Source: Falsiroseomonas algicola (GTDB lineage Bacteria > Pseudomonadota > Alphaproteobacteria > Acetobacterales > Acetobacteraceae). Taken from it: 64,000 nucleotides of DNA. The notes under the pieces were generated by a model that saw nothing but the letters and a program-made list of their open reading frames with translations, ran no database searches and was not told where the DNA came from. Of this stretch, positions 1-64,000 are shown in pieces. The DNA lies in assembly GCF_011040385.1 (NCBI RefSeq), contig NZ_JAAIKB010000010.1:1-64000 (forward strand). Reading direction: 5' to 3'. Each line of letters starts with the position of its first letter. Positions within the stretch are counted from its first letter, which is position 1. A program made the translations under genes and the position numbers.

Positions 1-1262
1 GTCAGGAAGCGCTCCAGCCCGGTCCAGTGGCGCAGGCCGTAGCGGATGGCCTTGGCGAGCGCGCTGTCGCTGCTGACGCGGTTCAGCTGCGCCCGCAGCC
101 AGGTCTGCATGGCGGCGACGAGCGGCGCGGTGCTGGCCTGGCGGATGGCGACGCGTTGCTGCGGTGACTGGCCGCGGACTTCACGCTCGATGGCGTAGAT
201 CTCGCCGATCCGCAGCAGGGCCTCGGCGGCGATCGGCGAGGCGGTGCCGGCATGGATCTCGAAGAAGCGTCGGCGCAAATGCGCCCAGCAGAAGGCGAGC
301 ACGACCGAGCCGTCGTTGCGCGATCTCTCCAGCGCCTTGAAGCCGGCATAGCCATCGACCTGCAGCACGCCCCGGAAGCTGGCGAGATGGGCGGCGGGCC
401 GTATGCCCTTGCGGTCAGGGGCGTAGAGGTAGGCGACCGCCGGCGGGCCGGTGCCGCCGCAGGCGCGGTCGTCCACGGCGTAGGCCCAGAGCCGGCCGTC
501 CATGGTCCGTCTCAGGCCGCGCTCGAGGGTCGGCAGCGGCGTATCGTCCGCGAAGACCCTGGCGTTGCCGGTGATGTGGGCGAGGATCAGCCCGTGCAGC
601 GGCCGCAGCCACCAGCAGGACTTGGCGACCCAGTCGCACAGCGTCGAGCGGTCGAGGTTGATGCCCTGGCGCGCGAGGATCGCCGCCTGGCGGTAGAGTG
701 GCAGGCCGTCGCCGTACTTCGCGACCAGCACCTGGGCGAGCAGCGCCTCGGTCGGCAGGCCGCCGGGGATGGCGCGGGCCGGGGCGGGGACCTGGTGCAC
801 GCCCTCCTCGCATCGCCGGCAGGCATAGCGCGGGCGGATGGTGACGCGGACGCGCAGCTGTGCCGGCACTATGTCGAGCCGTTCCGACCGATCCTCGCCG
901 ATCCGGCGCATGGCGATCCCGCAGCAGGGGCAGCCCTGGTCGGAGAGGTCGAGTACCTCCTCGATCCGCTCGAGATGGGAAGGCAGCGCGCCGCGGTTCC
1001 GCCGACGCTGGCCGGGATCGTGGTGATCGCGAGGCTTGGCCGGGGTGTCGTTCGGGGGCTCGGGCAGCACTGGCGCGCGGCCGAGTTCCAGCGCGAGTTG
1101 GCCAGCCTCGGTGCGTTCGCTGCTCTGCCCGAAGCGGGCCCGCTGGAAGCCCTTGATGATCTGCTCAAGGGCCGCGATCCGGACCTCCGCCGCGGCTAGC
1201 GCGGCGCGCAGCATCGCGGTGTCGTCGGGCTCGGCAAGGCTTTGCGGGATGTCGTCCGGCAC
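1..1262 (-). CDS. tnpC: IS66 transposase TnpC, partial (C-terminus beyond window start)
   Basis: Transposase of the IS66 family. Read from about 1262 downward, one open frame shows the expected order: an N-terminal coiled coil (AALAAAEVRIAALEQIIKGF), a zinc-finger-like segment with paired cysteines (CPCCGIAM and YACRRCEEG), then the DDE catalytic region with Asp in VFADDTPL and in VLQVDGYAGF, followed by FCWAHLRRRFFEIH. The catalytic Glu should lie just outside the window. A GTG at 1262 is a plausible start; the frame stays open somewhat further upstream (TTG near 1300), so the start is uncertain. The IS3 insertion sits upstream of the coding region and removes the original linkage to tnpB, but the part of the gene visible here looks intact. 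Confidence 0.85.
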   Translation of the reverse strand, partial: MPDDIPQSLAEPDDTAMLRAALAAAEVRIAALEQIIKGFQRARFGQSSERTEAGQLALELGRAPVLPEPPNDTPAKPRDHHDPGQRRRNRGALPSHLERIEEVLDLSDQGCPCCGIAMRRIGEDRSERLDIVPAQLRVRVTIRPRYACRRCEEGVHQVPAPARAIPGGLPTEALLAQVLVAKYGDGLPLYRQAAILARQGINLDRSTLCDWVAKSCWWLRPLHGLILAHITGNARVFADDTPLPTLERGLRRTMDGRLWAYAVDDRACGGTGPPAVAYLYAPDRKGIRPAAHLASFRGVLQVDGYAGFKALERSRNDGSVVLAFCWAHLRRRFFEIHAGTASPIAAEALLRIGEIYAIEREVRGQSPQQRVAIRQASTAPLVAAMQTWLRAQLNRVSSDSALAKAIRYGLRHWTGLERFL

Positions 1263-1333
1263 GAGGGAATCGTCACCGATGCGCCCGTGTTGCGGCAAGC
1301 CAGAATCTGCATCCGCACGGCGATCAGGTGGCG

Positions 1334-1349
1334 CTCGGCCGCCAGGTTC
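1334..1349 (+). repeat. 16-bp direct repeat flanking the IS3 element (left copy)
   Basis: The sequence CTCGGCCGCCAGGTTC occurs here and again, identically, at 2675-2690. The two copies abut the two ends of the IS3-family element. Joining the flanks through one copy restores a normal tnpB end (RTWRPSAT, then stop), so this is a duplicated target. Sixteen bases is long for IS3-family elements, which usually duplicate 3 to 5. Confidence 0.85.
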
Positions 1350-1363
1350 TGGAGTGGCCCCCA

Positions 1364-2601
1364 TCAAACCGGACAAGCGGCTTGGTTGGTTGACTGCTCG
1401 GCGATGAACTCACGCGGCGACCGCATGCGCAAGCCGGAGTGAGGGTGGACGGTGTTGTAGTCCTCGAACCAGGCGGGCAGTTGCTGAAGAACGGAGATAG
1501 CGTCCGGCCTGGGGTTCACGCGGGCATAGTCGCGCTTGAGGGTTTTGACGAAGGCCTCGCAGACGCCGTTGCTCTCGGGGCTGCGGACCGGCGTGAAGCA
1601 TGGAACCAGATTCACCGCGGCGGCGAAGTCGGTCGTCTCCGCGGCGGTGTAGGCGGAGCCGTTATCGGCGAGCCACTGGACCGGCTGTGGGGCGCGGATG
1701 TCGTCGAACCGGCGCTCGACGCAGTCCAGCATCATGTCTCGGATCATCTCGCCCGAGATGCCGCCGCCGGAGGTGGCGACCCATGCGATGATCTCGCGGT
1801 CATGGGTGTCGATGGCGAAGGCGATGCGAACCACCTCGCCGTTCCAGCAGGAGATCTCGAGGCCATCGGATGCCCAGCGCTGATTGGACGAGGGCGCGAT
1901 GACGGTGCCCTCGTGAGCGCGGATCGGCCGCCTGCCGGTATGGGGCTGAAGAAGCATTGAGGAGAGGCGCATCAGCCGGAAGATGCGCTTGTGGTTGAGA
2001 GGCGGCTCGCCGGAGCTGCGCCTTGCTCTGTTCAGGAGGGCGGTGACGCGGCGGTAGCCATAGGTGGGGCGGGCATCGGTGATGGCGCGGATCTCGGCCA
2101 GCACGGCCTCGTCCTCGGCACGGCGGTAGGGGCCACGCCGCGGCCGGTCGGGGCGTCGGAGCTGGTCAACCAGGTTGGACCTGGCGACGCCGAGGGTGTC
2201 GGCCACGGCCTTCACCGGGAACCGCCCCGTGGCGGCAACGGCAAGCGCAACGGCTGTTTTTTTGGGCGTGAGGCTTCCAGAGCCTCGCGGAGTATCTCGG
2301 TTTCCATGGTCTTGCGGCCGAGAAGGCGCTCCAGCTCGCGCACCTTCGCCTCGAGCTCGCGGACGCGGCTCGCGGCCACGACGTCCTCGTCGGCCCTGAC
2401 CGCCTCCAACCCGCCCTCGGTCATGCGTCGCCTCCACCCGAACAGAAGGCTGGGGGAGACGCCGTGAAGCCTGGCGACGGCAGAGACCGTCATGCCGGGC
2501 TGCATCGTCTCCTCGACCAGCCGGACCTTTTCCTCGGCAGTGTAGCGTCTGCGGCGCTCGCGGCCGGTGATGATTTCGACGCGCTCGATGGGCTTCGACA
2601 T
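1364..2601 (-). CDS. IS3-family transposase OrfAB (fusion by programmed -1 frameshift); OrfB ends at 1364
   Basis: DDE recombinase that cuts and joins the ends of the IS3-family element. The OrfB frame is open from about 2437 to 1364. It contains the HTH_21-like segment (ADTLGVARSNL, TYGYRRVTALLNR), then an rve integrase core with first Asp in WASDGLEISCW, second Asp in WLADNGSAY and Glu in PESNGVCEAF. It has no good start codon of its own in the productive region. The full enzyme is therefore expected from slippage on the seven-adenine run at 2258-2264, joining OrfA (start 2601) to OrfB. The annotated span covers the fused product. Confidence 0.82.
2212..2601 (-). CDS. IS3-family OrfA, helix-turn-helix and leucine-zipper protein
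   Basis: OrfA of the IS3-family element, 129 residues if read without frameshifting. It has an HTH_Tnp_1-type DNA-binding region (RRRRYTAEEKVRLVEETMQP, then AVARLHGVSPSLLFGWRRR) and a leucine-zipper-like helix (VRELEAKVRELERLLGRKTM) used for dimerisation in this family. OrfA alone normally binds the terminal repeats and can limit transposition. The frame continues about 15 codons past the slippery run before its stop. Confidence 0.85.
   Translation of the reverse strand: MSKPIERVEIITGRERRRRYTAEEKVRLVEETMQPGMTVSAVARLHGVSPSLLFGWRRRMTEGGLEAVRADEDVVAASRVRELEAKVRELERLLGRKTMETEILREALEASRPKKQPLRLPLPPRGGSR
2258..2264 (-). other. Slippery A7 run for programmed -1 frameshifting in the IS3 element
   Basis: The minus strand reads CCCAAAAAAACAG. 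The OrfA frame reads CCA AAA AAA CAG and the OrfB frame CCC AAA AAA ACA, so one -1 slip joins them. A-run slippage is the standard way IS3 elements make OrfAB. Confidence 0.75.
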
Positions 2602-2631
2602 AGGCGCACGCCTAGGCTTCCACCTAGGCCC

Positions 2632-3009
2632 TCACGGTTGCGCCGCCTGTCCGGTCGAATTGGGGGCCGCTCCACTCGGCCGCCAGGTTCGCTGCGGATT
2701 TCGCCAGTCGATTCCTTCAAGCAGCATCGAGGCCTGCGCTGCCGACAGCGCGACACTGCCGGTGCTGGTCACCGGCCAGGGGAAGTGGCCTTGTTCCAGC
2801 CGTTTCGCGAACAGGCACAGCCCCTGTCCATCGTGCCACAGGCACTTCACCAGCCGGCCGCGACGGCCGCGGAAGAACCAAAGCGCGCCGACGAAGGGAT
2901 CCGCGCCGAAGGACTGCTGCACCAATGCCGCCAGCCCATCCATGCCGCGGCGCATGTCGGTGTGGCCGCAGGCCAGGAATATCCGCGTCCCCGGTGCCGG
3001 TCCGATCAT
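2632..3009 (-). CDS. tnpB: IS66 accessory protein TnpB, C-terminus altered by the IS3 insertion
   Basis: TnpB is required for transposition of IS66 elements. The frame shows the family core: IFLACGHTDMRRGMDGLAAL, then DPFVGALWFFRGRRGRLVKCL, WHDGQGLCLFAKRLEQG and a C-terminal LLEGIDWRNPQRTWRP. It starts with an ATG overlapping the tnpA stop (ATGA). The native coding sequence ends at 2675-2690, where the IS3 element begins; the last dozen residues (from about SGAAPNS) come from the IS3 end. The native end would have been RTWRPSAT and stop, so the functional core is probably intact. Confidence 0.85.
   Translation of the reverse strand: MIGPAPGTRIFLACGHTDMRRGMDGLAALVQQSFGADPFVGALWFFRGRRGRLVKCLWHDGQGLCLFAKRLEQGHFPWPVTSTGSVALSAAQASMLLEGIDWRNPQRTWRPSGAAPNSTGQAAQP
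2675..2690 (+). repeat. 16-bp direct repeat flanking the IS3 element (right copy)
   Basis: Identical to 1334-1349. On this side it is the end of the native tnpB coding sequence. Confidence 0.85.
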
Positions 3010-3422
3010 GGAGACGCCAGCGCGGCGAGCACCCGGCCCAGCGCGGACCCGTCCACATCGGCGCCGACGCGCACGACCGCGCCGCCCGGCAGTACGATTT
3101 CCATCTGGCCGGCCGCCGGTGCCGTGCCCGCTTTGACGGCAGCCGGATGTGGCGGCGCGGCCTCAGGTTCCACCGGCGGCGCCAGGCTGACCTGAGCGAA
3201 GGCCGGCGCCGCCACCGGCGGCTCGTTCAACTCGCCCGCAAAGAACTGCTGCCGCCATGTGTAGAGCAGACCCGTGCCGATGCCCCAGCGCCGCGCCACC
3301 TCCGTCGGCGTTGCGCCCGGCTGCATCGCCTCGGCGACAATCAGGCGTTTCTTTTCCACCGACCAAGCCCGGCGCCGCTCACCGCGGGTCACCACCTCCA
3401 CCACTTCGCTGCGTGCACTCAT
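3006..3422 (-). CDS. tnpA: IS66 protein TnpA (HTH protein)
   Basis: First gene of the IS66 element. The N-terminal half is a helix-turn-helix (RAWSVEKKRLIVAEAMQPGA, then EVARRWGIGTGLLYTWRQQF). The C-terminal half contains the conserved IEIVLPGGAVVRVGADVD-like strand region and ALGRVLAAL. The start at 3422 (MSARSEVVEVV) fits the family; an in-frame ATG at 3467 would add 15 residues and cannot be excluded. The 3422 start lies inside a perfect hairpin, CATACGA-CTTC-TCGTATG, at 3420-3437, which could limit translation. The stop overlaps tnpB. Confidence 0.85.
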   Translation of the reverse strand: MSARSEVVEVVTRGERRRAWSVEKKRLIVAEAMQPGATPTEVARRWGIGTGLLYTWRQQFFAGELNEPPVAAPAFAQVSLAPPVEPEAAPPHPAAVKAGTAPAAGQMEIVLPGGAVVRVGADVDGSALGRVLAALASP

Positions 3423-3437
3423 ACGACTTCTCGTATG
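3420..3437. promoter_or_regulatory. tnpA: Hairpin covering the tnpA start codon
   Basis: A perfect 7-bp stem with a 4-base loop, CATACGA CTTC TCGTATG, includes the proposed tnpA start. In RNA it could hide the start codon. A function in translational control is inference; it could equally be an operator or chance. Confidence 0.35.
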
Positions 3438-3678
3438 AGCGCTCACAGCCTCCGCCTCGATCTCCATCCCGATCCCTATCGCGACATCGGCCGCGACAGC
3501 GCACCATCAGCAGCCCGCGCCGCAAGGTGGGTGCCAGACGACGGTTACCGTCATCCGACATCGTCACCTCCAGGCCCTTCAGCCTATCTGAGGTGTCCGC
3601 TTATGCGGGGCAGACCCAGGATGCGGTCCGCATATCACGATTCTCAGCAACGCCAGCCGAGCCGCAATTGCCGATCAG

Positions 3679-3828
3679 CTACGCCGTCGCCTGCGACCGA
3701 GCGGTCCAGACGGGCATACGCCAGTCGATGCCCTCGACCAGCATCGACAGTTGCTCCGCAGTGAGCGACACCGCGCCACTCGGTGTCTGTGGCTTGGTCG
3801 CTTTGGCGGCACCGCCGTGTTGCTCTCA
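3679..3828 (-). pseudogene. Remnant of another IS66 tnpB (C-terminal end only)
   Basis: The minus strand encodes about 40 residues ending at a TAG at 3679, including PSGAVSLTAEQLSMLVEGIDW and then RMPVWTARSQATA. This matches the C-terminal end of TnpB (compare SVALSAAQASMLLEGIDW in the intact copy). The rest of the gene is missing. It shows that a different IS66 element was here before. The stretch 3605-3678 between the two elements shows no gene. Confidence 0.7.
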
Positions 3829-3829
3829 A

Positions 3830-4234
3830 CTAATCATTGAGATCTGCGTCGCGTGGTGCGCCTTTCAGCCGATCGATAATAGCCCCATGGATGTACAAGC
3901 AAACGACAAGAAGCGAGAACCAGCACGAAGCGATACCCAGCAGCTTAAACGTGTACCAGAGTTCCCGTGGCCCACCGTCAATCAGCCAGATCAGGAACCC
4001 GAGCGCCGCGCCGACGAAGTGCACGACGCAAAGTAGACTGACGATGCAGAACACGCCGACCACCGCGAGGTAGGCAGTTGCCAAGGGCAGCACCAGAAAT
4101 CCTGCAGCAGCGACGCCAACCAATTGGCCGACACGGCCCGCACTACGAACCAGCCGCCCTGGCGCCTGGCGCGTACCGCCTGCCAGCGTTCGAGCGTCAT
4201 CATCGCTCAATGGAGTACGAAGGTGGATCCGCAT
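3830..4234 (-). CDS. Small membrane protein at the end of the mob operon, function unknown
   Basis: A 134-residue protein with a hydrophilic N-terminus (MRIHLRTPLSDDDARTL), two long hydrophobic stretches near residues 37-85 and another near 100-120 (LLGIASCWFSLLVVCLYIHG), and a short charged tail. It is probably an inner-membrane protein. The start at 4234 is preceded by GGGAGAT and overlaps the end of the relaxase gene by about 35 bases, so it should be translated from the same message. I do not recognise the family. Small membrane proteins at the end of relaxase operons sometimes help contact the transfer machinery, but nothing here proves that. Confidence 0.65.
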   Translation of the reverse strand: MRIHLRTPLSDDDARTLAGGTRQAPGRLVRSAGRVGQLVGVAAAGFLVLPLATAYLAVVGVFCIVSLLCVVHFVGAALGFLIWLIDGGPRELWYTFKLLGIASCWFSLLVVCLYIHGAIIDRLKGAPRDADLND

Positions 4235-5330
4235 TTTTATCTCCCTGATCCGGCCTGCTGAGCTGCTGCCCGCTCGGCCGTCGACGGCCCAGCACAGGCG
4301 CAAGACTGCGAATCGCCCTTTGCGATGAGACGTCAGGCACATCACTGCGCCGGCGAGTTGAACGCAGTTGCAACTGACGGAGCAGCTCAGATATCGCCGG
4401 TTCTCCGGTAGCAGCCTCTTTCTCAAGCCATGCCGTCCAGTCGAGTGCGCCGAGGCGGGCCTTTATCTCTTTTCGCTCAGAGGTCCCGAGTTCGACGAGG
4501 AGCGAGCGGCGATTGCTCGTTTCCTGCCGCAACTGCCTGATAGCCTCGGGCAGTCTAGCCGGATCGACGTTCGCCAGGTTCTCGATGACCGCGCGCGTGG
4601 CTGCCTCTTCGGCCAGAAGGGCAGCCTTGCGCTTGTCCATGGAACGCCGCTGACGCGCTAGCTCGTCGCGCCGTATTGTCGAGCGCTCAGCCTCGGCACG
4701 TGCAAAGCGCGCGTGCAGCCTCGCCGAGAGAAGCGGATCCACATCACCCAGAAACGGATCGCGGCTTTCGCGACGCGGGCCGGGCGGCAAAGGGTTACGG
4801 CCACGGTACTCGCCATGATACGCGGGCACCAAGTTGTATCGGTCTTCCAGGACGCGCGACATCTGCATCAGTCGGCGTCGGTCGAAGCTGGGCGCAACTA
4901 GGCGGTCCGAGATCGGGTCCACGCGGCTCGCCAGCACATGCAAGTGCCGGTACTCGCTGTCGATGTGATACGCGGTGATCCGGCGATGGTGGGCCAAGCC
5001 AATTGCCTCCAGCAGGTGATGCTCGATGGCCTTAAGCAGGTAGACCGCGGGATTCTCCCCAGCCGCGAACGATGCAACGAGATGATAGGTAGCACTCGCC
5101 CGCTGCGCCGGACGATTGCGATAATGCGTCGCCGAGATCTCGATCGTCGCGAGTCCAGGGTCCGCCATCGCGCAGTTTGTCGTCCATGCCGCTCCGACAT
5201 CCCGATGTGACACGTCGCCTCGGCGGCGCCACCAAGCCACGGGGCTCATCGAGGCATCAGCGCGTAGCACGTAAGCTGCTGTATCGAGAAAGGTGCGCTT
5301 TTGCGCACGTGGGATGACGCGAACGATCAT
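4200..5330 (-). CDS. Relaxase, MobA/VirD2-like
   Basis: A 376-residue DNA-nicking relaxase expected to cut one strand at oriT and stay bound to the 5' end for transfer. Tyr20 in FLDTAAYVLR is a candidate nucleophile. The region TYHLVASF (His83) and the motif YHIDSEYRHLHVLASRV, with His122, Asp124, His129 and His131, match the HxD...HxH metal-binding motif of the Relaxase family. The rest is a basic, partly coiled-coil tail (residues 205-300). The start overlaps the stop of the MobC-like gene by ATGA, so the two are translationally coupled. No coupling protein or type IV secretion genes are visible, so transfer would depend on a helper element. Confidence 0.82.
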   Translation of the reverse strand: MIVRVIPRAQKRTFLDTAAYVLRADASMSPVAWWRRRGDVSHRDVGAAWTTNCAMADPGLATIEISATHYRNRPAQRASATYHLVASFAAGENPAVYLLKAIEHHLLEAIGLAHHRRITAYHIDSEYRHLHVLASRVDPISDRLVAPSFDRRRLMQMSRVLEDRYNLVPAYHGEYRGRNPLPPGPRRESRDPFLGDVDPLLSARLHARFARAEAERSTIRRDELARQRRSMDKRKAALLAEEAATRAVIENLANVDPARLPEAIRQLRQETSNRRSLLVELGTSERKEIKARLGALDWTAWLEKEAATGEPAISELLRQLQLRSTRRRSDVPDVSSQRAIRSLAPVLGRRRPSGQQLSRPDQGDKNADPPSYSIER

Positions 5331-5671
5331 CGCGGGAACACCAGCGCTTCCATGTGGCGCTGCAGGTGTTCGGCGTGCCGGATCACCTCGACGCGCTGTG
5401 CATCGGCGTCAGGGCCGAGGCCCTGCAAGTTCTTCAGTTCGATGATCACGTCGTCGTACCGCTCCAGCGTCTGCAAGACGGCGACGATGGTCGCGTGCGT
5501 CACTGCCGGAGGGATGACTGCTTGGAGACCGAGATCGCGCAGCAAGCCGCCAACGCTTCTGCCGGCGAGTCGCGCGCGCTCCGTGATGATCCCGCGCTCG
5601 ACCGGGGTGACAACAAGCCGGATCGCTTCCGTCCGACGGTCAGCAGATGTGGATCCGGTGGGTTTGGGCAT
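5327..5671 (-). CDS. MobC-like relaxosome accessory protein
   Basis: A 114-residue basic protein whose N-terminal part (RRTEAIRLVVTPVERGIITE, then RARLAGRSVGGLLRDLGL) has the sequence style of ribbon-helix-helix MobC proteins, which bind oriT and assist the relaxase. The start at 5671 has GGAG eight bases upstream. It directly precedes and overlaps the relaxase gene, the usual place for mobC. Assignment rests on position and general sequence style rather than a diagnostic motif. Confidence 0.65.
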   Translation of the reverse strand: MPKPTGSTSADRRTEAIRLVVTPVERGIITERARLAGRSVGGLLRDLGLQAVIPPAVTHATIVAVLQTLERYDDVIIELKNLQGLGPDADAQRVEVIRHAEHLQRHMEALVFPR

Positions 5672-5804
5672 CTTGGAAGCTCCGGGCCGCTGGTGAGGAA
5701 ACAGTGCTGCGGCCACCCATTATGTATATTGTATTTTGTTGGATTTTGAGGGCAACTCGTTGGTTTCACGATTTCGTGATGATGGCCGGGGTTTGTCGCA
5801 TTCC
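5672..5804. other. oriT: Candidate origin of transfer between divergent mob genes
   Basis: This gap separates the leftward mobC-relaxase operon from the rightward TraK-like gene, the usual position of oriT. It is notably AT-rich for this genome (TTATGTATATTGTATTTTG near 5720) and carries the inverted repeat TCACGA-TT-TCGTGA at 5766-5779. No nic site could be recognised by eye, so the call rests on position and composition. Confidence 0.45.
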
Positions 5805-6155
5805 ATGCTCCTGGCACGCACATCGCGGGCGCGGCTGGTCGCGCCACACATGATGTCGGCGAGGTCGAGAGTGACAGGCGATCAAGAGCTGCCAGGGCGT
5901 TGGGGCGCCGGGCGCGTCGCCGTCCTCGCGCTGGCGGATAGCATTCGGCTTGATCTCGAAGCGGGCCACCCGCTCACAGAGATCTATCGCAAGCACAAGG
6001 CAACATTGGGCGCGCTCGGCTACGAGCGCTTTCGACAGCTTGTCACTCGAATCGTCGGCCCCATCCGATCGACGACCTCCGGCGCCCGCCAAGCGCAGCC
6101 GTCTAGCCAGGACGCGGGCGACCGAAAGACGCCCCGCGAGTCCGATGGAAGCTGA
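5805..6155 (+). CDS. TraK-like oriT-binding protein (probable)
   Basis: The central part, LALADSIRLDLEAGHPLTEI followed by YRKHKATLGALGYERFRQLV, resembles the TraK family of IncP-type and related elements, in which the pattern 'short helix, IY..., LGxxYExFRRxV' forms a DNA-binding region for oriT. The gene diverges from the relaxase operon across the candidate oriT, as traK does. The start is unclear: ATG codons at 5805 and 5853 are possible and neither has a strong ribosome-binding site. The tail is basic and Ser-rich. Confidence 0.55.
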   Translation: MLLARTSRARLVAPHMMSARSRVTGDQELPGRWGAGRVAVLALADSIRLDLEAGHPLTEIYRKHKATLGALGYERFRQLVTRIVGPIRSTTSGARQAQPSSQDAGDRKTPRESDGS

Positions 6156-6210
6156 TCATGGCCCAGAAGACATATCTTGCAGTCGCGCACGACGAACGGA
6201 CGAACAGCGA

Positions 6211-6320
6211 TTCGGCGAAGATCGGCGATGATCAGGAGAGATCGGCGATGATCAGGCAGGATCGGCGAAGTTCCGGCATCTTCGGCGAGGATCGGTCAAG
6301 ATCGGCGAAGATCGGCAATT
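6211..6320 (+). repeat. Eleven-copy 10-bp tandem repeat upstream of hsdR
   Basis: Eleven consecutive 10-base units close to ATCGGCGAAG fill 6211-6320 without any length change: for example TTCGGCGAAG, ATCGGCGATG, ATCAGGAGAG, ATCGGCGAGG-like and ATCGGTCAAG. The period is one helical turn, and 10 is not a multiple of 3, so selection as coding sequence is unlikely. The array lies between the TraK-like gene and hsdR. No other gene is supported in 6156-6443. Confidence 0.75.
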
Positions 6321-6443
6321 CTGCACCGTCGGGCCGGAGCGGGGGTTGCCGTCGCGCGACGCTTCGAAGCGGATGGTTGCCGGACCAACCAGAGGCGCAA
6401 CGAAATCTGCGCTGCCACGTGGGGATTCTGCTATGTCTCCGGC

Positions 6444-9227
6444 ATGACCGCCCGGCCCATGCAACACGCCGACGCGCCCGAGCGCCGATCCCGCCGCGTA
6501 ATCGATGCTGCGCTGGCCGCGGCCGGCTGGATCGTCCAGGACCGGGCGGAGGTGAATCTTCACGCCGGGCCCGGTGTCATCGTCCGGGAGACACCGACGG
6601 CGACCGGCGCTGCCGACTACCTGCTCTTCCTAGATGGCCGCGCCTGCGGCGTTCTCGAGGCTAAGCCGGAAGGCACGACCCTCTCCGGCGTCGTGCCCCA
6701 GGGCACCGGCTATGCCCGCGCCGCGCCATCCGGCTATCCGGCCTGGGCCTCGCCACTGCCCTTCGTCAACGTCTCGACCGGCACTGAGACCCTGTTCCAT
6801 GATACCCGCGACCCGCAGGCCCGGCCGCGCTCGGTCTTCGCGCCCCATCGGCCCGAGAAGCTTCGCGCCATGATTGCGGCGGGCGGAAGCCTCCGCGCCC
6901 GCCTCGTCACCCTGCCGCCGCTCGACCCGACCCGGCTGCGCCCCTGCCAGGCCGAGGCCATTGCCGGCGTCGAAGCCTCCCTCGCCCAGGGCAGGCCGCG
7001 CGCCCTCGTCTCCATGGCGACCGGAGCCGGTAAGACCTACACCGCCTGCGCGCTGACGCACCGCCTACTCTCGCCGCCCGTCCGCATGGGCCGGGTGCTG
7101 TTCCTCGTAGACCGCGCCAACCTCGGCACCCAGGCCAAGCGCGAGTTCGACGGTTTCGTCCCCTCTGGCGCCCCCGGCGGCGCCGGCCTGCTGTTCCGCG
7201 AGGAGTTCACGGTCCAGCACCTCCAGGGGAGCACCATCGATCCCTCAGCCAGCGTCGTCATCTCCACCGTGCAGCGCCTCTATTCGGTCCTGCGCGGTCA
7301 GCCCTTCGACGACGCCGACGACGAGCGCGGCGGCTTCGAGCGCGCGGCCGACGACGCGGAGCGCCCCGTCACCTACAACCCCGCCATCCCGCCCGAGACC
7401 TTCGACCTCATCGTCGTCGACGAGTGCCACCGCTCCATCTACGGCAACTGGCGCCAGGTGCTGGAATACTTCGACGCCTTCCTCGTCGGCCTCACCGCCA
7501 CCCCCGGCCGCCACACGCTCGGCTTCTTCCAGCAGAACCTGGTCAGCCAGTATCCCTTCGAGCGCTCCGTCGCCGACGGCGTGAACGTGGACTTCGAGGT
7601 CTGGCGCGTCCGCACCGAGGTCGGCGAGCGCGGCGGCACCATCCCCGCCGGCTTCACCGTCCCCCACCGCGACAAGGCGACGCGCCGCCGCCGCCTCGCC
7701 GCGCTGGACGAGGACATGCCCTACACCCCCGGCCAGCTGAACCGCGCCGTGGAGGTGCCGAACCAGATCCGCACCGTCCTGCAAGCCTATCGCGATGCCC
7801 TGCCGACCCAGCTTTTCCCCGGCCGGCAGGAGGTGCCGAAGACCCTCATCTTCTGCCAGTCCGACAGCCACGCCGAGACGGTGACGGAGATCGCCCGCGA
7901 GGTCTTCGGCGGCGACGCCCGCTTCGCCCAGAAGATCACCTATCGCGCCACCGGCCGCAGCGGGCAGGAACTGATCCAGGATTTCCGGACCGACCACCTG
8001 TTCCGCATCGCCACCACCGTGGACATGGTCGCCACCGGCACCGACATCAAACCGCTGGAGGTCGTGATCTTCCTGCGCGACGTCCGCAGCGCCCAGTATT
8101 TCGAGCAGATGCGCGGCCGCGGCGCTCGCACCATCCTGCCCACCGACCTGCAGCGCGCCACGCCCTCCGCCGAGCGGAAGGACCGCTTCATCATCGTGGA
8201 CGCCGTCGGCGTGACGGAGAGCGTGAAGACGCCGACCGAGCCCCTGGAGCGCGACCGCACCCTCAGCCTGGAAGCCCTGCTGGAGCGCGTCGCCTTCGGC
8301 CACACCGATGAGGACACCTGCGCCACCCTCGCCGGCCGCCTGGCCCGCCTGGAACGCCGCCTGCCCGACCCGGCCCGCGCCGAGCTGACCCAGGCCGCCG
8401 CCGGGGCGACGCTCATCCACCTCGCCCGCGCTTTGGTGGACGCCGCCGATCCCGTCCGCATCGAGGCTCGTGCGCGGGAGGCCGGCGCCGCGACGCCCGA
8501 CGATGAAGCCGCCTGGGACGACGCCGCCGCGGCCCTGCGCGCCGAGGCCTGCCGGCCGCTCGCCGCCAACCCCGCCCTGCGCCGCGCCATCCTGGAGGCG
8601 CAGCGCCAGACCGAAATCATCGTGGACGAGCTGACGGCCGACGCCGTGCTCTCCGCCGATTTCGACCTGAACCGCGCGACCGAGATCACCGAGCGCTTCG
8701 GCCGCTTCCTGGCGGAGGAAGCGGACAAGCTCGCCGCGCTCGCCATCCTCTACGCCCGGTCGCATTCGCAGCGTCGATTGACCTACGCGATGCTGCAGGA
8801 ACTGCGCGCGGCGATGGCGCGGCCGCCCTGGCTGCTGGACGACAAGGCGGTGTGGGCGTGCTACCGGCGCTTGCATGCAGGACAGACGCGCGCGCCGACA
8901 GGGCTGCTGACCGACCTGGTGGGGCTGGTGCGCTACGCCATCGGGGCACGCGCAGTGCTCGCCCCCTTCGCGCCGGACGTGAACCGCAATTTCGAGCTGT
9001 GGCTCGGCCGCGAGAAGAAGGCCGGGCGCGACTACACCGAGGCGCAGATGGAGTGGCTGCGGCCGATGAAGGACTGGGTGGCGAGCAACGTGGAACTGAC
9101 GCTGGCCGATCTGCGCGAGGCCTCGGATTTCTCGTCCCGCGGCGGCACCGCGCGGGCGCGCGCGCTGTTCGGCGCGGAGCGGCTGCCGTCGCTGGTGGAT
9201 GACCTGACCGACGCGCTGGTGGCGTGA
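6444..9227 (+). CDS. hsdR: Type I restriction enzyme R subunit
   Basis: Motor and nuclease subunit that translocates and cuts unmodified DNA in a complex with HsdM and HsdS. It has 927 residues. An N-terminal PD-(D/E)xK nuclease site is visible (Asp58 in ADYLLF, Glu72 and Lys74 in VLEAKPEG). The SF2 helicase motor follows: Walker A at about 194-198 (GAGKT), DECH at 326-329, TATP at 351-354, and a later arginine-rich motif (QMRGRGAR). The C-terminal part is the HsdM-contact region. It starts the hsdR-hsdS-hsdM operon and its stop overlaps the hsdS start. It looks intact. Confidence 0.92.
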   Translation: MTARPMQHADAPERRSRRVIDAALAAAGWIVQDRAEVNLHAGPGVIVRETPTATGAADYLLFLDGRACGVLEAKPEGTTLSGVVPQGTGYARAAPSGYPAWASPLPFVNVSTGTETLFHDTRDPQARPRSVFAPHRPEKLRAMIAAGGSLRARLVTLPPLDPTRLRPCQAEAIAGVEASLAQGRPRALVSMATGAGKTYTACALTHRLLSPPVRMGRVLFLVDRANLGTQAKREFDGFVPSGAPGGAGLLFREEFTVQHLQGSTIDPSASVVISTVQRLYSVLRGQPFDDADDERGGFERAADDAERPVTYNPAIPPETFDLIVVDECHRSIYGNWRQVLEYFDAFLVGLTATPGRHTLGFFQQNLVSQYPFERSVADGVNVDFEVWRVRTEVGERGGTIPAGFTVPHRDKATRRRRLAALDEDMPYTPGQLNRAVEVPNQIRTVLQAYRDALPTQLFPGRQEVPKTLIFCQSDSHAETVTEIAREVFGGDARFAQKITYRATGRSGQELIQDFRTDHLFRIATTVDMVATGTDIKPLEVVIFLRDVRSAQYFEQMRGRGARTILPTDLQRATPSAERKDRFIIVDAVGVTESVKTPTEPLERDRTLSLEALLERVAFGHTDEDTCATLAGRLARLERRLPDPARAELTQAAAGATLIHLARALVDAADPVRIEARAREAGAATPDDEAAWDDAAAALRAEACRPLAANPALRRAILEAQRQTEIIVDELTADAVLSADFDLNRATEITERFGRFLAEEADKLAALAILYARSHSQRRLTYAMLQELRAAMARPPWLLDDKAVWACYRRLHAGQTRAPTGLLTDLVGLVRYAIGARAVLAPFAPDVNRNFELWLGREKKAGRDYTEAQMEWLRPMKDWVASNVELTLADLREASDFSSRGGTARARALFGAERLPSLVDDLTDALVA

Positions 9228-10738
9228 CGATGGATGCGCTGCTGTCGCGGGAGTTACCGCCCGGCTGGGCTGTTGCGTCGCTCGGCGACCTGATCGACGG
9301 CATCGAAGCCGGCAAGAACGTCGCCGCCATTGGCCGCCCGCCCGAGAATGGCGAAACCGGCATCGTGAAGGTGAGCGCCGTCACCTGGGGCGAGTTCGAT
9401 GAGGACGAGAGCAAGGCACTGCACCCGGGCACCGAGATCGACCCGACGGACCTGATCCGCCCGGGCGATCTCCTCATCTCGCGTGCCAACACCATCGAGC
9501 TGGTCGGCGCCCCGGTCATTGTGAAGCAATTCCGGCGGCGCCTGGTGCTCAGCGACAAGGTGCTCCGCGTTCGCGTGGTCGAGAGCTTCGACCGCTGGCT
9601 CGAGTTGTTTCTCAAGTCGCATTTCGGCCGCACGCAGATCGAGCAGTATGCGACGGGCGCGCAGCTTTCCATGCGCAATATCTCTCAGGAGAACCTGCGA
9701 CGCATTGCGGTGCCTGTCGCGCCGCGAGCCGAGCAGGACCGTATCGTCGCCGCGGTGAACGCGCTGTTCGAGGAGGTGGAGGCCGGCGAAGCCGCGCTGG
9801 CTCGGGCGCGCGAGGGCCTGACGCGGTTCCGCGCCAGCCTCCTCCACGCCGCCAGCACTGGCGCCCTCACTGCCGACTGGCGCACCGCAAACCCGACGAA
9901 TGAGACAGCCGACGATCTGCTGGCGGAGATCATGGAGGCACGTGGCGAAATCATCGGCAGGCGCGGGCGGTCCCTGCTGCAACCCGACTTGTCGAACGAA
10001 CCCGACCTCCCACCAGGATGGCGCTGGGCATCGGTCGATCAGGTGACCAATTTCCTGGGCAATGGCCTTGCCCGCGCGCCTGATGGTGACACCACGGACT
10101 TTCGCATTCTCCGCATCTCGGCGGTGCGCCCGCTCAAGGTGGATTAAGGAGAACATCGCTTCTACCGCCCCCTGCCAGGAGAAATCCTGGCTGGCGCAAC
10201 GACGCAGCGTCACGATCTGCTGTTCACGCGCTATTCCGGCTCGGAGCAGTATGTCGGTGTCTGCGGGATGGTGCGCTTCGAGGAGCCGACACTGTTTCCC
10301 GACAAGGTGATGTGTGCCCGACCGCTTCCCGGTTTCGCCGACCTCGCTGAGTACCTGGAGATCGCGCTCAACGCAGGGCCAAGCCGCGCTTACATCGCAC
10401 GGAACATCCGGACGACTGCGGGCCAAAAGGGCATAGCGGGATCGTCGATCCGGGCGTGCCCCGTGCCGCTCCCGCCGCGCAGCGAGTTGGCCGCCATCAT
10501 CGCTGCGGTTCGCGAAGCACAGGCGGAGGCCACTGCTCTCCCGCCTGACGCCTTCGCGGACCAACTGCGCCAATCCATCCTCCACGCCGCCTTCACCGGC
10601 CGCCTCGTCCCCCAGGACCCGGCCGACGAGCCCGCCGCCGCCCTGCTCGCGCGCCTCCGCGCCACGCCGGCCGCTGCACGTCGCCCCCGCGCGCGCCGCA
10701 CCGCCACGCAGCCCGACCTGATCGGGATACCGGCATGA
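9224..10738 (+). pseudogene. hsdS: Type I specificity subunit hsdS, interrupted by one in-frame TAA
   Basis: HsdS normally recognises the split target with two target recognition domains (TRDs). Here TRD1 (from LPPGWAVASLGDLIDG to LRRIAVPVAP) and the central conserved helix region (EQDRIVAAVNALFEEVEAGE, with SLLHAASTGALTADWR) are intact. TRD2 begins (LPPGWRWASVDQV) and is stopped by TAA at 10145-10147. The same frame then continues with GEHRFYRPLPGEIL to the normal C-terminal helix region and a stop at 10736-10738. So a single nonsense codon, not a frameshift, splits the gene into a 307-residue N-terminal part and an untranslated or reinitiated remainder (an ATG at 10268 is in frame). Starts at GTG 9224 or ATG 9230 are both possible. 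Confidence 0.85.
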
Positions 10739-12186
10739 GCGAGACCGAGAACGTCCTGACCGCGAAGGTCTGGAACCTCGCCCATGTCATGAACAACGCC
10801 GGCGTCGGCTCCGGCGACTATGTGGAGCAGGTCACCTACCTGCTCTTCCTCAAGCTCGACGCGGAGCGGGAGGAAGACGGCCTGCCCTCCCTGCTGCCGG
10901 AGGAGTGCCGCTGGGCGCGCCTCGCCGCGCTCTCCGGCCGCGAGCTTGCGCAGCACTACGCCCGCACGCTGGAAACGCTGGCCGGCCAGCCCGGCCTCGT
11001 CGGCACCATCTACACCCGCGCCCGCAACACCATCGAGGAACCGGCACATCTGCACCGCCTGGTGCGCATGATCGGCGCGGAGAGCTGGTCGGGCTTCGGC
11101 GTGGACGTGAAGGGCGCGATCTACGAAAGCCTGCTGGAGCGCACCGCCTCCGACACCAAGTCCGGCGCCGGCCAGTATTTCACCCCGCGTCCCGTCATCC
11201 AGGCCTGCGTCGAGGTGGTGGACCCCAGGCCCGGCCGGACCATCTGCGACCCCGCCTGCGGGACCGCCGGCTTCCTCCTCGCCGCCTTTGAGCACATGCG
11301 CCAGAAGCCCGAGGCGCGCGACCGCGAGACAGGGCGCAAGATGCGGGAGGAAGGCTTCACCGGCTACGACATCGTCGCCGGCGTCGCGCGGCTCGCCGCC
11401 ATGAACCTCTACCTGCATGGCCTCGGCCGCGCCGACGTCACGCCGATCCACCGCGCCGACGCGCTGCTGGCCGATCCGGGCCGGCGCTGGGACGTGATCC
11501 TGACAAACCCGCCCTTCGGCCGCCGCCAGTCCATCCAGGTCTTCACCGGCGACGGCGAGGCGGAGACAGAGCGCGAGGACTACCAGCGCCCCGACTTCAA
11601 CGTCACCACCGGCAACAAGCAGCTCAACTTCGTCCAGCACATCATGACTGTGCTGGCGCCGGGCGGCGTCGCCGCCGTGGTGCTGCCCGACAACGTGCTG
11701 TTCGAGGGCGGCGCCGGCGAGAAGATCCGCCGCCGCCTGCTGGACGAATTCGAGTGCCACACCCTGCTGCGCCTGCCGACCGGCATCTTCTACCGCCAGG
11801 GCGTGAAGGCGAACGTGCTGTTCTTCGAGGCGCGGCCGCGCCGCAAGGAGCCTTGGACAGAGGCCCTGTGGGTCTACGACCTCCGCACCAACAAGCGCTT
11901 CACCTTGAAGGAACGCCCGCTGCGCGACGCCGACATGTCGGAATTCGTGAGCGTGGCGAAGCTTTCCGACCGCGGGAAGCGGCAGGAGACCGAGCGCTTC
12001 AAGCGCTTCACCTACGCCGAGTTGGCCGCTCGCGAGAAGCTGGACCTGAACCTGACCTGGCTGCGCGAGGAAGGCGCCACCGACCCCGCCAGCCTGCCCC
12101 CGCCCGCGGAGATTGCGGCGAGCATCGCCGAGGATCTGGAGGCGGCGCTCGCGCGTTTCCGCGCGGTCGCAGCACGGCTTGGTTGA
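10735..12186 (+). CDS. hsdM: Type I DNA methyltransferase subunit M (N6-adenine)
   Basis: Modification subunit, 483 residues. The N-terminal HsdM helical domain (VLTAKVWNLAHVMNNAGVGS) is followed by the SAM-binding motif CDPACGTAGFL at about 171-181 and the catalytic NPPF at 258-261 (TNPPFGRRQ), as in N6-adenine methylases. Its ATG overlaps the hsdS stop (ATGA), so translation may need ribosomes arriving through the hsdS remnant; the TAA in hsdS could therefore lower HsdM output. The sequence looks intact. Confidence 0.93.
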   Translation: MSETENVLTAKVWNLAHVMNNAGVGSGDYVEQVTYLLFLKLDAEREEDGLPSLLPEECRWARLAALSGRELAQHYARTLETLAGQPGLVGTIYTRARNTIEEPAHLHRLVRMIGAESWSGFGVDVKGAIYESLLERTASDTKSGAGQYFTPRPVIQACVEVVDPRPGRTICDPACGTAGFLLAAFEHMRQKPEARDRETGRKMREEGFTGYDIVAGVARLAAMNLYLHGLGRADVTPIHRADALLADPGRRWDVILTNPPFGRRQSIQVFTGDGEAETEREDYQRPDFNVTTGNKQLNFVQHIMTVLAPGGVAAVVLPDNVLFEGGAGEKIRRRLLDEFECHTLLRLPTGIFYRQGVKANVLFFEARPRRKEPWTEALWVYDLRTNKRFTLKERPLRDADMSEFVSVAKLSDRGKRQETERFKRFTYAELAAREKLDLNLTWLREEGATDPASLPPPAEIAASIAEDLEAALARFRAVAARLG

Positions 12187-12194
12187 CCCCTGGA

Positions 12195-12208
12195 GTTTCG
12201 ATCGAAAC
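12195..12208. promoter_or_regulatory. Perfect 14-bp palindrome after hsdM
   Basis: GTTTCGATCGAAAC begins 9 bases after the hsdM stop. About 30 bases further an imperfect inverted repeat, CCAATTCGGA (12237-12246) and TCCGAAATTGG (12281-12291), follows. These could be an operator for the genes starting at 12405 or part of a transcription end. No T-tract is present. Otherwise 12187-12404 shows no gene. Confidence 0.4.
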
Positions 12209-12404
12209 AGCCACACCGGCAGCCATCCGCCATAAGCCAATTCGGATCGTCGGACCCCTATGCCACCCCGACCCTCCTTGTCCGAAATTGGAACCGGCAT
12301 GGTGTCAATCGACTTAGTAGGTGAGGCACCAGCAGAGCAGTGAGATTCCTGTGTGACGCCGAGGCAGCTGAGTATGCCGGTGGGGTCAACCGGGAGACCC
12401 TGCC

Positions 12405-13421
12405 ATGCCGAGGAAGCCAATCGTTAGGACGCCGAAAAGCAAGCCTGCCGTCGTCGATGATACACTCGATCCGCTGCTGAGCCAGGACGGCAGGGCTGCG
12501 CTCCAGGCGCTCCGGGACGCCGCCACGGAACTGAACAACGCCACCGACGCGGGCCACCACGCCCGGCAGCGCATCGATGTCGGTCTGACGCGCGCTGCCA
12601 GGTCGGTGGTGCAAGCCTGTTCCTCCCTGGCGGCAGCCGACATCGAAACGCTCCGCTCTCATGCGAGAACAGCAGGCCTGACGAAAAAGAGTTCCACGGG
12701 CCGCGCCTATGCGATGATGCGCATTGCCTGCGGCACGTCGCTGTCCGTTTCGATGGTGTCACGGGCGGCGAAGCTGTGCGACTATATCCTGGACCAGGGG
12801 CTTACCCTGGATTCCATCCTGCCGGAGCGATCGCCCTTTTGGCGGGTGTTTGAGCTCCACTGCGGGAAGCAGCGCTCGGCGGCGACCGGTGATCGCGTGG
12901 CCGTTTTGATGACTCCGGACCTGTCCACGCGCCTGCGCGGCGGCGAAGTGCTCACGGTAACCATGACTTGGAACAAGGCTGCGAAGTACGCGACTGCGAA
13001 CGTGTACGCGTCCGTATCCGCTGGGGAAGCCCTGCCGCTGGCTGCCGCAGCAGTTCCGTCGTTGATGATCGCGTACGAGGTTGCTGTTGCGGATGCACCC
13101 CAGATCCCGGATCCAGCTCTGGTTTCGACGGAGACCTTTCCGGCAACGGAGACCGCGCCAGTTCAGGCTGAACTCGGTCGCGAGCTTGACGCTCATCAGC
13201 CAGTGGACGACGAGGTGCCCTGCTTTGTCTTCTTTGCACAGAACCTGAAGACCGAAAATCCAGGTGCCCTTGCAAAGCTGAATAATGCCGGCGCCTGGTG
13301 CAAGATCGCCCTGAACGGCAAGCAACGGACTGTGTGGCGAGGTCGCGTTAATGCGACGATCCGCCTGATCATCGATGCCTGCCGCGGGCAGCAGGTCGTC
13401 CCCGATCGGCTACTTACATGA
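12405..13421 (+). CDS. Unknown protein translationally coupled to the MobV-type relaxase
   Basis: A 338-residue protein I do not recognise. It begins with a basic stretch (MPRKPIVRTPKSKP), has a helical N-terminal half with DNA-binding-like charge (LTRAARSVVQACSSLAAADI; GLTKKSSTGRAYAMMRIACG), then a more beta-like central region (VLTVTMTWNKAAKYATANVY) and an acidic Pro/Glu linker around 225-260. Its stop overlaps the relaxase start (ATGA at 13418), so the two proteins are probably made together. A relaxosome or replication role is a guess from position only. Confidence 0.7.
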   Translation: MPRKPIVRTPKSKPAVVDDTLDPLLSQDGRAALQALRDAATELNNATDAGHHARQRIDVGLTRAARSVVQACSSLAAADIETLRSHARTAGLTKKSSTGRAYAMMRIACGTSLSVSMVSRAAKLCDYILDQGLTLDSILPERSPFWRVFELHCGKQRSAATGDRVAVLMTPDLSTRLRGGEVLTVTMTWNKAAKYATANVYASVSAGEALPLAAAAVPSLMIAYEVAVADAPQIPDPALVSTETFPATETAPVQAELGRELDAHQPVDDEVPCFVFFAQNLKTENPGALAKLNNAGAWCKIALNGKQRTVWRGRVNATIRLIIDACRGQQVVPDRLLT

Positions 13422-15544
13422 CCGCCGCGGCCTTCATTCGCATCGAGAGTTTCGCGCGTGTTGCCACCACGCAGCCCGGCAGGGCTGGTGCGCAACCGGG
13501 ACGCCACAAGCGCACTTGGACCGTGGACGACGTCATCGGGGAACTCACACGACGACCTGGCAACATTCCCCACATCGATGTGCCCGAACCGCCTGTGCTT
13601 CTGATGGGACGACCTGCGGAGGAAGTCGGTGCAGAAGCTGCAGCAATGGCGGCGAGAGGCCGAGATCTGCGCGGGCGCTGCGTGAAGAAGGATGCGAAGA
13701 TTCTCACTTGCATCGTTGCGTCTTGGCACGAGCCCTGGGCGGAAGTCAGACTCTCTCGAGCCAACACAGAGCGCCTCGACCGATGGTGCAACCTGACGGT
13801 CGACTTCGTCAGGAAGGAGTTTGGTGACCGCCTTGCCTGCGCTGTTCTTCACACCGACGAAGGGCGCCCGAATATACATCTGCTCCTTCTACCCTCGCTC
13901 ACCAAGGTGACGCTTCCGACGGGTGACGAAATCGAGCACTTCAGTATTCTGCCCGTTGATCCCCTGCGCGCCGCGGCGAAGGCTGCCAAGCGAGAGTCAG
14001 GCGGAAACGGTCGGGAAGCCGCCGCCCGCGCCGCATCCGCTTTCCAAAATCGATACGTACGCGATGTCGGTTACCAGTGCGGCCTGACACGGGGCGACGG
14101 AAGCGCCGGGCCAAGGCAGTCCCGCACGGAAGCGTTGTTCCAGCGACGGGTTAGGGAAGAGACCGCCACCCTCACCGCCGAGATTTCCCGACTGGACGCG
14201 GAGGTCCGTCGTCTCGGCCAAGCCGCCGTAATCGATGCTGCAGAGAAGCGGGCAGCGAGCGCGCGATATGGTCCAAACGGTCGCAGTCGCGCCGCGAAGC
14301 TGACCGATAATGTCCGACTGGCTGCGATCCTCCGCATCCCCGACGGGCACTTCATACACCGGATCAGCGACGACGGTACCATCAAGCATGACGAGTTGGA
14401 CGGGCGCCCGGGTGTCGAGCCTCGTTTCAGCAAGAGTCTGCATGGACGGCTCGAAGCCGCGCGCGGCGACGAGGCCGCCATCGGCGCGTATCGCGACGCT
14501 CTGGGCCACAGTGCATCAACACGTCAGGAGGCGGAACAAAGCCTCGATGCGGCTCGACAAGATGTGGCAAGACTGACTGCCGCGATCGAAACGCAAAGCA
14601 AACAACTAAAAAGGGAGTCGGATCGCGCGGAACTTGCCATCCGCAAGCAAAATGAAGAGTCTGCGAAGCGACGATCGGTTGAAACCGAGCTCGAGAGTCT
14701 GCGGCACGCGTTTGAGGCAGTGACGGCGGACCTGGCGGAGGCGCACCGTGGATGGAGGCGAGATCGCCAAATTCAGGAACTTGTCTTCCGGCAGCTTTCG
14801 GACGTTTCAAAAGAAGCGGATGGGGCGAAGGCAGCTGAGGAAGTAGTCCGGCAGACGCACGCGACACAGCAGCGCGTTATGGTCGAGGCGATGGCCAAAG
14901 CGGACGCGAGGGTCGAACAGCTGGAGAAGCAGCTTGGCGACCTTCGCGCACGGACGCCAATTTCAACCGTCATCTCACCCGTAGCTTTTGCGCTGAAGGC
15001 CGACAGAGTATCGGGCCAGCCGGCATCACCGGCGAAGCCATTCCTGGATAAGGGCCTTGGTGCAGGATTGAGGACCACGATCGTCGATGCCCCCGGCCCA
15101 ATCGTTCCATCCACGGTAATTTCTCGGCCGCTTGCCGATGTCGACCTGATTCTCGGGCGCATCAGTGACGTGATCCAGTCAGCTGTCGCGTCGGGACAGG
15201 TCCCGGCGATCAGCGTGGTTGCACCGGCCCTGCCTGACCTCGAACGGCATTCTCACCGACTGGGCATCGCGCTGCGGCTGATGGATGCGCGGACGGTCGC
15301 TGATGCCCAAGCCATCGATGCGCTCTTGGAGAAGCGCAACGAGATCAGCGAAGCCGTCGAGACAATGGCGGGCGCCGATAGAGGCTGGGCGGACGTCAGC
15401 CGTCGTGTCCGCGCCGCGCTAGCGCCGCGGGTTCTGCGGTCCGTTGAGCCGCGCTTGGGCGGCTCCAAGAACGACCCGGCGTCACGAGAGCCACCGCCGT
15501 CTCTAGCGCGTTTACCGATGAGCACACACGTTACCGAACGCTGA
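13418..15544 (+). CDS. MobV/Pre-type relaxase-like protein with a long coiled-coil tail
   Basis: A 708-residue protein of the plasmid recombination/mobilisation (Mob/Pre) type. The N-terminal domain has SFARVATTQ, GRHKRTW (His30 a possible nucleophile position), then LACAVLHTDEGRPNIHLLLL at about 140-158. This matches the MobV metal motif HxDExxPHxH except that the first His of PHxH is Asn152. His145, Glu148 and His154 are present. Residues about 250-290 and 370-480 are strongly coiled-coil, as in other MobV proteins. It overlaps the preceding unknown gene and is followed by another unknown gene after about 30 bases. Confidence 0.7.
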   Translation: MTAAAFIRIESFARVATTQPGRAGAQPGRHKRTWTVDDVIGELTRRPGNIPHIDVPEPPVLLMGRPAEEVGAEAAAMAARGRDLRGRCVKKDAKILTCIVASWHEPWAEVRLSRANTERLDRWCNLTVDFVRKEFGDRLACAVLHTDEGRPNIHLLLLPSLTKVTLPTGDEIEHFSILPVDPLRAAAKAAKRESGGNGREAAARAASAFQNRYVRDVGYQCGLTRGDGSAGPRQSRTEALFQRRVREETATLTAEISRLDAEVRRLGQAAVIDAAEKRAASARYGPNGRSRAAKLTDNVRLAAILRIPDGHFIHRISDDGTIKHDELDGRPGVEPRFSKSLHGRLEAARGDEAAIGAYRDALGHSASTRQEAEQSLDAARQDVARLTAAIETQSKQLKRESDRAELAIRKQNEESAKRRSVETELESLRHAFEAVTADLAEAHRGWRRDRQIQELVFRQLSDVSKEADGAKAAEEVVRQTHATQQRVMVEAMAKADARVEQLEKQLGDLRARTPISTVISPVAFALKADRVSGQPASPAKPFLDKGLGAGLRTTIVDAPGPIVPSTVISRPLADVDLILGRISDVIQSAVASGQVPAISVVAPALPDLERHSHRLGIALRLMDARTVADAQAIDALLEKRNEISEAVETMAGADRGWADVSRRVRAALAPRVLRSVEPRLGGSKNDPASREPPPSLARLPMSTHVTER

Positions 15545-15576
15545 CGACAGTGTACGCAGCGTCGAGGAGCAATGGA

Positions 15577-16191
15577 ATGTCGTCTCATACCGTCGTAGGC
15601 TCAGCGGCTGTACAGGAATCCACGCCAGCTGTGGCCCGTGTCATCCAGCGGGTTGTCCAAGCTCTCACGACGCTCATCGATGGGGCGATGATCGTCGAAG
15701 ATCGATGGTCTGGGCCACTTGTCGGCCTTGAATCGAACGGCGTGAACATACTCGCTGCTGTCGAGCACCTTAGCCAATGCAGAGGTGCCGATGATGTGTT
15801 CGAACAAGCCTATAGGCGGATGCGAAGGGCCATCGCGGCCTTGGAAGAGTCGGCAGACGAGCTTCTTGCCGCAGCCGAGGCTGGACAGTTGTCCCTTGCC
15901 GATATCGATCAAATCCTACGACTTCGAAACGCAGCAATGGCGGCAACGAACGAACGGGTGGGCGCCTTGTTGATCTCTCGGCAGATACAGCCGGTCGAGA
16001 AGCAACTCCGACACCTCATCCCATTTGCGTTGTCGCGGGGTGAGGCACGTCGGTGGCGCGTGCGGCGAAGGCTCGCATCAGCCCGGCTGCAAGCGGCAAG
16101 CGGGAGGCTTTTGGCGCGTACACATTCAGATGAGCGCGGCGCTAGTGGCGACGTGGTGCGAACGCCTGTACTGAAGCAAGAAGGAAAATGA
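15577..16191 (+). CDS. Unknown helical protein downstream of the MobV-type relaxase
   Basis: A 204-residue, mostly helical protein (VARVIQRVVQALTTLIDGAM; YRRMRRAIAALEESADELLA) with a very basic C-terminal region (RGEARRWRVRRRLASARLQA). The start at 15577 is chosen for the AGGAG seven bases upstream. Its stop overlaps the next gene by ATGA. Nothing in the sequence identifies a family. Position suggests the same operon as the relaxase. Confidence 0.65.
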   Translation: MSSHTVVGSAAVQESTPAVARVIQRVVQALTTLIDGAMIVEDRWSGPLVGLESNGVNILAAVEHLSQCRGADDVFEQAYRRMRRAIAALEESADELLAAAEAGQLSLADIDQILRLRNAAMAATNERVGALLISRQIQPVEKQLRHLIPFALSRGEARRWRVRRRLASARLQAASGRLLARTHSDERGASGDVVRTPVLKQEGK

Positions 16192-16445
16192 GGATGACGT
16201 CGCCAGTGATCGAGATAGATGATCGAATACCTTCATCATGCCTGGAATGCCGCTACTTTGACGACGATCCGGAAGCGAAAGATTCGGCCGAGATGTCCGA
16301 CCGTAGAACGGGTCTTTGCCGACGCTCTCCACCGATAGCGACTGAGCCTCCTGATCGAGATCGTAGGATCCGAGGCGGTTGGCTTACCGTTCGCGTAACG
16401 GACTGGTGCGGCGCCGGCAGCACCGGAATTCGTGGGACAACTTGA
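16188..16445 (+). CDS. Small cysteine-rich protein, probable metal-binding
   Basis: An 85-residue protein with CLECRYF near the N-terminus, GLCRRSPP in the middle and DWCGAG near the C-terminus. This four-cysteine pattern (CxxC...CRRxPP...DWCG) recalls small proteins common in alphaproteobacterial phages and mobile elements, probably binding a metal. Function is unknown. It starts with an ATG overlapping the previous stop and preceded by AAGGAA. The next 285 bases (16446-16730) show no convincing gene. Confidence 0.6.
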   Translation: MRMTSPVIEIDDRIPSSCLECRYFDDDPEAKDSAEMSDRRTGLCRRSPPIATEPPDRDRRIRGGWLTVRVTDWCGAGSTGIRGTT

Positions 16446-16730
16446 TCGCGAGGGCCGCGCGGCACCGCAGCTGGAATGCTCGACCCGATGGCGAGCGACA
16501 GCTGATCCAACCCAGTGGATACCAAGTCGAATTGGCGTTTTTTTGCAACATACGTGACGTGGATCGTTGGGTCGGTGGCGAGCTATGGCGATGTAAGTTG
16601 CGGTTTCGAGGCGCGCTGAAAGTCGAAGCAGACGTGAGGCACCGATGCGCCTCAGGAATAGACTGAAATTCGATTATGCCTTGGGCACACGGCGCGCCGG
16701 ACGAAGGACGCCTCGGTCTCAGGAGCAACG

Positions 16731-17060
16731 ATGATGCAGCGACGAACCCCTGTAGGCGCTGGCAAGGTGCACACCCGGGACGAGAGCGACCGGCGTGAGG
16801 TGCGCGCGGTTGTGCGCGCTGAGATACATGTACTCGAAGCGCCCGGCTTCCTGACTTCGGCGAGGGCCGAGAGGGACACCGCAGCGATCGAGGCAGATCG
16901 GAATGCCTCGGCCGCACTGCTTCTGTTCGCACGATCGATGGGTCGCTCGGCAGCGCGGAAGCGTTTCGGGATCGGACGCGGCATGTCGCGGCCAGCCACG
17001 ATCGTCTGGCTGGGCGTGCTGGCATTGATGGCGTCCTTTGTGATCCTGTCGACTTGGTAA
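16731..17060 (+). CDS. Small protein with a C-terminal membrane anchor, unknown
   Basis: A 109-residue protein: a charged helical body (RREVRAVVRAEIHVLEAPGF; AERDTAAIEADRNASAALLL) ending in one membrane segment at the extreme C-terminus (ATIVWLGVLALMASFVILST). It therefore looks tail-anchored, facing the cytoplasm. AGGAG lies five bases before the start. It immediately precedes the recombinase gene. I do not recognise the family. Confidence 0.6.
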   Translation: MMQRRTPVGAGKVHTRDESDRREVRAVVRAEIHVLEAPGFLTSARAERDTAAIEADRNASAALLLFARSMGRSAARKRFGIGRGMSRPATIVWLGVLALMASFVILSTW

Positions 17061-17074
17061 ACAGCGAGCATCCC

Positions 17075-18766
17075 ATGCAGATCGACAGTGCCCCATCATC
17101 GCAAGCGACACGCTGCATCATCTATGCACGCTACTCGTCCGAGTCTCAGAAAGATACCTCGATCGAGGATCAGCTGCGGACCTGTCAAGTGCACGCCAGG
17201 AATCTTGGCTGGCTCGTTATTGCTGAAATCTTCGATCGTGCGGTCAGCGGAAGCACCGACCAGCGGGACGGCTACCGACAACTCCTGCAGGCTTGCCGCA
17301 GCGGCGTCGTGGACGTCGTTTTGGCCGAGGGGTTGGACCGATTGTCGCGAGACCAGGAGCACGTCGCGGCGCTATTCAAGGAGGCCAACTACAGAAGGGT
17401 GAGAGTTGTCACGCTCGCCGAAGGCGAGATCAACGAGATGCACATCGGCCTCAAGGGGACGATGAACGCCTTGTTCCTGAAAGACCTCGCGCGAAAGGTG
17501 GTGCGCGGCATGGAAGGGCAGGTGATCAAGGGCAAGAGCGGTGGTGGGCTGCCATATGGCTACCGAGTTGTGCGGAGCTTCGACGAACGGGGCAACGTCA
17601 TCACCGGCGAGCGCGAGATTGATGCCATACAGGCCGACGTCATTCGGCGAGTGTTCCGGGAGTATGTCGCAGGTCTCTCACCCCGGCGGATCGCTAAGCG
17701 GTTGAACGAGGAGGGCATCCCGGGTCCTCGTAAAGGCGGATGGACCGCCAGCATGCTGCTCGGCAACGAACAGCGCGGGCTCGGCCTGTTACGCAACGCC
17801 CTATACAGCGGCGTCCTGGTTTGGAACCGGCAGGCATTTGTCCGCGACCCTCATACCGGCAAGCGGCAATCGCGGCCCAATCCGCCGGAGATCTGGATCC
17901 GCTGTGAGGTTCCAGCCCTTCGGGTCGTCGACGCGGAACTCTGGGTCGCCGCGCAGGAGCGCTTGGCTGCATCTCGGCGCGCCACGCTCGCCCCTCGCCA
18001 GGATCGTACCAGCGCAGGCGCTGCCCTGGCGGCATTGCGGCGTCCGCCTAGCCTGCTGTCCGGGCTGGTCCGCTGCGGGCTCTGCGGTGGAAACTACGCC
18101 GTGGCTGCCCAGGAGCGGCGGCTCCGTTGCACGAACAACAAGGAACGCGGCACCTGCACAAACAACCGGTCAGTGCGGGAGCATGATCTCGAGGATCGGG
18201 TCTTCGCCGCGTTTCGCGAGCGCCTCTTGTCCGTCGATATGGTGGAGGCCTTCGTCGCGGCCTATCGCGCCGAGGCACAGGAATGGCTGCGGCGGCAGAA
18301 CGCCGAGCGTCGGCGGCTTGGCGCCGAGCAACAGACGGTGGTCGGGCGGATCCGACGCATCATGGACGCGATCGCCGCCGTGGGTCATTCGAAAGCCCTG
18401 CTGGAGGAACTGGCGACCCTTGAAGCCCGTCAGGCGCAGCTCGAGGCCGACGCGCAGGCCGCTGAGCGGCCGCTTGAGGTGCCGGACCTCGACCCGGACC
18501 TCACGGACCTTTACCGCCGGCGCGTCGAAGACCTGAGATCGGCGCTGGCCGACCCGGAAACGACTGCCGCAGCTCGGGAGGCGCTGCGGGCCCTGTTAGT
18601 GGCGATCACAATCAGCCCCCCGCCCGAGCCGCGCGGCAAGGTCCTGGTTGCCCTGGAGGGATGTCTGGAACCGCTTTCCCGCGCCGGCCAAATCGGCCCC
18701 GGAAAGACAGGTATAGTATCGTTGGTAGCGGCGAGCGGACTTGAACCGCTGACCCCGGCATTATGA
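17075..18766 (+). CDS. Large serine recombinase (island integrase)
   Basis: Site-specific recombinase expected to integrate and excise the island. It has 563 residues from the ATG at 17075 (a TTG at 17054 would add seven). The resolvase domain comes first (CIIYARYSSESQ with catalytic Ser21 after Arg19; later LAEGLDRLSRDQEHVAALFK), then the Recombinase domain (YGYRVVRSFDERGN; RRIAKRLNEEGIPGPRKGGW), a zinc-ribbon (CGLCGGNYAV... CTNNKERGTCTN) and a coiled coil (residues about 400-480). The last 13 or so codons (VAASGLEPLTPAL) are read from the antisense strand of tRNA-Met, a frequent sign of integration at a tRNA 3' end. Confidence 0.88.
   Translation: MQIDSAPSSQATRCIIYARYSSESQKDTSIEDQLRTCQVHARNLGWLVIAEIFDRAVSGSTDQRDGYRQLLQACRSGVVDVVLAEGLDRLSRDQEHVAALFKEANYRRVRVVTLAEGEINEMHIGLKGTMNALFLKDLARKVVRGMEGQVIKGKSGGGLPYGYRVVRSFDERGNVITGEREIDAIQADVIRRVFREYVAGLSPRRIAKRLNEEGIPGPRKGGWTASMLLGNEQRGLGLLRNALYSGVLVWNRQAFVRDPHTGKRQSRPNPPEIWIRCEVPALRVVDAELWVAAQERLAASRRATLAPRQDRTSAGAALAALRRPPSLLSGLVRCGLCGGNYAVAAQERRLRCTNNKERGTCTNNRSVREHDLEDRVFAAFRERLLSVDMVEAFVAAYRAEAQEWLRRQNAERRRLGAEQQTVVGRIRRIMDAIAAVGHSKALLEELATLEARQAQLEADAQAAERPLEVPDLDPDLTDLYRRRVEDLRSALADPETTAAAREALRALLVAITISPPPEPRGKVLVALEGCLEPLSRAGQIGPGKTGIVSLVAASGLEPLTPAL
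18722..18766. other. Probable island attachment site in the tRNA-Met 3' half
   Basis: The recombinase reading frame runs through the 3' half of the tRNA gene. This places the crossover within or next to the tRNA 3' end and marks the right boundary of the island. The partner repeat should lie left of position 1 and was not found in this window. Confidence 0.55.
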
Positions 18767-18799
18767 GTGCCGTGCTCTAACCAGCTGAGCTACGCCGCC
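18723..18799 (-). tRNA. tRNA-Met (anticodon CAT)
   Basis: The minus strand from 18799 reads a full cloverleaf: acceptor GGCGGCG pairing with CGCCGCT, D-arm TAGCTCAGCTGGTTAGAGCA, anticodon stem-loop GGCACTCATAATGCC with anticodon CAT, T-arm with GGTTCAAGTCC, and an encoded CCA end at 18723. It is 77 bases. Elongator Met is most likely; a tRNA-Ile2 with modified CAT anticodon is an alternative. Its 3' half overlaps the recombinase gene on the other strand. Confidence 0.93.
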
Positions 18800-18845
18800 C
18801 CAAGCGTCGCGGGCACCACGAAGGCGTCCGCCGAGGGCCCGCGAC

Positions 18846-19940
18846 TTACGCCGCGGCCCCCTCGCTGTCAATCGCCGCCGCGCGCAGGAATCCGCCGCCC
18901 AGCACGCGGTCGCCGTCATAGACGACGCAGGCTTGGCCTGGCGCAGCGATGTTCGGCTCCTCCAGCGTCACGCGCAGCACGCCCTGCGTAGCGTCCCAAC
19001 GCATGATGCCAGGCCGCGGCGCCTCCCGCCCTCGCAGCTTCACCTGGACGGCCCTGGGGCCCGCCGGCGGCGTGCTGAGCCAGTTCACCTCGCCTGCCAC
19101 CACCTCCGCCTGCGGCAGGGCCGCGCGGGGGCCGACGACGACGCGCCGGCGCGGCGCATCGATGGCGGCGACGTAGAGACGTTCCTGCGTCCCGCCGACG
19201 CCGATGCCCCGGCCCTGCCCCACCGTGAAACGCCCGATGCCCTCATGCCGCCCCAGCACGCGGCCGGAGAGGTCGACGATCTCGCCGCCCTCCGCCGTCT
19301 CGGGGCGCAGCTTGGCCACCAGCCGGTCGTAGCGGCCTTCGGGGACGAAGCAGATGTCCTGGCTGTCCGGCTTCTGCGCAACCGCCAGTCCAAGCCGCTC
19401 CGCCACCGCGCGCACCGCCGCCTTGTCCGGCATGTCGCCGAGGGGGAAGCGGGCGAAATCCAGCTGCGCCTGCGTCGTCGCGAACAGGAAGTAGGACTGG
19501 TCCCGCGCGGGATCGACGGCGCGGTGGAGTTCAGCCCCGTCGGGGCCCTCCACGCGGCGGGCGTAGTGGCCGGTCGCCATCGCCTCGCAGCCGAGGTCGC
19601 GGGCCATCTCCACCAGATCCTGGAACTTCACGGTCTGGTTGCAGCGCACGCAGGGGATCGGCGTCTCGCCGCGGGCATAGGTGGCGGCGAAATCGTCGAT
19701 GACGGCGGCGCGGAAGCGCGCCTCCCGATCCAGCACGTAGTGCGGGATGTCGAGCGCATCGGCCACGCGCCGCGCATCATGGATGTCCTGCCCCGCGCAG
19801 CAGGCGCCCTTCTTCTGCACGGCGGCGCCGTGGTCGTAGAGCTGCAGCGTGGCGCCGATGACCTCGTGCCCCGCCTCCTTCATCAGGGCTGCGACGACGC
19901 TGCTGTCCACGCCCCCGGACATGGCGACCAGGATGCGCAT
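18846..19940 (-). CDS. mnmA: tRNA-specific 2-thiouridylase MnmA
   Basis: Thiolates U34 of tRNA-Lys, tRNA-Glu and tRNA-Gln using sulfur passed from a cysteine desulfurase. It has 364 residues, normal length. The PP-loop SGGVDSS is at residues 8-14, catalytic Cys97 in [12 protein letters not shown], and the second catalytic Cys197 in [10 protein letters not shown]. Its start overlaps the tenA stop (TGATG). It is last in an operon carrying two desulfurases and a ferredoxin, which fits its need for sulfur. Confidence 0.96.
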
Positions 19941-20650
19941 CAGGCGGCGTCCAGGCCCTGCTGCCAGAAGCGGGCTTCCAGGCGGGCGGCTTCGGCAAAG
20001 GTGGCGGAGAGCGTCCGGAACCGCGCCGCGCCGCCATGGCTCTCGCCCAGCGCATCGATCCGCGCAGCGGCCGCCCGCGCCATGGCCTGGTAGGAATCGC
20101 TGCTGTAGCTGTCGATCCAGGACTGGTAGGGATTTCCTTCAACCCGCCGGTTCGGGTCGGCCAGGATGCGGAGTGCGACCTCGGCGTAGCCGACCGTGCA
20201 GGGCGCCAGCGCCACCTCCAGGTCCAGGATGTCCCCGGCCAGGCCGCGATCGATCACGTAGCGGGTGTAGCTGACCGTCTCCGCGCTTTCGGGCGTGCCG
20301 CGCACCACCGCCTCCGGGATCCCCCACTCCGCGCAATAGGTCAGGTGCAGGGAGGTCTCGGCCAGGATCGCCCCGATGGAGGCGGTCTTCTCCCGCATCG
20401 CCTCGATGCTCTCCGCCTTGAAGACGGCGAGTGCCTTGGCGCGCGCGAAGTGGATCAGGAAGAGGTAGTCCTGGATCAGGTAGGTGCGGAAGGCCGCCAG
20501 AGGCAGCGTGCCGTCCGACAGGCCCTGCACGAAGGGATGCCAGGTATAGGCGACCCATTCGGCCGCGCAGCCATCGCGCAGCCGGCGATAGAGCCCGCCC
20601 TCGCTGCCGAAATCATGGCCCCCAGCGGGGATCCACGCCGGGGTGCCCAT
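19940..20650 (-). CDS. tenA: TenA-family aminopyrimidine aminohydrolase (thiaminase II)
   Basis: Releases hydroxymethylpyrimidine from thiamin breakdown products for salvage. It has 236 residues. Family residues are present: Asp62 in YLIQDYLFL, catalytic Cys151 in [10 protein letters not shown] and Glu225 in ARLEARFW, with the Y...W pocket residues ([12 protein letters not shown]). It sits between ferredoxin and mnmA in an operon otherwise concerned with sulfur transfer. No TPP riboswitch was seen upstream, so it is probably transcribed with the iron-sulfur genes. Confidence 0.93.
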
Positions 20651-20665
20651 GACCTGCCCCTGCCC

Positions 20666-20995
20666 TCAGCCGCCGGCGTTGCGCGTGCCGGCGGGCAGCT
20701 TGACCACCAGACCGTCCAGCGCGTCGGTCATGATGATCTGGCAGCCGAGGCGCGACGTCTCCTGCAGGTCGAAGGCCAGGTCGAGCATGTCCTCCTCGTC
20801 CTCGGTCGCCTCGGTCAGCTTGCCGTACCAGGACCCGTCCACGATGACGTGGCAGGTGGAGCAGGCGAGGCTGCCCTCGCAGGCGCCCTCGATATCCACG
20901 CCGTGCTTGTGCGCGATCTCGAGCACGGACAGGCCGAGGGGGGCGTCCACCTCCTTCTTGTTCCCGTCGCGCTCGATGAAGGTCATCTTCGGCAT
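20666..20995 (-). CDS. fdx: ISC-type 2Fe-2S ferredoxin
   Basis: Electron carrier of the adrenodoxin type used in iron-sulfur assembly. It has 109 residues with ligands Cys39, Cys45, Cys48 and Cys85 ([18 protein letters not shown] and RLGCQIIMT). The acidic helix [16 protein letters not shown] is the usual partner-binding region. It follows the iscS-like gene by about 10 bases and precedes tenA. Confidence 0.95.
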
Positions 20996-21004
20996 GTCAG
21001 GCCC

Positions 21005-22237
21005 TTATTCCGCCGCGCTCGCCGGGCGGGTGTCCCGCTCGGCCGCCAGCTTGTCCGGTGCTTCGGTTGATTGCATGGCCCTGTGCCAGGCGCCGGCCAG
21101 CGCCCTTGCCGCAAGGTCCACTTCCGCGGGCGACGTAAAGCGACCGATGCCGATGCGCAAGGTGGAACGCGCCCGTGCCTCCTCGACACCGAGCGCCTTC
21201 AGCACATAGGAGGTCTCGACCTCCGCCGAGGAACAGGCCGAACCCGTGGAGACGCAGAGCTCCGGCGCCGCCGCCATGATCGCCTGGGCCGTGACGCCGC
21301 CGGGGAAACTGAGGGAGAGGTTGCCCGCAACCCGGCGCTCCATCGTCCCGTTCACCGCCACCCCCGGTACCGCGGCGGACAAGGCAGCCAGGAAGCGGTC
21401 CCGCTGCCCGGCGATGCGCCCGGAATCCAGCGCCCCCTCCAGCGCCGCGATCCGGCAAGCTTCCCCGAAGCCCACGATCAGCGGCGCCGGCAGGGTGCCC
21501 GACCGCAGCCCCCTTTCCTGCCCGCCGCCCGAGAAGAGCGGCGCGAGACGCACCCGCGGCCGCCGGCGGACATAGAGCGCCCCGATCCCCTTGGGCCCAT
21601 AGACCTTGTGGCCCGAGAGGCTGACCAGGTCCGCACGGATCGCCTGGACATCGATCGCCACGCGTCCTGCCGCCTGCGCCGCATCGGTGTGGAACAGAGC
21701 CCCGTGGCGCTTCACCACCTCACCGATCGCGGCCAGATCCTGGGCCACACCGATCTCGTTGTTCACCGCCATGACGGAGACCAGCAGCGTCGGCGCCTCG
21801 GCCAGGGTGCTGTCCAGCAGGTCGAGGTCCAGCAGCCCATCCGGCCCGACCGGCAGCAGCACCGGCTCGAAGCCCTCCGCCACCAGGTCCTTCACGCTTT
21901 CCAGGACGCATTTGTGCTCGGTCACCGGCGTGACGATGCGCAGGCGCTCCGTGCCCTGCGTGCGGGCGAAGCGGGCCGCCCCCTTGATGGCCAGGTTGTT
22001 CGCCTCCGTGGCGCCGGAGGTGAACAGGATCTCCGCCGGTTCCGCCCCGATCAGCGCGGCGACGTGCCCGCGCGCCGCCTCCACCGCCGCCTCCGCCGCC
22101 AGGCCCATCCCATGCTCGACGGAGCCCGGATTGGCGAAGTTGTCCTCCCACCACGGCCGCATCGCCGCCAGCACCCGGGGGTCGACCGGCGTGGTGGCGT
22201 GGTTGTCGAGGTAGATGGGGCGGTTCGAACGGGTCAT
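21005..22237 (-). CDS. iscS: Cysteine desulfurase, IscS type
   Basis: PLP enzyme that removes sulfur from cysteine and passes it on as a persulfide. The start at 22237 (MTRSNRPIYLDNHATTP) is chosen because it fits the family and overlaps the preceding gene's stop by few bases. It has 410 residues. The PLP-binding His in VTEHKCVLES, HTDAAQAAGR, the Lys in SLSGHKVYGPKG and the active Cys in CVSTGSACSSAEVE are all present. It is the second desulfurase in the operon, and its longer C-terminus resembles IscS. Confidence 0.92.
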   Translation of the reverse strand: MTRSNRPIYLDNHATTPVDPRVLAAMRPWWEDNFANPGSVEHGMGLAAEAAVEAARGHVAALIGAEPAEILFTSGATEANNLAIKGAARFARTQGTERLRIVTPVTEHKCVLESVKDLVAEGFEPVLLPVGPDGLLDLDLLDSTLAEAPTLLVSVMAVNNEIGVAQDLAAIGEVVKRHGALFHTDAAQAAGRVAIDVQAIRADLVSLSGHKVYGPKGIGALYVRRRPRVRLAPLFSGGGQERGLRSGTLPAPLIVGFGEACRIAALEGALDSGRIAGQRDRFLAALSAAVPGVAVNGTMERRVAGNLSLSFPGGVTAQAIMAAAPELCVSTGSACSSAEVETSYVLKALGVEEARARSTLRIGIGRFTSPAEVDLAARALAGAWHRAMQSTEAPDKLAAERDTRPASAAE

Positions 22238-22245
22238 GGCGCCCC

Positions 22246-23334
22246 CTATGTGGCGGCGCCCGGGCCCTTGCGCGAGAGCCTTGCGCGCATGGCCGACCAC
22301 GCCGCGAGGAAACGCTCCGCCGTATCCGGGGCCGCATCCCAGGGCAGGGAGACGCGGATGGCCGAACCGGCCGCCTCCCCCAGCCCCATCGCCGTCAGCA
22401 CGTGGCTGGCCTTCACCTTGCCCGAGGAGCAGGCCGAGCCCGCGGAGACCTGCACCCCCGCCAGGTCGAGCGCGATCACCTGCGTCTCCGCCGCCACACC
22501 CGGCAGCACCAGGCTCGTGGTGTTCGGCAGCCGGGGCGCGCCGGCGCCCGCCACCGCCACGCCCGCGCCGGCCTCGATGGCGTCCCGCAGCGAGGCCAGA
22601 TGCGCCGCGGCGGCGGGGTCGGCAGCCTCCGCGGCGGCGCCAAGGCCGGCGATGGCCGGCAATGCCTCCGTCCCACCACGCCTGCCGCGTTCCTGGCCCC
22701 CGCCCGCGATCAGGGCCGGCAGTTCGAGCCCCGGCCGCAGCAGCAGCGCGCCGGCCCCCTTCGGCCCGCCCAGCTTGTGGCCGGAGATCGCCAGGCTGTC
22801 CGCCGGCCCGAGCGCAAGCGGCACCCGCCCCGCCGCCTGGACGCCGTCCACATGCAGCAGGGCCCCCTGCGCCCGGCAGAGCCCGGCGGCCTGGTCCAGC
22901 GGGTGCAGCACCCCCGTCTCGTTGTTGGCGGCCATGAGGCAGACCAGGGCGGGCGGCCCCTCCGCCAGGGCGGCGGCCAGCGCCGCCAGGTCCAGCCTGC
23001 CATCGGCCAGCACCGGAAGCAGCGTGGCGCCGGGGGCCGCGGCCAGCACGGCGGGGTGTTCCGTGGCGCCCAGCAGCACGCGGCGGCCGCGACCCAGCGC
23101 GGCGATGGCCAGCGCATTGGCCTCCGTGCCCCCGCTGGTGAAGACGACCTCCGCAGGGCTGCCGCCGAAGCGCGCCGCCACCTGCTCCCGCGCCGTCTCC
23201 AGCACCCGCCGCGCCGCCCGCCCTGCGCCATGGACCGAGGAGGGATTGCCCACCAGGTCCAGCGCGCGGATCACCGCGGCGCGGGCCTCGGGCCGCAGGG
23301 GCTCCGTGGCATTGGCATCGAGGTAGAGGGCCAT
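22246..23334 (-). CDS. Cysteine desulfurase, second paralogue (NifS/IscS-like)
   Basis: Another PLP desulfurase, 362 residues. It has GATEHPAVLA, LHVDGVQAAGR, SGHKLGGPKGAGAL with the PLP Lys, and SAGSACSSGKVKASHV with the active Cys. It is clearly a paralogue of the next gene but shorter and more Ala-rich. It lies 7 bases after iscR and overlaps the start region of iscS. Two desulfurases in a row occur in several alphaproteobacteria; which one serves MnmA and which serves cluster assembly cannot be told from sequence. Confidence 0.88.
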   Translation of the reverse strand: MALYLDANATEPLRPEARAAVIRALDLVGNPSSVHGAGRAARRVLETAREQVAARFGGSPAEVVFTSGGTEANALAIAALGRGRRVLLGATEHPAVLAAAPGATLLPVLADGRLDLAALAAALAEGPPALVCLMAANNETGVLHPLDQAAGLCRAQGALLHVDGVQAAGRVPLALGPADSLAISGHKLGGPKGAGALLLRPGLELPALIAGGGQERGRRGGTEALPAIAGLGAAAEAADPAAAAHLASLRDAIEAGAGVAVAGAGAPRLPNTTSLVLPGVAAETQVIALDLAGVQVSAGSACSSGKVKASHVLTAMGLGEAAGSAIRVSLPWDAAPDTAERFLAAWSAMRARLSRKGPGAAT

Positions 23335-23341
23335 GACCGGC

Positions 23342-23803
23342 TCAGGAGGGCACTGCCGGCGCGATGGCGCGGCCCAGCACCCGGCCCTCGATCACATCCG
23401 CCAGCGTGACGCCCTCCAGGAACAGGCGGATCTGGTCGCCGAGTTCGGCCCAGAGGTCATGGGTCAGGCAGCGCTGGCCCGCCAGGCAGCCCGGCCCGCC
23501 CTCGTCGCAGCGCGTGGCGTGGATTGGCTCATCCACCGCCGCGACGATGTCGGCGATCGAGATCGCGCCCGCCCCCCGCGCCAGCCGGTAGCCCCCGCCC
23601 GGACCCCGGGTGGAGACGACCAAGCCGGCACGCCGCAGCGGCCCGAAGAGCTGTTCCAGATAGGCGAGGGAGAGGTGCTGCGCCTGCGCGATCTCCGCCA
23701 GGCTGACCTGGCCACGCGCCGCCTTGGCCTCCGCCGAGTCGTCTCGCGCCGCCAGTTCGACCATCGCCATCACGGCGTAGCGGCCCCGGGTGGAGAGTCT
23801 CAT
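23342..23803 (-). CDS. iscR: Rrf2-family regulator, IscR-like
   Basis: Transcription factor that senses iron-sulfur status. It has 153 residues. The winged helix is at 1-75 (MRLSTRGRYAVMAMVELAAR; LSLAYLEQLFGPLRRAGLV). Cys99, Cys106 and Cys112 with His115 match the cluster ligands of IscR (three Cys and one His, slightly different spacing). It heads the operon of two desulfurases, fdx, tenA and mnmA and probably controls it. The start follows GGGAGTGACAC. Confidence 0.9.
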   Translation of the reverse strand: MRLSTRGRYAVMAMVELAARDDSAEAKAARGQVSLAEIAQAQHLSLAYLEQLFGPLRRAGLVVSTRGPGGGYRLARGAGAISIADIVAAVDEPIHATRCDEGGPGCLAGQRCLTHDLWAELGDQIRLFLEGVTLADVIEGRVLGRAIAPAVPS

Positions 23804-24339
23804 GTGTCACTCCCGCGCGGCGTGTTCCCGCACAGCACAAATCCCCCTGGGGGCGAGTGATGCTGTCCACTGTCCGGAACGTGAGGCGCCATCAGGCACC
23901 TCGGCAGCAGGAACATGCGGGCCATGCCATGAATCCGATATGAAACTTGCCCGCTCCTCACCTATATTCCGGCCACCCTGGGGCTCGGGAGCCCGCCTCG
24001 GGGTGTCCTCGGGCGCGGGCCTGCCGCGTCCACCAGAGCCAAGACCGGAGCCGGATGACCGCGACGACCCGTCGCCATCACGAGGCTATTGTTCCCGACC
24101 AACGCCGTCAACAATCGGCGTTGGACCCAGAAGGGGTCCCACCAGGGGCGGGGATGCCGAAGGATGAGGTCTGGCCCTGGGTCGTGCCTGAGGCGCGCCG
24201 CGGCGGCGGCGCGGGTGGTTCCCCAAACGGCCAGGTGGCGGGCAACGCGCAGCCCCGCCCCCGGTCATGGTGCGTGATGGACGGGTTGGGCTGAGGCCCG
24301 GACCATCGCGGACCCAACACGGACTGGATCGAAGGAACG
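23804..24339. other. Intergenic region between iscR and the hydrolase gene
   Basis: No gene is supported in these 536 bases. The part next to iscR should hold its promoter and contains CCCCC-T-GGGGG at about 23845. A perfect 9-bp hairpin, CCAACGCCG with CGGCGTTGG and an 8-base loop, lies at 24099-24124. It has no T-tract, so a terminator is unlikely; an RNA structure or operator is possible. A TATATT at 23963-23968 could be a -10 element but no matching -35 was seen. Confidence 0.5.
24099..24124. promoter_or_regulatory. Isolated 9-bp perfect hairpin
   Basis: CCAACGCCG and CGGCGTTGG flank the loop TCAACAAT. It lies about 215 bases before the hydrolase gene, in DNA without a gene. Role unknown. 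Confidence 0.4.
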
Positions 24340-25008
24340 ATGCCCGAAGTCATGTTCGCCGGCCCCGACGGCCGGCTTGAGGGTCGTTATCACCATGCGA
24401 AGCAGGCCCATGCGCCGGTCGCGCTGATCCTGCACCCGCATCCGCTGCATGGCGGGACCATGAACAACCGGATCGTTCATGCCCTGTACCAACGGTTCCA
24501 GGCGATGGGGTTCTCCACCCTTCGCTTCAACTTCCGCGGCGTCGGCCGCAGCCAGGGCCGCTACGATGGCGGCATTGGGGAGATCTCGGACGCCGCGGCG
24601 GCGCTGGACTTCCTGCAGGCCGTGAACCCGAACGCCTCCTCCCTCTGGGTCGCGGGCTATTCCTTCGGGTCCTATGTCGGCATGCAGCTGCTGATGCGGC
24701 GGCCGGAGATGGGCGGCTTCGTCAGCGTCTCCGCCCCCGCCAGCCACTACGATTTCGGCTTCCTCGCCCCCTGCCCCTGCAACGGCCTGATGCTGCATGG
24801 CGCGGATGACGAGCTCGTGCCCGAAAGCTCCGTGCGCAAGCTTGTCGACAAGCTGAATACCCAGAAGGGCATCCGGATCGACTACCGCGTGATGCCGGGC
24901 GCCGGCCACATCTTCACGCCGCCCCAGGCGGAGCAGGTGGCGGATGCGGCGGAAGACCATGTGATGGGCGTGCTGAACCGCGGCCGCATGGCGCTCGCGG
25001 CCGACTGA
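24340..25008 (+). CDS. Alpha/beta hydrolase, CocE/NonD-like short form
   Basis: A 222-residue serine hydrolase of the small cytoplasmic type common in proteobacteria. It has the oxyanion strand ALILHPHPLHGGTMNN, FNFRGVGRSQGRYDGG, the nucleophile elbow AGYSFGSYVG, Asp in HGADDELVPE and His in PGAGHIFTPP. The substrate is not known. It has GAAGGAAC before the start and a strong hairpin terminator after it. Confidence 0.88.
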   Translation: MPEVMFAGPDGRLEGRYHHAKQAHAPVALILHPHPLHGGTMNNRIVHALYQRFQAMGFSTLRFNFRGVGRSQGRYDGGIGEISDAAAALDFLQAVNPNASSLWVAGYSFGSYVGMQLLMRRPEMGGFVSVSAPASHYDFGFLAPCPCNGLMLHGADDELVPESSVRKLVDKLNTQKGIRIDYRVMPGAGHIFTPPQAEQVADAAEDHVMGVLNRGRMALAAD

Positions 25009-25035
25009 CCCGCCCAGGGTCATCGAGCCTTCCGG

Positions 25036-25064
25036 AACGGCGCGCGGCACCCCCGCGCGCCGTT
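25036..25064. terminator. Bidirectional rho-independent terminator
   Basis: A perfect 12-bp stem, AACGGCGCGCGG with CCGCGCGCCGTT, and a 5-base loop lie between the convergent hydrolase and anmK genes. A short T run follows on one side and A on the other, so it can serve both. Confidence 0.85.
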
Positions 25065-25071
25065 TCGCGTT

Positions 25072-26169
25072 CTACAGCAGCGAACCCACCAGCCTGCCTC
25101 CTGGCAGCGGATACGGCGCGCCGGTCGTGCCCGGGAAGGTCAGCGGCAGGCCGCGCCAGACGCGGGCCGCCAGCACGCCGAAGGCCTGCGCCTCCAGCGC
25201 ATCGCCATTCCAGCCCGCCACCTCCACCGCCCGCACCGGCTCCGCCAGCGCCGCACCCAGCGCCCGCATCATCGCGGGGTTGCGGCGCCCGCCCCCGGCG
25301 ACCAGCCACTGCACCGGCGGCTCCGGGAAGTGCCGCGCGGCAGCCGCCACGCAGACGGCGGCGAAGGCCACCAGCGTGGCCGCGCCATCGGCAGGCGAGA
25401 GCGCGCCCGCGCCCGCTTCCCGCAGCGCGCGGTCGAAATCCAGCCGGTCCAGCGATTTGGGCGGCGGCGCCAGCAGCCAGGGATGGTCCAGCATATGGGC
25501 CATCACCCCGCCATCGACCTGGCCGGCCAGCGCCAGCCGGCCGTCGCGATCGAAGGCCTCCCCCGTATGCAGCCGCAACCAGTCATCCAGCGGGCCATTG
25601 GCGGGGCCGGTATCGAAGGCCACCAGCGTGCCATCCGCGCCGATCCAGGTGACGTTGGCCACGCCGCCGAGATTCAGCACCGCCAGCGGCTTCGGCAGGT
25701 CCCGCGCCATGGCGGCATGCACCACCGGCACCAGCGGCGCCCCCTGCCCGCCCGCCGCCACATCGGCGCTGCGGAAATCATGGGCGACGGTCATCCCCGT
25801 CTCCCGCGCCAGGCGCTGCGCATCCCCCACCTGCCAGGTGAAGCCGGCGGCATTCGTGCCGGGCCGCGCAGGCCTGTGCAGAATGGTCTGGCCGTGGAAG
25901 CCGATGACATCCGCGGGCCAGCCGATGGCGCGCACCGCCTCCACATGCCGGTCCGTCAGCCGCGCCACGCAGCCCTGGAGGAAGGGGTCCTCGGGCGACA
26001 TCTCCGGTGCCCGGTCCAGCAACTGCCGCAGGTCACGCCGCAGCGACGGATCGTAGGGCAGGGTCAGCACCGGGCCCAGCCGGCCGATCGCCTCCCCATC
26101 CGTCTCCACCCAGGCGGCATCCACCCCATCGAGGGAGGTCCCGCTCATCAGCCCTATGGTTCGCAGCAT
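25072..26169 (-). CDS. anmK: Anhydro-N-acetylmuramic acid kinase
   Basis: Phosphorylates and opens 1,6-anhydro-MurNAc in peptidoglycan recycling. It has 365 residues. Visible motifs are GLMSGTSLDGVDAAW at the N-terminus, GFHGQTILHRP, NLGGVANVTW with FDTGPANGPLDDW, and VAGGGRRNPAMMRALG near the C-terminus, all typical. It is divergent from tyrS with about 60 bases between starts, an arrangement common in alphaproteobacteria. Confidence 0.95.
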   Translation of the reverse strand: MLRTIGLMSGTSLDGVDAAWVETDGEAIGRLGPVLTLPYDPSLRRDLRQLLDRAPEMSPEDPFLQGCVARLTDRHVEAVRAIGWPADVIGFHGQTILHRPARPGTNAAGFTWQVGDAQRLARETGMTVAHDFRSADVAAGGQGAPLVPVVHAAMARDLPKPLAVLNLGGVANVTWIGADGTLVAFDTGPANGPLDDWLRLHTGEAFDRDGRLALAGQVDGGVMAHMLDHPWLLAPPPKSLDRLDFDRALREAGAGALSPADGAATLVAFAAVCVAAAARHFPEPPVQWLVAGGGRRNPAMMRALGAALAEPVRAVEVAGWNGDALEAQAFGVLAARVWRGLPLTFPGTTGAPYPLPGGRLVGSLL

Positions 26170-26231
26170 CCCCCCAACGTGCTACGCCGCGCGCCGCCGG
26201 GAAAGACCCGGGCAGCCGATGACGGACGACC

Positions 26232-27458
26232 ATGAGCATCACCAGCGACTTCCTGCGGATCGCCAAGGAACGCGGCTACATCCACCAGACCTCTGACGAG
26301 GCGGAGCTGGATGCCGCGCTGCGCAAGGGGGGTCTCACTGCCTATATCGGCTATGACTGCACCGCGGACAGCCTGCATGTCGGGCACCTGATGCCGACCA
26401 TGCTGCTGCGGCTGCTGCAGAAGACCGGCGGCAAGCCCATCGCGCTGATCGGCGGCGGCACCACCAAGGTCGGCGACCCCTCCGGCAAGGATGAGGCGCG
26501 GCAGCTGCTGACCGACGAGATCATCGCCACCAACAAGCTCGGCATCCGCCGCACCTTCGAGGCGCTGCTCGATTTCGACGCCGGCGCGCTGATGCTCGAC
26601 AATGCCGAATGGCTGGATGAGCTGCGCTACATCCCCTTCCTGCGCGACATCGGCCGCCATTTCAGCGTCAACCGGATGCTGACCATGGACAGCGTGCGGC
26701 TGCGCCTCGAACGCGAGCAGCCGCTCAGCTTCCTCGAATTCAACTACATGCTGCTGCAGTCCTACGACTTCTTGGAACTGCATCGCCGCCATGGGGCGGT
26801 GCTCCAGATGGGCGGGTCGGACCAGTGGGGCAACATCATCATGGGGGCGGAACTGATCCGCCGCGTGGCCGGTGGCCAGGCGCATGTGCTGACCACGCCG
26901 CTGCTGACCACGGCGTCGGGCGCCAAGATGGGCAAGACGGCGGCGGGCGCGGTGTGGCTGAACCCGGATCGCCTTTCCCCCTACGACTACTGGCAGTTCT
27001 GGCGGAACACGGAGGATGCAGATGTCGGCCGCTTCCTCGCGCTCTTCACCGAACTGCCCATGGAGGAAGTGCGCCGCCTCGGCGCGCTGGCCGGCGCCGA
27101 GATCAACGAGGCCAAGAAGATCCTGGCCACCGAGGCGACCGCCCTGCTGCATGGCCGCGCCGCCGCGGAGACCGCCGCCGAGACCGCCCGCCGCGCCTTC
27201 GAACAGGGCGAGGCGGCGGAGACGCTGCCGAGCCTGGCCACCAAACTGCCGGCCGGCATCATCGACCTGCTGGCGGAGGCGAAGCTCGTCGCCAGCAAGG
27301 GCGAGGCCCGGCGGCTGATGGCGCAGGGCGGCGTGCGGCTGAACGATGCGCCGGTGTCGGACGTCGCGGCGGTGGTGACGGAAGCCGATCTGCGTGACGG
27401 CGCGGCGAAGCTTTCGCTCGGCCGCAAGAAGCATCTGCTGGTCCGGCAGGCTTCGTGA
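26232..27458 (+). CDS. tyrS: Tyrosyl-tRNA synthetase
   Basis: Charges tRNA-Tyr. It has 408 residues. The class I HIGH motif appears as HVGH ([11 protein letters not shown]), the KMSKS loop as KMGKT ([10 protein letters not shown]), with Tyr-binding [10 protein letters not shown] and [10 protein letters not shown] and GGSDQWGN. An S4 RNA-binding domain is at the C-terminus ([20 protein letters not shown]). The start ATG at 26232 follows a short gap after divergent anmK. Confidence 0.97.
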
Positions 27459-27861
27459 GACTACTGCCGGTCTGGAACTCCCCGCAAAGCCGCTTCACCG
27501 TTTTGCGCGGACCCGGATCGGCGCCGGTCATCGACGGTTTCGCTGCGTTGCCGCGCCGCCGCCCTGGGCTAGGCGGGTTTCGATAGGGGCTCTTGGCCCG
27601 CTCTGCCGGTTCAACAGGGTTCCCGCTGGTGTTTGCGGAGGCGGCGCGCGTCGCGCCTCCGGCGGGCTCCGTATCCACAGCGAAATCCAGGCCTAGGATT
27701 TTTTGCCGCACACGGCGCTGCGGCGCCACCGTTTTTCGGCCTTGGCGTCGCCTTAATTTTTGTTCATCTGAGGGGCCATCAGCGGTGCTTCGGGAACCCC
27801 CGGGGCGCTGCCGTTCTTCAACCGCGCCGCGCATCACGCCGGCCGACAGGAACGACCTGCC
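27459..27861. other. Intergenic region after tyrS, no gene seen
   Basis: About 400 bases without a convincing gene. GGAGGCG...CGCCTCC at 27637-27660 could form a 7-bp hairpin and may end tyrS transcription, though it is 180 bases downstream and lacks a T-tract. T-rich stretches at 27700-27765 (GATTTTTTGCC, CGTTTTTCGG, TTAATTTTTGTTC) are unusual for this genome and may hold the promoter of the next gene. Confidence 0.45.
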
Positions 27862-29571
27862 ATGCCCCGCGCCATCCTGGCTGGGCTGACGCTGCCCGCC
27901 AGCCGCCCCCTCTCCATTCCCCGCTGGTGGAGCGGCGTGGCGGCGGTCGCGCTGGGTTGTCTCGTCATTGCCGCGATCTACGGCCCCGGCATCCTCGCTC
28001 CCTGGCGCACCGGCTGGATGCTGGAAGGCACGATCGGACCCGACCCGGTGCAGTACTGGCTGGGCTGGACCTATTTCAGCCGCGCCCCCTGGTCCTGGCC
28101 GCCCGGCCTGAACCCGGATTGGGGGCTGGAGATCGGCTCCTCCATCTTCTACTCGGACTCCATCCCGCTGCTCGCCTTTGCCTTCAAGGCGCTGCGGCCG
28201 CTGATGGAGGTCTCCCAGTATTGGGGCCTCTGGCTCTATGCCTGCGGGGCCCTGCAGGCCTTGATGGCCTGGCGGATCATCGGCCTCTTCACGGCCGACC
28301 CGCTGGCGCGGTTGGCGGGGGCTGCGCTGTTCCTGGTCCAGCCGCTGATCCTGAACCGGCTGGGCGGTCATTTCGCCCTGGGCGGCCAGTTTCTCCTGTT
28401 GATGGCGCTGTATCTCTGCCTGACGCGAGAGCCCGCGGCTCGGCGGCTGGCGGGGTGGGCGGCGCTGGTGGGCGCTTCCTCCCTCATCCACGCCTATCTC
28501 CTGCCGATGGTCGCGGGGCTCTGGGCGACGGATCTGCTGGCCCGGGCGCTGCGCGATGGCCGCCGCCCGGCCTGGCTGGGCATGGAGGCGCTGGCCGTGC
28601 CCTTGATCGGCCTGTGCGGCCTGTGGCTGGCCGGTTTCTTCGTGCTGCAAAGTGGGCTCGGCGGCACCTGGGGCGGCTTCGGCCGCATGCAGCTCGACCT
28701 GCTGGCCCCCTTCGACCCCGGCGAATGGGGACGCTTCCTGCCGCAATTGCCGCGGGCGGACCATCTGGAGGCCGCCGATTCCTATCTTGGCCTCGGCGTG
28801 CTGCTGCTGCTGGCCGCTGGCCTGATCGCCTTCCTGGCGCGGCCGGGGATGCGGCCCGGATGGCCGTTGCTGGCCGGGCTTGCGGTCTTCATGGCGCTGG
28901 CCGTCACCCACCGCGTCTCGATCGGCGGGTGGGTGGTGACCGTCCTCGATCTGCCGGAGCGGGCCGTCAGCCTTGCCGATGCGCTGCGGGCCTCCGTCCG
29001 CTTCTTCTGGCCTGTCGCCTATGCCGCCATGGTCGGTGCGATCGCCGCGCTGGTGCATGCGCTGGGCGGGCGCCGGGCGGGCCTGGTCCTGGCGGGGCTG
29101 CTGGTGGTGCAGGTGGCGGACCTTCAGCCGGGCGTTGCGCGGTTGCACGGCTTCTTCCGCCCGGCGCCCGCGACCGCGCCGCTGCGCCTGGCCGATCCCT
29201 TCTGGACGCAGGCGACCGCGCGCTACGAGCGGATCCGCCTGGCGCCCACCGGGATGCAGGCCCGGCATTGGGAGGAAGTCGCCGTGCTGGCCGCGACGCG
29301 CGGCCTGCCTACCGATGCCGTCTACCTCGCGCGCCTGGATCCCGAGCGCGTGGCGGCGCTCAACGCCACCACCCTGGCGCGGCTTTCGACCGGGCGGCAT
29401 GAGCGGGGCAGCCTCTACGTGCTGGGCGACAAGGATGCCCTGGCGGCCGCCTGGGCCGGGATGGACCCGACCCGCGACCTGCTGCGACAGGCCGATGGCA
29501 TCTGGGTACTGGCCCCGGGCTGGCTCCAGCCGCTGGTCGCCGCCCACACTGGCGCGTCGCCGCCGCCCTGA
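27862..29571 (+). CDS. Multi-membrane protein, DUF6311-like (GT-C glycosyltransferase type)
   Basis: A 569-residue inner-membrane protein with roughly ten hydrophobic segments in the first 430 residues and a soluble C-terminal domain. The first loop contains acidic residues (EGTIGPDPVQYWLGWTYFSR) in the position of the catalytic Asp of GT-C enzymes, and WPPGLNPDWGLEIGSSIFYS follows. This layout resembles DUF6311 proteins, thought to transfer sugars from lipid carriers. The family call is from memory of sequence style, and the acceptor is unknown. It is followed closely by azlC. Confidence 0.6.
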   Translation: MPRAILAGLTLPASRPLSIPRWWSGVAAVALGCLVIAAIYGPGILAPWRTGWMLEGTIGPDPVQYWLGWTYFSRAPWSWPPGLNPDWGLEIGSSIFYSDSIPLLAFAFKALRPLMEVSQYWGLWLYACGALQALMAWRIIGLFTADPLARLAGAALFLVQPLILNRLGGHFALGGQFLLLMALYLCLTREPAARRLAGWAALVGASSLIHAYLLPMVAGLWATDLLARALRDGRRPAWLGMEALAVPLIGLCGLWLAGFFVLQSGLGGTWGGFGRMQLDLLAPFDPGEWGRFLPQLPRADHLEAADSYLGLGVLLLLAAGLIAFLARPGMRPGWPLLAGLAVFMALAVTHRVSIGGWVVTVLDLPERAVSLADALRASVRFFWPVAYAAMVGAIAALVHALGGRRAGLVLAGLLVVQVADLQPGVARLHGFFRPAPATAPLRLADPFWTQATARYERIRLAPTGMQARHWEEVAVLAATRGLPTDAVYLARLDPERVAALNATTLARLSTGRHERGSLYVLGDKDALAAAWAGMDPTRDLLRQADGIWVLAPGWLQPLVAAHTGASPPP

Positions 29572-29577
29572 GGTCCG

Positions 29578-30279
29578 ATGCCCGACGAGACGCCGCCCGC
29601 ATGCTTCACCACCGCCGGCGTGGCGCGCGGCATGATGCTCGCCTGGCCCCTGCTCCTCTCGACCGGGGCAGGCGGGCTCGCGATGGGCGCGGCCTGTCGC
29701 CAGGCGGGCATGTCGCTGCCGCTCGCCACGCTCTTCAGCGCCGGCGTCTATTCCGGCACGGCGCAGGCGCTGGCGCTGCAACTCTGGTCGGCCGTGCCGC
29801 CGCTGCTCGCCATCCTGCTGGCGGCGGGGGCGGTCAACCTCCGCTACCTCGTCATGGGGGCGCGGCTGGCCACGCTGTTCCCCGGCCTGCCCTGGCGTTC
29901 GATGCTACCGAGCCTCGCCATCTATGGTGACGCCACCTGGCTGATCGCGGCCGGCGAGGCCGAGCGGGGGCGGCCCGATGCCGGGATCCTCTTCGGCGCC
30001 AGCGCGGTGACGGTGGTGGGCTGGGTCGGCGGGACCGTCATCGGGCACGGCGCCGCCTTCTCGCTGGCCGGCCCCTGGGCGATGGCCGCGGCCTTCATCC
30101 CGCTGGGCTTCATCGTCGCCTATATCCCGGACCAGTGGCGAGGCCGCGCCACCGGGTTGCCCTGGGCGGCCTCCGCTGGCGTGGCGCTGCTGTCCCTGCC
30201 CTTCGTCGCGGCGCATTGGGCCATGCTCGCCGGCGGGGCGGCGGGGACGGCGATCGCGGTGCTGCGTGACGATGGCTGA
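29578..30279 (+). CDS. azlC: AzlC-family branched-chain amino acid exporter, large subunit
   Basis: Large subunit of the two-part AzlCD exporter in the inner membrane. It has 233 residues with several hydrophobic segments, including an N-terminal GMMLAWPLLLSTGAGGLAMG and LFSAGVYSGTAQALALQLWS, and the family region AVNLRYLVMGARLATLFPGL. The next gene encodes the small subunit and overlaps its end. Substrates are probably branched-chain amino acids or analogues; this is from family knowledge. Confidence 0.9.
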   Translation: MPDETPPACFTTAGVARGMMLAWPLLLSTGAGGLAMGAACRQAGMSLPLATLFSAGVYSGTAQALALQLWSAVPPLLAILLAAGAVNLRYLVMGARLATLFPGLPWRSMLPSLAIYGDATWLIAAGEAERGRPDAGILFGASAVTVVGWVGGTVIGHGAAFSLAGPWAMAAAFIPLGFIVAYIPDQWRGRATGLPWAASAGVALLSLPFVAAHWAMLAGGAAGTAIAVLRDDG

Positions 30280-30574
30280 CCCCTGGCCCTGGCTGGTGGT
30301 GCTGGCGCTGGCGGCGCTGACCTTCTCCATGCGCGTCGGCGGCTGGCTGGCGGCGCGCGTCATGGGCGTCTCGCCGCTGATGGATCGCGTGCTGCGCGCG
30401 GCGCCGGGCAACCTGTTCATCGCGGTGGCCGCGGTCGCCATCCTGAAAGGCGGCGCGCCGATCGCGGCCGGCAGCATCGCGACGGTCGCTGCGATGCACC
30501 TGACCGGGCGGGAATGGGTGGCATTGCCGCTGGGGGCGGCGGCGGCGGCCGGGATAGGCTTGCTCGGACCCTGA
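30272..30574 (+). CDS. azlD: AzlD-family exporter, small subunit
   Basis: Small partner of AzlC, about 100 residues, almost wholly hydrophobic with the family pattern TFSMRVGGWLAARVMGVSPL then LRAAPGNLFIAVAAVAI. The ATG at 30272 overlaps the azlC stop; a GTG at 30266 is also possible. Translation is probably coupled to azlC. Confidence 0.88.
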   Translation: MADPWPWLVVLALAALTFSMRVGGWLAARVMGVSPLMDRVLRAAPGNLFIAVAAVAILKGGAPIAAGSIATVAAMHLTGREWVALPLGAAAAAGIGLLGP

Positions 30575-30613
30575 CGGTTTCGGAGGGGGGCGCCTGCGCG
30601 CCCCCCAATCCGG

Positions 30614-32158
30614 TCAGCCCGGCGCGCCGGGCGCGCGTGCCGGCGCCAGCCGCAGCGGCACCCAGCGCTGGCCCTGCGGCCCCTCGATCAGCAGCAGCGC
30701 CGTTGCCCGGTTCTGCCGGCGCAGCCGCTCGAGCCGCTCCTGCACTTCCTGCGGCGTGTTCACCCGCTCCTGCTGCACCTCGACGATCACGTCGCCGGGC
30801 CGCAGTTCACGCTCCGCCGCCGTGCTGCCCGGCGCCACTTCCGTGATTACCACGCCGCGGCTTTCCGCCCGCAGGCTGAAGCGCTCCCGCGCCTCCGGCG
30901 TGATCGGGCCGACGCGCAGGCCAAGGCCCGAGAGTTCCAGCGTCTGCGGCCGCGTGGCCGGCGCCGGCGTCGCCGCCGCCTGCTGCGCCTCGGAGGGCAG
31001 TTCGGCGACCGTCACCGTCACCGTCTGCTCACGCCCGTCTCGCCACACCACCACGGGCGCGGCGGTGCCGACATTGGTGTCGGCCACGATGCGCGGCAGG
31101 TTGCGCATCTCCCGCACCTCCTGCCCATTGAAGCGCAGGATCACGTCGCCGGCCTGGATGCCGCCGGCCGCGGCCGGGCCGCCTTCCTGCGCCCGCGCCA
31201 CCAGCGCGCCGCGCGCACCGCCGCGGATGCCGAGGCTTTCCGCGATCTCGTCCGTCACCTGCTGAATGTTCACGCCGAGCCAACCGCGCCGCACCCGGCC
31301 CGCTTCGCGCAGCTGGTTCGCGATGTTGCGCGCCAGGTTGGAGGGGATGGAGAAGCCGATGCCGATCGACCCGCCGGACGGCGAGTAGATGGCCGTGTTG
31401 ATGCCCACGACCTCGCCCGCCAGGTTGAACAGCGGGCCGCCGGAATTGCCGCGGTTGATGGCGGCATCCGTCTGGATGAAGTCGTCATAGAGGCCCTGGC
31501 GGATATCGCGGCCGCGCGCCGAGACGATGCCCGCGGTGACGGATCCGCCGAGCCCGAAGGGATTGCCGATAGCCAGCACCCAGTCGCCCACCAGCGCCGT
31601 GTCGCTGTCACCGAAGGAGACGGAGGGCAGGTCACGCTCCGGCTTCACGCGCAGCACGGCGATGTCCGTGCGCGGATCGGTGCCCACCAGTTCCGCGCGG
31701 AGCGTGGTGTTGTCCTGCAGCACCACATTGATCTCGTCCGCGCCATCGATGACGTGGTTGTTCGTCACCACGATGCCGGACGGGTCGATGATGAAGCCCG
31801 AGCCCAGGGATTGCGCGCGGCGCTGCGGCTGCTGCTGCGGCGGCTGGTTCGGACGGCCCTGCTGGCCGGGCGGGCGGTTGCGCTCCAGGAAGTCCCGGAA
31901 GAATTCCTCGAAGGGGCTGCCAGGCGGGGCCTGCGGCGTATCCGGCGCGTCAGGGCGCTGGGCACGGCCGGGCGAACCGGCCGCCTGGGTCGTCTGGATG
32001 TTCACGACCGCCGGCAGCAGCCGCTGCGCCAGCGGCGCGAAGGACGAAGGCGCGCCCGGCGGTGGGATCTGGGCGTGGGACGGCGAGGGCGACAGGGCCG
32101 CAAACGGCGCGGCGATGGCCGCGGCCATCAGGAGGGGGGCAAAGCGCACGGGCGGCAC
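30614..32158 (-). CDS. degP: Periplasmic serine protease of the Do/DegP family
   Basis: Periplasmic protease and chaperone. It has 514 residues and a signal peptide (APLLMAAAIAAPFAALSPSP, cut near SHAQ). The catalytic triad is His135 (NNHVIDGAD), Asp165 (DPRTDIAVL) and Ser239 (GNSGGPLFN). Two PDZ domains follow (about 290-380 and 410-500). A Pro/Gln-rich loop at 94-116 resembles the LA loop. It lies downstream of hflKC in the same direction with a 160-base gap, forming an envelope quality-control cluster. DegQ is an equally valid name. Confidence 0.92.
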   Translation of the reverse strand: MPPVRFAPLLMAAAIAAPFAALSPSPSHAQIPPPGAPSSFAPLAQRLLPAVVNIQTTQAAGSPGRAQRPDAPDTPQAPPGSPFEEFFRDFLERNRPPGQQGRPNQPPQQQPQRRAQSLGSGFIIDPSGIVVTNNHVIDGADEINVVLQDNTTLRAELVGTDPRTDIAVLRVKPERDLPSVSFGDSDTALVGDWVLAIGNPFGLGGSVTAGIVSARGRDIRQGLYDDFIQTDAAINRGNSGGPLFNLAGEVVGINTAIYSPSGGSIGIGFSIPSNLARNIANQLREAGRVRRGWLGVNIQQVTDEIAESLGIRGGARGALVARAQEGGPAAAGGIQAGDVILRFNGQEVREMRNLPRIVADTNVGTAAPVVVWRDGREQTVTVTVAELPSEAQQAAATPAPATRPQTLELSGLGLRVGPITPEARERFSLRAESRGVVITEVAPGSTAAERELRPGDVIVEVQQERVNTPQEVQERLERLRRQNRATALLLIEGPQGQRWVPLRLAPARAPGAPG

Positions 32159-32319
32159 CTTCTTCTCAACGCTGGCGAACAGGGTGGGCGCGAAGGCCCG
32201 TCACGACAACATTGGCATGCGGGGCCGGTATCGGAAGCCCGCCGGCCGCCGCAAGTTGCATGGGGACCGGCGAGGGTTGGGGGCGGCCACGGCCAGCGCG
32301 GCCGCCCCCGTCACGCTGG

Positions 32320-33318
32320 TCAGGGTGCCACGGTCCCATTGGCCGGGGCCGGCACGGCCGCGGGGGCAGGCGCCGCCGCAGCCGCCGGGGCCGCCGGGGC
32401 AGGCGCCGGGGCCGCCGCGCCGCTGTTTCCGGCGTTGCCGCCGGCCGGCAGCGCCACCGGCATGCTCTCCCGGAAGAAGCGGAAGAACTCGCTGTCCGGC
32501 GACAGCAGCAGGCGCGTCTCACCCTCGCTGAAGGCCTCGCGATAGGCCTGCATGGTCCGGTAGAACTGGAAGAAGTTCGGGTCGCGCTGGAAGGCCTCCG
32601 CGAAGATGCGGATCGCCTCCTGCTCGCCCTGGCCCCGCAGGATGTCGGCCTGCGCCTGGCCTTCCGCCAGCAGCACGGTGCGTTCGCGGTCGGCGCCGGC
32701 GCGCACGCGCACCGCCACCTCGGCACCCTCGGCGCGGGCCTCGCGGGCCACGCGCTCACGCTCGGACTGCATGCGGTTGAGGATGGCCTGCGTGTTCTCC
32801 TCCGGCAGGTCGGCGCGCCGGATGCGGACATCCGTCACCTCGATGCCGAAGCGCCGCGCCTCCTCGTTCACCTGGCGGCGGATCTCCGTCATGATCCGCG
32901 CGCGGTCGGTGGACAGCACCGACAGCAGCGGCTCATTGCCAAGCACGCGGCGCAGCGCGGAGCTGACGATCGAGTTCAGCCGCCCCCGGATGCCCGCTTC
33001 CGCCGCACCGGCGGTCTGGAAGAACAGCAGCGGGTCGATCACGCGGTAGCGCGTGAAGCTGTCCACGATCAGCCGGCGCTGGTCGCCCAGGATCACCTCC
33101 TCGCCCGGCGCGTCGTAGTCCAGCAGGCGACGGTCGAAGGTGATGACGGAGTCGATGAAGGGCACCTTTGCATGCAGGCCCGGCTCGCGGATCACGCGAA
33201 CGGGCTCGCCGAGTCGCGTGATCAGGACCTGCTGCGTCTGGTGCACCGTGAACAGGGTGGCGGATGCGATGACGAGGCCGATGGCCGCGACTACCGCGAG
33301 GATAAGGGCGCGGTTCAT
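32320..33318 (-). CDS. hflC: HflC, modulator of FtsH
   Basis: Inner-membrane SPFH/band 7 protein that with HflK forms the cage around FtsH. It has 332 residues, an N-terminal membrane segment (LILAVVAAIGLVIASATLFT), the SPFH domain (VLITRLGEPVRVIREPGLHA), a long coiled coil (about 170-260) and an unusual Ala/Pro-rich C-terminal tail (about 295-330). Its ATG overlaps the hflK stop. Confidence 0.95.
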   Translation of the reverse strand: MNRALILAVVAAIGLVIASATLFTVHQTQQVLITRLGEPVRVIREPGLHAKVPFIDSVITFDRRLLDYDAPGEEVILGDQRRLIVDSFTRYRVIDPLLFFQTAGAAEAGIRGRLNSIVSSALRRVLGNEPLLSVLSTDRARIMTEIRRQVNEEARRFGIEVTDVRIRRADLPEENTQAILNRMQSERERVAREARAEGAEVAVRVRAGADRERTVLLAEGQAQADILRGQGEQEAIRIFAEAFQRDPNFFQFYRTMQAYREAFSEGETRLLLSPDSEFFRFFRESMPVALPAGGNAGNSGAAAPAPAPAAPAAAAAPAPAAVPAPANGTVAP

Positions 33319-34541
33319 CGGGGCACTCCCGCCGGACGGTTGTTGCCGAAGCCCTGCGTCGGCGCAGGCTGGGGCGGCGGGGGTGGCTGGCGCGTCATCT
33401 GCTGGCTGCCAGCCGCGATGCCCCGCCCCTGCTCGCCCAGGTTCAGCAGCGGCACCACGCCCTGCAGTCGGTCATCCACCAGAACCTTCGGATTGCGCCG
33501 CAGGATCTCCTCCATGGTCTCCAGGTACATGCGCCGCACCGTCACGTCCTGTGCGGCCTGATAGGCCGTGAGAACGGAAATGAAGCGCCCCGCCTCGCCT
33601 CGGGCACGGGCCACCTGGCTTTCGCGGAAGCCCTCGGCCTCTTGCACCAGGCGCTCGGCCTCGCCGCGGGCGCGGGGGATGATGTCGTTGCGGTAGCTCT
33701 CGGCCTCGTTCCGCAGCCTCTCGCGGTCCGCATTGGCGCGCTGCACGTCGCGGAAGGCGTCGACGACGCTTGAAGGCGGGTCCACCTTCTGCAGCTGCAC
33801 CTGCGCGACCTCGATGCCGGCACCGTACTGGTCCATGATGGTTTGGGTGCCGCGCAGCACATCGGCCTCGATCTGCGCGCGCGCCTCGGTCAGCGCCGGC
33901 TGGATCGGCGTGCGGCCGATCACTTCCCGCATCACGCTCTCGGCCGCGGACTTCACCGTGGCCTCGGGGTTCCGGGTGTTGAACAGGAAGGGCGCGACGT
34001 CGCGGATGCGCCAGAAGACGGCGAAGTCGATGTCGATGATGTTCTCGTCGCCCGTCAGCATCATGCTCTCCTCGAGCACGTCGCGGGACGGGACGGGACG
34101 CGCGACCTGCCCGCCATCGGCGGCCGCGCGGAAGCCGACATCGACGCGGTTGATGCGCGTTACGCGCGGCTTGGTGACGGATTCGACCGGCCAGGGGATG
34201 GCGTAGCCCCAGCCCGGCGGGGTGGTGCGGTTGAAGGCGCCGAAGCGCATCACGACGCCCTGCTCGTCCGGCTGCACGCGGTAGAAGCCCGATGCGGCCC
34301 AGATGCCGACCAGCACGACACCGACCAGCGCGAGCCCCATGCCGCCACCGCCGCGCGGCAGGAAGCGGCGCACCGTGTCCTGCGCCTGGCGGATGACGTC
34401 ATCGAGGTCAGGCCCGCCACCGCGGCCACCGCCGCCGCCACCGCCCTGCCCCCCGCCCGAAGGCGGCTGCGGCGCCCCCCATGGCCCGCCTGGCCTGGGG
34501 TTCCCCCAGGGGCTGGGTCCGCCGCTGCTGTTCCACGCCAT
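33315..34541 (-). CDS. hflK: HflK, modulator of FtsH
   Basis: Partner of HflC. The start is set at 34541 (MAWNSSGGPSPWGNPRPGGP) because this is the conserved HflK N-terminus and AGGAGG lies upstream. It has 408 residues. A Gly/Pro-rich leader with a glycine run is followed by a membrane segment (MGLALVGVVLVGIWAASGFY), the SPFH domain (VQPDEQGVVMRFGAF) and a coiled coil with ARGEAERLVQEAEGFRESQV. The stop overlaps hflC. Confidence 0.95.
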   Translation of the reverse strand: MAWNSSGGPSPWGNPRPGGPWGAPQPPSGGGQGGGGGGGRGGGPDLDDVIRQAQDTVRRFLPRGGGGMGLALVGVVLVGIWAASGFYRVQPDEQGVVMRFGAFNRTTPPGWGYAIPWPVESVTKPRVTRINRVDVGFRAAADGGQVARPVPSRDVLEESMMLTGDENIIDIDFAVFWRIRDVAPFLFNTRNPEATVKSAAESVMREVIGRTPIQPALTEARAQIEADVLRGTQTIMDQYGAGIEVAQVQLQKVDPPSSVVDAFRDVQRANADRERLRNEAESYRNDIIPRARGEAERLVQEAEGFRESQVARARGEAGRFISVLTAYQAAQDVTVRRMYLETMEEILRRNPKVLVDDRLQGVVPLLNLGEQGRGIAAGSQQMTRQPPPPPQPAPTQGFGNNRPAGVPR

Positions 34542-34626
34542 CGGGGTGTAGGCCTCCTCCAGTACGGGCAAACATGTGCCACGTCCCTTCCCGGCAAGGG
34601 AGGGGTGCAGCAATCGCGTCGTCGGT

Positions 34627-34648
34627 CCATATGGGGTGCCATATGGGG
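34627..34648. repeat. Two copies of CCATATGGGG between hflK and mrp
   Basis: CCATATGGGG occurs at 34627-34636 and 34639-34648, two bases apart. Each contains the palindrome CCATATGG, with a 12-bp period. They lie between the divergent hflK and mrp genes and may be an operator. Confidence 0.4.
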
Positions 34649-34758
34649 GCCGCGCCGGGTCGGTGCAGCCCGGCCTTCTCGGTGCCGGGCCAGACCGCAC
34701 GGGCTTCCGCCGCACGAACACACGCGCGCCGGGGCCGACTTGGCCGGCGCGATATCGG

Positions 34759-35895
34759 ATGGAACAGGGGGTTTTTCAAGCGATGGGCGAGATGCTGGAA
34801 CAGGCGGTGCGCACCGCGCTGCGGTCGGTGCGCGACCCCGTCACCGGCCAGGACGTGGTCAGCGCCGGCATGGTGGACGGGCTGGCGGTGAAGGCAGGCA
34901 TGGTCCAGTTCGCGCTCCAGGTCCCGCGGGAACGGGCGCGGGAGAGCGAACCGCTGCGCGCCGCGGCCGAACGCGCGGTCGCCGCCGTCCCCGGCGTGCT
35001 CTCCGCCACCGTCGTCCTGACGGCCCATCGGACGGAACCCGCCAAACCCACCCCGCATGCCCACGGCCCCGCCGCAAAGACGCCTCCTGGCCAGGGCGCG
35101 ATGCTGCTGCCCGACGTCGGCGCCATCATCGCCGTCGCCTCCGGCAAGGGCGGCGTCGGCAAGTCCACCACCGCCGTGAACCTGGCCGTGGCGCTGGCGA
35201 TGCAGGGGCTGCGCGTCGGGCTGCTGGATGCCGACATCTACGGCCCCTCGCTCCCCCAGATGCTCGGCACCCATGAACGCCCGCGCGCCGAGGGGCAGAG
35301 CATCATCCCGCTCAGCCGCTGGGGGCTGAAGGCCATGTCGATCGGCTTCCTGGTGGAGCAGGAGACGCCGATGATCTGGCGCGGCCCCATGGTGATGGGC
35401 GCGCTGGAACAGCTGATGGGCCAGGTCGCCTGGGGTGCGCTCGACGTCATGGTGGTGGACATGCCGCCCGGCACCGGCGACGCGCAGCTGACGATGAGCC
35501 AGCGCGTGCCCCTCGCCGGCGCCGTCATCGTCTCCACGCCGCAGGACGTGGCCCTGATCGATGCGCGCCGCGGCGTCCGGATGTTCGAGAAGGTGAACGT
35601 CCCCGTCCTCGGCCTGATCGAGAACATGAGCTTCTTCTGCTGCCCGAATTGCGGCCACCGCACCGATATCTTCGGCCATGGCGGGGCGGAGGCGGAGGCC
35701 AAGCGACTCGGCGTCGAATTCCTCGGCGGCCTGCCGCTGAAGCTCGCGATCCGCGAACTGGCCGATGCCGGCACGCCGATCGTCGCCGCGCGGCCCGATT
35801 CGGAGGAGGCCGCCGCTTATCAGCGCATCGCGTCCCGGCTGCGGGAGAAGCTGGCCGAGCGCGCGGGCGCGGGGCCGAGGATCGTCATCGACTAG
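34759..35895 (+). CDS. mrp: Mrp/ApbC/NBP35-family iron-sulfur cluster carrier ATPase
   Basis: P-loop ATPase that carries and delivers 4Fe-4S clusters. It has 378 residues from 34759. An N-terminal FeS assembly-like domain (MLEQAVRTALRSVRDPVTGQ) is joined by a Pro/His linker to the ATPase: deviant Walker A GKGGVGKST, LDADIYGPSLPQMLG, VVDMPPGTGDAQLTMSQ and the cluster CxxC in MSFFCCPNCGHRTDIFG. An ATG at 34783 is an alternative start. It diverges from hflK, and its end overlaps the convergent kinase gene by about 11 bases. Confidence 0.95.
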   Translation: MEQGVFQAMGEMLEQAVRTALRSVRDPVTGQDVVSAGMVDGLAVKAGMVQFALQVPRERARESEPLRAAAERAVAAVPGVLSATVVLTAHRTEPAKPTPHAHGPAAKTPPGQGAMLLPDVGAIIAVASGKGGVGKSTTAVNLAVALAMQGLRVGLLDADIYGPSLPQMLGTHERPRAEGQSIIPLSRWGLKAMSIGFLVEQETPMIWRGPMVMGALEQLMGQVAWGALDVMVVDMPPGTGDAQLTMSQRVPLAGAVIVSTPQDVALIDARRGVRMFEKVNVPVLGLIENMSFFCCPNCGHRTDIFGHGGAEAEAKRLGVEFLGGLPLKLAIRELADAGTPIVAARPDSEEAAAYQRIASRLREKLAERAGAGPRIVID

Positions 35896-36778
35896 CGAGC
35901 AGCGCGTCCGTCTCGGCCGCCGTCGGCATGGAACTGGCGGCGCCCGGGCGGGTGCAGGCGATGGCGGCCGCAGCCGAGGCGCGCCGCATCGCCGCATCCA
36001 GCGGCAGGCCGCGATCCATGGCGGAAGCCAGCACGCCGCACCAGCAATCCCCCGCCCCCGTCGTGTCCACCGGCCTCACCGGGAAGGCGGGGTAGCGATA
36101 CATGCCTGTGGCCGTCGCGGCCGTGACGCCCGACCCGCCCATGGTCAGCGCCACGTCGGTGCCGAGCGCCGCGCGGATCGCCGCCGCATCCGGCGCGGTG
36201 CCGAGCCGGCGCGCGACCATCATCGCCTCATGCTCATTCACCACCAGCAGGTCGAGCGCGGCCAGGATGTCCCGCGGCAGGTCGGCGGTCGCCGGCGCCA
36301 GGTTCAGGATCACCCGGGCACCCCGCGCCCGCCCCCGCATCACCGCAACCGCGACCTCGGCCGGCGGAACCTCCATCTGCAGCAGCAGCACGGCGCCGGG
36401 CCGCAGCATCGTGTCCTCGATCTGCTGGGCGCTGGCCAGCAGATTGGCCCCGCTGCCGACCGCGATCAGGTTGGCGCCGTCGGGCCCGACGCAGACCGCC
36501 GCGCAGGCCGTCGGCGCCTTCACGGTGGCGAGGCGGGAGAGGTCGACCCCCGCCCCCCGTACGCCGGACAGCGCGACATCCGCCATGGCATCCGCGCCGA
36601 CCGCGCCGACGAAGACCGTCCTCGCCCCGTCCCGCGCCGCCGCCACCGCCTGGTTCGCCCCCTTGCCCCCGGGCAGCGCCCGGTAGCCCGGCCCGAGCAC
36701 GGTCACCCCGGGGCTCGGCAGTTCCGGCAGGTTGAACACCAGGTCCGCCGTGACGGAGCCGAAGACGATGACGGTCAT
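35885..36778 (-). CDS. rbsK: PfkB-family sugar kinase, ribokinase-like
   Basis: A 297-residue ribokinase-type kinase. It has the substrate loop LPGGKGANQAVAAAR, the strand NLAPATADLP, NEHEAMMVARRLG and the catalytic anion-hole motif DTTGAGDCWCGVLAS. The start at 36778 overlaps the HD gene's stop (ATGA). Ribose is the best guess; other pentoses or nucleosides are possible, especially next to an HD nucleotidase-like gene. Confidence 0.85.
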   Translation of the reverse strand: MTVIVFGSVTADLVFNLPELPSPGVTVLGPGYRALPGGKGANQAVAAARDGARTVFVGAVGADAMADVALSGVRGAGVDLSRLATVKAPTACAAVCVGPDGANLIAVGSGANLLASAQQIEDTMLRPGAVLLLQMEVPPAEVAVAVMRGRARGARVILNLAPATADLPRDILAALDLLVVNEHEAMMVARRLGTAPDAAAIRAALGTDVALTMGGSGVTAATATGMYRYPAFPVRPVDTTGAGDCWCGVLASAMDRGLPLDAAMRRASAAAAIACTRPGAASSMPTAAETDALLASR

Positions 36779-37371
36779 GGGGCGAACATGCCCCCCGCCC
36801 GCGCCTTGGCATAGAGCAGGTCGATCAGCGCCTCGAAGGCGGGCGCGACCTCCCGCGCCGGGTTCATCCGGCCATGCGTCTGCGCTTCCCTGATTCCGGC
36901 ATGGCGCCAATGCCCGGTGCCGATCACCCCCTGCATCATCCCCTGTGCGCGGTCGCAGGCCATGGCGAAGCGGGCCGCCTTCGTCTCGCCCTCCTCGAAC
37001 TCCTCCCACAACGCGCGCAGCCTGCCGCCGAGGTCCGGCGGCAGCACGCCGAAGACCACATCCGCCGCCGCGCGCTCCCGCGCCGCCTGCGTCAGCAGAT
37101 GCGCCTCGTCATAGGCGAAGGTGTCGCCGGCCTCGATCTCCACCAGGTCATGCGCCGCGATCATCGCGAGCACATGGCCGAGGTCGGGCGGATCCTCGAC
37201 CTCCCCATGCAGCAGCACGGCGACCAGAGCGACGTTCCAGCAATGCTCGGCGCTGTTCTCGTTGCGGTCGGTGCCGTCCGGCCCGCGGGTGCGGCCACGC
37301 CGCTCCACATGCTTCAGGCGATCGGCCAACGCCATGAAGTCCAGCAGGGCCGCGGTGCGGTCGGGGGTCAT
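36775..37371 (-). CDS. HD-domain hydrolase (YfbR/HDDC2-like 5'-nucleotidase type)
   Basis: A 198-residue metal-dependent phosphohydrolase. It has the metal-binding histidines and aspartates in NSAEHCWNVALVAVLLHGEV, the HD pair in IAAHDLVEIEAGD, and a later Asp in FAMACDRAQGMMQG. This HD_3 form hydrolyses deoxynucleoside monophosphates in characterised members. It is followed by the sugar kinase with a 4-base overlap, suggesting shared nucleotide or pentose salvage. The start at 37371 (MTPDRTAALLDFMAL) was chosen over an upstream ATG because it fits family length. Confidence 0.82.
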   Translation of the reverse strand: MTPDRTAALLDFMALADRLKHVERRGRTRGPDGTDRNENSAEHCWNVALVAVLLHGEVEDPPDLGHVLAMIAAHDLVEIEAGDTFAYDEAHLLTQAARERAAADVVFGVLPPDLGGRLRALWEEFEEGETKAARFAMACDRAQGMMQGVIGTGHWRHAGIREAQTHGRMNPAREVAPAFEALIDLLYAKARAGGMFAP

Positions 37372-37381
37372 GACTTCGTCC

Positions 37382-37615
37382 TCAACGGGGTGCGGTCCAG
37401 CGGCCGAGCAGGAAGCCGAACAGCACGGCGCCGCCCAGCAGGGCCACCACCTCCCCGAACAGCGCATGCGCCACCGGCAGGCCGATGGTCACCAGCGTCA
37501 CCAGCAGCGCCACCTTCCACCAGCGCTGCACCCAGTCCCAGCGCCCGGCACCGCCGCGGCCGGAGGCCTTGCCCCGCGGCTTCGCGCCCCGCTTCGCGCT
37601 CGCGCTACTCGCCAC
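37382..37615 (-). CDS. Small membrane protein, unknown
   Basis: A 77-residue protein with a very basic N-terminus ([16 protein letters not shown]) and two hydrophobic helices ([38 protein letters not shown]). It starts with GTG inside the end of thyX (11-base overlap), so it is coupled to thyX. No family is recognised. Confidence 0.65.
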
Positions 37616-38543
37616 GTCCCAATGTTTCCATCAGCTCGCGCCATTCGCGCTTGGAGAGGCCCGACCCCGCCTGCTCCACCGCCTCCCCCGTCAGCATCCG
37701 CCGCAGGATCGCCAGCATCTGGGCGGACAGCGTGACCGCGCCGAGGCGATAATCCTTGAAGGCCCCGGCCGCCATCGGCACCCAGGCCTCCGCCATCCCC
37801 ATCATCGCCTCCGCATAGACGCGGATCTCGTACTGCGCATGCGCATCGGCGCGGAGCGACAGGAAGTGGAAGAGGTTGTGCAGGTCCGTCTTCCAGTACC
37901 ACTGCGTATAGGCATTCAGCGTCAGGTTCATGCGCGCGAGTTCCCGCGCCAGCCCCTGCCGCGAGGGATCGAGCGGCTGCCCGCCCTCATCCTCGTTCAG
38001 CATCTCGACGTAATGGTCGTAGTTGCGGGAGGCATCCTCCCGCAGCAGGTCGAGCACGCGGGCGGCTTCCTCGCCTTCCAGCACGTTGCCGCGTCCCTGG
38101 CGGTTCATGGCGGATTGCGCGGCCAGCTGCGCGGGCGCCGGAATGTAGAATTCCCGGTCGAGGATCGAGTAGCGCGCGCTGTACTCGTTCACATTGGCCG
38201 TGCGGTGCCGGATCCATTGCCGCGCGACGAAGATCGGCAGCTTCACGTGGAACTTGATCTCGCACATCTCGAAGGGGGTCGAGTGGCGGTGCCGCATGAG
38301 GTAGCGGATCAGGCCGCGATCCTCATTCGCCGCGCGCGTGCCGCGGCCATAGGAGACGCGCGCCGCCTGCACGATCGCGGCATCGTCGCCCATGTAGTCG
38401 ATGACGCGGACGAAGCCGTGGTCCAGCACCGGCACGGCCTGGAACAGCATCGCCTCCAGCGCCGGCACGGTCGGGCGGAGCGTCCGCGCCTCCGCGGCGC
38501 GCGCGGCCTCGATCTCCTGCTGCTGCTCGCTGGTCAGCGCCAT
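37605..38543 (-). CDS. thyX: Flavin-dependent thymidylate synthase ThyX
   Basis: Makes dTMP from dUMP using methylene-tetrahydrofolate and FAD. It has 312 residues. The ThyX signature [15 protein letters not shown] begins at residue 112 and is the form RHRxxxxNExS. It is followed by an HD nucleotidase and a kinase, which together would handle deoxynucleotide supply. No thyA is seen in the window. Confidence 0.95.
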
Positions 38544-38617
38544 GCCGGTCCCCCTGTGCCGGGTCGCGCGCGCGACCCGGTGGGGCGATAACGGGGCGGC
38601 GCCCCGGCGTCCAGCCG

Positions 38618-39493
38618 CTAACCGACCAGCCCGGGATTCGCCTGCAGGAAGCGCAGCAGCCCGGCCCGGAATTCCGGCGCGGCGGGCGCGCTGCCATGGC
38701 TCGCGCCCGCAATCGCCACCAGCTCAAGCCGTGGCATGGCGGCCTTCAGCCGCTCGAAATCCCGGAGGTAGGGGTCCGCCGTGCCGACGATGCCCAGCGT
38801 CGGCATCGGCACCCGCGCCAGAGTCTCCACCGGCACCACCTGGTCGGGGTTGGACCGCCGCACCGCCGCCAGCGCCCGCGCATCCTGCCCGGCCAGGCGG
38901 CGTTCCGAATCGGCTCGGATCTCGGCCTCGCTGGGCGGTGGCCGGTCCCGCGGCCAGAGCCGCAGGAACTGCGACCGCAGCAGCCCCTGGTCCATCTCCG
39001 CACTTTCCTCATCGACCCGCTTCTGGTCATCCGCGGTCCAGCCGAGCCGCCCGGCGGCGCCGCCCAGCGTCAGCGTGGCGAAGCGGCCGGGATCCAGCAC
39101 CGCGAGCTGCGCCACGATATGCGCGCCCATGGAATACCCCGCGATATGCGCGCGCCTGATGCCGAGATGGTCCATCAGCCGCGTCACGTCCCGCCCCATC
39201 TCCGGCCCATAGGCGCTGCGCTCATGCGGCTTGCCGCTCTGCCCATGGCCGCGGGCATCGAGCGCGATGGTGCGGAAATGCGGCGCCAGCGCCGGGAAGA
39301 CGCCGGACTGCACCCATTGCCGCTCCAGGTTGGTCGTATAGCCATGCAGCAGGATGACGGGTTCGCCCCGCCCTTCCTCGATGAAGCGGATCGGCACGCC
39401 GGCGCTGTCGAAGCGCCGGTCCTCCGCGGCCCGCACGATGCTGGCAGCGAACGGCATGGCGAGCGTCGCCGCGATGACGGCACGACGGTTCAT
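38618..39493 (-). CDS. Exported alpha/beta hydrolase
   Basis: A 291-residue hydrolase with a signal peptide ([20 protein letters not shown] then RAAED; the RR pair could make it a Tat substrate). It has [14 protein letters not shown], the strand [14 protein letters not shown], the nucleophile elbow [10 protein letters not shown], Asp in [10 protein letters not shown] and His in [10 protein letters not shown]. Substrate unknown. The start at 39493 has GGAAGG upstream. It is divergent from ssrA. Confidence 0.87.
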
Positions 39494-39604
39494 GGCACGC
39501 TTCCTTCCCTCGGGGTCCGTCCCCGGGCAAAGCGCATCACCCGGCGCCATCATGGTCAAGCATGGCTGGAACTCCGGGCGCCCCTGGCCTATATGTCCGT
39601 CGTC

Positions 39605-39889
39605 GGCTTGCCGACTATGGCGATAAACACGGTTCGGAATAAGCGTTGCGGACCCGGGGGCAGTGCCCGGCGCCTCCACCATCATCCCCTCCGGTGCAAA
39701 TCCGGTCGGGACGTCCCGGGGGCGAAACAGCTTCGACGCGCGTAGTAAAGGGATCGCTTTTGCCCGGCATTGTACCGCCGTTATCGGGCTAACCCTACAA
39801 GTGCGAACGATAACAGCCGCGAGGCTGTCGCACTCGCTGCCTAACAGGTAAGCGCGGTTCGGGGGGCACCGGGCAACAGAAGCCCCCCA
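39605..39889 (+). ncRNA. ssrA: Transfer-messenger RNA, permuted two-piece form
   Basis: Rescues stalled ribosomes. The gene is circularly permuted as in alphaproteobacteria. The acceptor piece comes first, with a T-arm-like hairpin CCGGG...CCCGG near 39654-39670 and the 3' strand CGCCTCC plus ACCA ending at 39681. After an excised loop, the coding piece starts at 39718 with GGGGGCG, which pairs with CGCCTCC, followed by AAACAGCTTCGACG. The tag frame begins GCG AAC GAT AAC at 39803 and stops TAA at 39842-39844, giving ANDNSREAVALAA. The 5' end of the acceptor piece is approximate. Confidence 0.93.
39861..39888 (+). terminator. Hairpin at the 3' end of ssrA
   Basis: GGGGGGC and GCCCCCC enclose a 14-base loop, followed by a T-rich stretch (TTCCTCATTCTTCTT). 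It probably ends tmRNA transcription and may also be part of the last pseudoknot of the coding piece. Confidence 0.7.
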
Positions 39890-39964
39890 CTTCCTCATTC
39901 TTCTTGGCGCCTCTTTCCCGTCCGGCGGCGTCATCTTATGGTTGTATGCGTAAGGGGTGCACCC

Positions 39965-40477
39965 ATGAGCGACGATGCCCGCCCGGCGCAGGGCCAGATC
40001 CCGTATGAACGCTGGACCGACGACGCGCTGCGCGAGGTGGTCGCCCGGTCGCTTGACCTGGCGGGGTCCAAGGGCCTGCCCGGCGACCATCACTTCTACC
40101 TGACCTTCCGCACGGACCACCCCGGCACACGCGTGCCCGGGCACCTCAAGGCCAAGTATCCGCAGGAAATGACGGTGGTGCTGCAGCACCAGTTCGAGGC
40201 GCTGGTCGTCGACCGCGCCGCGGGCTTCTTCTCCGTCCGCCTCTATTTCGGCGGCGTGCCGGCCACCCTGGTCGTCCCCTTCGCCGCGCTGACAGGCTTC
40301 GCCGATCCCTCCGTCCGCTACGGCCTGCGCTTCCAGCCGCAGATGGAAGCCGCGGCGGCCCCGGCGCCGGAGGCTGCCCCCGCGGCCGAGCCTGCGCCGG
40401 CGCCCGTGGCCGCGGTGGAAGCCCCCGCGCAGGTCGTGAGCCTCGACGCCTTCCGGCGCCGCCCGGCGCGGGATTGA
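39965..40477 (+). CDS. sspB: SspB adaptor protein for ClpXP
   Basis: Binds ssrA tags and tethers substrates to ClpXP. It has 170 residues. The substrate-binding domain shows the alphaproteobacterial form (LPGDHHFYLTFRTDHPGTRV, HLKAKYPQEMTVVLQHQFEA, FFSVRLYFGGVPATLVVPFA). An Ala/Pro linker leads to the C-terminal VVSLDAFRRRPARD, in the position of the ClpX-binding tail. It lies about 75 bases after ssrA, so the tag and its adaptor are neighbours. Confidence 0.93.
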   Translation: MSDDARPAQGQIPYERWTDDALREVVARSLDLAGSKGLPGDHHFYLTFRTDHPGTRVPGHLKAKYPQEMTVVLQHQFEALVVDRAAGFFSVRLYFGGVPATLVVPFAALTGFADPSVRYGLRFQPQMEAAAAPAPEAAPAAEPAPAPVAAVEAPAQVVSLDAFRRRPARD

Positions 40478-40505
40478 AGCGGGGGGCGGACGCCCCCGAT
40501 CCACG

Positions 40506-41144
40506 CTACTCGGTGCGACCTTGGAAATACTGGTAGCTGCCCGGCACCAGGCGCTCGAGCCCCGTGAAGCGGATCGTCTCGTTGCCGATGGTGATGGTGC
40601 CGCTGACGCCCGTCAGGTTGATGTAGTTGCTCTGGATGCTCGGCTGCGCCGACCCGGCATCAAGCCTGATGTTGCCCAGCAGCTGCTGGAGCGACAGGCC
40701 GCCATCCTCGATCACCAGGATGTCCGTGCCGCCGCCGCCCTGGATGGTGTCGTTGCCATCGCCGGGGTGCCAGCGGAAATTGTCGTCGCCATGGACGCCG
40801 AACATGGCATCGCCCATCAGCAGGTCGGCGCCGGTGCCGCCGATGATGATGTCGCTGCCGGCGCCGCCCGTCACGGTGTCCTGCCCGGCGCCGCCGGTGA
40901 CGATGTCCGTGCCTTCCCCGCCATCGACGGAGTCGTTGCCCGCCTGCCCGCCCGCGATGTCGTTGTCCGACCCGGCATTGATCGTGTCGTTGCCCGTCCA
41001 CCCCATGACGGTGTCGGCGCCATAGCCGGTGCTGTAGTTGTTGTTCGCGCTGGTGCCGTTGATGCGTTCGTCGCCGACGCCGCCGGTGACCTGCTTCAGT
41101 TCGTCCTCGCGGAGCGGTGCCTTGGCGGGATCCTGCGATGCCAT
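40506..41144 (-). CDS. RTX calcium-binding repeat protein with a double-glycine-like leader
   Basis: A 212-residue acidic protein. Residues 60-112 are RTX nonapeptide repeats ([45 protein letters not shown]), which fold on calcium. Unusually for such a short RTX protein, the N-terminus reads [13 protein letters not shown] (ends at residue 22), like the double-glycine leaders of bacteriocin-type secretion. The start at 41144 has GGAGAG upstream. It ends in a globular stretch ([20 protein letters not shown]). No transporter is nearby. Exported by inference. Confidence 0.75.
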
Positions 41145-41352
41145 CCGTTCTCTCCGATTGTTGGCAAAAGCATCTGAACCCGGAACGGACGCGCCGACCA
41201 GATGCGGACTGCTGACCGCCACGATAGCCATCCCCTCTGGAACGCCCGCGGGTCTCGCCCCCGTCCGGCCGTTGGCGCGCGCTTCCCGCTGCGCTACCAA
41301 CCCCCAAACACCCTGCCCCGCCCGATCAGGGGCTGCCCGCGGAGACCCGCCC

Positions 41353-43026
41353 GTGACCGCACCGCTCGACATCGACAGCCCCGTCATCGCCCCCACGCGC
41401 CCGGAGGGCTTCCGCTACAGCCCCATGCTCCCGCTGGGCGAGGATGCGACGCCCTATCGCAAGCTCGACATCGCCGGCGTCTCCACCGCGACCTGCGATG
41501 GCAAGACCGTCCTGAAGGTGAAGCCGGAGGCGCTGGAACAGCTCGCCTTCCAGGCGTGCAAGGACGTCTCCCATCTGCTGCGCCCCGCGCATCTCGCCCA
41601 GCTCGCCAAGATCCTGCAGGACCCCGAGGCGAGCCCCAACGACCGCTTCGTGGCGCTCGACCTGCTGAAGAACGCCAACATCGCCGCCGGCGGCGTGCTG
41701 CCCATGTGCCAGGACACCGGCACCGCCATCGTCTTCGGCAAGAAGGGCCAGCGCGTCTGGGTCGAGGGCGATGAGGAGGAGGCGCTGAGCTACGGCGTCC
41801 ACCGCACCTATACCGAGACCAACCTCCGCTATTCCCAGATGGCCCCCCTGACGATGTGGGAGGAGGTGAACACCGGCAACAACCTGCCGGTCGAGTTCTC
41901 CATCATGGCGCAGCCCGGCGACCACCACGCCGATGAGATGCACCTGATGTTCATCCTCAAGGGCGGTGGATCGGCCAACAAGACCTTCCTGTTCCAGCAG
42001 ACCCGCGCCGTGCTGTCGCGGGAGAAGCTGCTGAAGTTCCTGGAAGACAAGATCAAGACGCTCGGCACCAGCGCCTGCCCGCCCTATCACCTCTCGATCG
42101 TCATCGGCGGCACCAGCGCCGAGATGAATTTGAAGACCGTGAAGCTCGCCTCCACCAAGTGGCTGGACGCGCTGCCGACCGAAGGATCGAAGGCCGGCCA
42201 CGCCTTCCGCGACACCGCCTTCGAGGCCGAGGTCCACAAGCTGACCCAGAACCTCGGCATCGGCGCGCAGTTCGGCGGCAAGTATTTCTGCCACGACGTC
42301 CGCGTGGTGCGCCTGCCCCGCCATGGCGCGTCGCTGCCCATCGGGATCGGCGTCTCCTGCTCCGCCGACCGCCAGATCAAGGCCAAGATCACGCCGGAGG
42401 GCGTGTTCCTGGAGCAGCTCGAGCATGACCCCGCCAAGTACCTGCCGGAGGCGACGGACAGCATCCTCGGCGGCGACGTGGTCCGCATCGACCTGAACCA
42501 GCCGATGAGCGCGATCCGCGCCGAGCTGTCGAAGCACCCGGTGAAGACGCGCGTGTCCCTCACCGGCACCGTGGTGGTCGCCCGCGACATCGCGCATGCG
42601 AAGCTGCAGGAGCGGCTGGACCTTGGCGAGGGCCTGCCCGACTACCTGAAGAACCACCCCGTCTACTACGCCGGCCCCGCCAAGACCCCGACCGGCTACG
42701 CCACCGGCAGCTTCGGCCCCACGACGGCCGGGCGCATGGACAGCTATGTCGAGGCCTTCCAGAAGGCCGGCGGTTCGCTGGTGATGCTGGCCAAGGGCAA
42801 CCGCAGCAAGGCCGTGCTCAACGCCTGCAAGAGCTATGGCGGCTTCTACCTCGGCTCCGTCGGCGGCCCCGCCGCCCGCCTGGCCCAGGACTGCATCCGC
42901 AAGGTCGAGGTTCTGGAATACCCGGAGCTCGGCATGGAGGCGGTCTGGAAGATCGAGGTCGAGGATTTCCCGGCCTTCATCGTCGTCGATGACAAGGGCA
43001 ACGATTTCTACGAAGGGCTGGAATAG
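41353..43026 (+). CDS. fumA: Fumarate hydratase, class I (iron-sulfur)
   Basis: Interconverts fumarate and malate in the TCA cycle. It has 557 residues. Both class I domains are fused in one chain. Cluster ligand cysteines are expected in [25 protein letters not shown] and GVSCSADRQ. The C-terminal beta domain contains [20 protein letters not shown]. The GTG start at 41353 is preceded by GGAGAC and gives the usual N-terminus ([19 protein letters not shown]). A longer upstream frame exists but is antisense to the RTX gene. Confidence 0.94.
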
Positions 43027-43030
43027 CGCC

Positions 43031-43282
43031 ATGCTGGAGCTGCGCCCGAACTGCGAATGCTGCGGCACCGACCTGCCGCCGGATTCCGACCGGGCGCTGA
43101 TCTGCTCCTTCGAATGCACCTGGTGCCGTGACTGCGCGGCGACGCGCCTTCCCGGCGGCCTCTGCCCGAATTGCGGGGGGAACCTCGTCCCCCGCCCGAT
43201 CCGCCCGGCGGCGAAGCTGGAGCGCTTTCCCGCCAGCACGACCCGCAAGCGCAGCACGCTGCCCGCCTGTACGGGGGGCTGA
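43031..43282 (+). CDS. DUF1272 cysteine-rich protein
   Basis: An 83-residue protein with nine cysteines in the first 50 residues (LRPNCECCGTDLPP, CSFECTWCRDC, LCPNCGGNLVPRP). It matches DUF1272, small proteins with probable zinc-binding. Function unknown. It starts 4 bases after the fumarase stop. Confidence 0.9.
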   Translation: MLELRPNCECCGTDLPPDSDRALICSFECTWCRDCAATRLPGGLCPNCGGNLVPRPIRPAAKLERFPASTTRKRSTLPACTGG

Positions 43283-43300
43283 CGGGGCGAAGGCTGCGCC

Positions 43301-46300
43301 CTACGGCGTCGCCTGCCCGATCCCGAACAATCCCCTCAGGAACCCCGGCGTCAGCGCCGCCAGCGGGTTCACGCTGACCTGCGGGTCATCCGCCGGCCCG
43401 ACCACCCGGAAGGTCGCCGCGAACAATCCGCCCCCCGTCTCCGGGGAGAAGAGCCGCCCGAGGATCGGGATGTTCCCCAGCAGCGAGTTGAAGATGTAGG
43501 CGGGCACGATCGTGCCCTCCATCGCCAGGCGCTGCTGGCGGCGATGCAGCGTGCCCTTGGCGGTCAGGCCTAGCGAGGCCGAGAAGGCCCGCGCCTCCGA
43601 CAGCGTCAGTTCCTCCGGCGTCAGGCTGAAGGGCGCGACCATGCGGGAGAAGGACAGGCCCGGCCCGGACAGCGCCTCCACCAGCCCGTAGAACGTCAGC
43701 GCCTGCAGCAGCTTGGCGAAGCCCGGCGCGTTGCGCACCGCGAAGTCACTCATTTCCGCGGTGCCGGAGAGCGGCGCGCCCGGGCGGTTATGGGCGTAGG
43801 TGGCGTTGACCGTCAGCCGCCCGCCTTCGAGGTGCCGCAGCACGTCGAAGCTGCCGAGCAGCGCGCCGGCATCCTCCGCCGTCACGCGCAAGGCCCGTCC
43901 GGCGCCGGCGGCGGTGATCGAGGCCTCGAAGGGTCCGCGCGGTCCCGCCCGGCCGGCCACGCGTCCTTCCCGCACCACACCCAGCCCATCGACCAGCACC
44001 CGCGCCTCCATGGCGCCCAGTTCACGGCCGGGGCCAAGCAGCGTGCGGTCGAAGCGCGCATCCACCGCCCAGGTCGTGCCGGGCGGCGCCTGGGGCGCCG
44101 CGGCCGCGGCCGGGGCGGCGGGGCTGTCCTCCGCCATGGTGCGCCGCAGGTCCAGCACCGGGCCGCGCAACAGCAGCGACCAGGGGCCACCCTCCCGGCC
44201 GGGCGGCCGGGCTTCCCCCGCGAACCGGCTCTGCTCCACCGCGGCTTCGTTGATCGTCACCCGTTCCAGCCGGGCGCCGCGGCCGAAGGCGGCATTGCCG
44301 CGCATCAGCAGGGCAGGCGCTTCCAGGCGGAAGGTCTCCACGGCTTCAAGATTGTCGCCATTGAGCCGCAGCACGCCCTCCGCCGTCGCGATCTGGCCGG
44401 CGGGCTTGGTCCAGGACAGCGGCGCGATCTCCATCCGCGCATCGCGCAGGTCGGCCCGGATATTCGCCCTCCCCTGCCCGCTGCGCCGGCGCTCCGTCCG
44501 CACCTCCAGCCCCACCGCGCCGGTCGCGAGTTCATCCAGCGGCAGGCCGAGCGCCGCGATGGTGGCGGCATCGGTGCGGGCGGAGACGCTCTCCCGCATC
44601 ACCACCTGGGTCGGCGGCCCGCTGCGGAAATCCATCTCCACGCCCAATCGCGCATTGATGCCGCCCAGCGTGCCGGTACCGGTGACGCGCAGCCCGTCGG
44701 TATCGACCGTCAGCTCCGCCTGGCCGCGTTCCAGCGGACGGCCGAACAGCACGTCATTGATCCGCACGTCGCGCAGCCGGGTGCGGGCGCCGATGCGCAG
44801 CGCCTCCACCGGCAGGTCGGCCAGCAGCGGGAAGCCGACGGTCAGCCGTCCCTCGAAGCTGCCGGTCGGGTCCTTCACCGGGAAGGGCCGGCGGTCGAAC
44901 AGCTTGAGGCGCGGATGCTGGATGACGGCGACGGCCTGGGGGATGGGGCCGGAAAGGTCGAAGCTCATCTCCGCGCGGTCCTGGCCCTCCGGCGGGAAGA
45001 TGAAGCGCACCAGCCCTTCCCGCGCCGTCACCACCGCCTGGCCGGCCGGGCCTCCGGTCTGCCGCCCGCCCGTGACCTTCAGCGATATCTCGTCGAGCCC
45101 GAAGGTCACGGTGCCGCCGGCACCCACCACGGGCGGGATGGGACGCAGCCAGTGGACGGTGGCGTCGGAGACATCGAGCGTGCCGGAGAGGCCGGTGACG
45201 CGGAGCACCGCGAGGTCGGCGCTGGCTTCCACCTCCGCCCGCCAGCGCCCGTTGCGGGCGGTGCCGGCGGTGACGTTCTCCAGGATCCAGTCCCGTTCAT
45301 GGCCGACGCCGAGCCCCTGCGGCCAGTAGCGCGGCAGGTCGGCGACCAGGACCTGGTCCAGCGACAGCGTCGCGGCCCCGCGCCAGCCGGCGCCGCTGCG
45401 CGCCACCTCCGCCGTCGCGACCAGCACCGGCGCACTGGCGCCGCCGGTCAGCCGGATCGTCGCCTGGGGGATGGACAGCGCCGTGGGCGAGCCTTCCACG
45501 GCCAGGTCGATGCCGCCCAGCGGCAGCACCCGCCCGCCCCCGAGGTCGAGCCGCCCCGCGCCGGCCTGCAGCGTCGCCTGCATGTGCCGGATGGCGCCAC
45601 CGGCATCGAGCCGCCCCGCCACCTCGATCCGCGTCGCGGCGTCGAGACCCGCCAGCGGCGCCAGGGGCCGCGCGGCGGCGGCCAGCAGGGCGGGCTGCAC
45701 TTCCGGGATTGCCAGGCGGAAGCTGAGATCGGCGGGCCTGCCGACGGCCTCGGCCGAGATCGTCATCGGCACCCGCGCCTGGCCCAGCAGCAGGGTCGCG
45801 CCGCCATGGCCGGCGACCCCGCCCGATGACAGGCGCCGGATCTCCAGCATCGCCTGGTCCAGCACCCAGGTGGCGCCGAGCGCCTCGTCCTCCACCACGA
45901 TGCGGGCATCGGTGATTCGCAGGCGGGAAAGCGCGCCGAAGGGCGTGTCGTCGCTCGGCGCGCCCATCATCTCGACCATCAGCTCATCGAGGCGGGAGGC
46001 GCCGCCGGTCGCGGCAGGCGCTTCCGCCGCATCCGCCTGGGCGCCCACGAGGACGGACACCTCGCCCGCCGCAGATCGGCGCAGCCGCAGCGCGGGGTGC
46101 TGCAGTTCCAGCGTGCGCGGCGCCACCTCGCCCCGCAACAGCCAGGGCAGCGACAGCGTCATGGCGGAGTCGGGGAGTTCCGCGCGCAGCGTCCCGTCCG
46201 GCCCGCGCAGCCTCACCCCGGCCAGCCGCAGCCGGACCGGCATCAGGTCGCCGTCCCGCCAGCCCTCCCACCCGATCTCGGCCCGGCCCACCTCCAGCCG

Positions 46301-46486
46301 GGCCTCGGGGTCGGCGGCATTGGCGCGGTCCTCGATCAAGCCCGCGAGGAAGGGCAGCTCGATCGGACCGGCGGAGAGCCGCCAGGCCGCGAGCCCGGCC
46401 AGCAGCATCAGCAGCACGCCGAGGCCGCAGAGGCGGTGCAGCCACCAATGCGCCTCCCGCGCCACTTGACCGGCGGCGCCCCTCAT
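43301..46486 (-). CDS. YhdP/AsmA-like large envelope protein (DUF3971 type)
   Basis: A 1061-residue protein with one N-terminal membrane helix (LCGLGVLLMLLAGLAAWRLS) and a very long beta-rich periplasmic part of repeated strands, ending in an AsmA-like C-terminal region (GLVEALSGPGLSFSRMVAPF; LTAKGTLHRRQQRLAMEGTI; FSPETGGGLFAATFRVVGP). This matches DUF3971/AsmA_2 proteins, which are thought to bridge the periplasm and move phospholipids to the outer membrane. Its start is only 17 bases from the glnE start on the other strand. Confidence 0.85.
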   Translation of the reverse strand: MRGAAGQVAREAHWWLHRLCGLGVLLMLLAGLAAWRLSAGPIELPFLAGLIEDRANAADPEARLEVGRAEIGWEGWRDGDLMPVRLRLAGVRLRGPDGTLRAELPDSAMTLSLPWLLRGEVAPRTLELQHPALRLRRSAAGEVSVLVGAQADAAEAPAATGGASRLDELMVEMMGAPSDDTPFGALSRLRITDARIVVEDEALGATWVLDQAMLEIRRLSSGGVAGHGGATLLLGQARVPMTISAEAVGRPADLSFRLAIPEVQPALLAAAARPLAPLAGLDAATRIEVAGRLDAGGAIRHMQATLQAGAGRLDLGGGRVLPLGGIDLAVEGSPTALSIPQATIRLTGGASAPVLVATAEVARSGAGWRGAATLSLDQVLVADLPRYWPQGLGVGHERDWILENVTAGTARNGRWRAEVEASADLAVLRVTGLSGTLDVSDATVHWLRPIPPVVGAGGTVTFGLDEISLKVTGGRQTGGPAGQAVVTAREGLVRFIFPPEGQDRAEMSFDLSGPIPQAVAVIQHPRLKLFDRRPFPVKDPTGSFEGRLTVGFPLLADLPVEALRIGARTRLRDVRINDVLFGRPLERGQAELTVDTDGLRVTGTGTLGGINARLGVEMDFRSGPPTQVVMRESVSARTDAATIAALGLPLDELATGAVGLEVRTERRRSGQGRANIRADLRDARMEIAPLSWTKPAGQIATAEGVLRLNGDNLEAVETFRLEAPALLMRGNAAFGRGARLERVTINEAAVEQSRFAGEARPPGREGGPWSLLLRGPVLDLRRTMAEDSPAAPAAAAAPQAPPGTTWAVDARFDRTLLGPGRELGAMEARVLVDGLGVVREGRVAGRAGPRGPFEASITAAGAGRALRVTAEDAGALLGSFDVLRHLEGGRLTVNATYAHNRPGAPLSGTAEMSDFAVRNAPGFAKLLQALTFYGLVEALSGPGLSFSRMVAPFSLTPEELTLSEARAFSASLGLTAKGTLHRRQQRLAMEGTIVPAYIFNSLLGNIPILGRLFSPETGGGLFAATFRVVGPADDPQVSVNPLAALTPGFLRGLFGIGQATP

Positions 46487-46503
46487 CGCTTCCTTCCCCG
46501 GGC

Positions 46504-49500
46504 ATGCCGAAATCCCGCGCCCCGGCGAGCCCCCTCGCCGCCGAAGCCGCCGCCTTCGCCCCGCCCGCCGCGCCGCTGGCGCTGCGGCCCCACGATGCGG
46601 CGGCTGCGGCGATGCTGGCCGGGCGCTTCGCGGAGAAGGGGGCGGCGGAACGCGCCTTCGGCGCCACGGCCCAGGGCGCGGCGCTGATCGCGGCGCTGGG
46701 CGGGCACAGCCCCTACCTCGCCGACCTCGCGCTTCGCGAATCCGCGACGCTGCTGCGACTGATGGAACGCGGGCCGGATGCGACCTTCGCCCTCGCGCTC
46801 GATCCGCTCAGCCGGGCGGACCCGGCGGCGACGCGGCCGGGCGTCGCCTCCCTGCTCCGCCAGGCCAAGCGGCAGGCCGCGCTGATCGCGGCGGTGGCGG
46901 ACCTGATGGGGCTCTGGCCGCTCGACCGCGTCACGGGCGCGCTGAGCGAACTCGCGGATGCCTGCACCGACTATGCCTGCGCGCATCTGCTGCGGGAGGC
47001 GCAGGCGCGGGGTGACCTGAAGCTGGCGGGTGGGGCGGCACGGCACGACCCGCGCGCGACAGGCAAGGGGTCCGGCCTGGTCGTGCTGGGCATGGGCAAG
47101 CTCGGTGGGCGCGAGCTGAACTACTCCTCGGATATCGACCTCATGGTGCTCTACGACCCGGAGGCCGCAGCCTACGACGCCGACCGGGCCGGCGCCATCT
47201 ATGTGCGCCTGGCCCGCGACCTGGTGCGGCTGCTGGAGGAGCGGACGGAGGATGGCTACGTCTTCCGCACCGACCTCCGCCTGCGCCCGGACCCAGCGGC
47301 GACGCCACTCGCCGTGAGCCTGCCGGCCGCCATCGTCTACTACGAGAGCATGGGCCAGAACTGGGAACGCGCCGCCATGATCAAGGCGCGCCCCGTGGCC
47401 GGGGACCGCGCGCTGGGCGAGCATTTCCTGCGGGAGATCCGGCCCTTCGTCTGGCGCCGGCACCTGGATTTCGCGGCCGTGGCCGACATCCATTCCATCA
47501 AGCGCCAGATCCATGCGCACAAGGGCCACAAGGGCGCGCATGACAGCGTGCAGGTGGCCGGCCACGACGTGAAGCTCGGCCGCGGCGGGATCCGGGAGAT
47601 CGAGTTCACCACGCAGGTGCTGCAGCTGATCTGGGGCGGCCGCGACCCGGGGCTGCGCGATCCCACCACACTCGGCGCGCTGGCGGCGCTGGCCGCGGCC
47701 GGGAAGATCGATCGCCGCGCGGCGGCAGACCTGGCCGATGCCTACGGCTTCCTGCGCACGGTCGAGCATCGGCTGCAGATGGTGGCCGACCGGCAGACGC
47801 ACAGGCTGCCAGAGGAGGAGGCCGGGCTCGCCCTCATCGCCTCCTTCATGGGCTATGACAGCGCGAGCGCCTTCTCCGCCGCACTGGTCGGCCACCTGAC
47901 GAAGGTGGAGCGCCGCTATGCCGGGCTGTTCGAGGAAGCGCCCGACCTCTCCGCCGGCGATGGCGTCGGGGGCGACCTCGTGTTCACAGGGGTGGAGGAC
48001 GACCCCGGCACGCTGGCGACACTGCGCGGCCTCGGCTTCCAGAACCCGTCGGCCATCGCGGGCGTGGTGCGGGGCTGGCATCACGGCCGCACCCGCGCCA
48101 CGCGCAGCGAACGCGCGCGGGAATTGCTGACGGCGCTGATGCCCGCGCTGCTGACCGCCTTCGGACGCCAGCCGCAGCCCGATGCGGCCCTGCTCCGCCT
48201 CGATGCCGCGCTCGGGCGGCTGCCGGCGGGCGTGCAGGTGCTGAGCCTGCTGGCGCGGAATCCCGCGCTGCTGGACCGTCTGGCCTTCGTGTTGGGGGCG
48301 GCCCCGCAGCTGGCGGATCATTTCAGCCGCAACGCGGCCGCGCTGGACGGGTTGCTGGCCGGCGCCGGTGGCGTGTTCAGCCCCTCGGGCAACGCCGCCG
48401 GCACCGATCCGACCGCCACCCTGCCCGCCCTGCTGAAGGACGCCCGATTCCTGGAGGAGGCGCTGGAAGCCGCGCGGCGCCTGGTGACGGAACGACGGTT
48501 CGAGATCGATGCCGCGGCACTCGAAGGCCGGCTCGACGTGGATGAGGCAGGAAGCGCCCGCAGCGCCCTGGCCGATGCCGCGATCGGCGGGCTGCTGCCG
48601 CGCATCGCGCAGGATTTCGCCAGGCGCCACGGCAAGGTGGCCGGCGGCCACCTCGGCGTCGTGGCACTCGGCAAGCTCGGCGGGCGCGACATGCTGCCGG
48701 GCTCCGACCTCGACCTCATCCTGGTCTATGACCATGCGGAGGAGGCGACGGAGAGCACCGGCGGGCAGAAGATTCTGGCCTCCAGCCAGTATTTCGGACG
48801 GCTCGCCAATCAGGTGGTGGGGGCGCTGACGGCGCCCGGTGCCGAAGGGCGACTGTTCGAGGTGGATATGCGGCTCCGCCCTTCCGGATCGAAGGGGCCG
48901 GTCGCGGTGTCCCTGCCGGCCTTCGAACGCTACCACGCCGAAAGCGCCTGGACCTGGGAACGCATGGCGCTGACGCGCGCCCGCTTCGTGGCCGGCGCGC
49001 CGGGGCTGAAGCGCAAGGTGGAAGCCGCGATCCGCGCCGCGCAGACCCGCCCCGCCGATGCCACCCAGGTCCTGGCGGATGCGACCGCCATGCGCGCGCG
49101 GCTGCTGCGGGACCTGCCGGGCGATGGCCCCTGGGACGTGAAGCACCGCGCCGGCGGGCTGATCGAGGTGGAGTTCATCGCCCAGGCCCTGCAGGTCGCC
49201 CATGCCGCGCGGTTGCCCGCCATCCTCTCCCCGACCACCCGCCTCGCCCTCGCGGCGCTGGCCAAGGCCCGCATCCTGCCGCCGGAGGAGGCCGAGGCGC
49301 TGGTCGCCGCCGAACGCCTCTGGCGCGCCATCACCGCCCATCTGCGCCTGACGGTCGGGGTGTGGCGGGAGGAGACACTGCCCGAACCGGTGGCGGCCGC
49401 CCTGCTGCGCGCCCTGGCAACCCACCTGCCACACCCGCCGGTTGACCAACCCGCGCTCCGCGCACAGATGCGGGACGCCGCGGCCCGGGTGAGGGAAAGC

Positions 49501-49542
49501 TTCATCCGGCATGTCGGCGACCCGACCATCCCCCCGGCCTGA
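46504..49542 (+). CDS. glnE: Glutamine synthetase adenylyltransferase/adenylyl-removing enzyme
   Basis: Adds and removes AMP on glutamine synthetase in nitrogen control. It has 1012 residues. Two nucleotidyltransferase domains are visible: GKLGGRELNYSSDIDLMVLY in the N-terminal half and GKLGGRDMLPGSDLDLILVY in the C-terminal half, each followed by its GlnD-UR_UTase linker-type helices (for example GGIREIEFTTQVLQLIWGGR and GGLIEVEFIAQALQVAHAAR). Length is normal. An ATG at 46612 would be a shorter alternative start. It is followed by bcp after 14 bases. Confidence 0.95.
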   Translation: MPKSRAPASPLAAEAAAFAPPAAPLALRPHDAAAAAMLAGRFAEKGAAERAFGATAQGAALIAALGGHSPYLADLALRESATLLRLMERGPDATFALALDPLSRADPAATRPGVASLLRQAKRQAALIAAVADLMGLWPLDRVTGALSELADACTDYACAHLLREAQARGDLKLAGGAARHDPRATGKGSGLVVLGMGKLGGRELNYSSDIDLMVLYDPEAAAYDADRAGAIYVRLARDLVRLLEERTEDGYVFRTDLRLRPDPAATPLAVSLPAAIVYYESMGQNWERAAMIKARPVAGDRALGEHFLREIRPFVWRRHLDFAAVADIHSIKRQIHAHKGHKGAHDSVQVAGHDVKLGRGGIREIEFTTQVLQLIWGGRDPGLRDPTTLGALAALAAAGKIDRRAAADLADAYGFLRTVEHRLQMVADRQTHRLPEEEAGLALIASFMGYDSASAFSAALVGHLTKVERRYAGLFEEAPDLSAGDGVGGDLVFTGVEDDPGTLATLRGLGFQNPSAIAGVVRGWHHGRTRATRSERARELLTALMPALLTAFGRQPQPDAALLRLDAALGRLPAGVQVLSLLARNPALLDRLAFVLGAAPQLADHFSRNAAALDGLLAGAGGVFSPSGNAAGTDPTATLPALLKDARFLEEALEAARRLVTERRFEIDAAALEGRLDVDEAGSARSALADAAIGGLLPRIAQDFARRHGKVAGGHLGVVALGKLGGRDMLPGSDLDLILVYDHAEEATESTGGQKILASSQYFGRLANQVVGALTAPGAEGRLFEVDMRLRPSGSKGPVAVSLPAFERYHAESAWTWERMALTRARFVAGAPGLKRKVEAAIRAAQTRPADATQVLADATAMRARLLRDLPGDGPWDVKHRAGGLIEVEFIAQALQVAHAARLPAILSPTTRLALAALAKARILPPEEAEALVAAERLWRAITAHLRLTVGVWREETLPEPVAAALLRALATHLPHPPVDQPALRAQMRDAAARVRESFIRHVGDPTIPPA

Positions 49543-49556
49543 GAGAGACGCCCGCC

Positions 49557-50033
49557 ATGCCCGAAACCGCCGGCCCCGCAGAGGGAACAACTGCCCCCGC
49601 CTTCACCATGCCGGCCTCCGGCGGCCGCACCGTCAGCAGCACGGACCTCGCGGGCAAGCCCTACCTGCTCTACTTCTACCCCAAGGCGGACACCCCCGGC
49701 TGCACCAAGCAGGCCTGCGGCATCCAGGAAGCGCTGCCGGCGCTGGGCAAGACGGGCCTGACCGTCATCGGCATCTCGCCCGACCCGATGAAGCCGATCG
49801 AGAAGTTCGCCGCCAAGTACAACCTGACCTTCCCGCTGGCCTCCGATGAGGACCACAAGGTCGCCGAGGCCTATGGGGTCTGGGTCGAGAAGTCGATGTA
49901 TGGCAAGACCTACATGGGCATGGAGCGCTCCAGCTTCCTCGTCGGCGCCGATGGCAAGGTCGCCAAGGTGTGGCGGAAGGTGAAGCCCGAGGCGCATGCC
50001 GCGCAGGTACTGGAAGCCGCGAAGGGATTGTGA
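49557..50033 (+). CDS. bcp: Thioredoxin-dependent peroxiredoxin, Bcp/PrxQ type
   Basis: Reduces peroxides in the cytoplasm. It has 158 residues. Peroxidatic Cys49 is in YPKADTPGCTKQACGIQ, with resolving Cys54 five residues later, as in PrxQ. It has ERSSFLVGADGKVAKVWRKV at the C-terminus. Its stop overlaps the next start (TGATG). Confidence 0.95.
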   Translation: MPETAGPAEGTTAPAFTMPASGGRTVSSTDLAGKPYLLYFYPKADTPGCTKQACGIQEALPALGKTGLTVIGISPDPMKPIEKFAAKYNLTFPLASDEDHKVAEAYGVWVEKSMYGKTYMGMERSSFLVGADGKVAKVWRKVKPEAHAAQVLEAAKGL

Positions 50034-51145
50034 TGGCCGGGACGTCGGATCAGGGGCGCGGCATGCAACGCATGCCGGTGGATGGCTGGCGCGCGGGGGA
50101 CGAGACCGCCCGGGAAGCGGCCGCCTGGGCCATCCGCCTGTTCTGCGGCCGCGAACCGGCGGATGAGGAGGAGATCCGGCACCTCAGCCAGTACGAGACG
50201 CTGGACGGCCTGCGCCGTGCCTTCACGGAGAACTGGGAATTCCGCCAGTTCGTGGATGGCATGAGCGGCGGGCGACGCCGTTGGGGCGTGCCGCCCTTCC
50301 TGATGCGTCCGCCCCGCACCGACATTCCCTCGAAGCACGAACAGCCAACCCTCGACGAGCCCGTTTCACAGCTCTGCACCGGCAGCCAGTTCAAGGAACC
50401 GGTCTACGCCGAGATCACCGAAGCGCTGGCGATGCACGCCAATCCCCACCGCAAGACCTGGGAGATGGCCTACATCACCTCCGTCCTGGCGACGCATGGA
50501 ATGATCGGCGTCGGCCGGCGCGCGATCGGCTTCGGCTGCGGGCGCGAACGCCTGCCCTCACTCCTGGCCTCCCGCGGGGTGGAGGTGGTGGCGACGGACC
50601 AGCCAGCCAACGACACCGCTGATCTGGCCCGCTGGCGCTCCAGCAACCAGCACGCCAGCGGGCTCGGGGATCTGTTCCACAACCAGATCGTCCACCTCGA
50701 CGATTTCGAGCGGCTGGTCGAATTCGGCGCCGTGGACATGAACGACATCCCGGCCAGCCTGGACGGCCAGTTCGATTGCTGCTGGTCGATGTCGGCGCTG
50801 CAATACATCGGCCCGCTGGAGCGCAGCCTGGCCTTCGTGGAAGCGAGCCTGCGCACCATCAAGCCCGGCGGCATCGCGGTGCACACGACCGACTTCAACC
50901 TCTCTTCCAATGGCGACACGCTCGACAACGGCCGCCAATGCATCCTGCGCCGGCGGGATGTCGAGGCGCTCTGTGTGCATCTCACGGCGCAGGGGCACCA
51001 GGTGATGCCGCTGAACCTGCACCCCGGCCATGACGCCACGGACGAGGTGGTGGACCTGCCGCCCCACGGCCTGCCGCACCTCAAGCTGTTCGTCGATCGC
51101 TACGTCACCACCTCGATCGGCATCGCCATCCGCAAGGGCGGCTGA
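50033..51145 (+). CDS. SAM-dependent methyltransferase, class I, unknown substrate
   Basis: A 370-residue protein. The N-terminal 100 residues (DGWRAGDETAREAAAWAIRL; FCGREPADEEEIRHLSQYET) form a small helical domain seen in front of some methyltransferases and glycosyltransferases. The Rossmann part has AIGFGCGRERLPSLLASRG then VEVVATDQ, and later DCCWSMSALQYIGPLERSLA and LRTIKPGGIAVHTTDF. The start at 50033 overlaps the bcp stop. The substrate cannot be told. Confidence 0.75.
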   Translation: MAGTSDQGRGMQRMPVDGWRAGDETAREAAAWAIRLFCGREPADEEEIRHLSQYETLDGLRRAFTENWEFRQFVDGMSGGRRRWGVPPFLMRPPRTDIPSKHEQPTLDEPVSQLCTGSQFKEPVYAEITEALAMHANPHRKTWEMAYITSVLATHGMIGVGRRAIGFGCGRERLPSLLASRGVEVVATDQPANDTADLARWRSSNQHASGLGDLFHNQIVHLDDFERLVEFGAVDMNDIPASLDGQFDCCWSMSALQYIGPLERSLAFVEASLRTIKPGGIAVHTTDFNLSSNGDTLDNGRQCILRRRDVEALCVHLTAQGHQVMPLNLHPGHDATDEVVDLPPHGLPHLKLFVDRYVTTSIGIAIRKGG

Positions 51146-51265
51146 GGAACCCCCGCGCCAGGCGCATGCCGCAATGCGGCAGGGTTGTGCCTGGCGCGGC
51201 CTTCCGTGATTGAGAAGCGCCGCCTGGGGTGGAACACTGACGCGGAAACGTCAGGATACCGTCCC

Positions 51266-52480
51266 ATGACAACGCGGCCCGCCATCTCCGCCGGCCTGCT
51301 GATGACCTGCGCCGTGCTCTGCGCGGCCCTCGCCATGGGGCTGCGCAATTCCTTCGGCCTGTTCCTGGCGCCGATGACGGAACAGAACCTCTGGACCGCC
51401 TCCGGCTTCTCCTTCGCCATCGCGCTCCAGGTCCTGATCAACGGCGTCAGCCAGCCCATCTGCGGCCAGCTGGCGGATCGCTTCGGGGGGCGCGCCGTGG
51501 TGATCGGCGGGTCGCTGCTCTACGCCGGCGGCATCCTCGGCATGGCGCTCGCCACCCATCTCGGCGTCTTCACCGTCTTTGCCGGCGTCATGATGGGCGT
51601 CGCCGTCTCCGCCGCCGGCATGCCCGTCATCATCTCCACGCTCACGCGCCTGCTGCCCGAAAGCCAGCGCGGCCGGGCCGCCGGCCTCGGCACCGCCGGC
51701 TCCTCCTTCGGCCAATTCCTCGTCGTGCCGATGGCCGGGCTCGGCATCGCGACCCTGGGCTGGCAGGCGACCATGATCGGCATGGCCGCGGTGGCCCTGC
51801 TGATGATCCCGCTGTCCCTGGTCCTCGCGGAACCGCCGCGGCCGAAGATCGTCGCCGCCAGCGAGGAATCCGCGACCGAGGCCCTCAAGCGCGCCTTCCG
51901 CACGCCGAGCTTCTGGTTCCTCTTCTTCGGCTTCTTCGTCTGCGGGCTGCACATCTCCTTCCTCACGACCCACCTGCCCGGCTTCGTGCATACCTGCGGC
52001 CTGCCCGTCGCCGTCGGCGCCGGCGCCATCAGCCTGATCGGCCTGTTCAACATCGTGGGCTCGCTCGGCGCCGGGGAACTCACGCAGCGCTGGAAGCGGC
52101 GCGAACTCCTGGTGCTGATCTACGCCTCCCGCGGCGTGCTCATGGCCGCCTTCATGCTGGTGGAGAAGACCACGACGAGCGTGCTGATCTTCTCCGCCTT
52201 CATGGGCATCCTCTACCTCTCGACCGTCCCGCCTACCATCGCCCTCGTCGCGCGGAACTTCGGCACGCGATGGCTCGCCACCATCTTCGGCCTGGTGTTC
52301 CTGGGCCACCAGATCGGCGGCTTCACCGGCGCCTGGCTCGGCGGCATCGTGCTCGACCGCACCGGCAACTACGACGCCATGTGGTGGGCCGGCGTCGCCG
52401 CCTCCGCCTTCGCCGCGCTGATCCACCTGCCGGTGAAAGACCCGGCCCCGCCGGCCATGGCCAAACCCGCGGCGGCGTGA
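51266..52480 (+). CDS. Major facilitator superfamily transporter
   Basis: A 404-residue carrier with about twelve hydrophobic segments. MFS loop motif A appears as GQLADRFGGRAVVIGG after helix 2, and the second half starts after a hydrophilic loop at about 200-225 (EESATEALKRAFRTPSF). The style resembles the monocarboxylate/oxalate-formate-type carriers (VTHLPGFV-like segment FLTTHLPGFVHTCGL). Substrate unknown. The start at 51266 (MTTRPAISAGLL) has AGGA upstream. Confidence 0.85.
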   Translation: MTTRPAISAGLLMTCAVLCAALAMGLRNSFGLFLAPMTEQNLWTASGFSFAIALQVLINGVSQPICGQLADRFGGRAVVIGGSLLYAGGILGMALATHLGVFTVFAGVMMGVAVSAAGMPVIISTLTRLLPESQRGRAAGLGTAGSSFGQFLVVPMAGLGIATLGWQATMIGMAAVALLMIPLSLVLAEPPRPKIVAASEESATEALKRAFRTPSFWFLFFGFFVCGLHISFLTTHLPGFVHTCGLPVAVGAGAISLIGLFNIVGSLGAGELTQRWKRRELLVLIYASRGVLMAAFMLVEKTTTSVLIFSAFMGILYLSTVPPTIALVARNFGTRWLATIFGLVFLGHQIGGFTGAWLGGIVLDRTGNYDAMWWAGVAASAFAALIHLPVKDPAPPAMAKPAAA

Positions 52481-52548
52481 CGGGGCGGGGCGCGCGGGTT
52501 GGAAGCCCCGGCGAGGGGCTTCGCGCCCCTCTCCGGACCTCTCCCGCG

Positions 52549-52690
52549 CCAGGGTCCAGCGGGACCCTGGACCGCGAGGCTACTGGTCGGTGAAGGGAGG
52601 GGCATGAAGCGACCGTTTGTTCGTCGCGCGCTCTGTGCCCCTCCCTTCACCGACCAATCCCATGGGTTCCAAGGGGCCGCTGCCCCTTGG
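52549..52690. repeat. Composite symmetric inverted-repeat element
   Basis: Three nested palindromes lie symmetrically: a 9-bp hairpin CCAGGGTCC/GGACCCTGG at 52549-52570; a perfect 20-bp inverted repeat at 52585-52604 and 52636-52655 around a 31-base centre; and a 9-bp hairpin CCAAGGGGC/GCCCCTTGG at 52669-52690. Spacers between them are 14 and 13 bases. Flanks 52501-52548 and 52691-52740 also match each other in inverse orientation. The rest of 52481-52829 has no gene. It resembles a REP/MITE-type repeat. Confidence 0.75.
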
Positions 52691-52829
52691 CGGGGAAGGG
52701 GTCTGGGGAAGGGGCGGAGCCCATTCCCCAGGAGCCACCGCCCCGCCCTCCACCCCCGACACACCAGCCAGGGGTGTGCCCTGCCGGCCGGCCGGGTTAT
52801 CATGGCCATGGACGAGCGAGGGGCGTGGC

Positions 52830-53276
52830 ATGCGGCGCTGGGTGATGGTGGTGGCGGCGGCTTTGGCCTTGGGCAGCAGTGCGGGGGCCCAGCAGGGTGA
52901 TCCGCCGCATGCCTGGGTCTTCGGGTCCTGGACCGGTGGGGTGTTCCCGCCGGGGGAGACGAGCGGACCGCGCTGCACGGGCCAGCCGAGCGTGATCTTC
53001 ACCCGGGACGTCGTGATGCGGGCGTCCGTCTTCGACGTGCCCTATCGCCAGCGCCTGATCGAGACGGTGGCGACGGGCCCGGACGCGCTGGAGTTCCGCC
53101 TGGTGCCAGTGCCGGCGCAGTCCGGCCCGCTCGGTGCGCGGCTGCCGAACGACATCGGCTTCGGCTGCCCGGGCGGCCCGAACACCTTGCGGGTGGAGCG
53201 GCGCGGCCCGAACGAGATCGTCTTCCCGAATTGCGCGGAATTCCCCTCCCCGCTCATGCGCTGCGTCGGGAACTGA
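52830..53276 (+). CDS. Small exported protein, unknown
   Basis: A 148-residue protein with a signal peptide (MRRWVMVVAAALALGSSAGA, cut near AGAQ). The mature part has RCTGQPSVIFTRDVVMRASV and four cysteines (RCTG, FGCPGG, PNCAEF, MRCVGN) that could form disulfides. No family is recognised. GAGGGG lies before the start. It is 5 bases from the next gene. Confidence 0.7.
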   Translation: MRRWVMVVAAALALGSSAGAQQGDPPHAWVFGSWTGGVFPPGETSGPRCTGQPSVIFTRDVVMRASVFDVPYRQRLIETVATGPDALEFRLVPVPAQSGPLGARLPNDIGFGCPGGPNTLRVERRGPNEIVFPNCAEFPSPLMRCVGN

Positions 53277-53281
53277 GCGTG

Positions 53282-53920
53282 ATGCGGATCGCGCTGATCC
53301 ACGCGCTGCGCCATTCGCCGCCGCCGATCGAGGCCGCCTTCCGGGAGTTCTGGCCGGAGGCGGTGCTGATGAACCTGCTGGATGACAGCCTCTCGGCCGA
53401 CCTGGCGCGGGAGGGTTCGCTGACGCCGGCGATGACGGAGCGGTTCCGCACGCTGGGGCGCTACGCCGTGGATACGGGCGCGCAGGGCATCCTGTTCTCC
53501 TGTTCCGCCTTCGGCCCCTGCATCGAGGCGGTGGCGGCGGATGTCGCGCCGGTGCCGGTGCTGAAGCCGAATGAGGCGGCGATCGAGGAGGCCGTCGGAT
53601 ACGGCCGCCGCATCGGGTTGCTGGCGACCTTCGCGGGGACGCTTGCTTCCATGCCGCCGGAATTCCCGCCGGGGGTGGAGTTGGTGCCTTGCCTGGCGCC
53701 GGGCGCGCTGGCGGCGCTGGATGCGGGCGACGGGGCGACGCATGACCGGCTGGCGGCGGAGGCGTCGCGCGCGCTCCGGGATTGCGACGTGGTGCTGCTC
53801 GGCCAGTTCAGCCTGGCCCGCGCGGCGGGGCTGGTGGCGGAAGCGACGGGACGGCCGGTGGTGACCACGCCCGGCAGCGCCGTGCGCAAACTGCGCCAGG
53901 CGATGCTCGTCCCGGCCTGA
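53282..53920 (+). CDS. Asp/Glu/hydantoin racemase superfamily protein
   Basis: A 212-residue protein of the two-domain racemase fold. The first active-site region is present (GILFSCSAFGPCIEAV, Cys74), and VPVLKPNEAAIEEAV follows. The second site, normally with a Cys in the other half, reads VVLLGQFSLARAAG, with no Cys. A two-cysteine racemase mechanism is therefore doubtful; an isomerase, decarboxylase or other activity is possible. Confidence 0.75.
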   Translation: MRIALIHALRHSPPPIEAAFREFWPEAVLMNLLDDSLSADLAREGSLTPAMTERFRTLGRYAVDTGAQGILFSCSAFGPCIEAVAADVAPVPVLKPNEAAIEEAVGYGRRIGLLATFAGTLASMPPEFPPGVELVPCLAPGALAALDAGDGATHDRLAAEASRALRDCDVVLLGQFSLARAAGLVAEATGRPVVTTPGSAVRKLRQAMLVPA

Positions 53921-53926
53921 GGGCCT

Positions 53927-55246
53927 TCACCCGCGCGGCGGCGGGGGCGCGGCCTCGTCGGGATTGCGGCCATCGCGGCGCGCTTCCTCCCGCTTCGCCT
54001 GGTTCTTCATGATCTGCGGGTCGAGGGTGCGCGCAAAGGCCGCCATGGCGTCCAGCCTTTCCTGCTGGTCCGAGCGGGGAGGCAGCGCGGCGGACGCGGC
54101 CGGTGCCCAGGGGGAGGCCTCGCCGCCGCCCGCGAAGGCCGGCGCGTGTTCCGGCTTCCAGGGCGCCATGGTGGCGTCGGGATCGCCGGCCTCGGCTTCG
54201 GCTTCGGGCGTTTCGTCCTCGATCTCCGGCAGCGGGCCCGGGTCATGGCCGCCGGCGTAGCGGACCAGCGCCTCGATCCGCCGTTCGATCGGCGGATGGG
54301 TGGCGAACCAGCCGACATTCCGGCTCAGCGCGCGGTCGTGCAGGAACAGGGCGCGGACCTGTTCGGCGACGTCCGGCAGTTGCGGCCGCTGGGCGACCTT
54401 GCGCAGCGCGCTGATCATGGCGTCGGCGTCCTGCGTCATCTCCACCGCGCCGGCATCGGCCAGGTATTCGCGGTTCCGCGACAGCGCCATGCGCAGCACG
54501 ATGGCCAGCACATGCGCCATCACCGCGATGACGATGGCCACCAGGATGAGCACGACGACGACACCGGCGCCACCGCTGTTGCCGCTGCTGCGGTTGGAGG
54601 AGGACGAGGAGTTAGATGATCCGCCGCGGCCGAGCCGGACGTGCCGCATCGCCTTCAGGATGTTCCAGACGCCATCGGTGACGAGGGTGATGACGCCGCA
54701 GAAGACGGTGGCGATGACGCCAAGCCGCGCGTCGCCGTTGCGGATATGCGCGAGTTCATGCGCGAGCACGGCCGACAGCTCGCGATCATCCAGCGCGTCC
54801 ATCAGCCCGCGCGTCACCGCGACCATGGAGCGGTCCGGCGTCAGCCCCGCCGCGAAGGCGTTGCGGGCCGGGCTTTCGATGACGGAAAGGCGCGGCAGGC
54901 GCATGCCGCGGGCGATGCAGAGTTCCTCGGCCAGGCGCCAGAGCCGCGGTTCGTCGCGCGGGTCCTGCACGCGCTTCGCGCCAGAGGCGATCTCCAGGAT
55001 GCGGAGATTGGCGCGCCAGGCGATGAGGAACCACAGCCCCGCGACGACCAGCGCCAGCGGGATGATGGTCGGCAGCAGCCGCCAGGCCTGGGCGAACCCC
55101 TTGGCGACAGAGGGCGCATCCCAGGCCACGAGGAACAGCGCCAGCGCATAACCCATCGCGACCAGCAGGAAGGGAAAGCCGGCCAGCAGCAGGATGGACC
55201 GCAGCGCGGTGTTCCATCCATGGGTGCGAAGGCCGGTGGCCTGCAT
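53927..55246 (-). CDS. M48-family membrane zinc metallopeptidase, HtpX-like
   Basis: A 439-residue inner-membrane protease. The zinc site HEXXH is at residues 163-167 (LAHELAHIRNGD). Two hydrophobic helices precede it and two follow, as in HtpX. A Ser/Asn-rich stretch lies near 215-230 in the loop after the third helix, and an acidic, Pro-rich tail follows. It is downstream of lemA, a pairing common in bacteria. Confidence 0.88.
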   Translation of the reverse strand: MQATGLRTHGWNTALRSILLLAGFPFLLVAMGYALALFLVAWDAPSVAKGFAQAWRLLPTIIPLALVVAGLWFLIAWRANLRILEIASGAKRVQDPRDEPRLWRLAEELCIARGMRLPRLSVIESPARNAFAAGLTPDRSMVAVTRGLMDALDDRELSAVLAHELAHIRNGDARLGVIATVFCGVITLVTDGVWNILKAMRHVRLGRGGSSNSSSSSNRSSGNSGGAGVVVVLILVAIVIAVMAHVLAIVLRMALSRNREYLADAGAVEMTQDADAMISALRKVAQRPQLPDVAEQVRALFLHDRALSRNVGWFATHPPIERRIEALVRYAGGHDPGPLPEIEDETPEAEAEAGDPDATMAPWKPEHAPAFAGGGEASPWAPAASAALPPRSDQQERLDAMAAFARTLDPQIMKNQAKREEARRDGRNPDEAAPPPPRG

Positions 55247-55251
55247 CGGGG

Positions 55252-55809
55252 CTAGAACTTCACCTGCGGCGCCGTGTTGACCGCCGCGCGTTCGTTCTCC
55301 GCCAGCTCGAAGAAGCCGCGCGGGGTGAAGCCGAGGCTGCCCGCGAAGAACACCGCCGGGATGGACTGGATGGCGCTGTTGAACTCGGCGACCGCGCTGT
55401 TGAAGAAGCGGCGCGCGGCGGCGATCTTGCCCTCCACCGCCGACAACTCCCCCTGCAGGGACAGGAAGTTCTGATTGGCCTTGAGGTCGGGATAGGCTTC
55501 CGACAGGGCGAAGAGCCGCCCGAGCGCGCCGGAGAGCTGGCCCTCCGCCGCCGAGGCCGCTTCCGGCCCCTGGGCGGAGACGGCGGCGTTGCGGGCCTTC
55601 ACCACGGCGTCCAGCGTGCCGCGTTCATGCGCGGCGTAGCCCTTCACCGTCTCGACCAGGTTCGGGATCAGGTCATGCCGCTGCTTGAGCTGGACCTCGA
55701 TATCGGCCCAGGCCTGGCCGGTGGATTGCCGCAGCGCCACGAGGCGGTTGTAGACCATCACCAGCCACAGCAGCAGCAGGACGACGATCCCGAGAATGAC
55801 CCATTCCAT
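55252..55809 (-). CDS. lemA: LemA-family protein
   Basis: A 185-residue protein with one N-terminal membrane helix (WVILGIVVLLLLWLVMVYNR) and the LemA helical domain (LVALRQSTGQAWADIEVQLK; QRHDLIPNLVETVKGYAAHE; EAYPDLKANQNFLSLQGEL). It is the first gene of a two-gene unit with the M48 peptidase, 5 bases apart. Molecular function is not well known. Confidence 0.93.
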   Translation of the reverse strand: MEWVILGIVVLLLLWLVMVYNRLVALRQSTGQAWADIEVQLKQRHDLIPNLVETVKGYAAHERGTLDAVVKARNAAVSAQGPEAASAAEGQLSGALGRLFALSEAYPDLKANQNFLSLQGELSAVEGKIAAARRFFNSAVAEFNSAIQSIPAVFFAGSLGFTPRGFFELAENERAAVNTAPQVKF

Positions 55810-55895
55810 CGCGCGGCTCCCAAGTGTGGCGGGAGCCTAGCGCGCGATGGTTTGCCAAGGAATTCACGCGGCCCTTGGGTCCGTGTCGCCGCGTT

Positions 55896-56630
55896 TCACG
55901 CGGCGCGGGCTGAGAGGATGGCATGGGCCCGGCGGAAGGCATCCGCCATGTTGGGGCCGGGCATGGCGCCGCTGAACAGCAGGTGCCGGTCCATCAGGAA
56001 GCTCGGTACGCCATCGAGGCCCGCCCGGCGCGCGGCCATGTCCTCGGCCAGGACTTCCTGCGCCCCTTCGTCGGAGGCGAGCATGGCATCCACGCCATCG
56101 AGCCCGGCTTCCGCCGCGACGGCCGCCAGCACGGCGTGATCCCCGATGTCCCGGCCCTCATGGAAGTAGGCGCGGAACAGCGCCTCCACCACCGCATCCT
56201 GGCGGCCGCCAGCCTCGGCGAAGCGGATCACGCGATGCGCGGCGACGGTGTTGGGGGTGCGGATCATGCGGTCGAAGCGGAAATCGAGGCCGACGCCCTT
56301 CCCCGCCTCCACCAGCCGCGCATCCATCTGGCGGCTGCGCTCGATCGAGCCGAACTTGGCCGCGCGGTAGGCAGCGCGCTCCACGCCCTCCACCGGCATG
56401 TCCGGGTTGAGCTGGTAGGGGCGCCAGCGCACCGCGAAGGCCAGGCCCTGGTCGCGCAGCTCGGCCAGCGCGGCTTCCAGGTTGCGCTTGCCGATCCAGC
56501 ACCAGGGGCAGATGGCGTCGGAGATGACGTCGATGATGCCCGATGGCGCCGCGGCGGGCGTCACCGGCTGCGGCGCGGCGGCAGGGCCGCAGCCATCGGC
56601 GGTGCAGAACTCGGCGTTGCTGTCATCCAT
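55896..56630 (-). CDS. DsbA-family oxidoreductase, FrnE type
   Basis: A 244-residue protein with thioredoxin-fold motif CPWC at 41-44 (SDAICPWCWIGKRNLEAAL), YQLNPDMPVEGVE and the C-terminal DGVPSFLMDRHLLFSGA. This is the FrnE/DsbA-like cytoplasmic family. A 30-residue Cys-containing N-terminal extension (EFCTADGCGP) is unusual. The start at 56630 is 12 bases downstream of the aminotransferase stop. Confidence 0.87.
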   Translation of the reverse strand: MDDSNAEFCTADGCGPAAAPQPVTPAAAPSGIIDVISDAICPWCWIGKRNLEAALAELRDQGLAFAVRWRPYQLNPDMPVEGVERAAYRAAKFGSIERSRQMDARLVEAGKGVGLDFRFDRMIRTPNTVAAHRVIRFAEAGGRQDAVVEALFRAYFHEGRDIGDHAVLAAVAAEAGLDGVDAMLASDEGAQEVLAEDMAARRAGLDGVPSFLMDRHLLFSGAMPGPNMADAFRRAHAILSARAA

Positions 56631-56641
56631 GGCGCTGGCTC

Positions 56642-57829
56642 CTAGAGGTTGGCGAGGCGGCCTGGCACCTGCGCCAGCACCTCCAGCCCCGCATTGGCGA
56701 AGGCCAGGCGGATATGGCGATCCTGCCCCGGTCCGAAGAAGGGGCCCGGAAGGCCCATCAGCCCCTGTTCCGCCGCCAGCCTTTCCGCTGCTGCGACAGC
56801 GTCCGGCGCGCCCTCCGGCAGGCGGAGATAGGCGAAGTAGGTGCCAATGGCATCGAGCCGCCAGCCCGGCAGCTGCGACACGCCATCGCGGAAGGCCCGC
56901 GCGCGATCCGCCATCAGCGCGCGGTTGCCCTCCCGCCACTCCCTGAGCGCCGGGATGGCCCAGGTCAGCGCCGTCTGCGCCGGCCGGGGCGGGCAGATCT
57001 GGAAGGTGTCGAGCGCCTTGTCGAGCTCCGCCCGGAAGGCCGGGCCGCTGGCGATGGCGCCCAGGCGGTGCCCCGGGATGCAGTAGGATTTGGAGAAGCT
57101 GTAGAGGTGCACCAGCACGTCGCCCCAGTCCGGGTCCCGGAACAGGCTGTGCGGCGGCGACTGGTCGGGGCGGAGGAAGTCCCGGTAGGTCTCGTCCAGC
57201 ACCAGCATGGCGCCGCGGCGCCGGCAGAGATCGGCGAAGGCCTGGATGACCTCCGGCGGATAGACCGCACCGGTCGGGTTGTTGGGGCTGACCAGGACCA
57301 CCGCCTTGATGGTGGCCGCCTTCATGATGAGTTCCGCCATGGCGGGGTTCGGCACGAAGCCGTCCTCCGCCCGCGTCGGCAGGGGCACGGCGCGCACGCC
57401 CTGCATGGTCAGCGCCATCTCGTGGTTGAAGTACCAGGGGGTGGGCAGCAGCACGCCCTCCCCTTCCGCCGCCAGCACGGCCATGGTCATGGCGAAGGCG
57501 AGGTTGCAGCCGGCGGTGATGGCGACGTCGCGGCCCTGGATGGGGGCGCCGTAGAAGCGCGCCATGTCGTCCGCCAGCGCGTCGCGCAGCGCGGTGTCGC
57601 CGGCGATGGGGCCATAGCCCGCGCAGGCCGGGTTGGCGGCGGCCTCCCCCAGCTTCGCCAGCAGTTCCGGCGGCGGCGGGTAGCCCGGCACCGCCTGGGT
57701 CAGGTCCAGCGCCGGCCCCGCCTGGCCGGCATAGCGGGCCGCCCAGGCGCGGGCGGCGGGAATCGGGGGCGCGGAGGTCCCGCGGATGCGGGCGGAAGGG
57801 GTCATACGGATGCGGGCGGACAGGCTCAT
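56642..57829 (-). CDS. Class I/II pyridoxal-phosphate aminotransferase
   Basis: A 395-residue PLP enzyme. It has the NNPTG loop at 183-187 (SPNNPTGAVY), Asp212 and Tyr215 (VLDETYRDF) and the PLP Lys247 in YSFSKSYCIPGHRLG. The start at 57829 overlaps the glycosylase stop by ATGA; an ATG at 57805 is also possible. Substrate unknown; the general sequence is of the aspartate-aminotransferase-like type. Confidence 0.85.
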   Translation of the reverse strand: MSLSARIRMTPSARIRGTSAPPIPAARAWAARYAGQAGPALDLTQAVPGYPPPPELLAKLGEAAANPACAGYGPIAGDTALRDALADDMARFYGAPIQGRDVAITAGCNLAFAMTMAVLAAEGEGVLLPTPWYFNHEMALTMQGVRAVPLPTRAEDGFVPNPAMAELIMKAATIKAVVLVSPNNPTGAVYPPEVIQAFADLCRRRGAMLVLDETYRDFLRPDQSPPHSLFRDPDWGDVLVHLYSFSKSYCIPGHRLGAIASGPAFRAELDKALDTFQICPPRPAQTALTWAIPALREWREGNRALMADRARAFRDGVSQLPGWRLDAIGTYFAYLRLPEGAPDAVAAAERLAAEQGLMGLPGPFFGPGQDRHIRLAFANAGLEVLAQVPGRLANL

Positions 57830-58536
57830 GGGGGGACGGTGCCGCCGGGCGGGGTCAGCGGCAAGCCATCCTCGATCAACGGCCGTCCGGTGACCTGGCG
57901 CCAATGGTGCCAGAGCAGCCGCGCCGCCAGGCCCCGCCAGGGCTGCCAGCGCTGCGCAAAGGCGGCCAGCGCCTTGGGCTTCGGCCGCTCCTGCAGCCCC
58001 TTCAGATGCACCACGCTCGCCGCCAGCGCGATGTCGCCACTCGGGAAGATGTCGCGCCGGTCATGGGCAAACAGCAGATGCACCTCCGCCGTCCAGCGCC
58101 CGAGGCCGCGTATCGCGGAGAGATGCGCGACCGCCGCCTCGTCCTCCATCGCATCCAGTTCGTCGATGCGGAGCGTGCCATCGAGGATCGCCGTCGCCAG
58201 CGATCGCGCATGCGCCGCCTTGGGCCGGGACAGGCCCGCCACGCCGCAGAGAGTCGCATCGTCCAGCGCCAGCAGCCCCGCCGGTTCCAGCGCGCCCGGG
58301 ATGGCGGAAAGCCGCCCCCAGATGGCGCCCGCCGCCTGGTTGGAGATCTGCTGGCCACAGATGGTGCGCAGAAGCCCGGGGAACCCCGCCGGGCGCGACC
58401 GCCAGGGCAGCGGGCCGGCCGTCTGCTCGATGCGCGCCATGTCCGGGTCGATCACGGCCAGCGCGGCCAGCCCGTCGCGCGCCCAGCCTGGCGGATGGGG
58501 GAAGAGGGGCGGCGGGGATGGGAGGGAGGGTGCCAT
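57826..58536 (-). CDS. alkA: DNA-3-methyladenine glycosylase, AlkA type
   Basis: Removes alkylated bases from DNA. It has 236 residues. The helix-hairpin-helix (LSAIRGLGRWTAEVHLLFAH) is at about 139-160, followed by the catalytic Asp168 in DIFPSGDIALAAS. TICGQQISNQAAGAIWGRLS matches the HhH-GPD core. No N-terminal AlkA beta domain is present, so this is the short form. The start at 58536 is inferred from family fit; longer starts are possible. Confidence 0.88.
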   Translation of the reverse strand: MAPSLPSPPPLFPHPPGWARDGLAALAVIDPDMARIEQTAGPLPWRSRPAGFPGLLRTICGQQISNQAAGAIWGRLSAIPGALEPAGLLALDDATLCGVAGLSRPKAAHARSLATAILDGTLRIDELDAMEDEAAVAHLSAIRGLGRWTAEVHLLFAHDRRDIFPSGDIALAASVVHLKGLQERPKPKALAAFAQRWQPWRGLAARLLWHHWRQVTGRPLIEDGLPLTPPGGTVPP

Positions 58537-58781
58537 CCCCGCCGCCACTACAGGACGCCACCCCGGAGTGCGAGGGGGATCGCCGCCGCGGCGGGAAGAG
58601 GGGGTTCCGCGGCGGGGGTGGCATCCGATGCATCGCATATGACCACGCCAGGGTTACGCGCCGAGGGGTCCGAAGGTCATGAAGTGCAACGCTTCGTTGC
58701 GCGCCGGGCGCCCGTCACACGCCGCAACATCCGCGAGCGGATGCCGCTTCGATCCCGCGCGTCGCGCGCTATGTTACAGCC

Positions 58782-59510
58782 ATGGACGCCACCGCCCCGC
58801 ACATCCTGATCGTCGATGACGACCGCGAGATCCGCGAGCTTCTGACCAAGTTCCTGGAGAAGCAGTCGCTCCGCGTCACTGCCGCCCGCGATGCGCGGGA
58901 CGCGCGCAAGCTCTGGCCGCTCGGCCGCTACCACCTGGTGGTGCTGGACCTGATGATGCCGGGCGAATCGGGCCTCGACCTCGCGCGCTGGCTGCGCAGC
59001 CAGTCGGAAGTGCCGATCGTGATGCTGACCGCGATGGGGGAGGAGACGGACCGGATCGTGGGCCTGGAGCTCGGCGCCGACGACTACGTCGCCAAGCCCT
59101 TCAACCCGCGCGAATTGCTGGCGCGCATCCGCGCCGTGCTGCGCCGCGCCACGGCCGACAGCAGCACGGGCCCCTCGCAGGAGCCGCCGGCGAAGGTCAT
59201 CCGCTTCTCCGGCTGGCTGCTGGAACCCGCCCGCCGCCGCCTGCTGAACCCGCAGGGGGTGGAGGTGCCGCTGACCGGCGGCGAGTATGAGCTGCTGATG
59301 GTGCTGGTGGAGCGCCCGAACCGCGTGCTGACCCGCGACATGCTGATGGACCTGCTGCGCGGCCGCCAGGCGGGCCCCTTCGACCGCGCGATCGACGTCG
59401 CCGTCTCCCGCCTGCGCCGCAAGCTCGAGGATGACGGCCGCAACCCGCAGGTCATCAAGACCGTGCGCGGCGGAGGGTATGTGCTGGCCTCGACCGTCGA
59501 ACGGGCCTGA
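58782..59510 (+). CDS. OmpR-family response regulator
   Basis: A 242-residue regulator. The receiver domain has acidic pocket residues (IVDDDRE), phospho-acceptor Asp56 (VVLDLMMPGESG) and Lys105 (YVAKPFNP). A winged-helix output domain follows (YELLMVLVERPNRVLTRDML; IDVAVSRLRRKLEDDGRNPQ). It is paired with the kinase just downstream, 2 bases apart. TATGTTACAG just before the start may be a -10 element. The signal is unknown. Confidence 0.93.
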   Translation: MDATAPHILIVDDDREIRELLTKFLEKQSLRVTAARDARDARKLWPLGRYHLVVLDLMMPGESGLDLARWLRSQSEVPIVMLTAMGEETDRIVGLELGADDYVAKPFNPRELLARIRAVLRRATADSSTGPSQEPPAKVIRFSGWLLEPARRRLLNPQGVEVPLTGGEYELLMVLVERPNRVLTRDMLMDLLRGRQAGPFDRAIDVAVSRLRRKLEDDGRNPQVIKTVRGGGYVLASTVERA

Positions 59511-59512
59511 GC

Positions 59513-60859
59513 GTGTTCCGCTGGATGCGCTGGCTGTGGCCCTGCAGCCTGGCCGGGCGCACGGCGCTCGTGCTGCTCTTCGGCCTGGTGCTGGTGCAGG
59601 TTGCGGGGCTGACCATCCATGCGCTGGACCGCGTGGATCTCCAGCGCCTGCAGCAGGGCCGGGAGATCTCCCAGCGCGTCTTCAGCGTCTGGCGCAGCCT
59701 GCTGCAGCTGCAGCCGGACCGCCGCGCCAGCATGCTGGCGGACCTCGAGATGCCGCCGGGCCTGCGCACGACCTATGATGCCGAGCCGCTGGCCCGGCCC
59801 GGCTTCCCGCCCCCGCCCCCGCCGCTGATCCGCCTGTTCCGCCTCGAAGCGGTCATGAATGCGCCGCCGCGCTTCCGGCCGCGGGAGGTCCTGGTCTCCT
59901 TCGATCCGCGCCCGGACCTCCTGACGGTCAGCTTCCGCTTTCCCGACCAGGGATGGCTGAACCTGCGGCTGGAATTCCCGCCGCCCCGCCCCTGGCATTC
60001 CGAGCATTTCCTCTTCGCCTTCGTGATGATGACGCTGGCCGCGGGCTTGCTGACGCTCTGGGCCGTGCGGCGGCTGACGCGGCCGGTGCGATCACTGGCG
60101 GAGGCGGCGAACCGCCTGGGGCGCGACGTGAATGCGCCGCCGCTGCCGGAGGATGGCCCCTCCGAGGTCGCGACCGCGGCCAAGGCCTTCAACACCATGG
60201 CGGAGCGCATCCGCCGCTATGTCGGCGACCGCACCCAGATGCTGGCCGCGATCGGGCATGACCTGAAGACGCCGATCACGCGCCTCAAGCTCCGCGCCGA
60301 ATTCCTCGATGACGACGAGCAGCGCCGGAAGATGCTGGCGGACCTCGACGAGATGGAGGCGATGATCGCCGCCACCCTCGCCTTCGCGCGGGACGAATCG
60401 ACCGGCGAGCCCTCGGTGCCCGTGGACCTCGCCTCCCTCTGCCGCACCGTGCTGGATGAGGCCGCGGATGCGCGGCCCGACTTCACCGACAGCATCACCT
60501 ATGAGGGGCCGGAACACCTGACCGTGACAGCCCGGCCCGGCGCGCTGAAACGCGCGCTGGCCAACCTGGTCGGCAACGCCGTCGCCTATGGCGGCGCCGC
60601 ACGCCTCACCCTGGTCCCGCCCGTGGCAGGCCTGGTCCGGATCACGGTGGAGGACGACGGACCAGGCGTGCCCGATTCGGAACTGGAGAACGTCTTCCAG
60701 CCCTTCCGAAGGCTGGAGAGCAGCCGGAACCGCGAGACGGGCGGGACGGGCCTCGGCCTGCCGATCGCCCGCAACATCCTGCGGGCGCATGGCGGCGACG
60801 TGGTGCTGCGAAACCGCCCCAAGGGCGGCCTCCAGGCGCTGGCGACCCTGCCGGTCTGA
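59513..60859 (+). CDS. EnvZ-like sensor histidine kinase
   Basis: A 448-residue membrane kinase. It has two hydrophobic helices (about 17-35 and 165-185) bracketing a periplasmic domain with a Pro run (FPPPPPPLIR), a HAMP domain (RLTRPVRSLAEAANRLGRDV), phospho-acceptor His249 in AAIGHDLKTPITRLKL, and ATPase boxes (LANLVGNAVAYGG; DDGPGVPDSELENVFQPF; GTGLGLPIARNI). The start is a GTG. It forms an operon with the preceding response regulator. Confidence 0.93.
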   Translation: MFRWMRWLWPCSLAGRTALVLLFGLVLVQVAGLTIHALDRVDLQRLQQGREISQRVFSVWRSLLQLQPDRRASMLADLEMPPGLRTTYDAEPLARPGFPPPPPPLIRLFRLEAVMNAPPRFRPREVLVSFDPRPDLLTVSFRFPDQGWLNLRLEFPPPRPWHSEHFLFAFVMMTLAAGLLTLWAVRRLTRPVRSLAEAANRLGRDVNAPPLPEDGPSEVATAAKAFNTMAERIRRYVGDRTQMLAAIGHDLKTPITRLKLRAEFLDDDEQRRKMLADLDEMEAMIAATLAFARDESTGEPSVPVDLASLCRTVLDEAADARPDFTDSITYEGPEHLTVTARPGALKRALANLVGNAVAYGGAARLTLVPPVAGLVRITVEDDGPGVPDSELENVFQPFRRLESSRNRETGGTGLGLPIARNILRAHGGDVVLRNRPKGGLQALATLPV

Positions 60860-60868
60860 ACCGCCCCG

Positions 60869-61072
60869 TCAGGGCCCGAACAGCATCAACGCGACCTCGC
60901 CCGCCGCCATGCTGGCGGTCAGCCCGATCAGCGACCAGCGCATCGCCTCCCGCCACGCAGGCTCCCGCACTGCTGGCTGCGCCAGGCGCCGGCCGCGCGG
61001 CGGCAGCGGGATGCGGAGATCGGCCGGGACGGCGCCGGCCGAAAGGCGGGGGTCGAGGGCGATGGTGCTCAT
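60869..61072 (-). CDS. Small SOS-box-controlled membrane protein, unknown
   Basis: A 67-residue protein with a hydrophilic first part (LDPRLSAGAVPADLRIPLPP) and one hydrophobic segment at about 46-65 (RWSLIGLTASMAAGEVALML). A perfect LexA box (GTTC-N7-GTTC on this strand) sits 10 bases before its start, so expression is probably damage-inducible. A small membrane protein under LexA control recalls the SidA/DidA type of division inhibitors in Caulobacter, but sequence similarity to these was not established. No ribosome-binding site is evident. Confidence 0.65.
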   Translation of the reverse strand: MSTIALDPRLSAGAVPADLRIPLPPRGRRLAQPAVREPAWREAMRWSLIGLTASMAAGEVALMLFGP

Positions 61073-61082
61073 GCGAGTATGT

Positions 61083-61097
61083 GAACATAAAGGGAAC
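61083..61097 (-). promoter_or_regulatory. LexA-binding SOS box
   Basis: The minus strand reads GTTCCCTTTATGTTC, an exact match to the alphaproteobacterial consensus GTTC-N7-GTTC. It ends 10 bases before the 67-residue gene's start codon. It may be a LexA operator overlapping the promoter of that gene. It lies far (about 265 bases) from the divergent gene at 61361. Nothing else is seen in 61098-61360. Confidence 0.75.
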
Positions 61098-61360
61098 ATG
61101 ACCGCAAGCCCGATGTTGAGGTTCTGTTCTCCAACGCCTCCACGCAAGCCCGGGGTCCCTTCGCCCCCGAACCGGACGCGCCCGCGAAGGCGATCCTCAC
61201 CGAGCCGTGCGAGTCGCGCCGAATCATTCCGGCGGAACCTGCATCGCACCGCCCGCGATGACCGCGTATCGCCACGGCGCCGCCGCCGAGCAGCCATCCT
61301 GCAAAGGTCTTGTCCTGTGGTCGCCGGCACCGGAACATGGCCGGGAGGAAGGAGCGCCGC

Positions 61361-62122
61361 ATGTCCGTATCCGATGGGTCACCCCTGGTCCGCCGCCTGC
61401 TGGTCCTGCGCCTGGCGACCCTGGGCGGGGCAGCCGCCCTGCCGGGCGTGGCGGTGGCGCAGGGCGCCAAGTCAGGCGGCGGCGGCGTCCCGGGCACCGG
61501 GGGCGGCGCGCCGAATCCGGGCAGCAGCGGCAAGGGCGGCGGCACCCCGCCTGCCCGCAGCGGCCTGACCGATAGCGACCCGGGCGACGAGCCCGGCAAT
61601 GGCCGTGGCGGCAGCCGGCCGAATACCGGCACCTCCGACAGCGACCCCAGCGACCCGCCCGGCCAGGGCCGTGGCGGCAGCCGGCCGAATACCGGCACCT
61701 CCGACAGCGACCCCAGCGACCCGCCCGGCCAGGGCCGCGGCGGCAGCCGGCCGAATACCGGGACTACCGACAGTGATCCCAGTGATCCGCCGGGGCGCGG
61801 CCGCGGCGGCAGCCGACCGAATGCCGGCACCTCCGACAGCGACCCCAGCGACCCGCCCGGCCAGGGCCGCGGCGGCAGCCGCCCGGGCACGACCGGCGTC
61901 ACGGACAATGACCCGAGCGACCCGCCGAATGGCGGCCGGGGCGGCAACAGGCCCGGCAGCAAGGGGGCTGGCGGCCCGACCGACACGGACCCCAGCGACC
62001 CGCCCGGCCGCGGCCGTGGCGGCAACCGGCCGCCGCCATCCGGCATTTCCGACAGCGACCCGTCGGACCCGCCGGGACGCGGGCGCGGCACCGCGCGGGA
62101 ACCGCAGCAGAAGCGGACCTGA
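61361..62122 (+). CDS. Exported repeat protein with eight 22-residue units
   Basis: A 253-residue protein with an N-terminal signal-like stretch (SPLVRRLLVLRLATLGGAAA, cut near AVAQG). Residues 68 onward are eight near-identical units of about 22 residues with the core (T/S)DSDPSDPPGQGRGGSRPNTG. They are rich in Asp, Gly, Pro and Arg, unfolded-looking and possibly metal-binding through DSDPSD. The coding repeats are 66 bp long. The start at 61361 is preceded by AAGGAG. No family name is certain. Confidence 0.75.
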   Translation: MSVSDGSPLVRRLLVLRLATLGGAAALPGVAVAQGAKSGGGGVPGTGGGAPNPGSSGKGGGTPPARSGLTDSDPGDEPGNGRGGSRPNTGTSDSDPSDPPGQGRGGSRPNTGTSDSDPSDPPGQGRGGSRPNTGTTDSDPSDPPGRGRGGSRPNAGTSDSDPSDPPGQGRGGSRPGTTGVTDNDPSDPPNGGRGGNRPGSKGAGGPTDTDPSDPPGRGRGGNRPPPSGISDSDPSDPPGRGRGTAREPQQKRT

Positions 62123-62147
62123 AACGCCGGCAGGCCCGCGCGCTACG

Positions 62148-63965
62148 CTACACCCAGATGGTCGCCAGGCGCCGCGCCTCCGCCAGCGCGGCCTCCGGCC
62201 CCTCCAGCGCCAGTTCCGACAGGCCCGTCGCCATGCGGTCGCGGAATTCCTGCGGCCAGTTGCAGTGGCGGATGTCACCCTCGAAGCCGCGTCGTGAATC
62301 CAGCTTGAAAGGCCAGAGCGAGGGGTCCGCGAAGGCATCGGCATGGCGTTCCAGCACGCGCGTCGCCTTCGGCACGAAGGCCACCACGTTGAAGCCATGC
62401 GTGACGAAGTGCCCTCGCGTCAGGTCGAAGCCCGCCGCCAGGAGTGCGTACATCAGGGCGCCGACGTTCCAGCCAGGATTGACCTTGCCGGCCGTGATGC
62501 GCGACCGCAGCGGCGGCACCACGACCGCCAGCCATCCGTCATCCTTCAGATGCCGGCGGCAGCGGTCCAGGAAGAGCCCCGGGTTGCGCTGGTTCTGTAT
62601 GACATGGGATGCCCAGATGCCGTCCAGCGGCGCCTCCGGCTCATACTCATCATAGGGCAGGTTCAGCGCCCGCATGCCGCGCGGTTCCAGGATCGGCGCC
62701 AGGCGGTCCGGCCAGAAGCGCCCCTCGATCAGCGCCTCCACATGCTTGCCGAGCAGCGCCATCACCAGCGTCGAGCCGCCGCGATAGCAGCCCAGGTCGA
62801 GCACGCGGGGCCCGGTGAGGCCGGCGAAGACCTTGAGGATATCCAGCGTCTCCCGCCCCGTCCGGAATCCCGGGATCAGCAGGGCATCGACCGGATCGAT
62901 CCTGGGCTCGGGCGGCGCCTGGGTTTCGGCAACCGCCTCGGCCGCGCCGCCCGCCGCCGCCTCCGCCGTGCCAGCCTGGTCGGGCCCGTCGCCATCCGGG
63001 GCTTCCTCCGCCGCGTCATCGGTCTCGGCCGCCTCCGCCGCGGGCATGCCCCCCGCGGTCAGGATCGCGATTCCCTCCTCGGTCGAGCCGATCAGCCCGA
63101 AGCCCTGCCACAGGCCGGTCACGACCTCCTTCAGCGCGGGATGCACCTCCTGCGTCTTGCGGTGGATGGCCAGCCAATGGAGATGCGGCAGGCCCGTCTG
63201 CGCGACGAGGCGGCGGAGCGGCCGCTCGGGATCCGGGAATTTGTGGGGCCAGAGCCCCGTCGCGATGATCGGCGCCGAAAGGTCGTAGATCCCCTCCCGC
63301 CCCTGCGCGACCAGCCAGGCGTAGTAGAGCGCGAATTCGAAGAACTGCCCCTTCGTCTCGAACAGCGTGGCCAGGGTCTCGCCGCGGCGCTCCAGCTCCT
63401 CCAGCAGCGACAGCACCTGCGCCGTGACCAGCGGATAGGGCGTGACGATGTTGGACACATCGGCAGGCCAGGATTCTTCCGGCACGCCGAAATACGACAG
63501 GCACGCATCGGGCACGGACCAGCGCTTGCGCCCGGGGACGATCAGGCGGCCTTCGGGCGTGCGGTAGATCGCCTTGCCCGTGGGCCGGATCAGGTGGTTC
63601 TTGCTGTCGATCGAGACGCTGACCGGTGCCTGCACCAGCCGGCAGGCCGCCAGCTTCAGCGCCTGCTGCCGCCGCCAGCCGCGGCGGGACTGGGTGATGC
63701 CAGGCAGCAGGCTGTCGGCCCGCACCACCTCCACCTTCCCTGCCAGGTCGCCATAGACGGGTCGGACCTCGGCCTCGAAGCGCTGGTCGAAGCTGGTGGA
63801 GTCGTTGTCGTTGTTGACGACGATGATGCGGCCGATGTCGTCCGGCAGGTGGAAGCGGGCGAAGCTGCGCGCCTGCAGGCGCAGCAGCGGCAGGTCACCC
63901 ACGAAGCTCACCACGACGTAGTCGATCGCGGTGTCGGGGGGGAGGAGGTCGGCGGCGATGCTCAT
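62148..63965 (-). CDS. DUF6492 protein fused to a SAM-dependent methyltransferase
   Basis: A 605-residue two-part protein. Residues about 1-310 look like the DUF6492 glycosyltransferase-like domain (YVVVSFVGDLPLLRLQARSF, IIVVNNDNDSTSF, SVSIDSKNHLIRPTG). After an Ala/Glu-rich linker (about 315-360) comes a methyltransferase domain: ILKVFAGLTGPRVLDLGCYR then GGSTLVMALLG, and later DGIWASHVIQNQRNPGLFLD. The start at 63965 (MSIAADLLPPD) is chosen for fit. Substrates are unknown; surface sugar modification is a reasonable guess. Confidence 0.75.
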   Translation of the reverse strand: MSIAADLLPPDTAIDYVVVSFVGDLPLLRLQARSFARFHLPDDIGRIIVVNNDNDSTSFDQRFEAEVRPVYGDLAGKVEVVRADSLLPGITQSRRGWRRQQALKLAACRLVQAPVSVSIDSKNHLIRPTGKAIYRTPEGRLIVPGRKRWSVPDACLSYFGVPEESWPADVSNIVTPYPLVTAQVLSLLEELERRGETLATLFETKGQFFEFALYYAWLVAQGREGIYDLSAPIIATGLWPHKFPDPERPLRRLVAQTGLPHLHWLAIHRKTQEVHPALKEVVTGLWQGFGLIGSTEEGIAILTAGGMPAAEAAETDDAAEEAPDGDGPDQAGTAEAAAGGAAEAVAETQAPPEPRIDPVDALLIPGFRTGRETLDILKVFAGLTGPRVLDLGCYRGGSTLVMALLGKHVEALIEGRFWPDRLAPILEPRGMRALNLPYDEYEPEAPLDGIWASHVIQNQRNPGLFLDRCRRHLKDDGWLAVVVPPLRSRITAGKVNPGWNVGALMYALLAAGFDLTRGHFVTHGFNVVAFVPKATRVLERHADAFADPSLWPFKLDSRRGFEGDIRHCNWPQEFRDRMATGLSELALEGPEAALAEARRLATIWV

Positions 63966-64000
63966 GCCCCCTTGATCCCCCAAGCGCCCCCCCTGACGCA

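What the first reader, a model, noticed from the sequence alone, without database searches (positions are those of the whole stretch)
61070..61097. SOS box directly in front of a 67-residue single-pass membrane protein
The minus strand has an exact GTTC-N7-GTTC LexA box ending 10 bases before the start codon of a small membrane protein. In Caulobacter, LexA-controlled small membrane proteins (SidA) stop division after DNA damage. This gene is a candidate for an unrecognised SOS division inhibitor or damage-response peptide in Acetobacteraceae. The lack of a visible ribosome-binding site also raises the possibility of a leaderless message.
Basis: partly seen in the sequence, partly recalled or inferred. 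Interest (0 to 1): 0.7.

Follow-up and report, generated by a model that had tools for sequence, protein, structure and literature searches.

The report
DNA-damage-switched small membrane protein family
A tiny, previously unnamed membrane protein of Acetobacteraceae sits behind a DNA-damage control switch that has been kept in many related genera, which makes it a strong candidate for a brake on cell division while broken DNA is repaired.

Summary
The minus strand carries an exact GTTC-N7-GTTC box (61083-61097) 10 nt before the ATG of a 67-residue ORF (60869-61072) with one C-terminal hydrophobic segment. One such box is what chance gives in 64 kb (0.87 expected), so the proof is conservation. 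All 15 genomes searched in the genus (Falsiroseomonas/Roseomonas) hold the gene, each with an exact box 10-11 nt before the ATG although the spacer varies. Searches by protein alone repeat this in three other genera: 29 of 29 readable loci, 5 of 5, and 12 of 13 plus one single-mismatch box. A profile finds the family in 17 genera of Acetobacteraceae (E<=1e-5) and in 0 of 285 class genomes outside it. The host's lexA, uvrA/ssb, imuA, mmcB and other repair genes carry the same box type. The layout predicts a leaderless mRNA with the box between -35 and -10. The protein looks tail-anchored, with a conserved acidic residue inside the membrane segment. Most likely it is an SOS division inhibitor working like SidA/YneA. 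LexA control is close to certain; the effect on division is inferred. No known family matches.

The parts
60869..61072 (-). 67-aa ORF, small tail-anchored membrane protein (ATG 61072-61070, stop included)
   Evidence: translation; orthologues in 15 of 15 genus genomes; dN well below dS; no Pfam, NCBIfam or PHROG match
61083..61097 (-). LexA (SOS) box GTTCCCTTTATGTTC
   Evidence: exact match; exact in 15 of 15 genus orthologues and in most loci of other genera found by protein alone
61102..61107 (-). putative -35 element TTGCGG
   Evidence: CTTGC upstream of the box is conserved, mean 1.72 bits against 0.36 bits for the 46 nt before it; the assignment as -35 is by eye
61079..61084 (-). putative -10 element TCACAT, 17 nt from the -35 and 6 nt before the ATG, implying a start of transcription at or next to the ATG
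   Evidence: by eye; box-to-ATG distance 10-11 nt in 61 of 61 loci of four genera and 9-10 nt in 9 of g4 (loci chosen within 8-12 nt)
60875..60931 (-). codons 48-66, the hydrophobic helix with conserved Glu59
   Evidence: hydropathy scan; an acidic residue lies in this segment in 31 of 31 aligned relatives; E59 nearly invariant

Best explanation
This is a LexA-repressed, probably leaderless gene for a C-tail-anchored single-pass inner-membrane protein. LexA binds between the -35 and -10 elements and blocks transcription; DNA damage, through RecA, makes LexA cleave itself and frees the promoter; the mRNA starts at or within a few bases of the ATG. The protein lies N-in, with an arginine- and proline-rich cytoplasmic part and a C-terminal helix that carries one buried acidic residue. 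I think it delays division by docking its helix onto the septal wall-synthesis complex (FtsW/FtsI/FtsN), as SidA and YneA do. Shown: the conserved box, reading frame, promoter layout and hydropathy. Inferred: LexA binding, induction, the leaderless start, the topology and above all the division target. My estimate is 0.95 for LexA control and about 0.5-0.55 for division inhibition.
For: Exact box 10-11 nt before the ATG in 15 of 15 genus genomes, with ten different spacers but invariant halves. By protein alone: g102 29 of 29 readable loci, g25 5 of 5, g17 12 of 13. Family-wide pattern: 70 sites against 2 for the reversed control, 61 of 70 before such a small membrane protein. Same box type at lexA, uvrA/ssb, imuA, mmcB, udgX, a radical-SAM repair gene, recF and a DNA-damage helicase of this genome; the Caulobacter LexA consensus is GTTCN7GTTC (PMC12700426, passages). 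Purifying selection. Known SOS division inhibitors outside the SulA group are small single-helix membrane proteins that act on or near FtsW (PMC4211646, passages; PMC13396833, abstract and Discussion).
Against: No experiment on this gene. No detectable homology to a named family. The known inhibitors YneA, ChiZ and SosA have working parts outside the membrane, whereas here 28 of 31 relatives end 0-5 residues after the helix. The profile finds the family in only 96 of 397 Acetobacteraceae genomes at E<=0.01. In g17 the buried Glu is missing. In g16, g45 and some other genomes the box is imperfect.
Confidence: 0.55

Rival explanations
1. An SOS-induced membrane-active peptide in the manner of TisB or DinQ: it lowers the membrane potential and slows metabolism rather than acting on the divisome.
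For: LexA control and a single hydrophobic helix are shared with DinQ (PMC3567139, abstract start in the listing) and with TisB (recalled).
Against: A long, conserved, positively charged cytoplasmic part with an IPxPPR-like motif and one conserved acidic residue point to a protein partner. No known RNA family in 60500-61800; antisense RNAs were not otherwise looked for.
Confidence: 0.2
2. A small membrane connector that tunes a sensor kinase, for instance the convergent EnvZ-like kinase next door, so that DNA damage alters envelope gene expression.
For: The kinase lies beside the gene in 11 of 15 genus loci; small connectors of this sort are known (recalled).
Against: The kinase was found in 0 of 102 loci of other genera examined in the same call, although the flanks held are only about 0.7-1.5 kb.
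Confidence: 0.1
3. Another SOS task at the membrane, for example with the divergent secreted DxDPxD-repeat protein or another envelope partner.
For: The divergent repeat ORF is beside the gene in 13 of 15 loci of g1, 20 of 30 of g102, 2 of 2 of g48 and 3 of 3 of g29.
Against: It is absent from the loci of g25 (0 of 5) and g17 (0 of 13) and from 15 of 20 other loci; nothing shows that the repeat gene is under LexA.
Confidence: 0.13
4. A chance box before a spurious or unrelated ORF.
For: The window alone has about as many boxes as chance gives.
Against: Box and frame are kept together across genera, with dN far below dS.
Confidence: 0.02

Closest known systems
SidA of Caulobacter crescentus
   Same: LexA-controlled small inner-membrane protein of an alphaproteobacterium, same type of LexA box
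   Different: SidA has 29 aa (PMC4211646, passages); the present family has mostly 57-90 aa with a conserved cytoplasmic part; homology not tested, function here not shown
DidA of Caulobacter crescentus
   Same: Similar size (71 aa) and one predicted membrane helix (PMC4211646, passages)
   Different: DidA is SOS-independent and has a periplasmic part; here a LexA box and almost no tail
YneA (Bacillus), ChiZ, SosA
   Same: SOS-induced small single-helix proteins; YneA docks its helix on FtsW (PMC13396833, abstract and Discussion)
   Different: YneA and ChiZ carry a LysM domain and SosA an extended region outside the membrane; the present family has its conserved part on the presumed cytoplasmic side
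TisB and DinQ of Escherichia coli
   Same: LexA-controlled single-helix inner-membrane peptides
   Different: Toxic peptides with antisense RNA control (DinQ: abstract start seen; TisB: recalled); no such RNA is known here

Membership tests
Alphaproteobacterial LexA (SOS) regulon | GTTC-N7-GTTC box at the promoter, conserved in orthologues | tested here: met
Alphaproteobacterial LexA (SOS) regulon | Host has LexA and RecA, and known SOS genes carry the same box | tested here: met
   lexA, uvrA/ssb, imuA, mmcB and others; recA has a one-mismatch box about 190 nt upstream
Alphaproteobacterial LexA (SOS) regulon | LexA binding and induction by DNA damage | not testable with these tools
   needs binding test and RNA data
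SOS-induced small membrane division inhibitors (SidA, YneA, ChiZ, SosA) | Small protein with a single membrane helix under LexA | tested here: met
   hydropathy and box; no structure prediction could be run
SOS-induced small membrane division inhibitors (SidA, YneA, ChiZ, SosA) | Blocks late division through FtsW/FtsI/FtsN | not testable with these tools
   no experiment and no complex modelling on hand
SidA protein family | Sequence homology to SidA | not tested
   the SidA sequence was not fetched; no Pfam, NCBIfam or PHROG family matches
TisB/DinQ-type SOS toxins | Antisense RNA partner | tested here: inconclusive
   no Rfam match in 60500-61800; unknown RNAs not sought

The most novel reading that the evidence does not exclude
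A clade-specific, fast-evolving family of leaderless, LexA-switched, tail-anchored proteins is the main SOS effector on the cell envelope in a large part of the Acetobacteraceae. It would act from the cytoplasmic face through a conserved Ile-Pro-rich motif plus a buried acidic residue, a mode of divisome or envelope control unlike that of YneA, ChiZ or SosA, whose working parts lie outside the membrane.
Probability: 0.4. Interest if true: 0.75.

Novelty: new variant of a known kind. Interest (0 to 1): 0.6.

Why it matters
I found no paper on how Acetobacteraceae stop dividing after DNA damage (searches of an open-licence library). This gives a concrete, testable gene family for that group, with its promoter layout and a predicted key residue. 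It also shows that a genome-wide motif count would mislead: many boxes of this genome sit in a dispersed repeat, and only the pairing of box, spacing and small ORF across genera isolates the real target.

Tried and rejected
Genome-wide enrichment of the box (103 sites against 34 for the reversed pattern) was rejected as proof: of 60 further sites fetched, 27 were judged by eye to belong to a dispersed intergenic repeat. A window-only chance test is uninformative (0.87 expected).

The genus-only profile A1 hit 33 of 397 family genomes at E<=0.01, 13 of them of the genus; only one of the rest (G215, genus g16) looked like a true relative to me. A wider alignment A2 of 31 sequences was then built, mostly from pattern-selected sites, so hits in genera or genomes without a pattern match are the fairer test. 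Of 32 such stretches read, three (L262, L270, L271) were judged not to be members and dropped. Of the other 29, 19 have an exact box nearby: 13 of 13 in g4 (nine of them 9-10 nt before the ATG; in L245, L246, L248 and L261 further away), one in g6 (L256, where the ATG 10 nt after the box is out of frame with the hit and the in-frame one is at 28 nt), three in g45 (16-17 nt) and two in g36 (further upstream, with an imperfect box at 10 nt). Nine have one mismatch, and one (L269) a 6-nt spacer. A single-mismatch box within the 290 nt scanned is expected in roughly one locus in ten by chance (my arithmetic), so these count little, except in g16, where four of four (L158, L242-L244) show ATTC-N7-GTTC 10-11 nt before a likely ATG (read from the sequences printed).

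Neighbouring kinase as partner: not seen outside the genus. In that call the query that I labelled 'Prorich' was cut one base out of frame, so its rows are discarded; one search replaces them. Plasmid copies: no match with two queries. In the genus searches, second weak hits (for example L200, L214) were not counted, and three g102 genomes with a hit (G685, G693, G703) gave no locus and were not examined.

Literature: no paper holds LexA, Acetobacteraceae and 'SOS response' together; for Roseomonas, LexA and 'SOS response' one unrelated paper; one search listed one paper, on Caulobacter; of 2,180 papers found I saw 20 listed, none about a LexA regulon by title.

Structure prediction could not be run: the machine was full at six tries.

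Full report
WHAT IS THERE. On the minus strand of the window the sequence reads CTTGCGG-TCAT-GTTCCCTTTATGTTC-ACATACTCGC-ATG. The box is an exact GTTC-N7-GTTC at 61083-61097, the only one in the window, where shuffles give 0.87 on average. The ORF 60869-61072 encodes 67 aa and has no Pfam match. It lies convergent to an OmpR/EnvZ-like pair (58782-60859) and divergent from a repeat-rich ORF (about 61361-62122).

HOST REGULON. The genome has 103 exact boxes against 34 for the reversed control pattern (the list of places is capped). I fetched 60 further sites and read their surroundings. Two classes stand out. One, 27 sites by eye, belongs to a dispersed intergenic repeat, typically GTTCCnnCTATGTTC, with a tail rich in TAAACGG/TAATCGG in most copies. 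The other lies beside repair genes. Profile scans name LexA (TIGR00498), SSB, UdgX with TIGR03915, a TIGR03916 radical-SAM repair protein and RecF above their curated cut-offs, and UvrA (incomplete in the fetched stretch), ImuA and a ligase-associated DEXH helicase below theirs; MmcB is PF06319. recA has GTTT-N7-GTTC about 190 nt upstream. So this bacterium appears to use the LexA motif known from Caulobacter (GTTCN7GTTC; PMC12700426, passages). Several other sites lie inside or beside unrelated genes and may be chance.

CONSERVATION IN THE GENUS. All 15 of 15 genomes searched hold the protein, and 15 of 15 have an exact box with an ATG 10 (nine) or 11 (six) nt after it (in L068 an extra in-frame ATG lies 2 nt after the box). 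The two halves are invariant while ten different spacers occur; CTTGC upstream is conserved (mean 1.72 bits) against 0.36 bits for the 46 nt before it. Contig lengths tie these genomes to Falsiroseomonas stagni, F. bella, F. tokyonensis, F. selenitidurans, Roseomonas ponticola, R. oleicola and others. Among the four closest, each pair differs by 10-15 synonymous and 2-5 non-synonymous codons; dN 0.014-0.039, dS 0.22-0.34.

OTHER GENERA. The pattern CTTG-N7-GTTC-N7-GTTC-N8..12-ATG gave 70 sites in 66 of 397 family genomes and 2 sites for the reversed pattern (sites recounted). 60 of 70 lead into a 40-110 aa ORF with a C-terminal hydrophobic segment by my hydropathy rule, 61 with L108, a genus orthologue just under the cut. 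That search fixes the spacing in advance, so I repeated the test with protein alone. Genus g102: 33 of 35 genomes hit, 30 loci fetched, 29 readable at the promoter (L182 appears cut by the contig end), 29 with an exact box. g25: 5 of 5. g17: 13 of 17 genomes hit; 12 of 13 primary loci exact, one GTTC-N7-GTGC. In these 61 loci the box lies 10 or 11 nt before the ATG (which looked within 8-12 nt). The 31-row profile A2 then hit 96 of 397 family genomes at E<=0.01; by hand count from the table, 72 genomes in 17 genera at E<=1e-5. Of 29 members read that had no pattern match, 19 have an exact box nearby, 9 one mismatch and 1 a 6-nt spacer (details and dropped rows under Tried and rejected). In the class, the pattern gave 5 sites in 4 of 285 genomes outside the family, none before such a protein (one precedes what I take, from recall, for a UmuD-like protein), and A2 hit 0 of 285 at E<=1e-4 (only the best first-look candidates of each genome are scored). 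The family thus seems confined to Acetobacteraceae, and within it is absent, or too diverged to see, in about three quarters of the genomes searched.

PROTEIN. Across 31 relatives the shared features are an IPxPPR-like motif in the N-terminal part and a C-terminal helix with Glu (Asp once) near its end; P25 is invariant, and I21, P22, L51 and E59 are nearly so. The N-terminal part is net positive in 30 of 31, and the tail has 0-5 residues in 28 of 31 (three of g37 have 20-21). By the positive-inside rule (recalled) this means N-in, C-out and a tail anchor. Genus g17 forms a looser group without the Glu; the profile comparison with A2 gives 83% probability over 29 columns of the helix. Synteny supports common descent: a divergent ORF with DxDPxD repeats lies beside the gene in 13 of 15 genus loci, 20 of 30 of g102, 2 of 2 of g48 and 3 of 3 of g29, but in 0 of 5 of g25, 0 of 13 of g17 and in no other of the 20 further loci examined.

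PROMOTER AND START. TTGCGG, 17 nt, TCACAT, 6 nt, ATG (by eye) would place a normal start point at or next to the A of the ATG, with the box inside the spacer and over the edge of the -10. This explains the rigid distance between box and ATG and the missing Shine-Dalgarno: SD-like 4-mers occur in 3 of 61 upstream stretches, all three in g25, and in 5 of 10 other genes of this genome at the starts I took; random 17-mers give 17.6%. Leaderless translation is inferred.

MECHANISM. [quoted passage not shown] SidA and DidA are proposed to hold FtsW/I/N inactive (PMC4211646, passages). YneA docks its helix on FtsW TM7, and AlphaFold 3 models that the authors call not of high confidence place ChiZ, SosA and SidA on FtsW too (PMC13396833, abstract and Discussion). 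By regulation, size and single helix the present protein fits that kind; the buried acidic residue suits a specific helix contact. That step is inference.

VERDICT. LexA control and a real, conserved gene: near certain. Division inhibition: slightly better than even. It works like the SidA/YneA kind as far as can be seen, but membership by function is untested and by sequence unsupported.

Noticed in passing
same genome, outside the window: L001-L007, L009, L013, L015, L018-L022, L024-L026, L031-L036, L038, L045, L048: A dispersed intergenic repeat, 27 copies picked by eye among 60 fetched sites, carries a LexA-like box (often GTTCCnnCTATGTTC) and, in 20 of 27 by a simple pattern, a tail TGCTAAA... 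with TAAACGG/TAATCGG units. It is not in the window. Whether LexA binds it, so that it titrates the repressor or drives small RNAs, is unknown.
   Followed up: partly
window 61361-62122 (+): Divergent ORF with a signal-like N-terminus and DxDPxD-PPGxGRGG repeats, no Pfam match; kept beside the small gene in several genera.
   Followed up: partly
L132, L133, L134, L181, L182, L184 (genus g102): Some genomes carry two or three copies of the small gene, each with its own box where readable; in L134 and L132 the two copies lie about 4.2 and 4.9 kb apart in repeats of 267 and 284 nt.
   Followed up: partly
L145-L151, L201-L213 (genus g17): The same promoter drives small membrane proteins without the conserved Glu and with a GGW-type helix: divergence, or replacement of the effector behind a kept switch.
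   Followed up: partly
L017 and L023 (same genome): Two near-identical ORFs (starting ...HAPPLISPVVWHAIRTARDA in L023) each follow a GTTCTGTnTTTGTTC box; possibly a mobile element under SOS control.
   Followed up: no
L012 (same genome): GTTCTTGATTCGTTC lies 43 nt before a long ORF with a hydrophobic stretch and no Pfam match.
   Followed up: no
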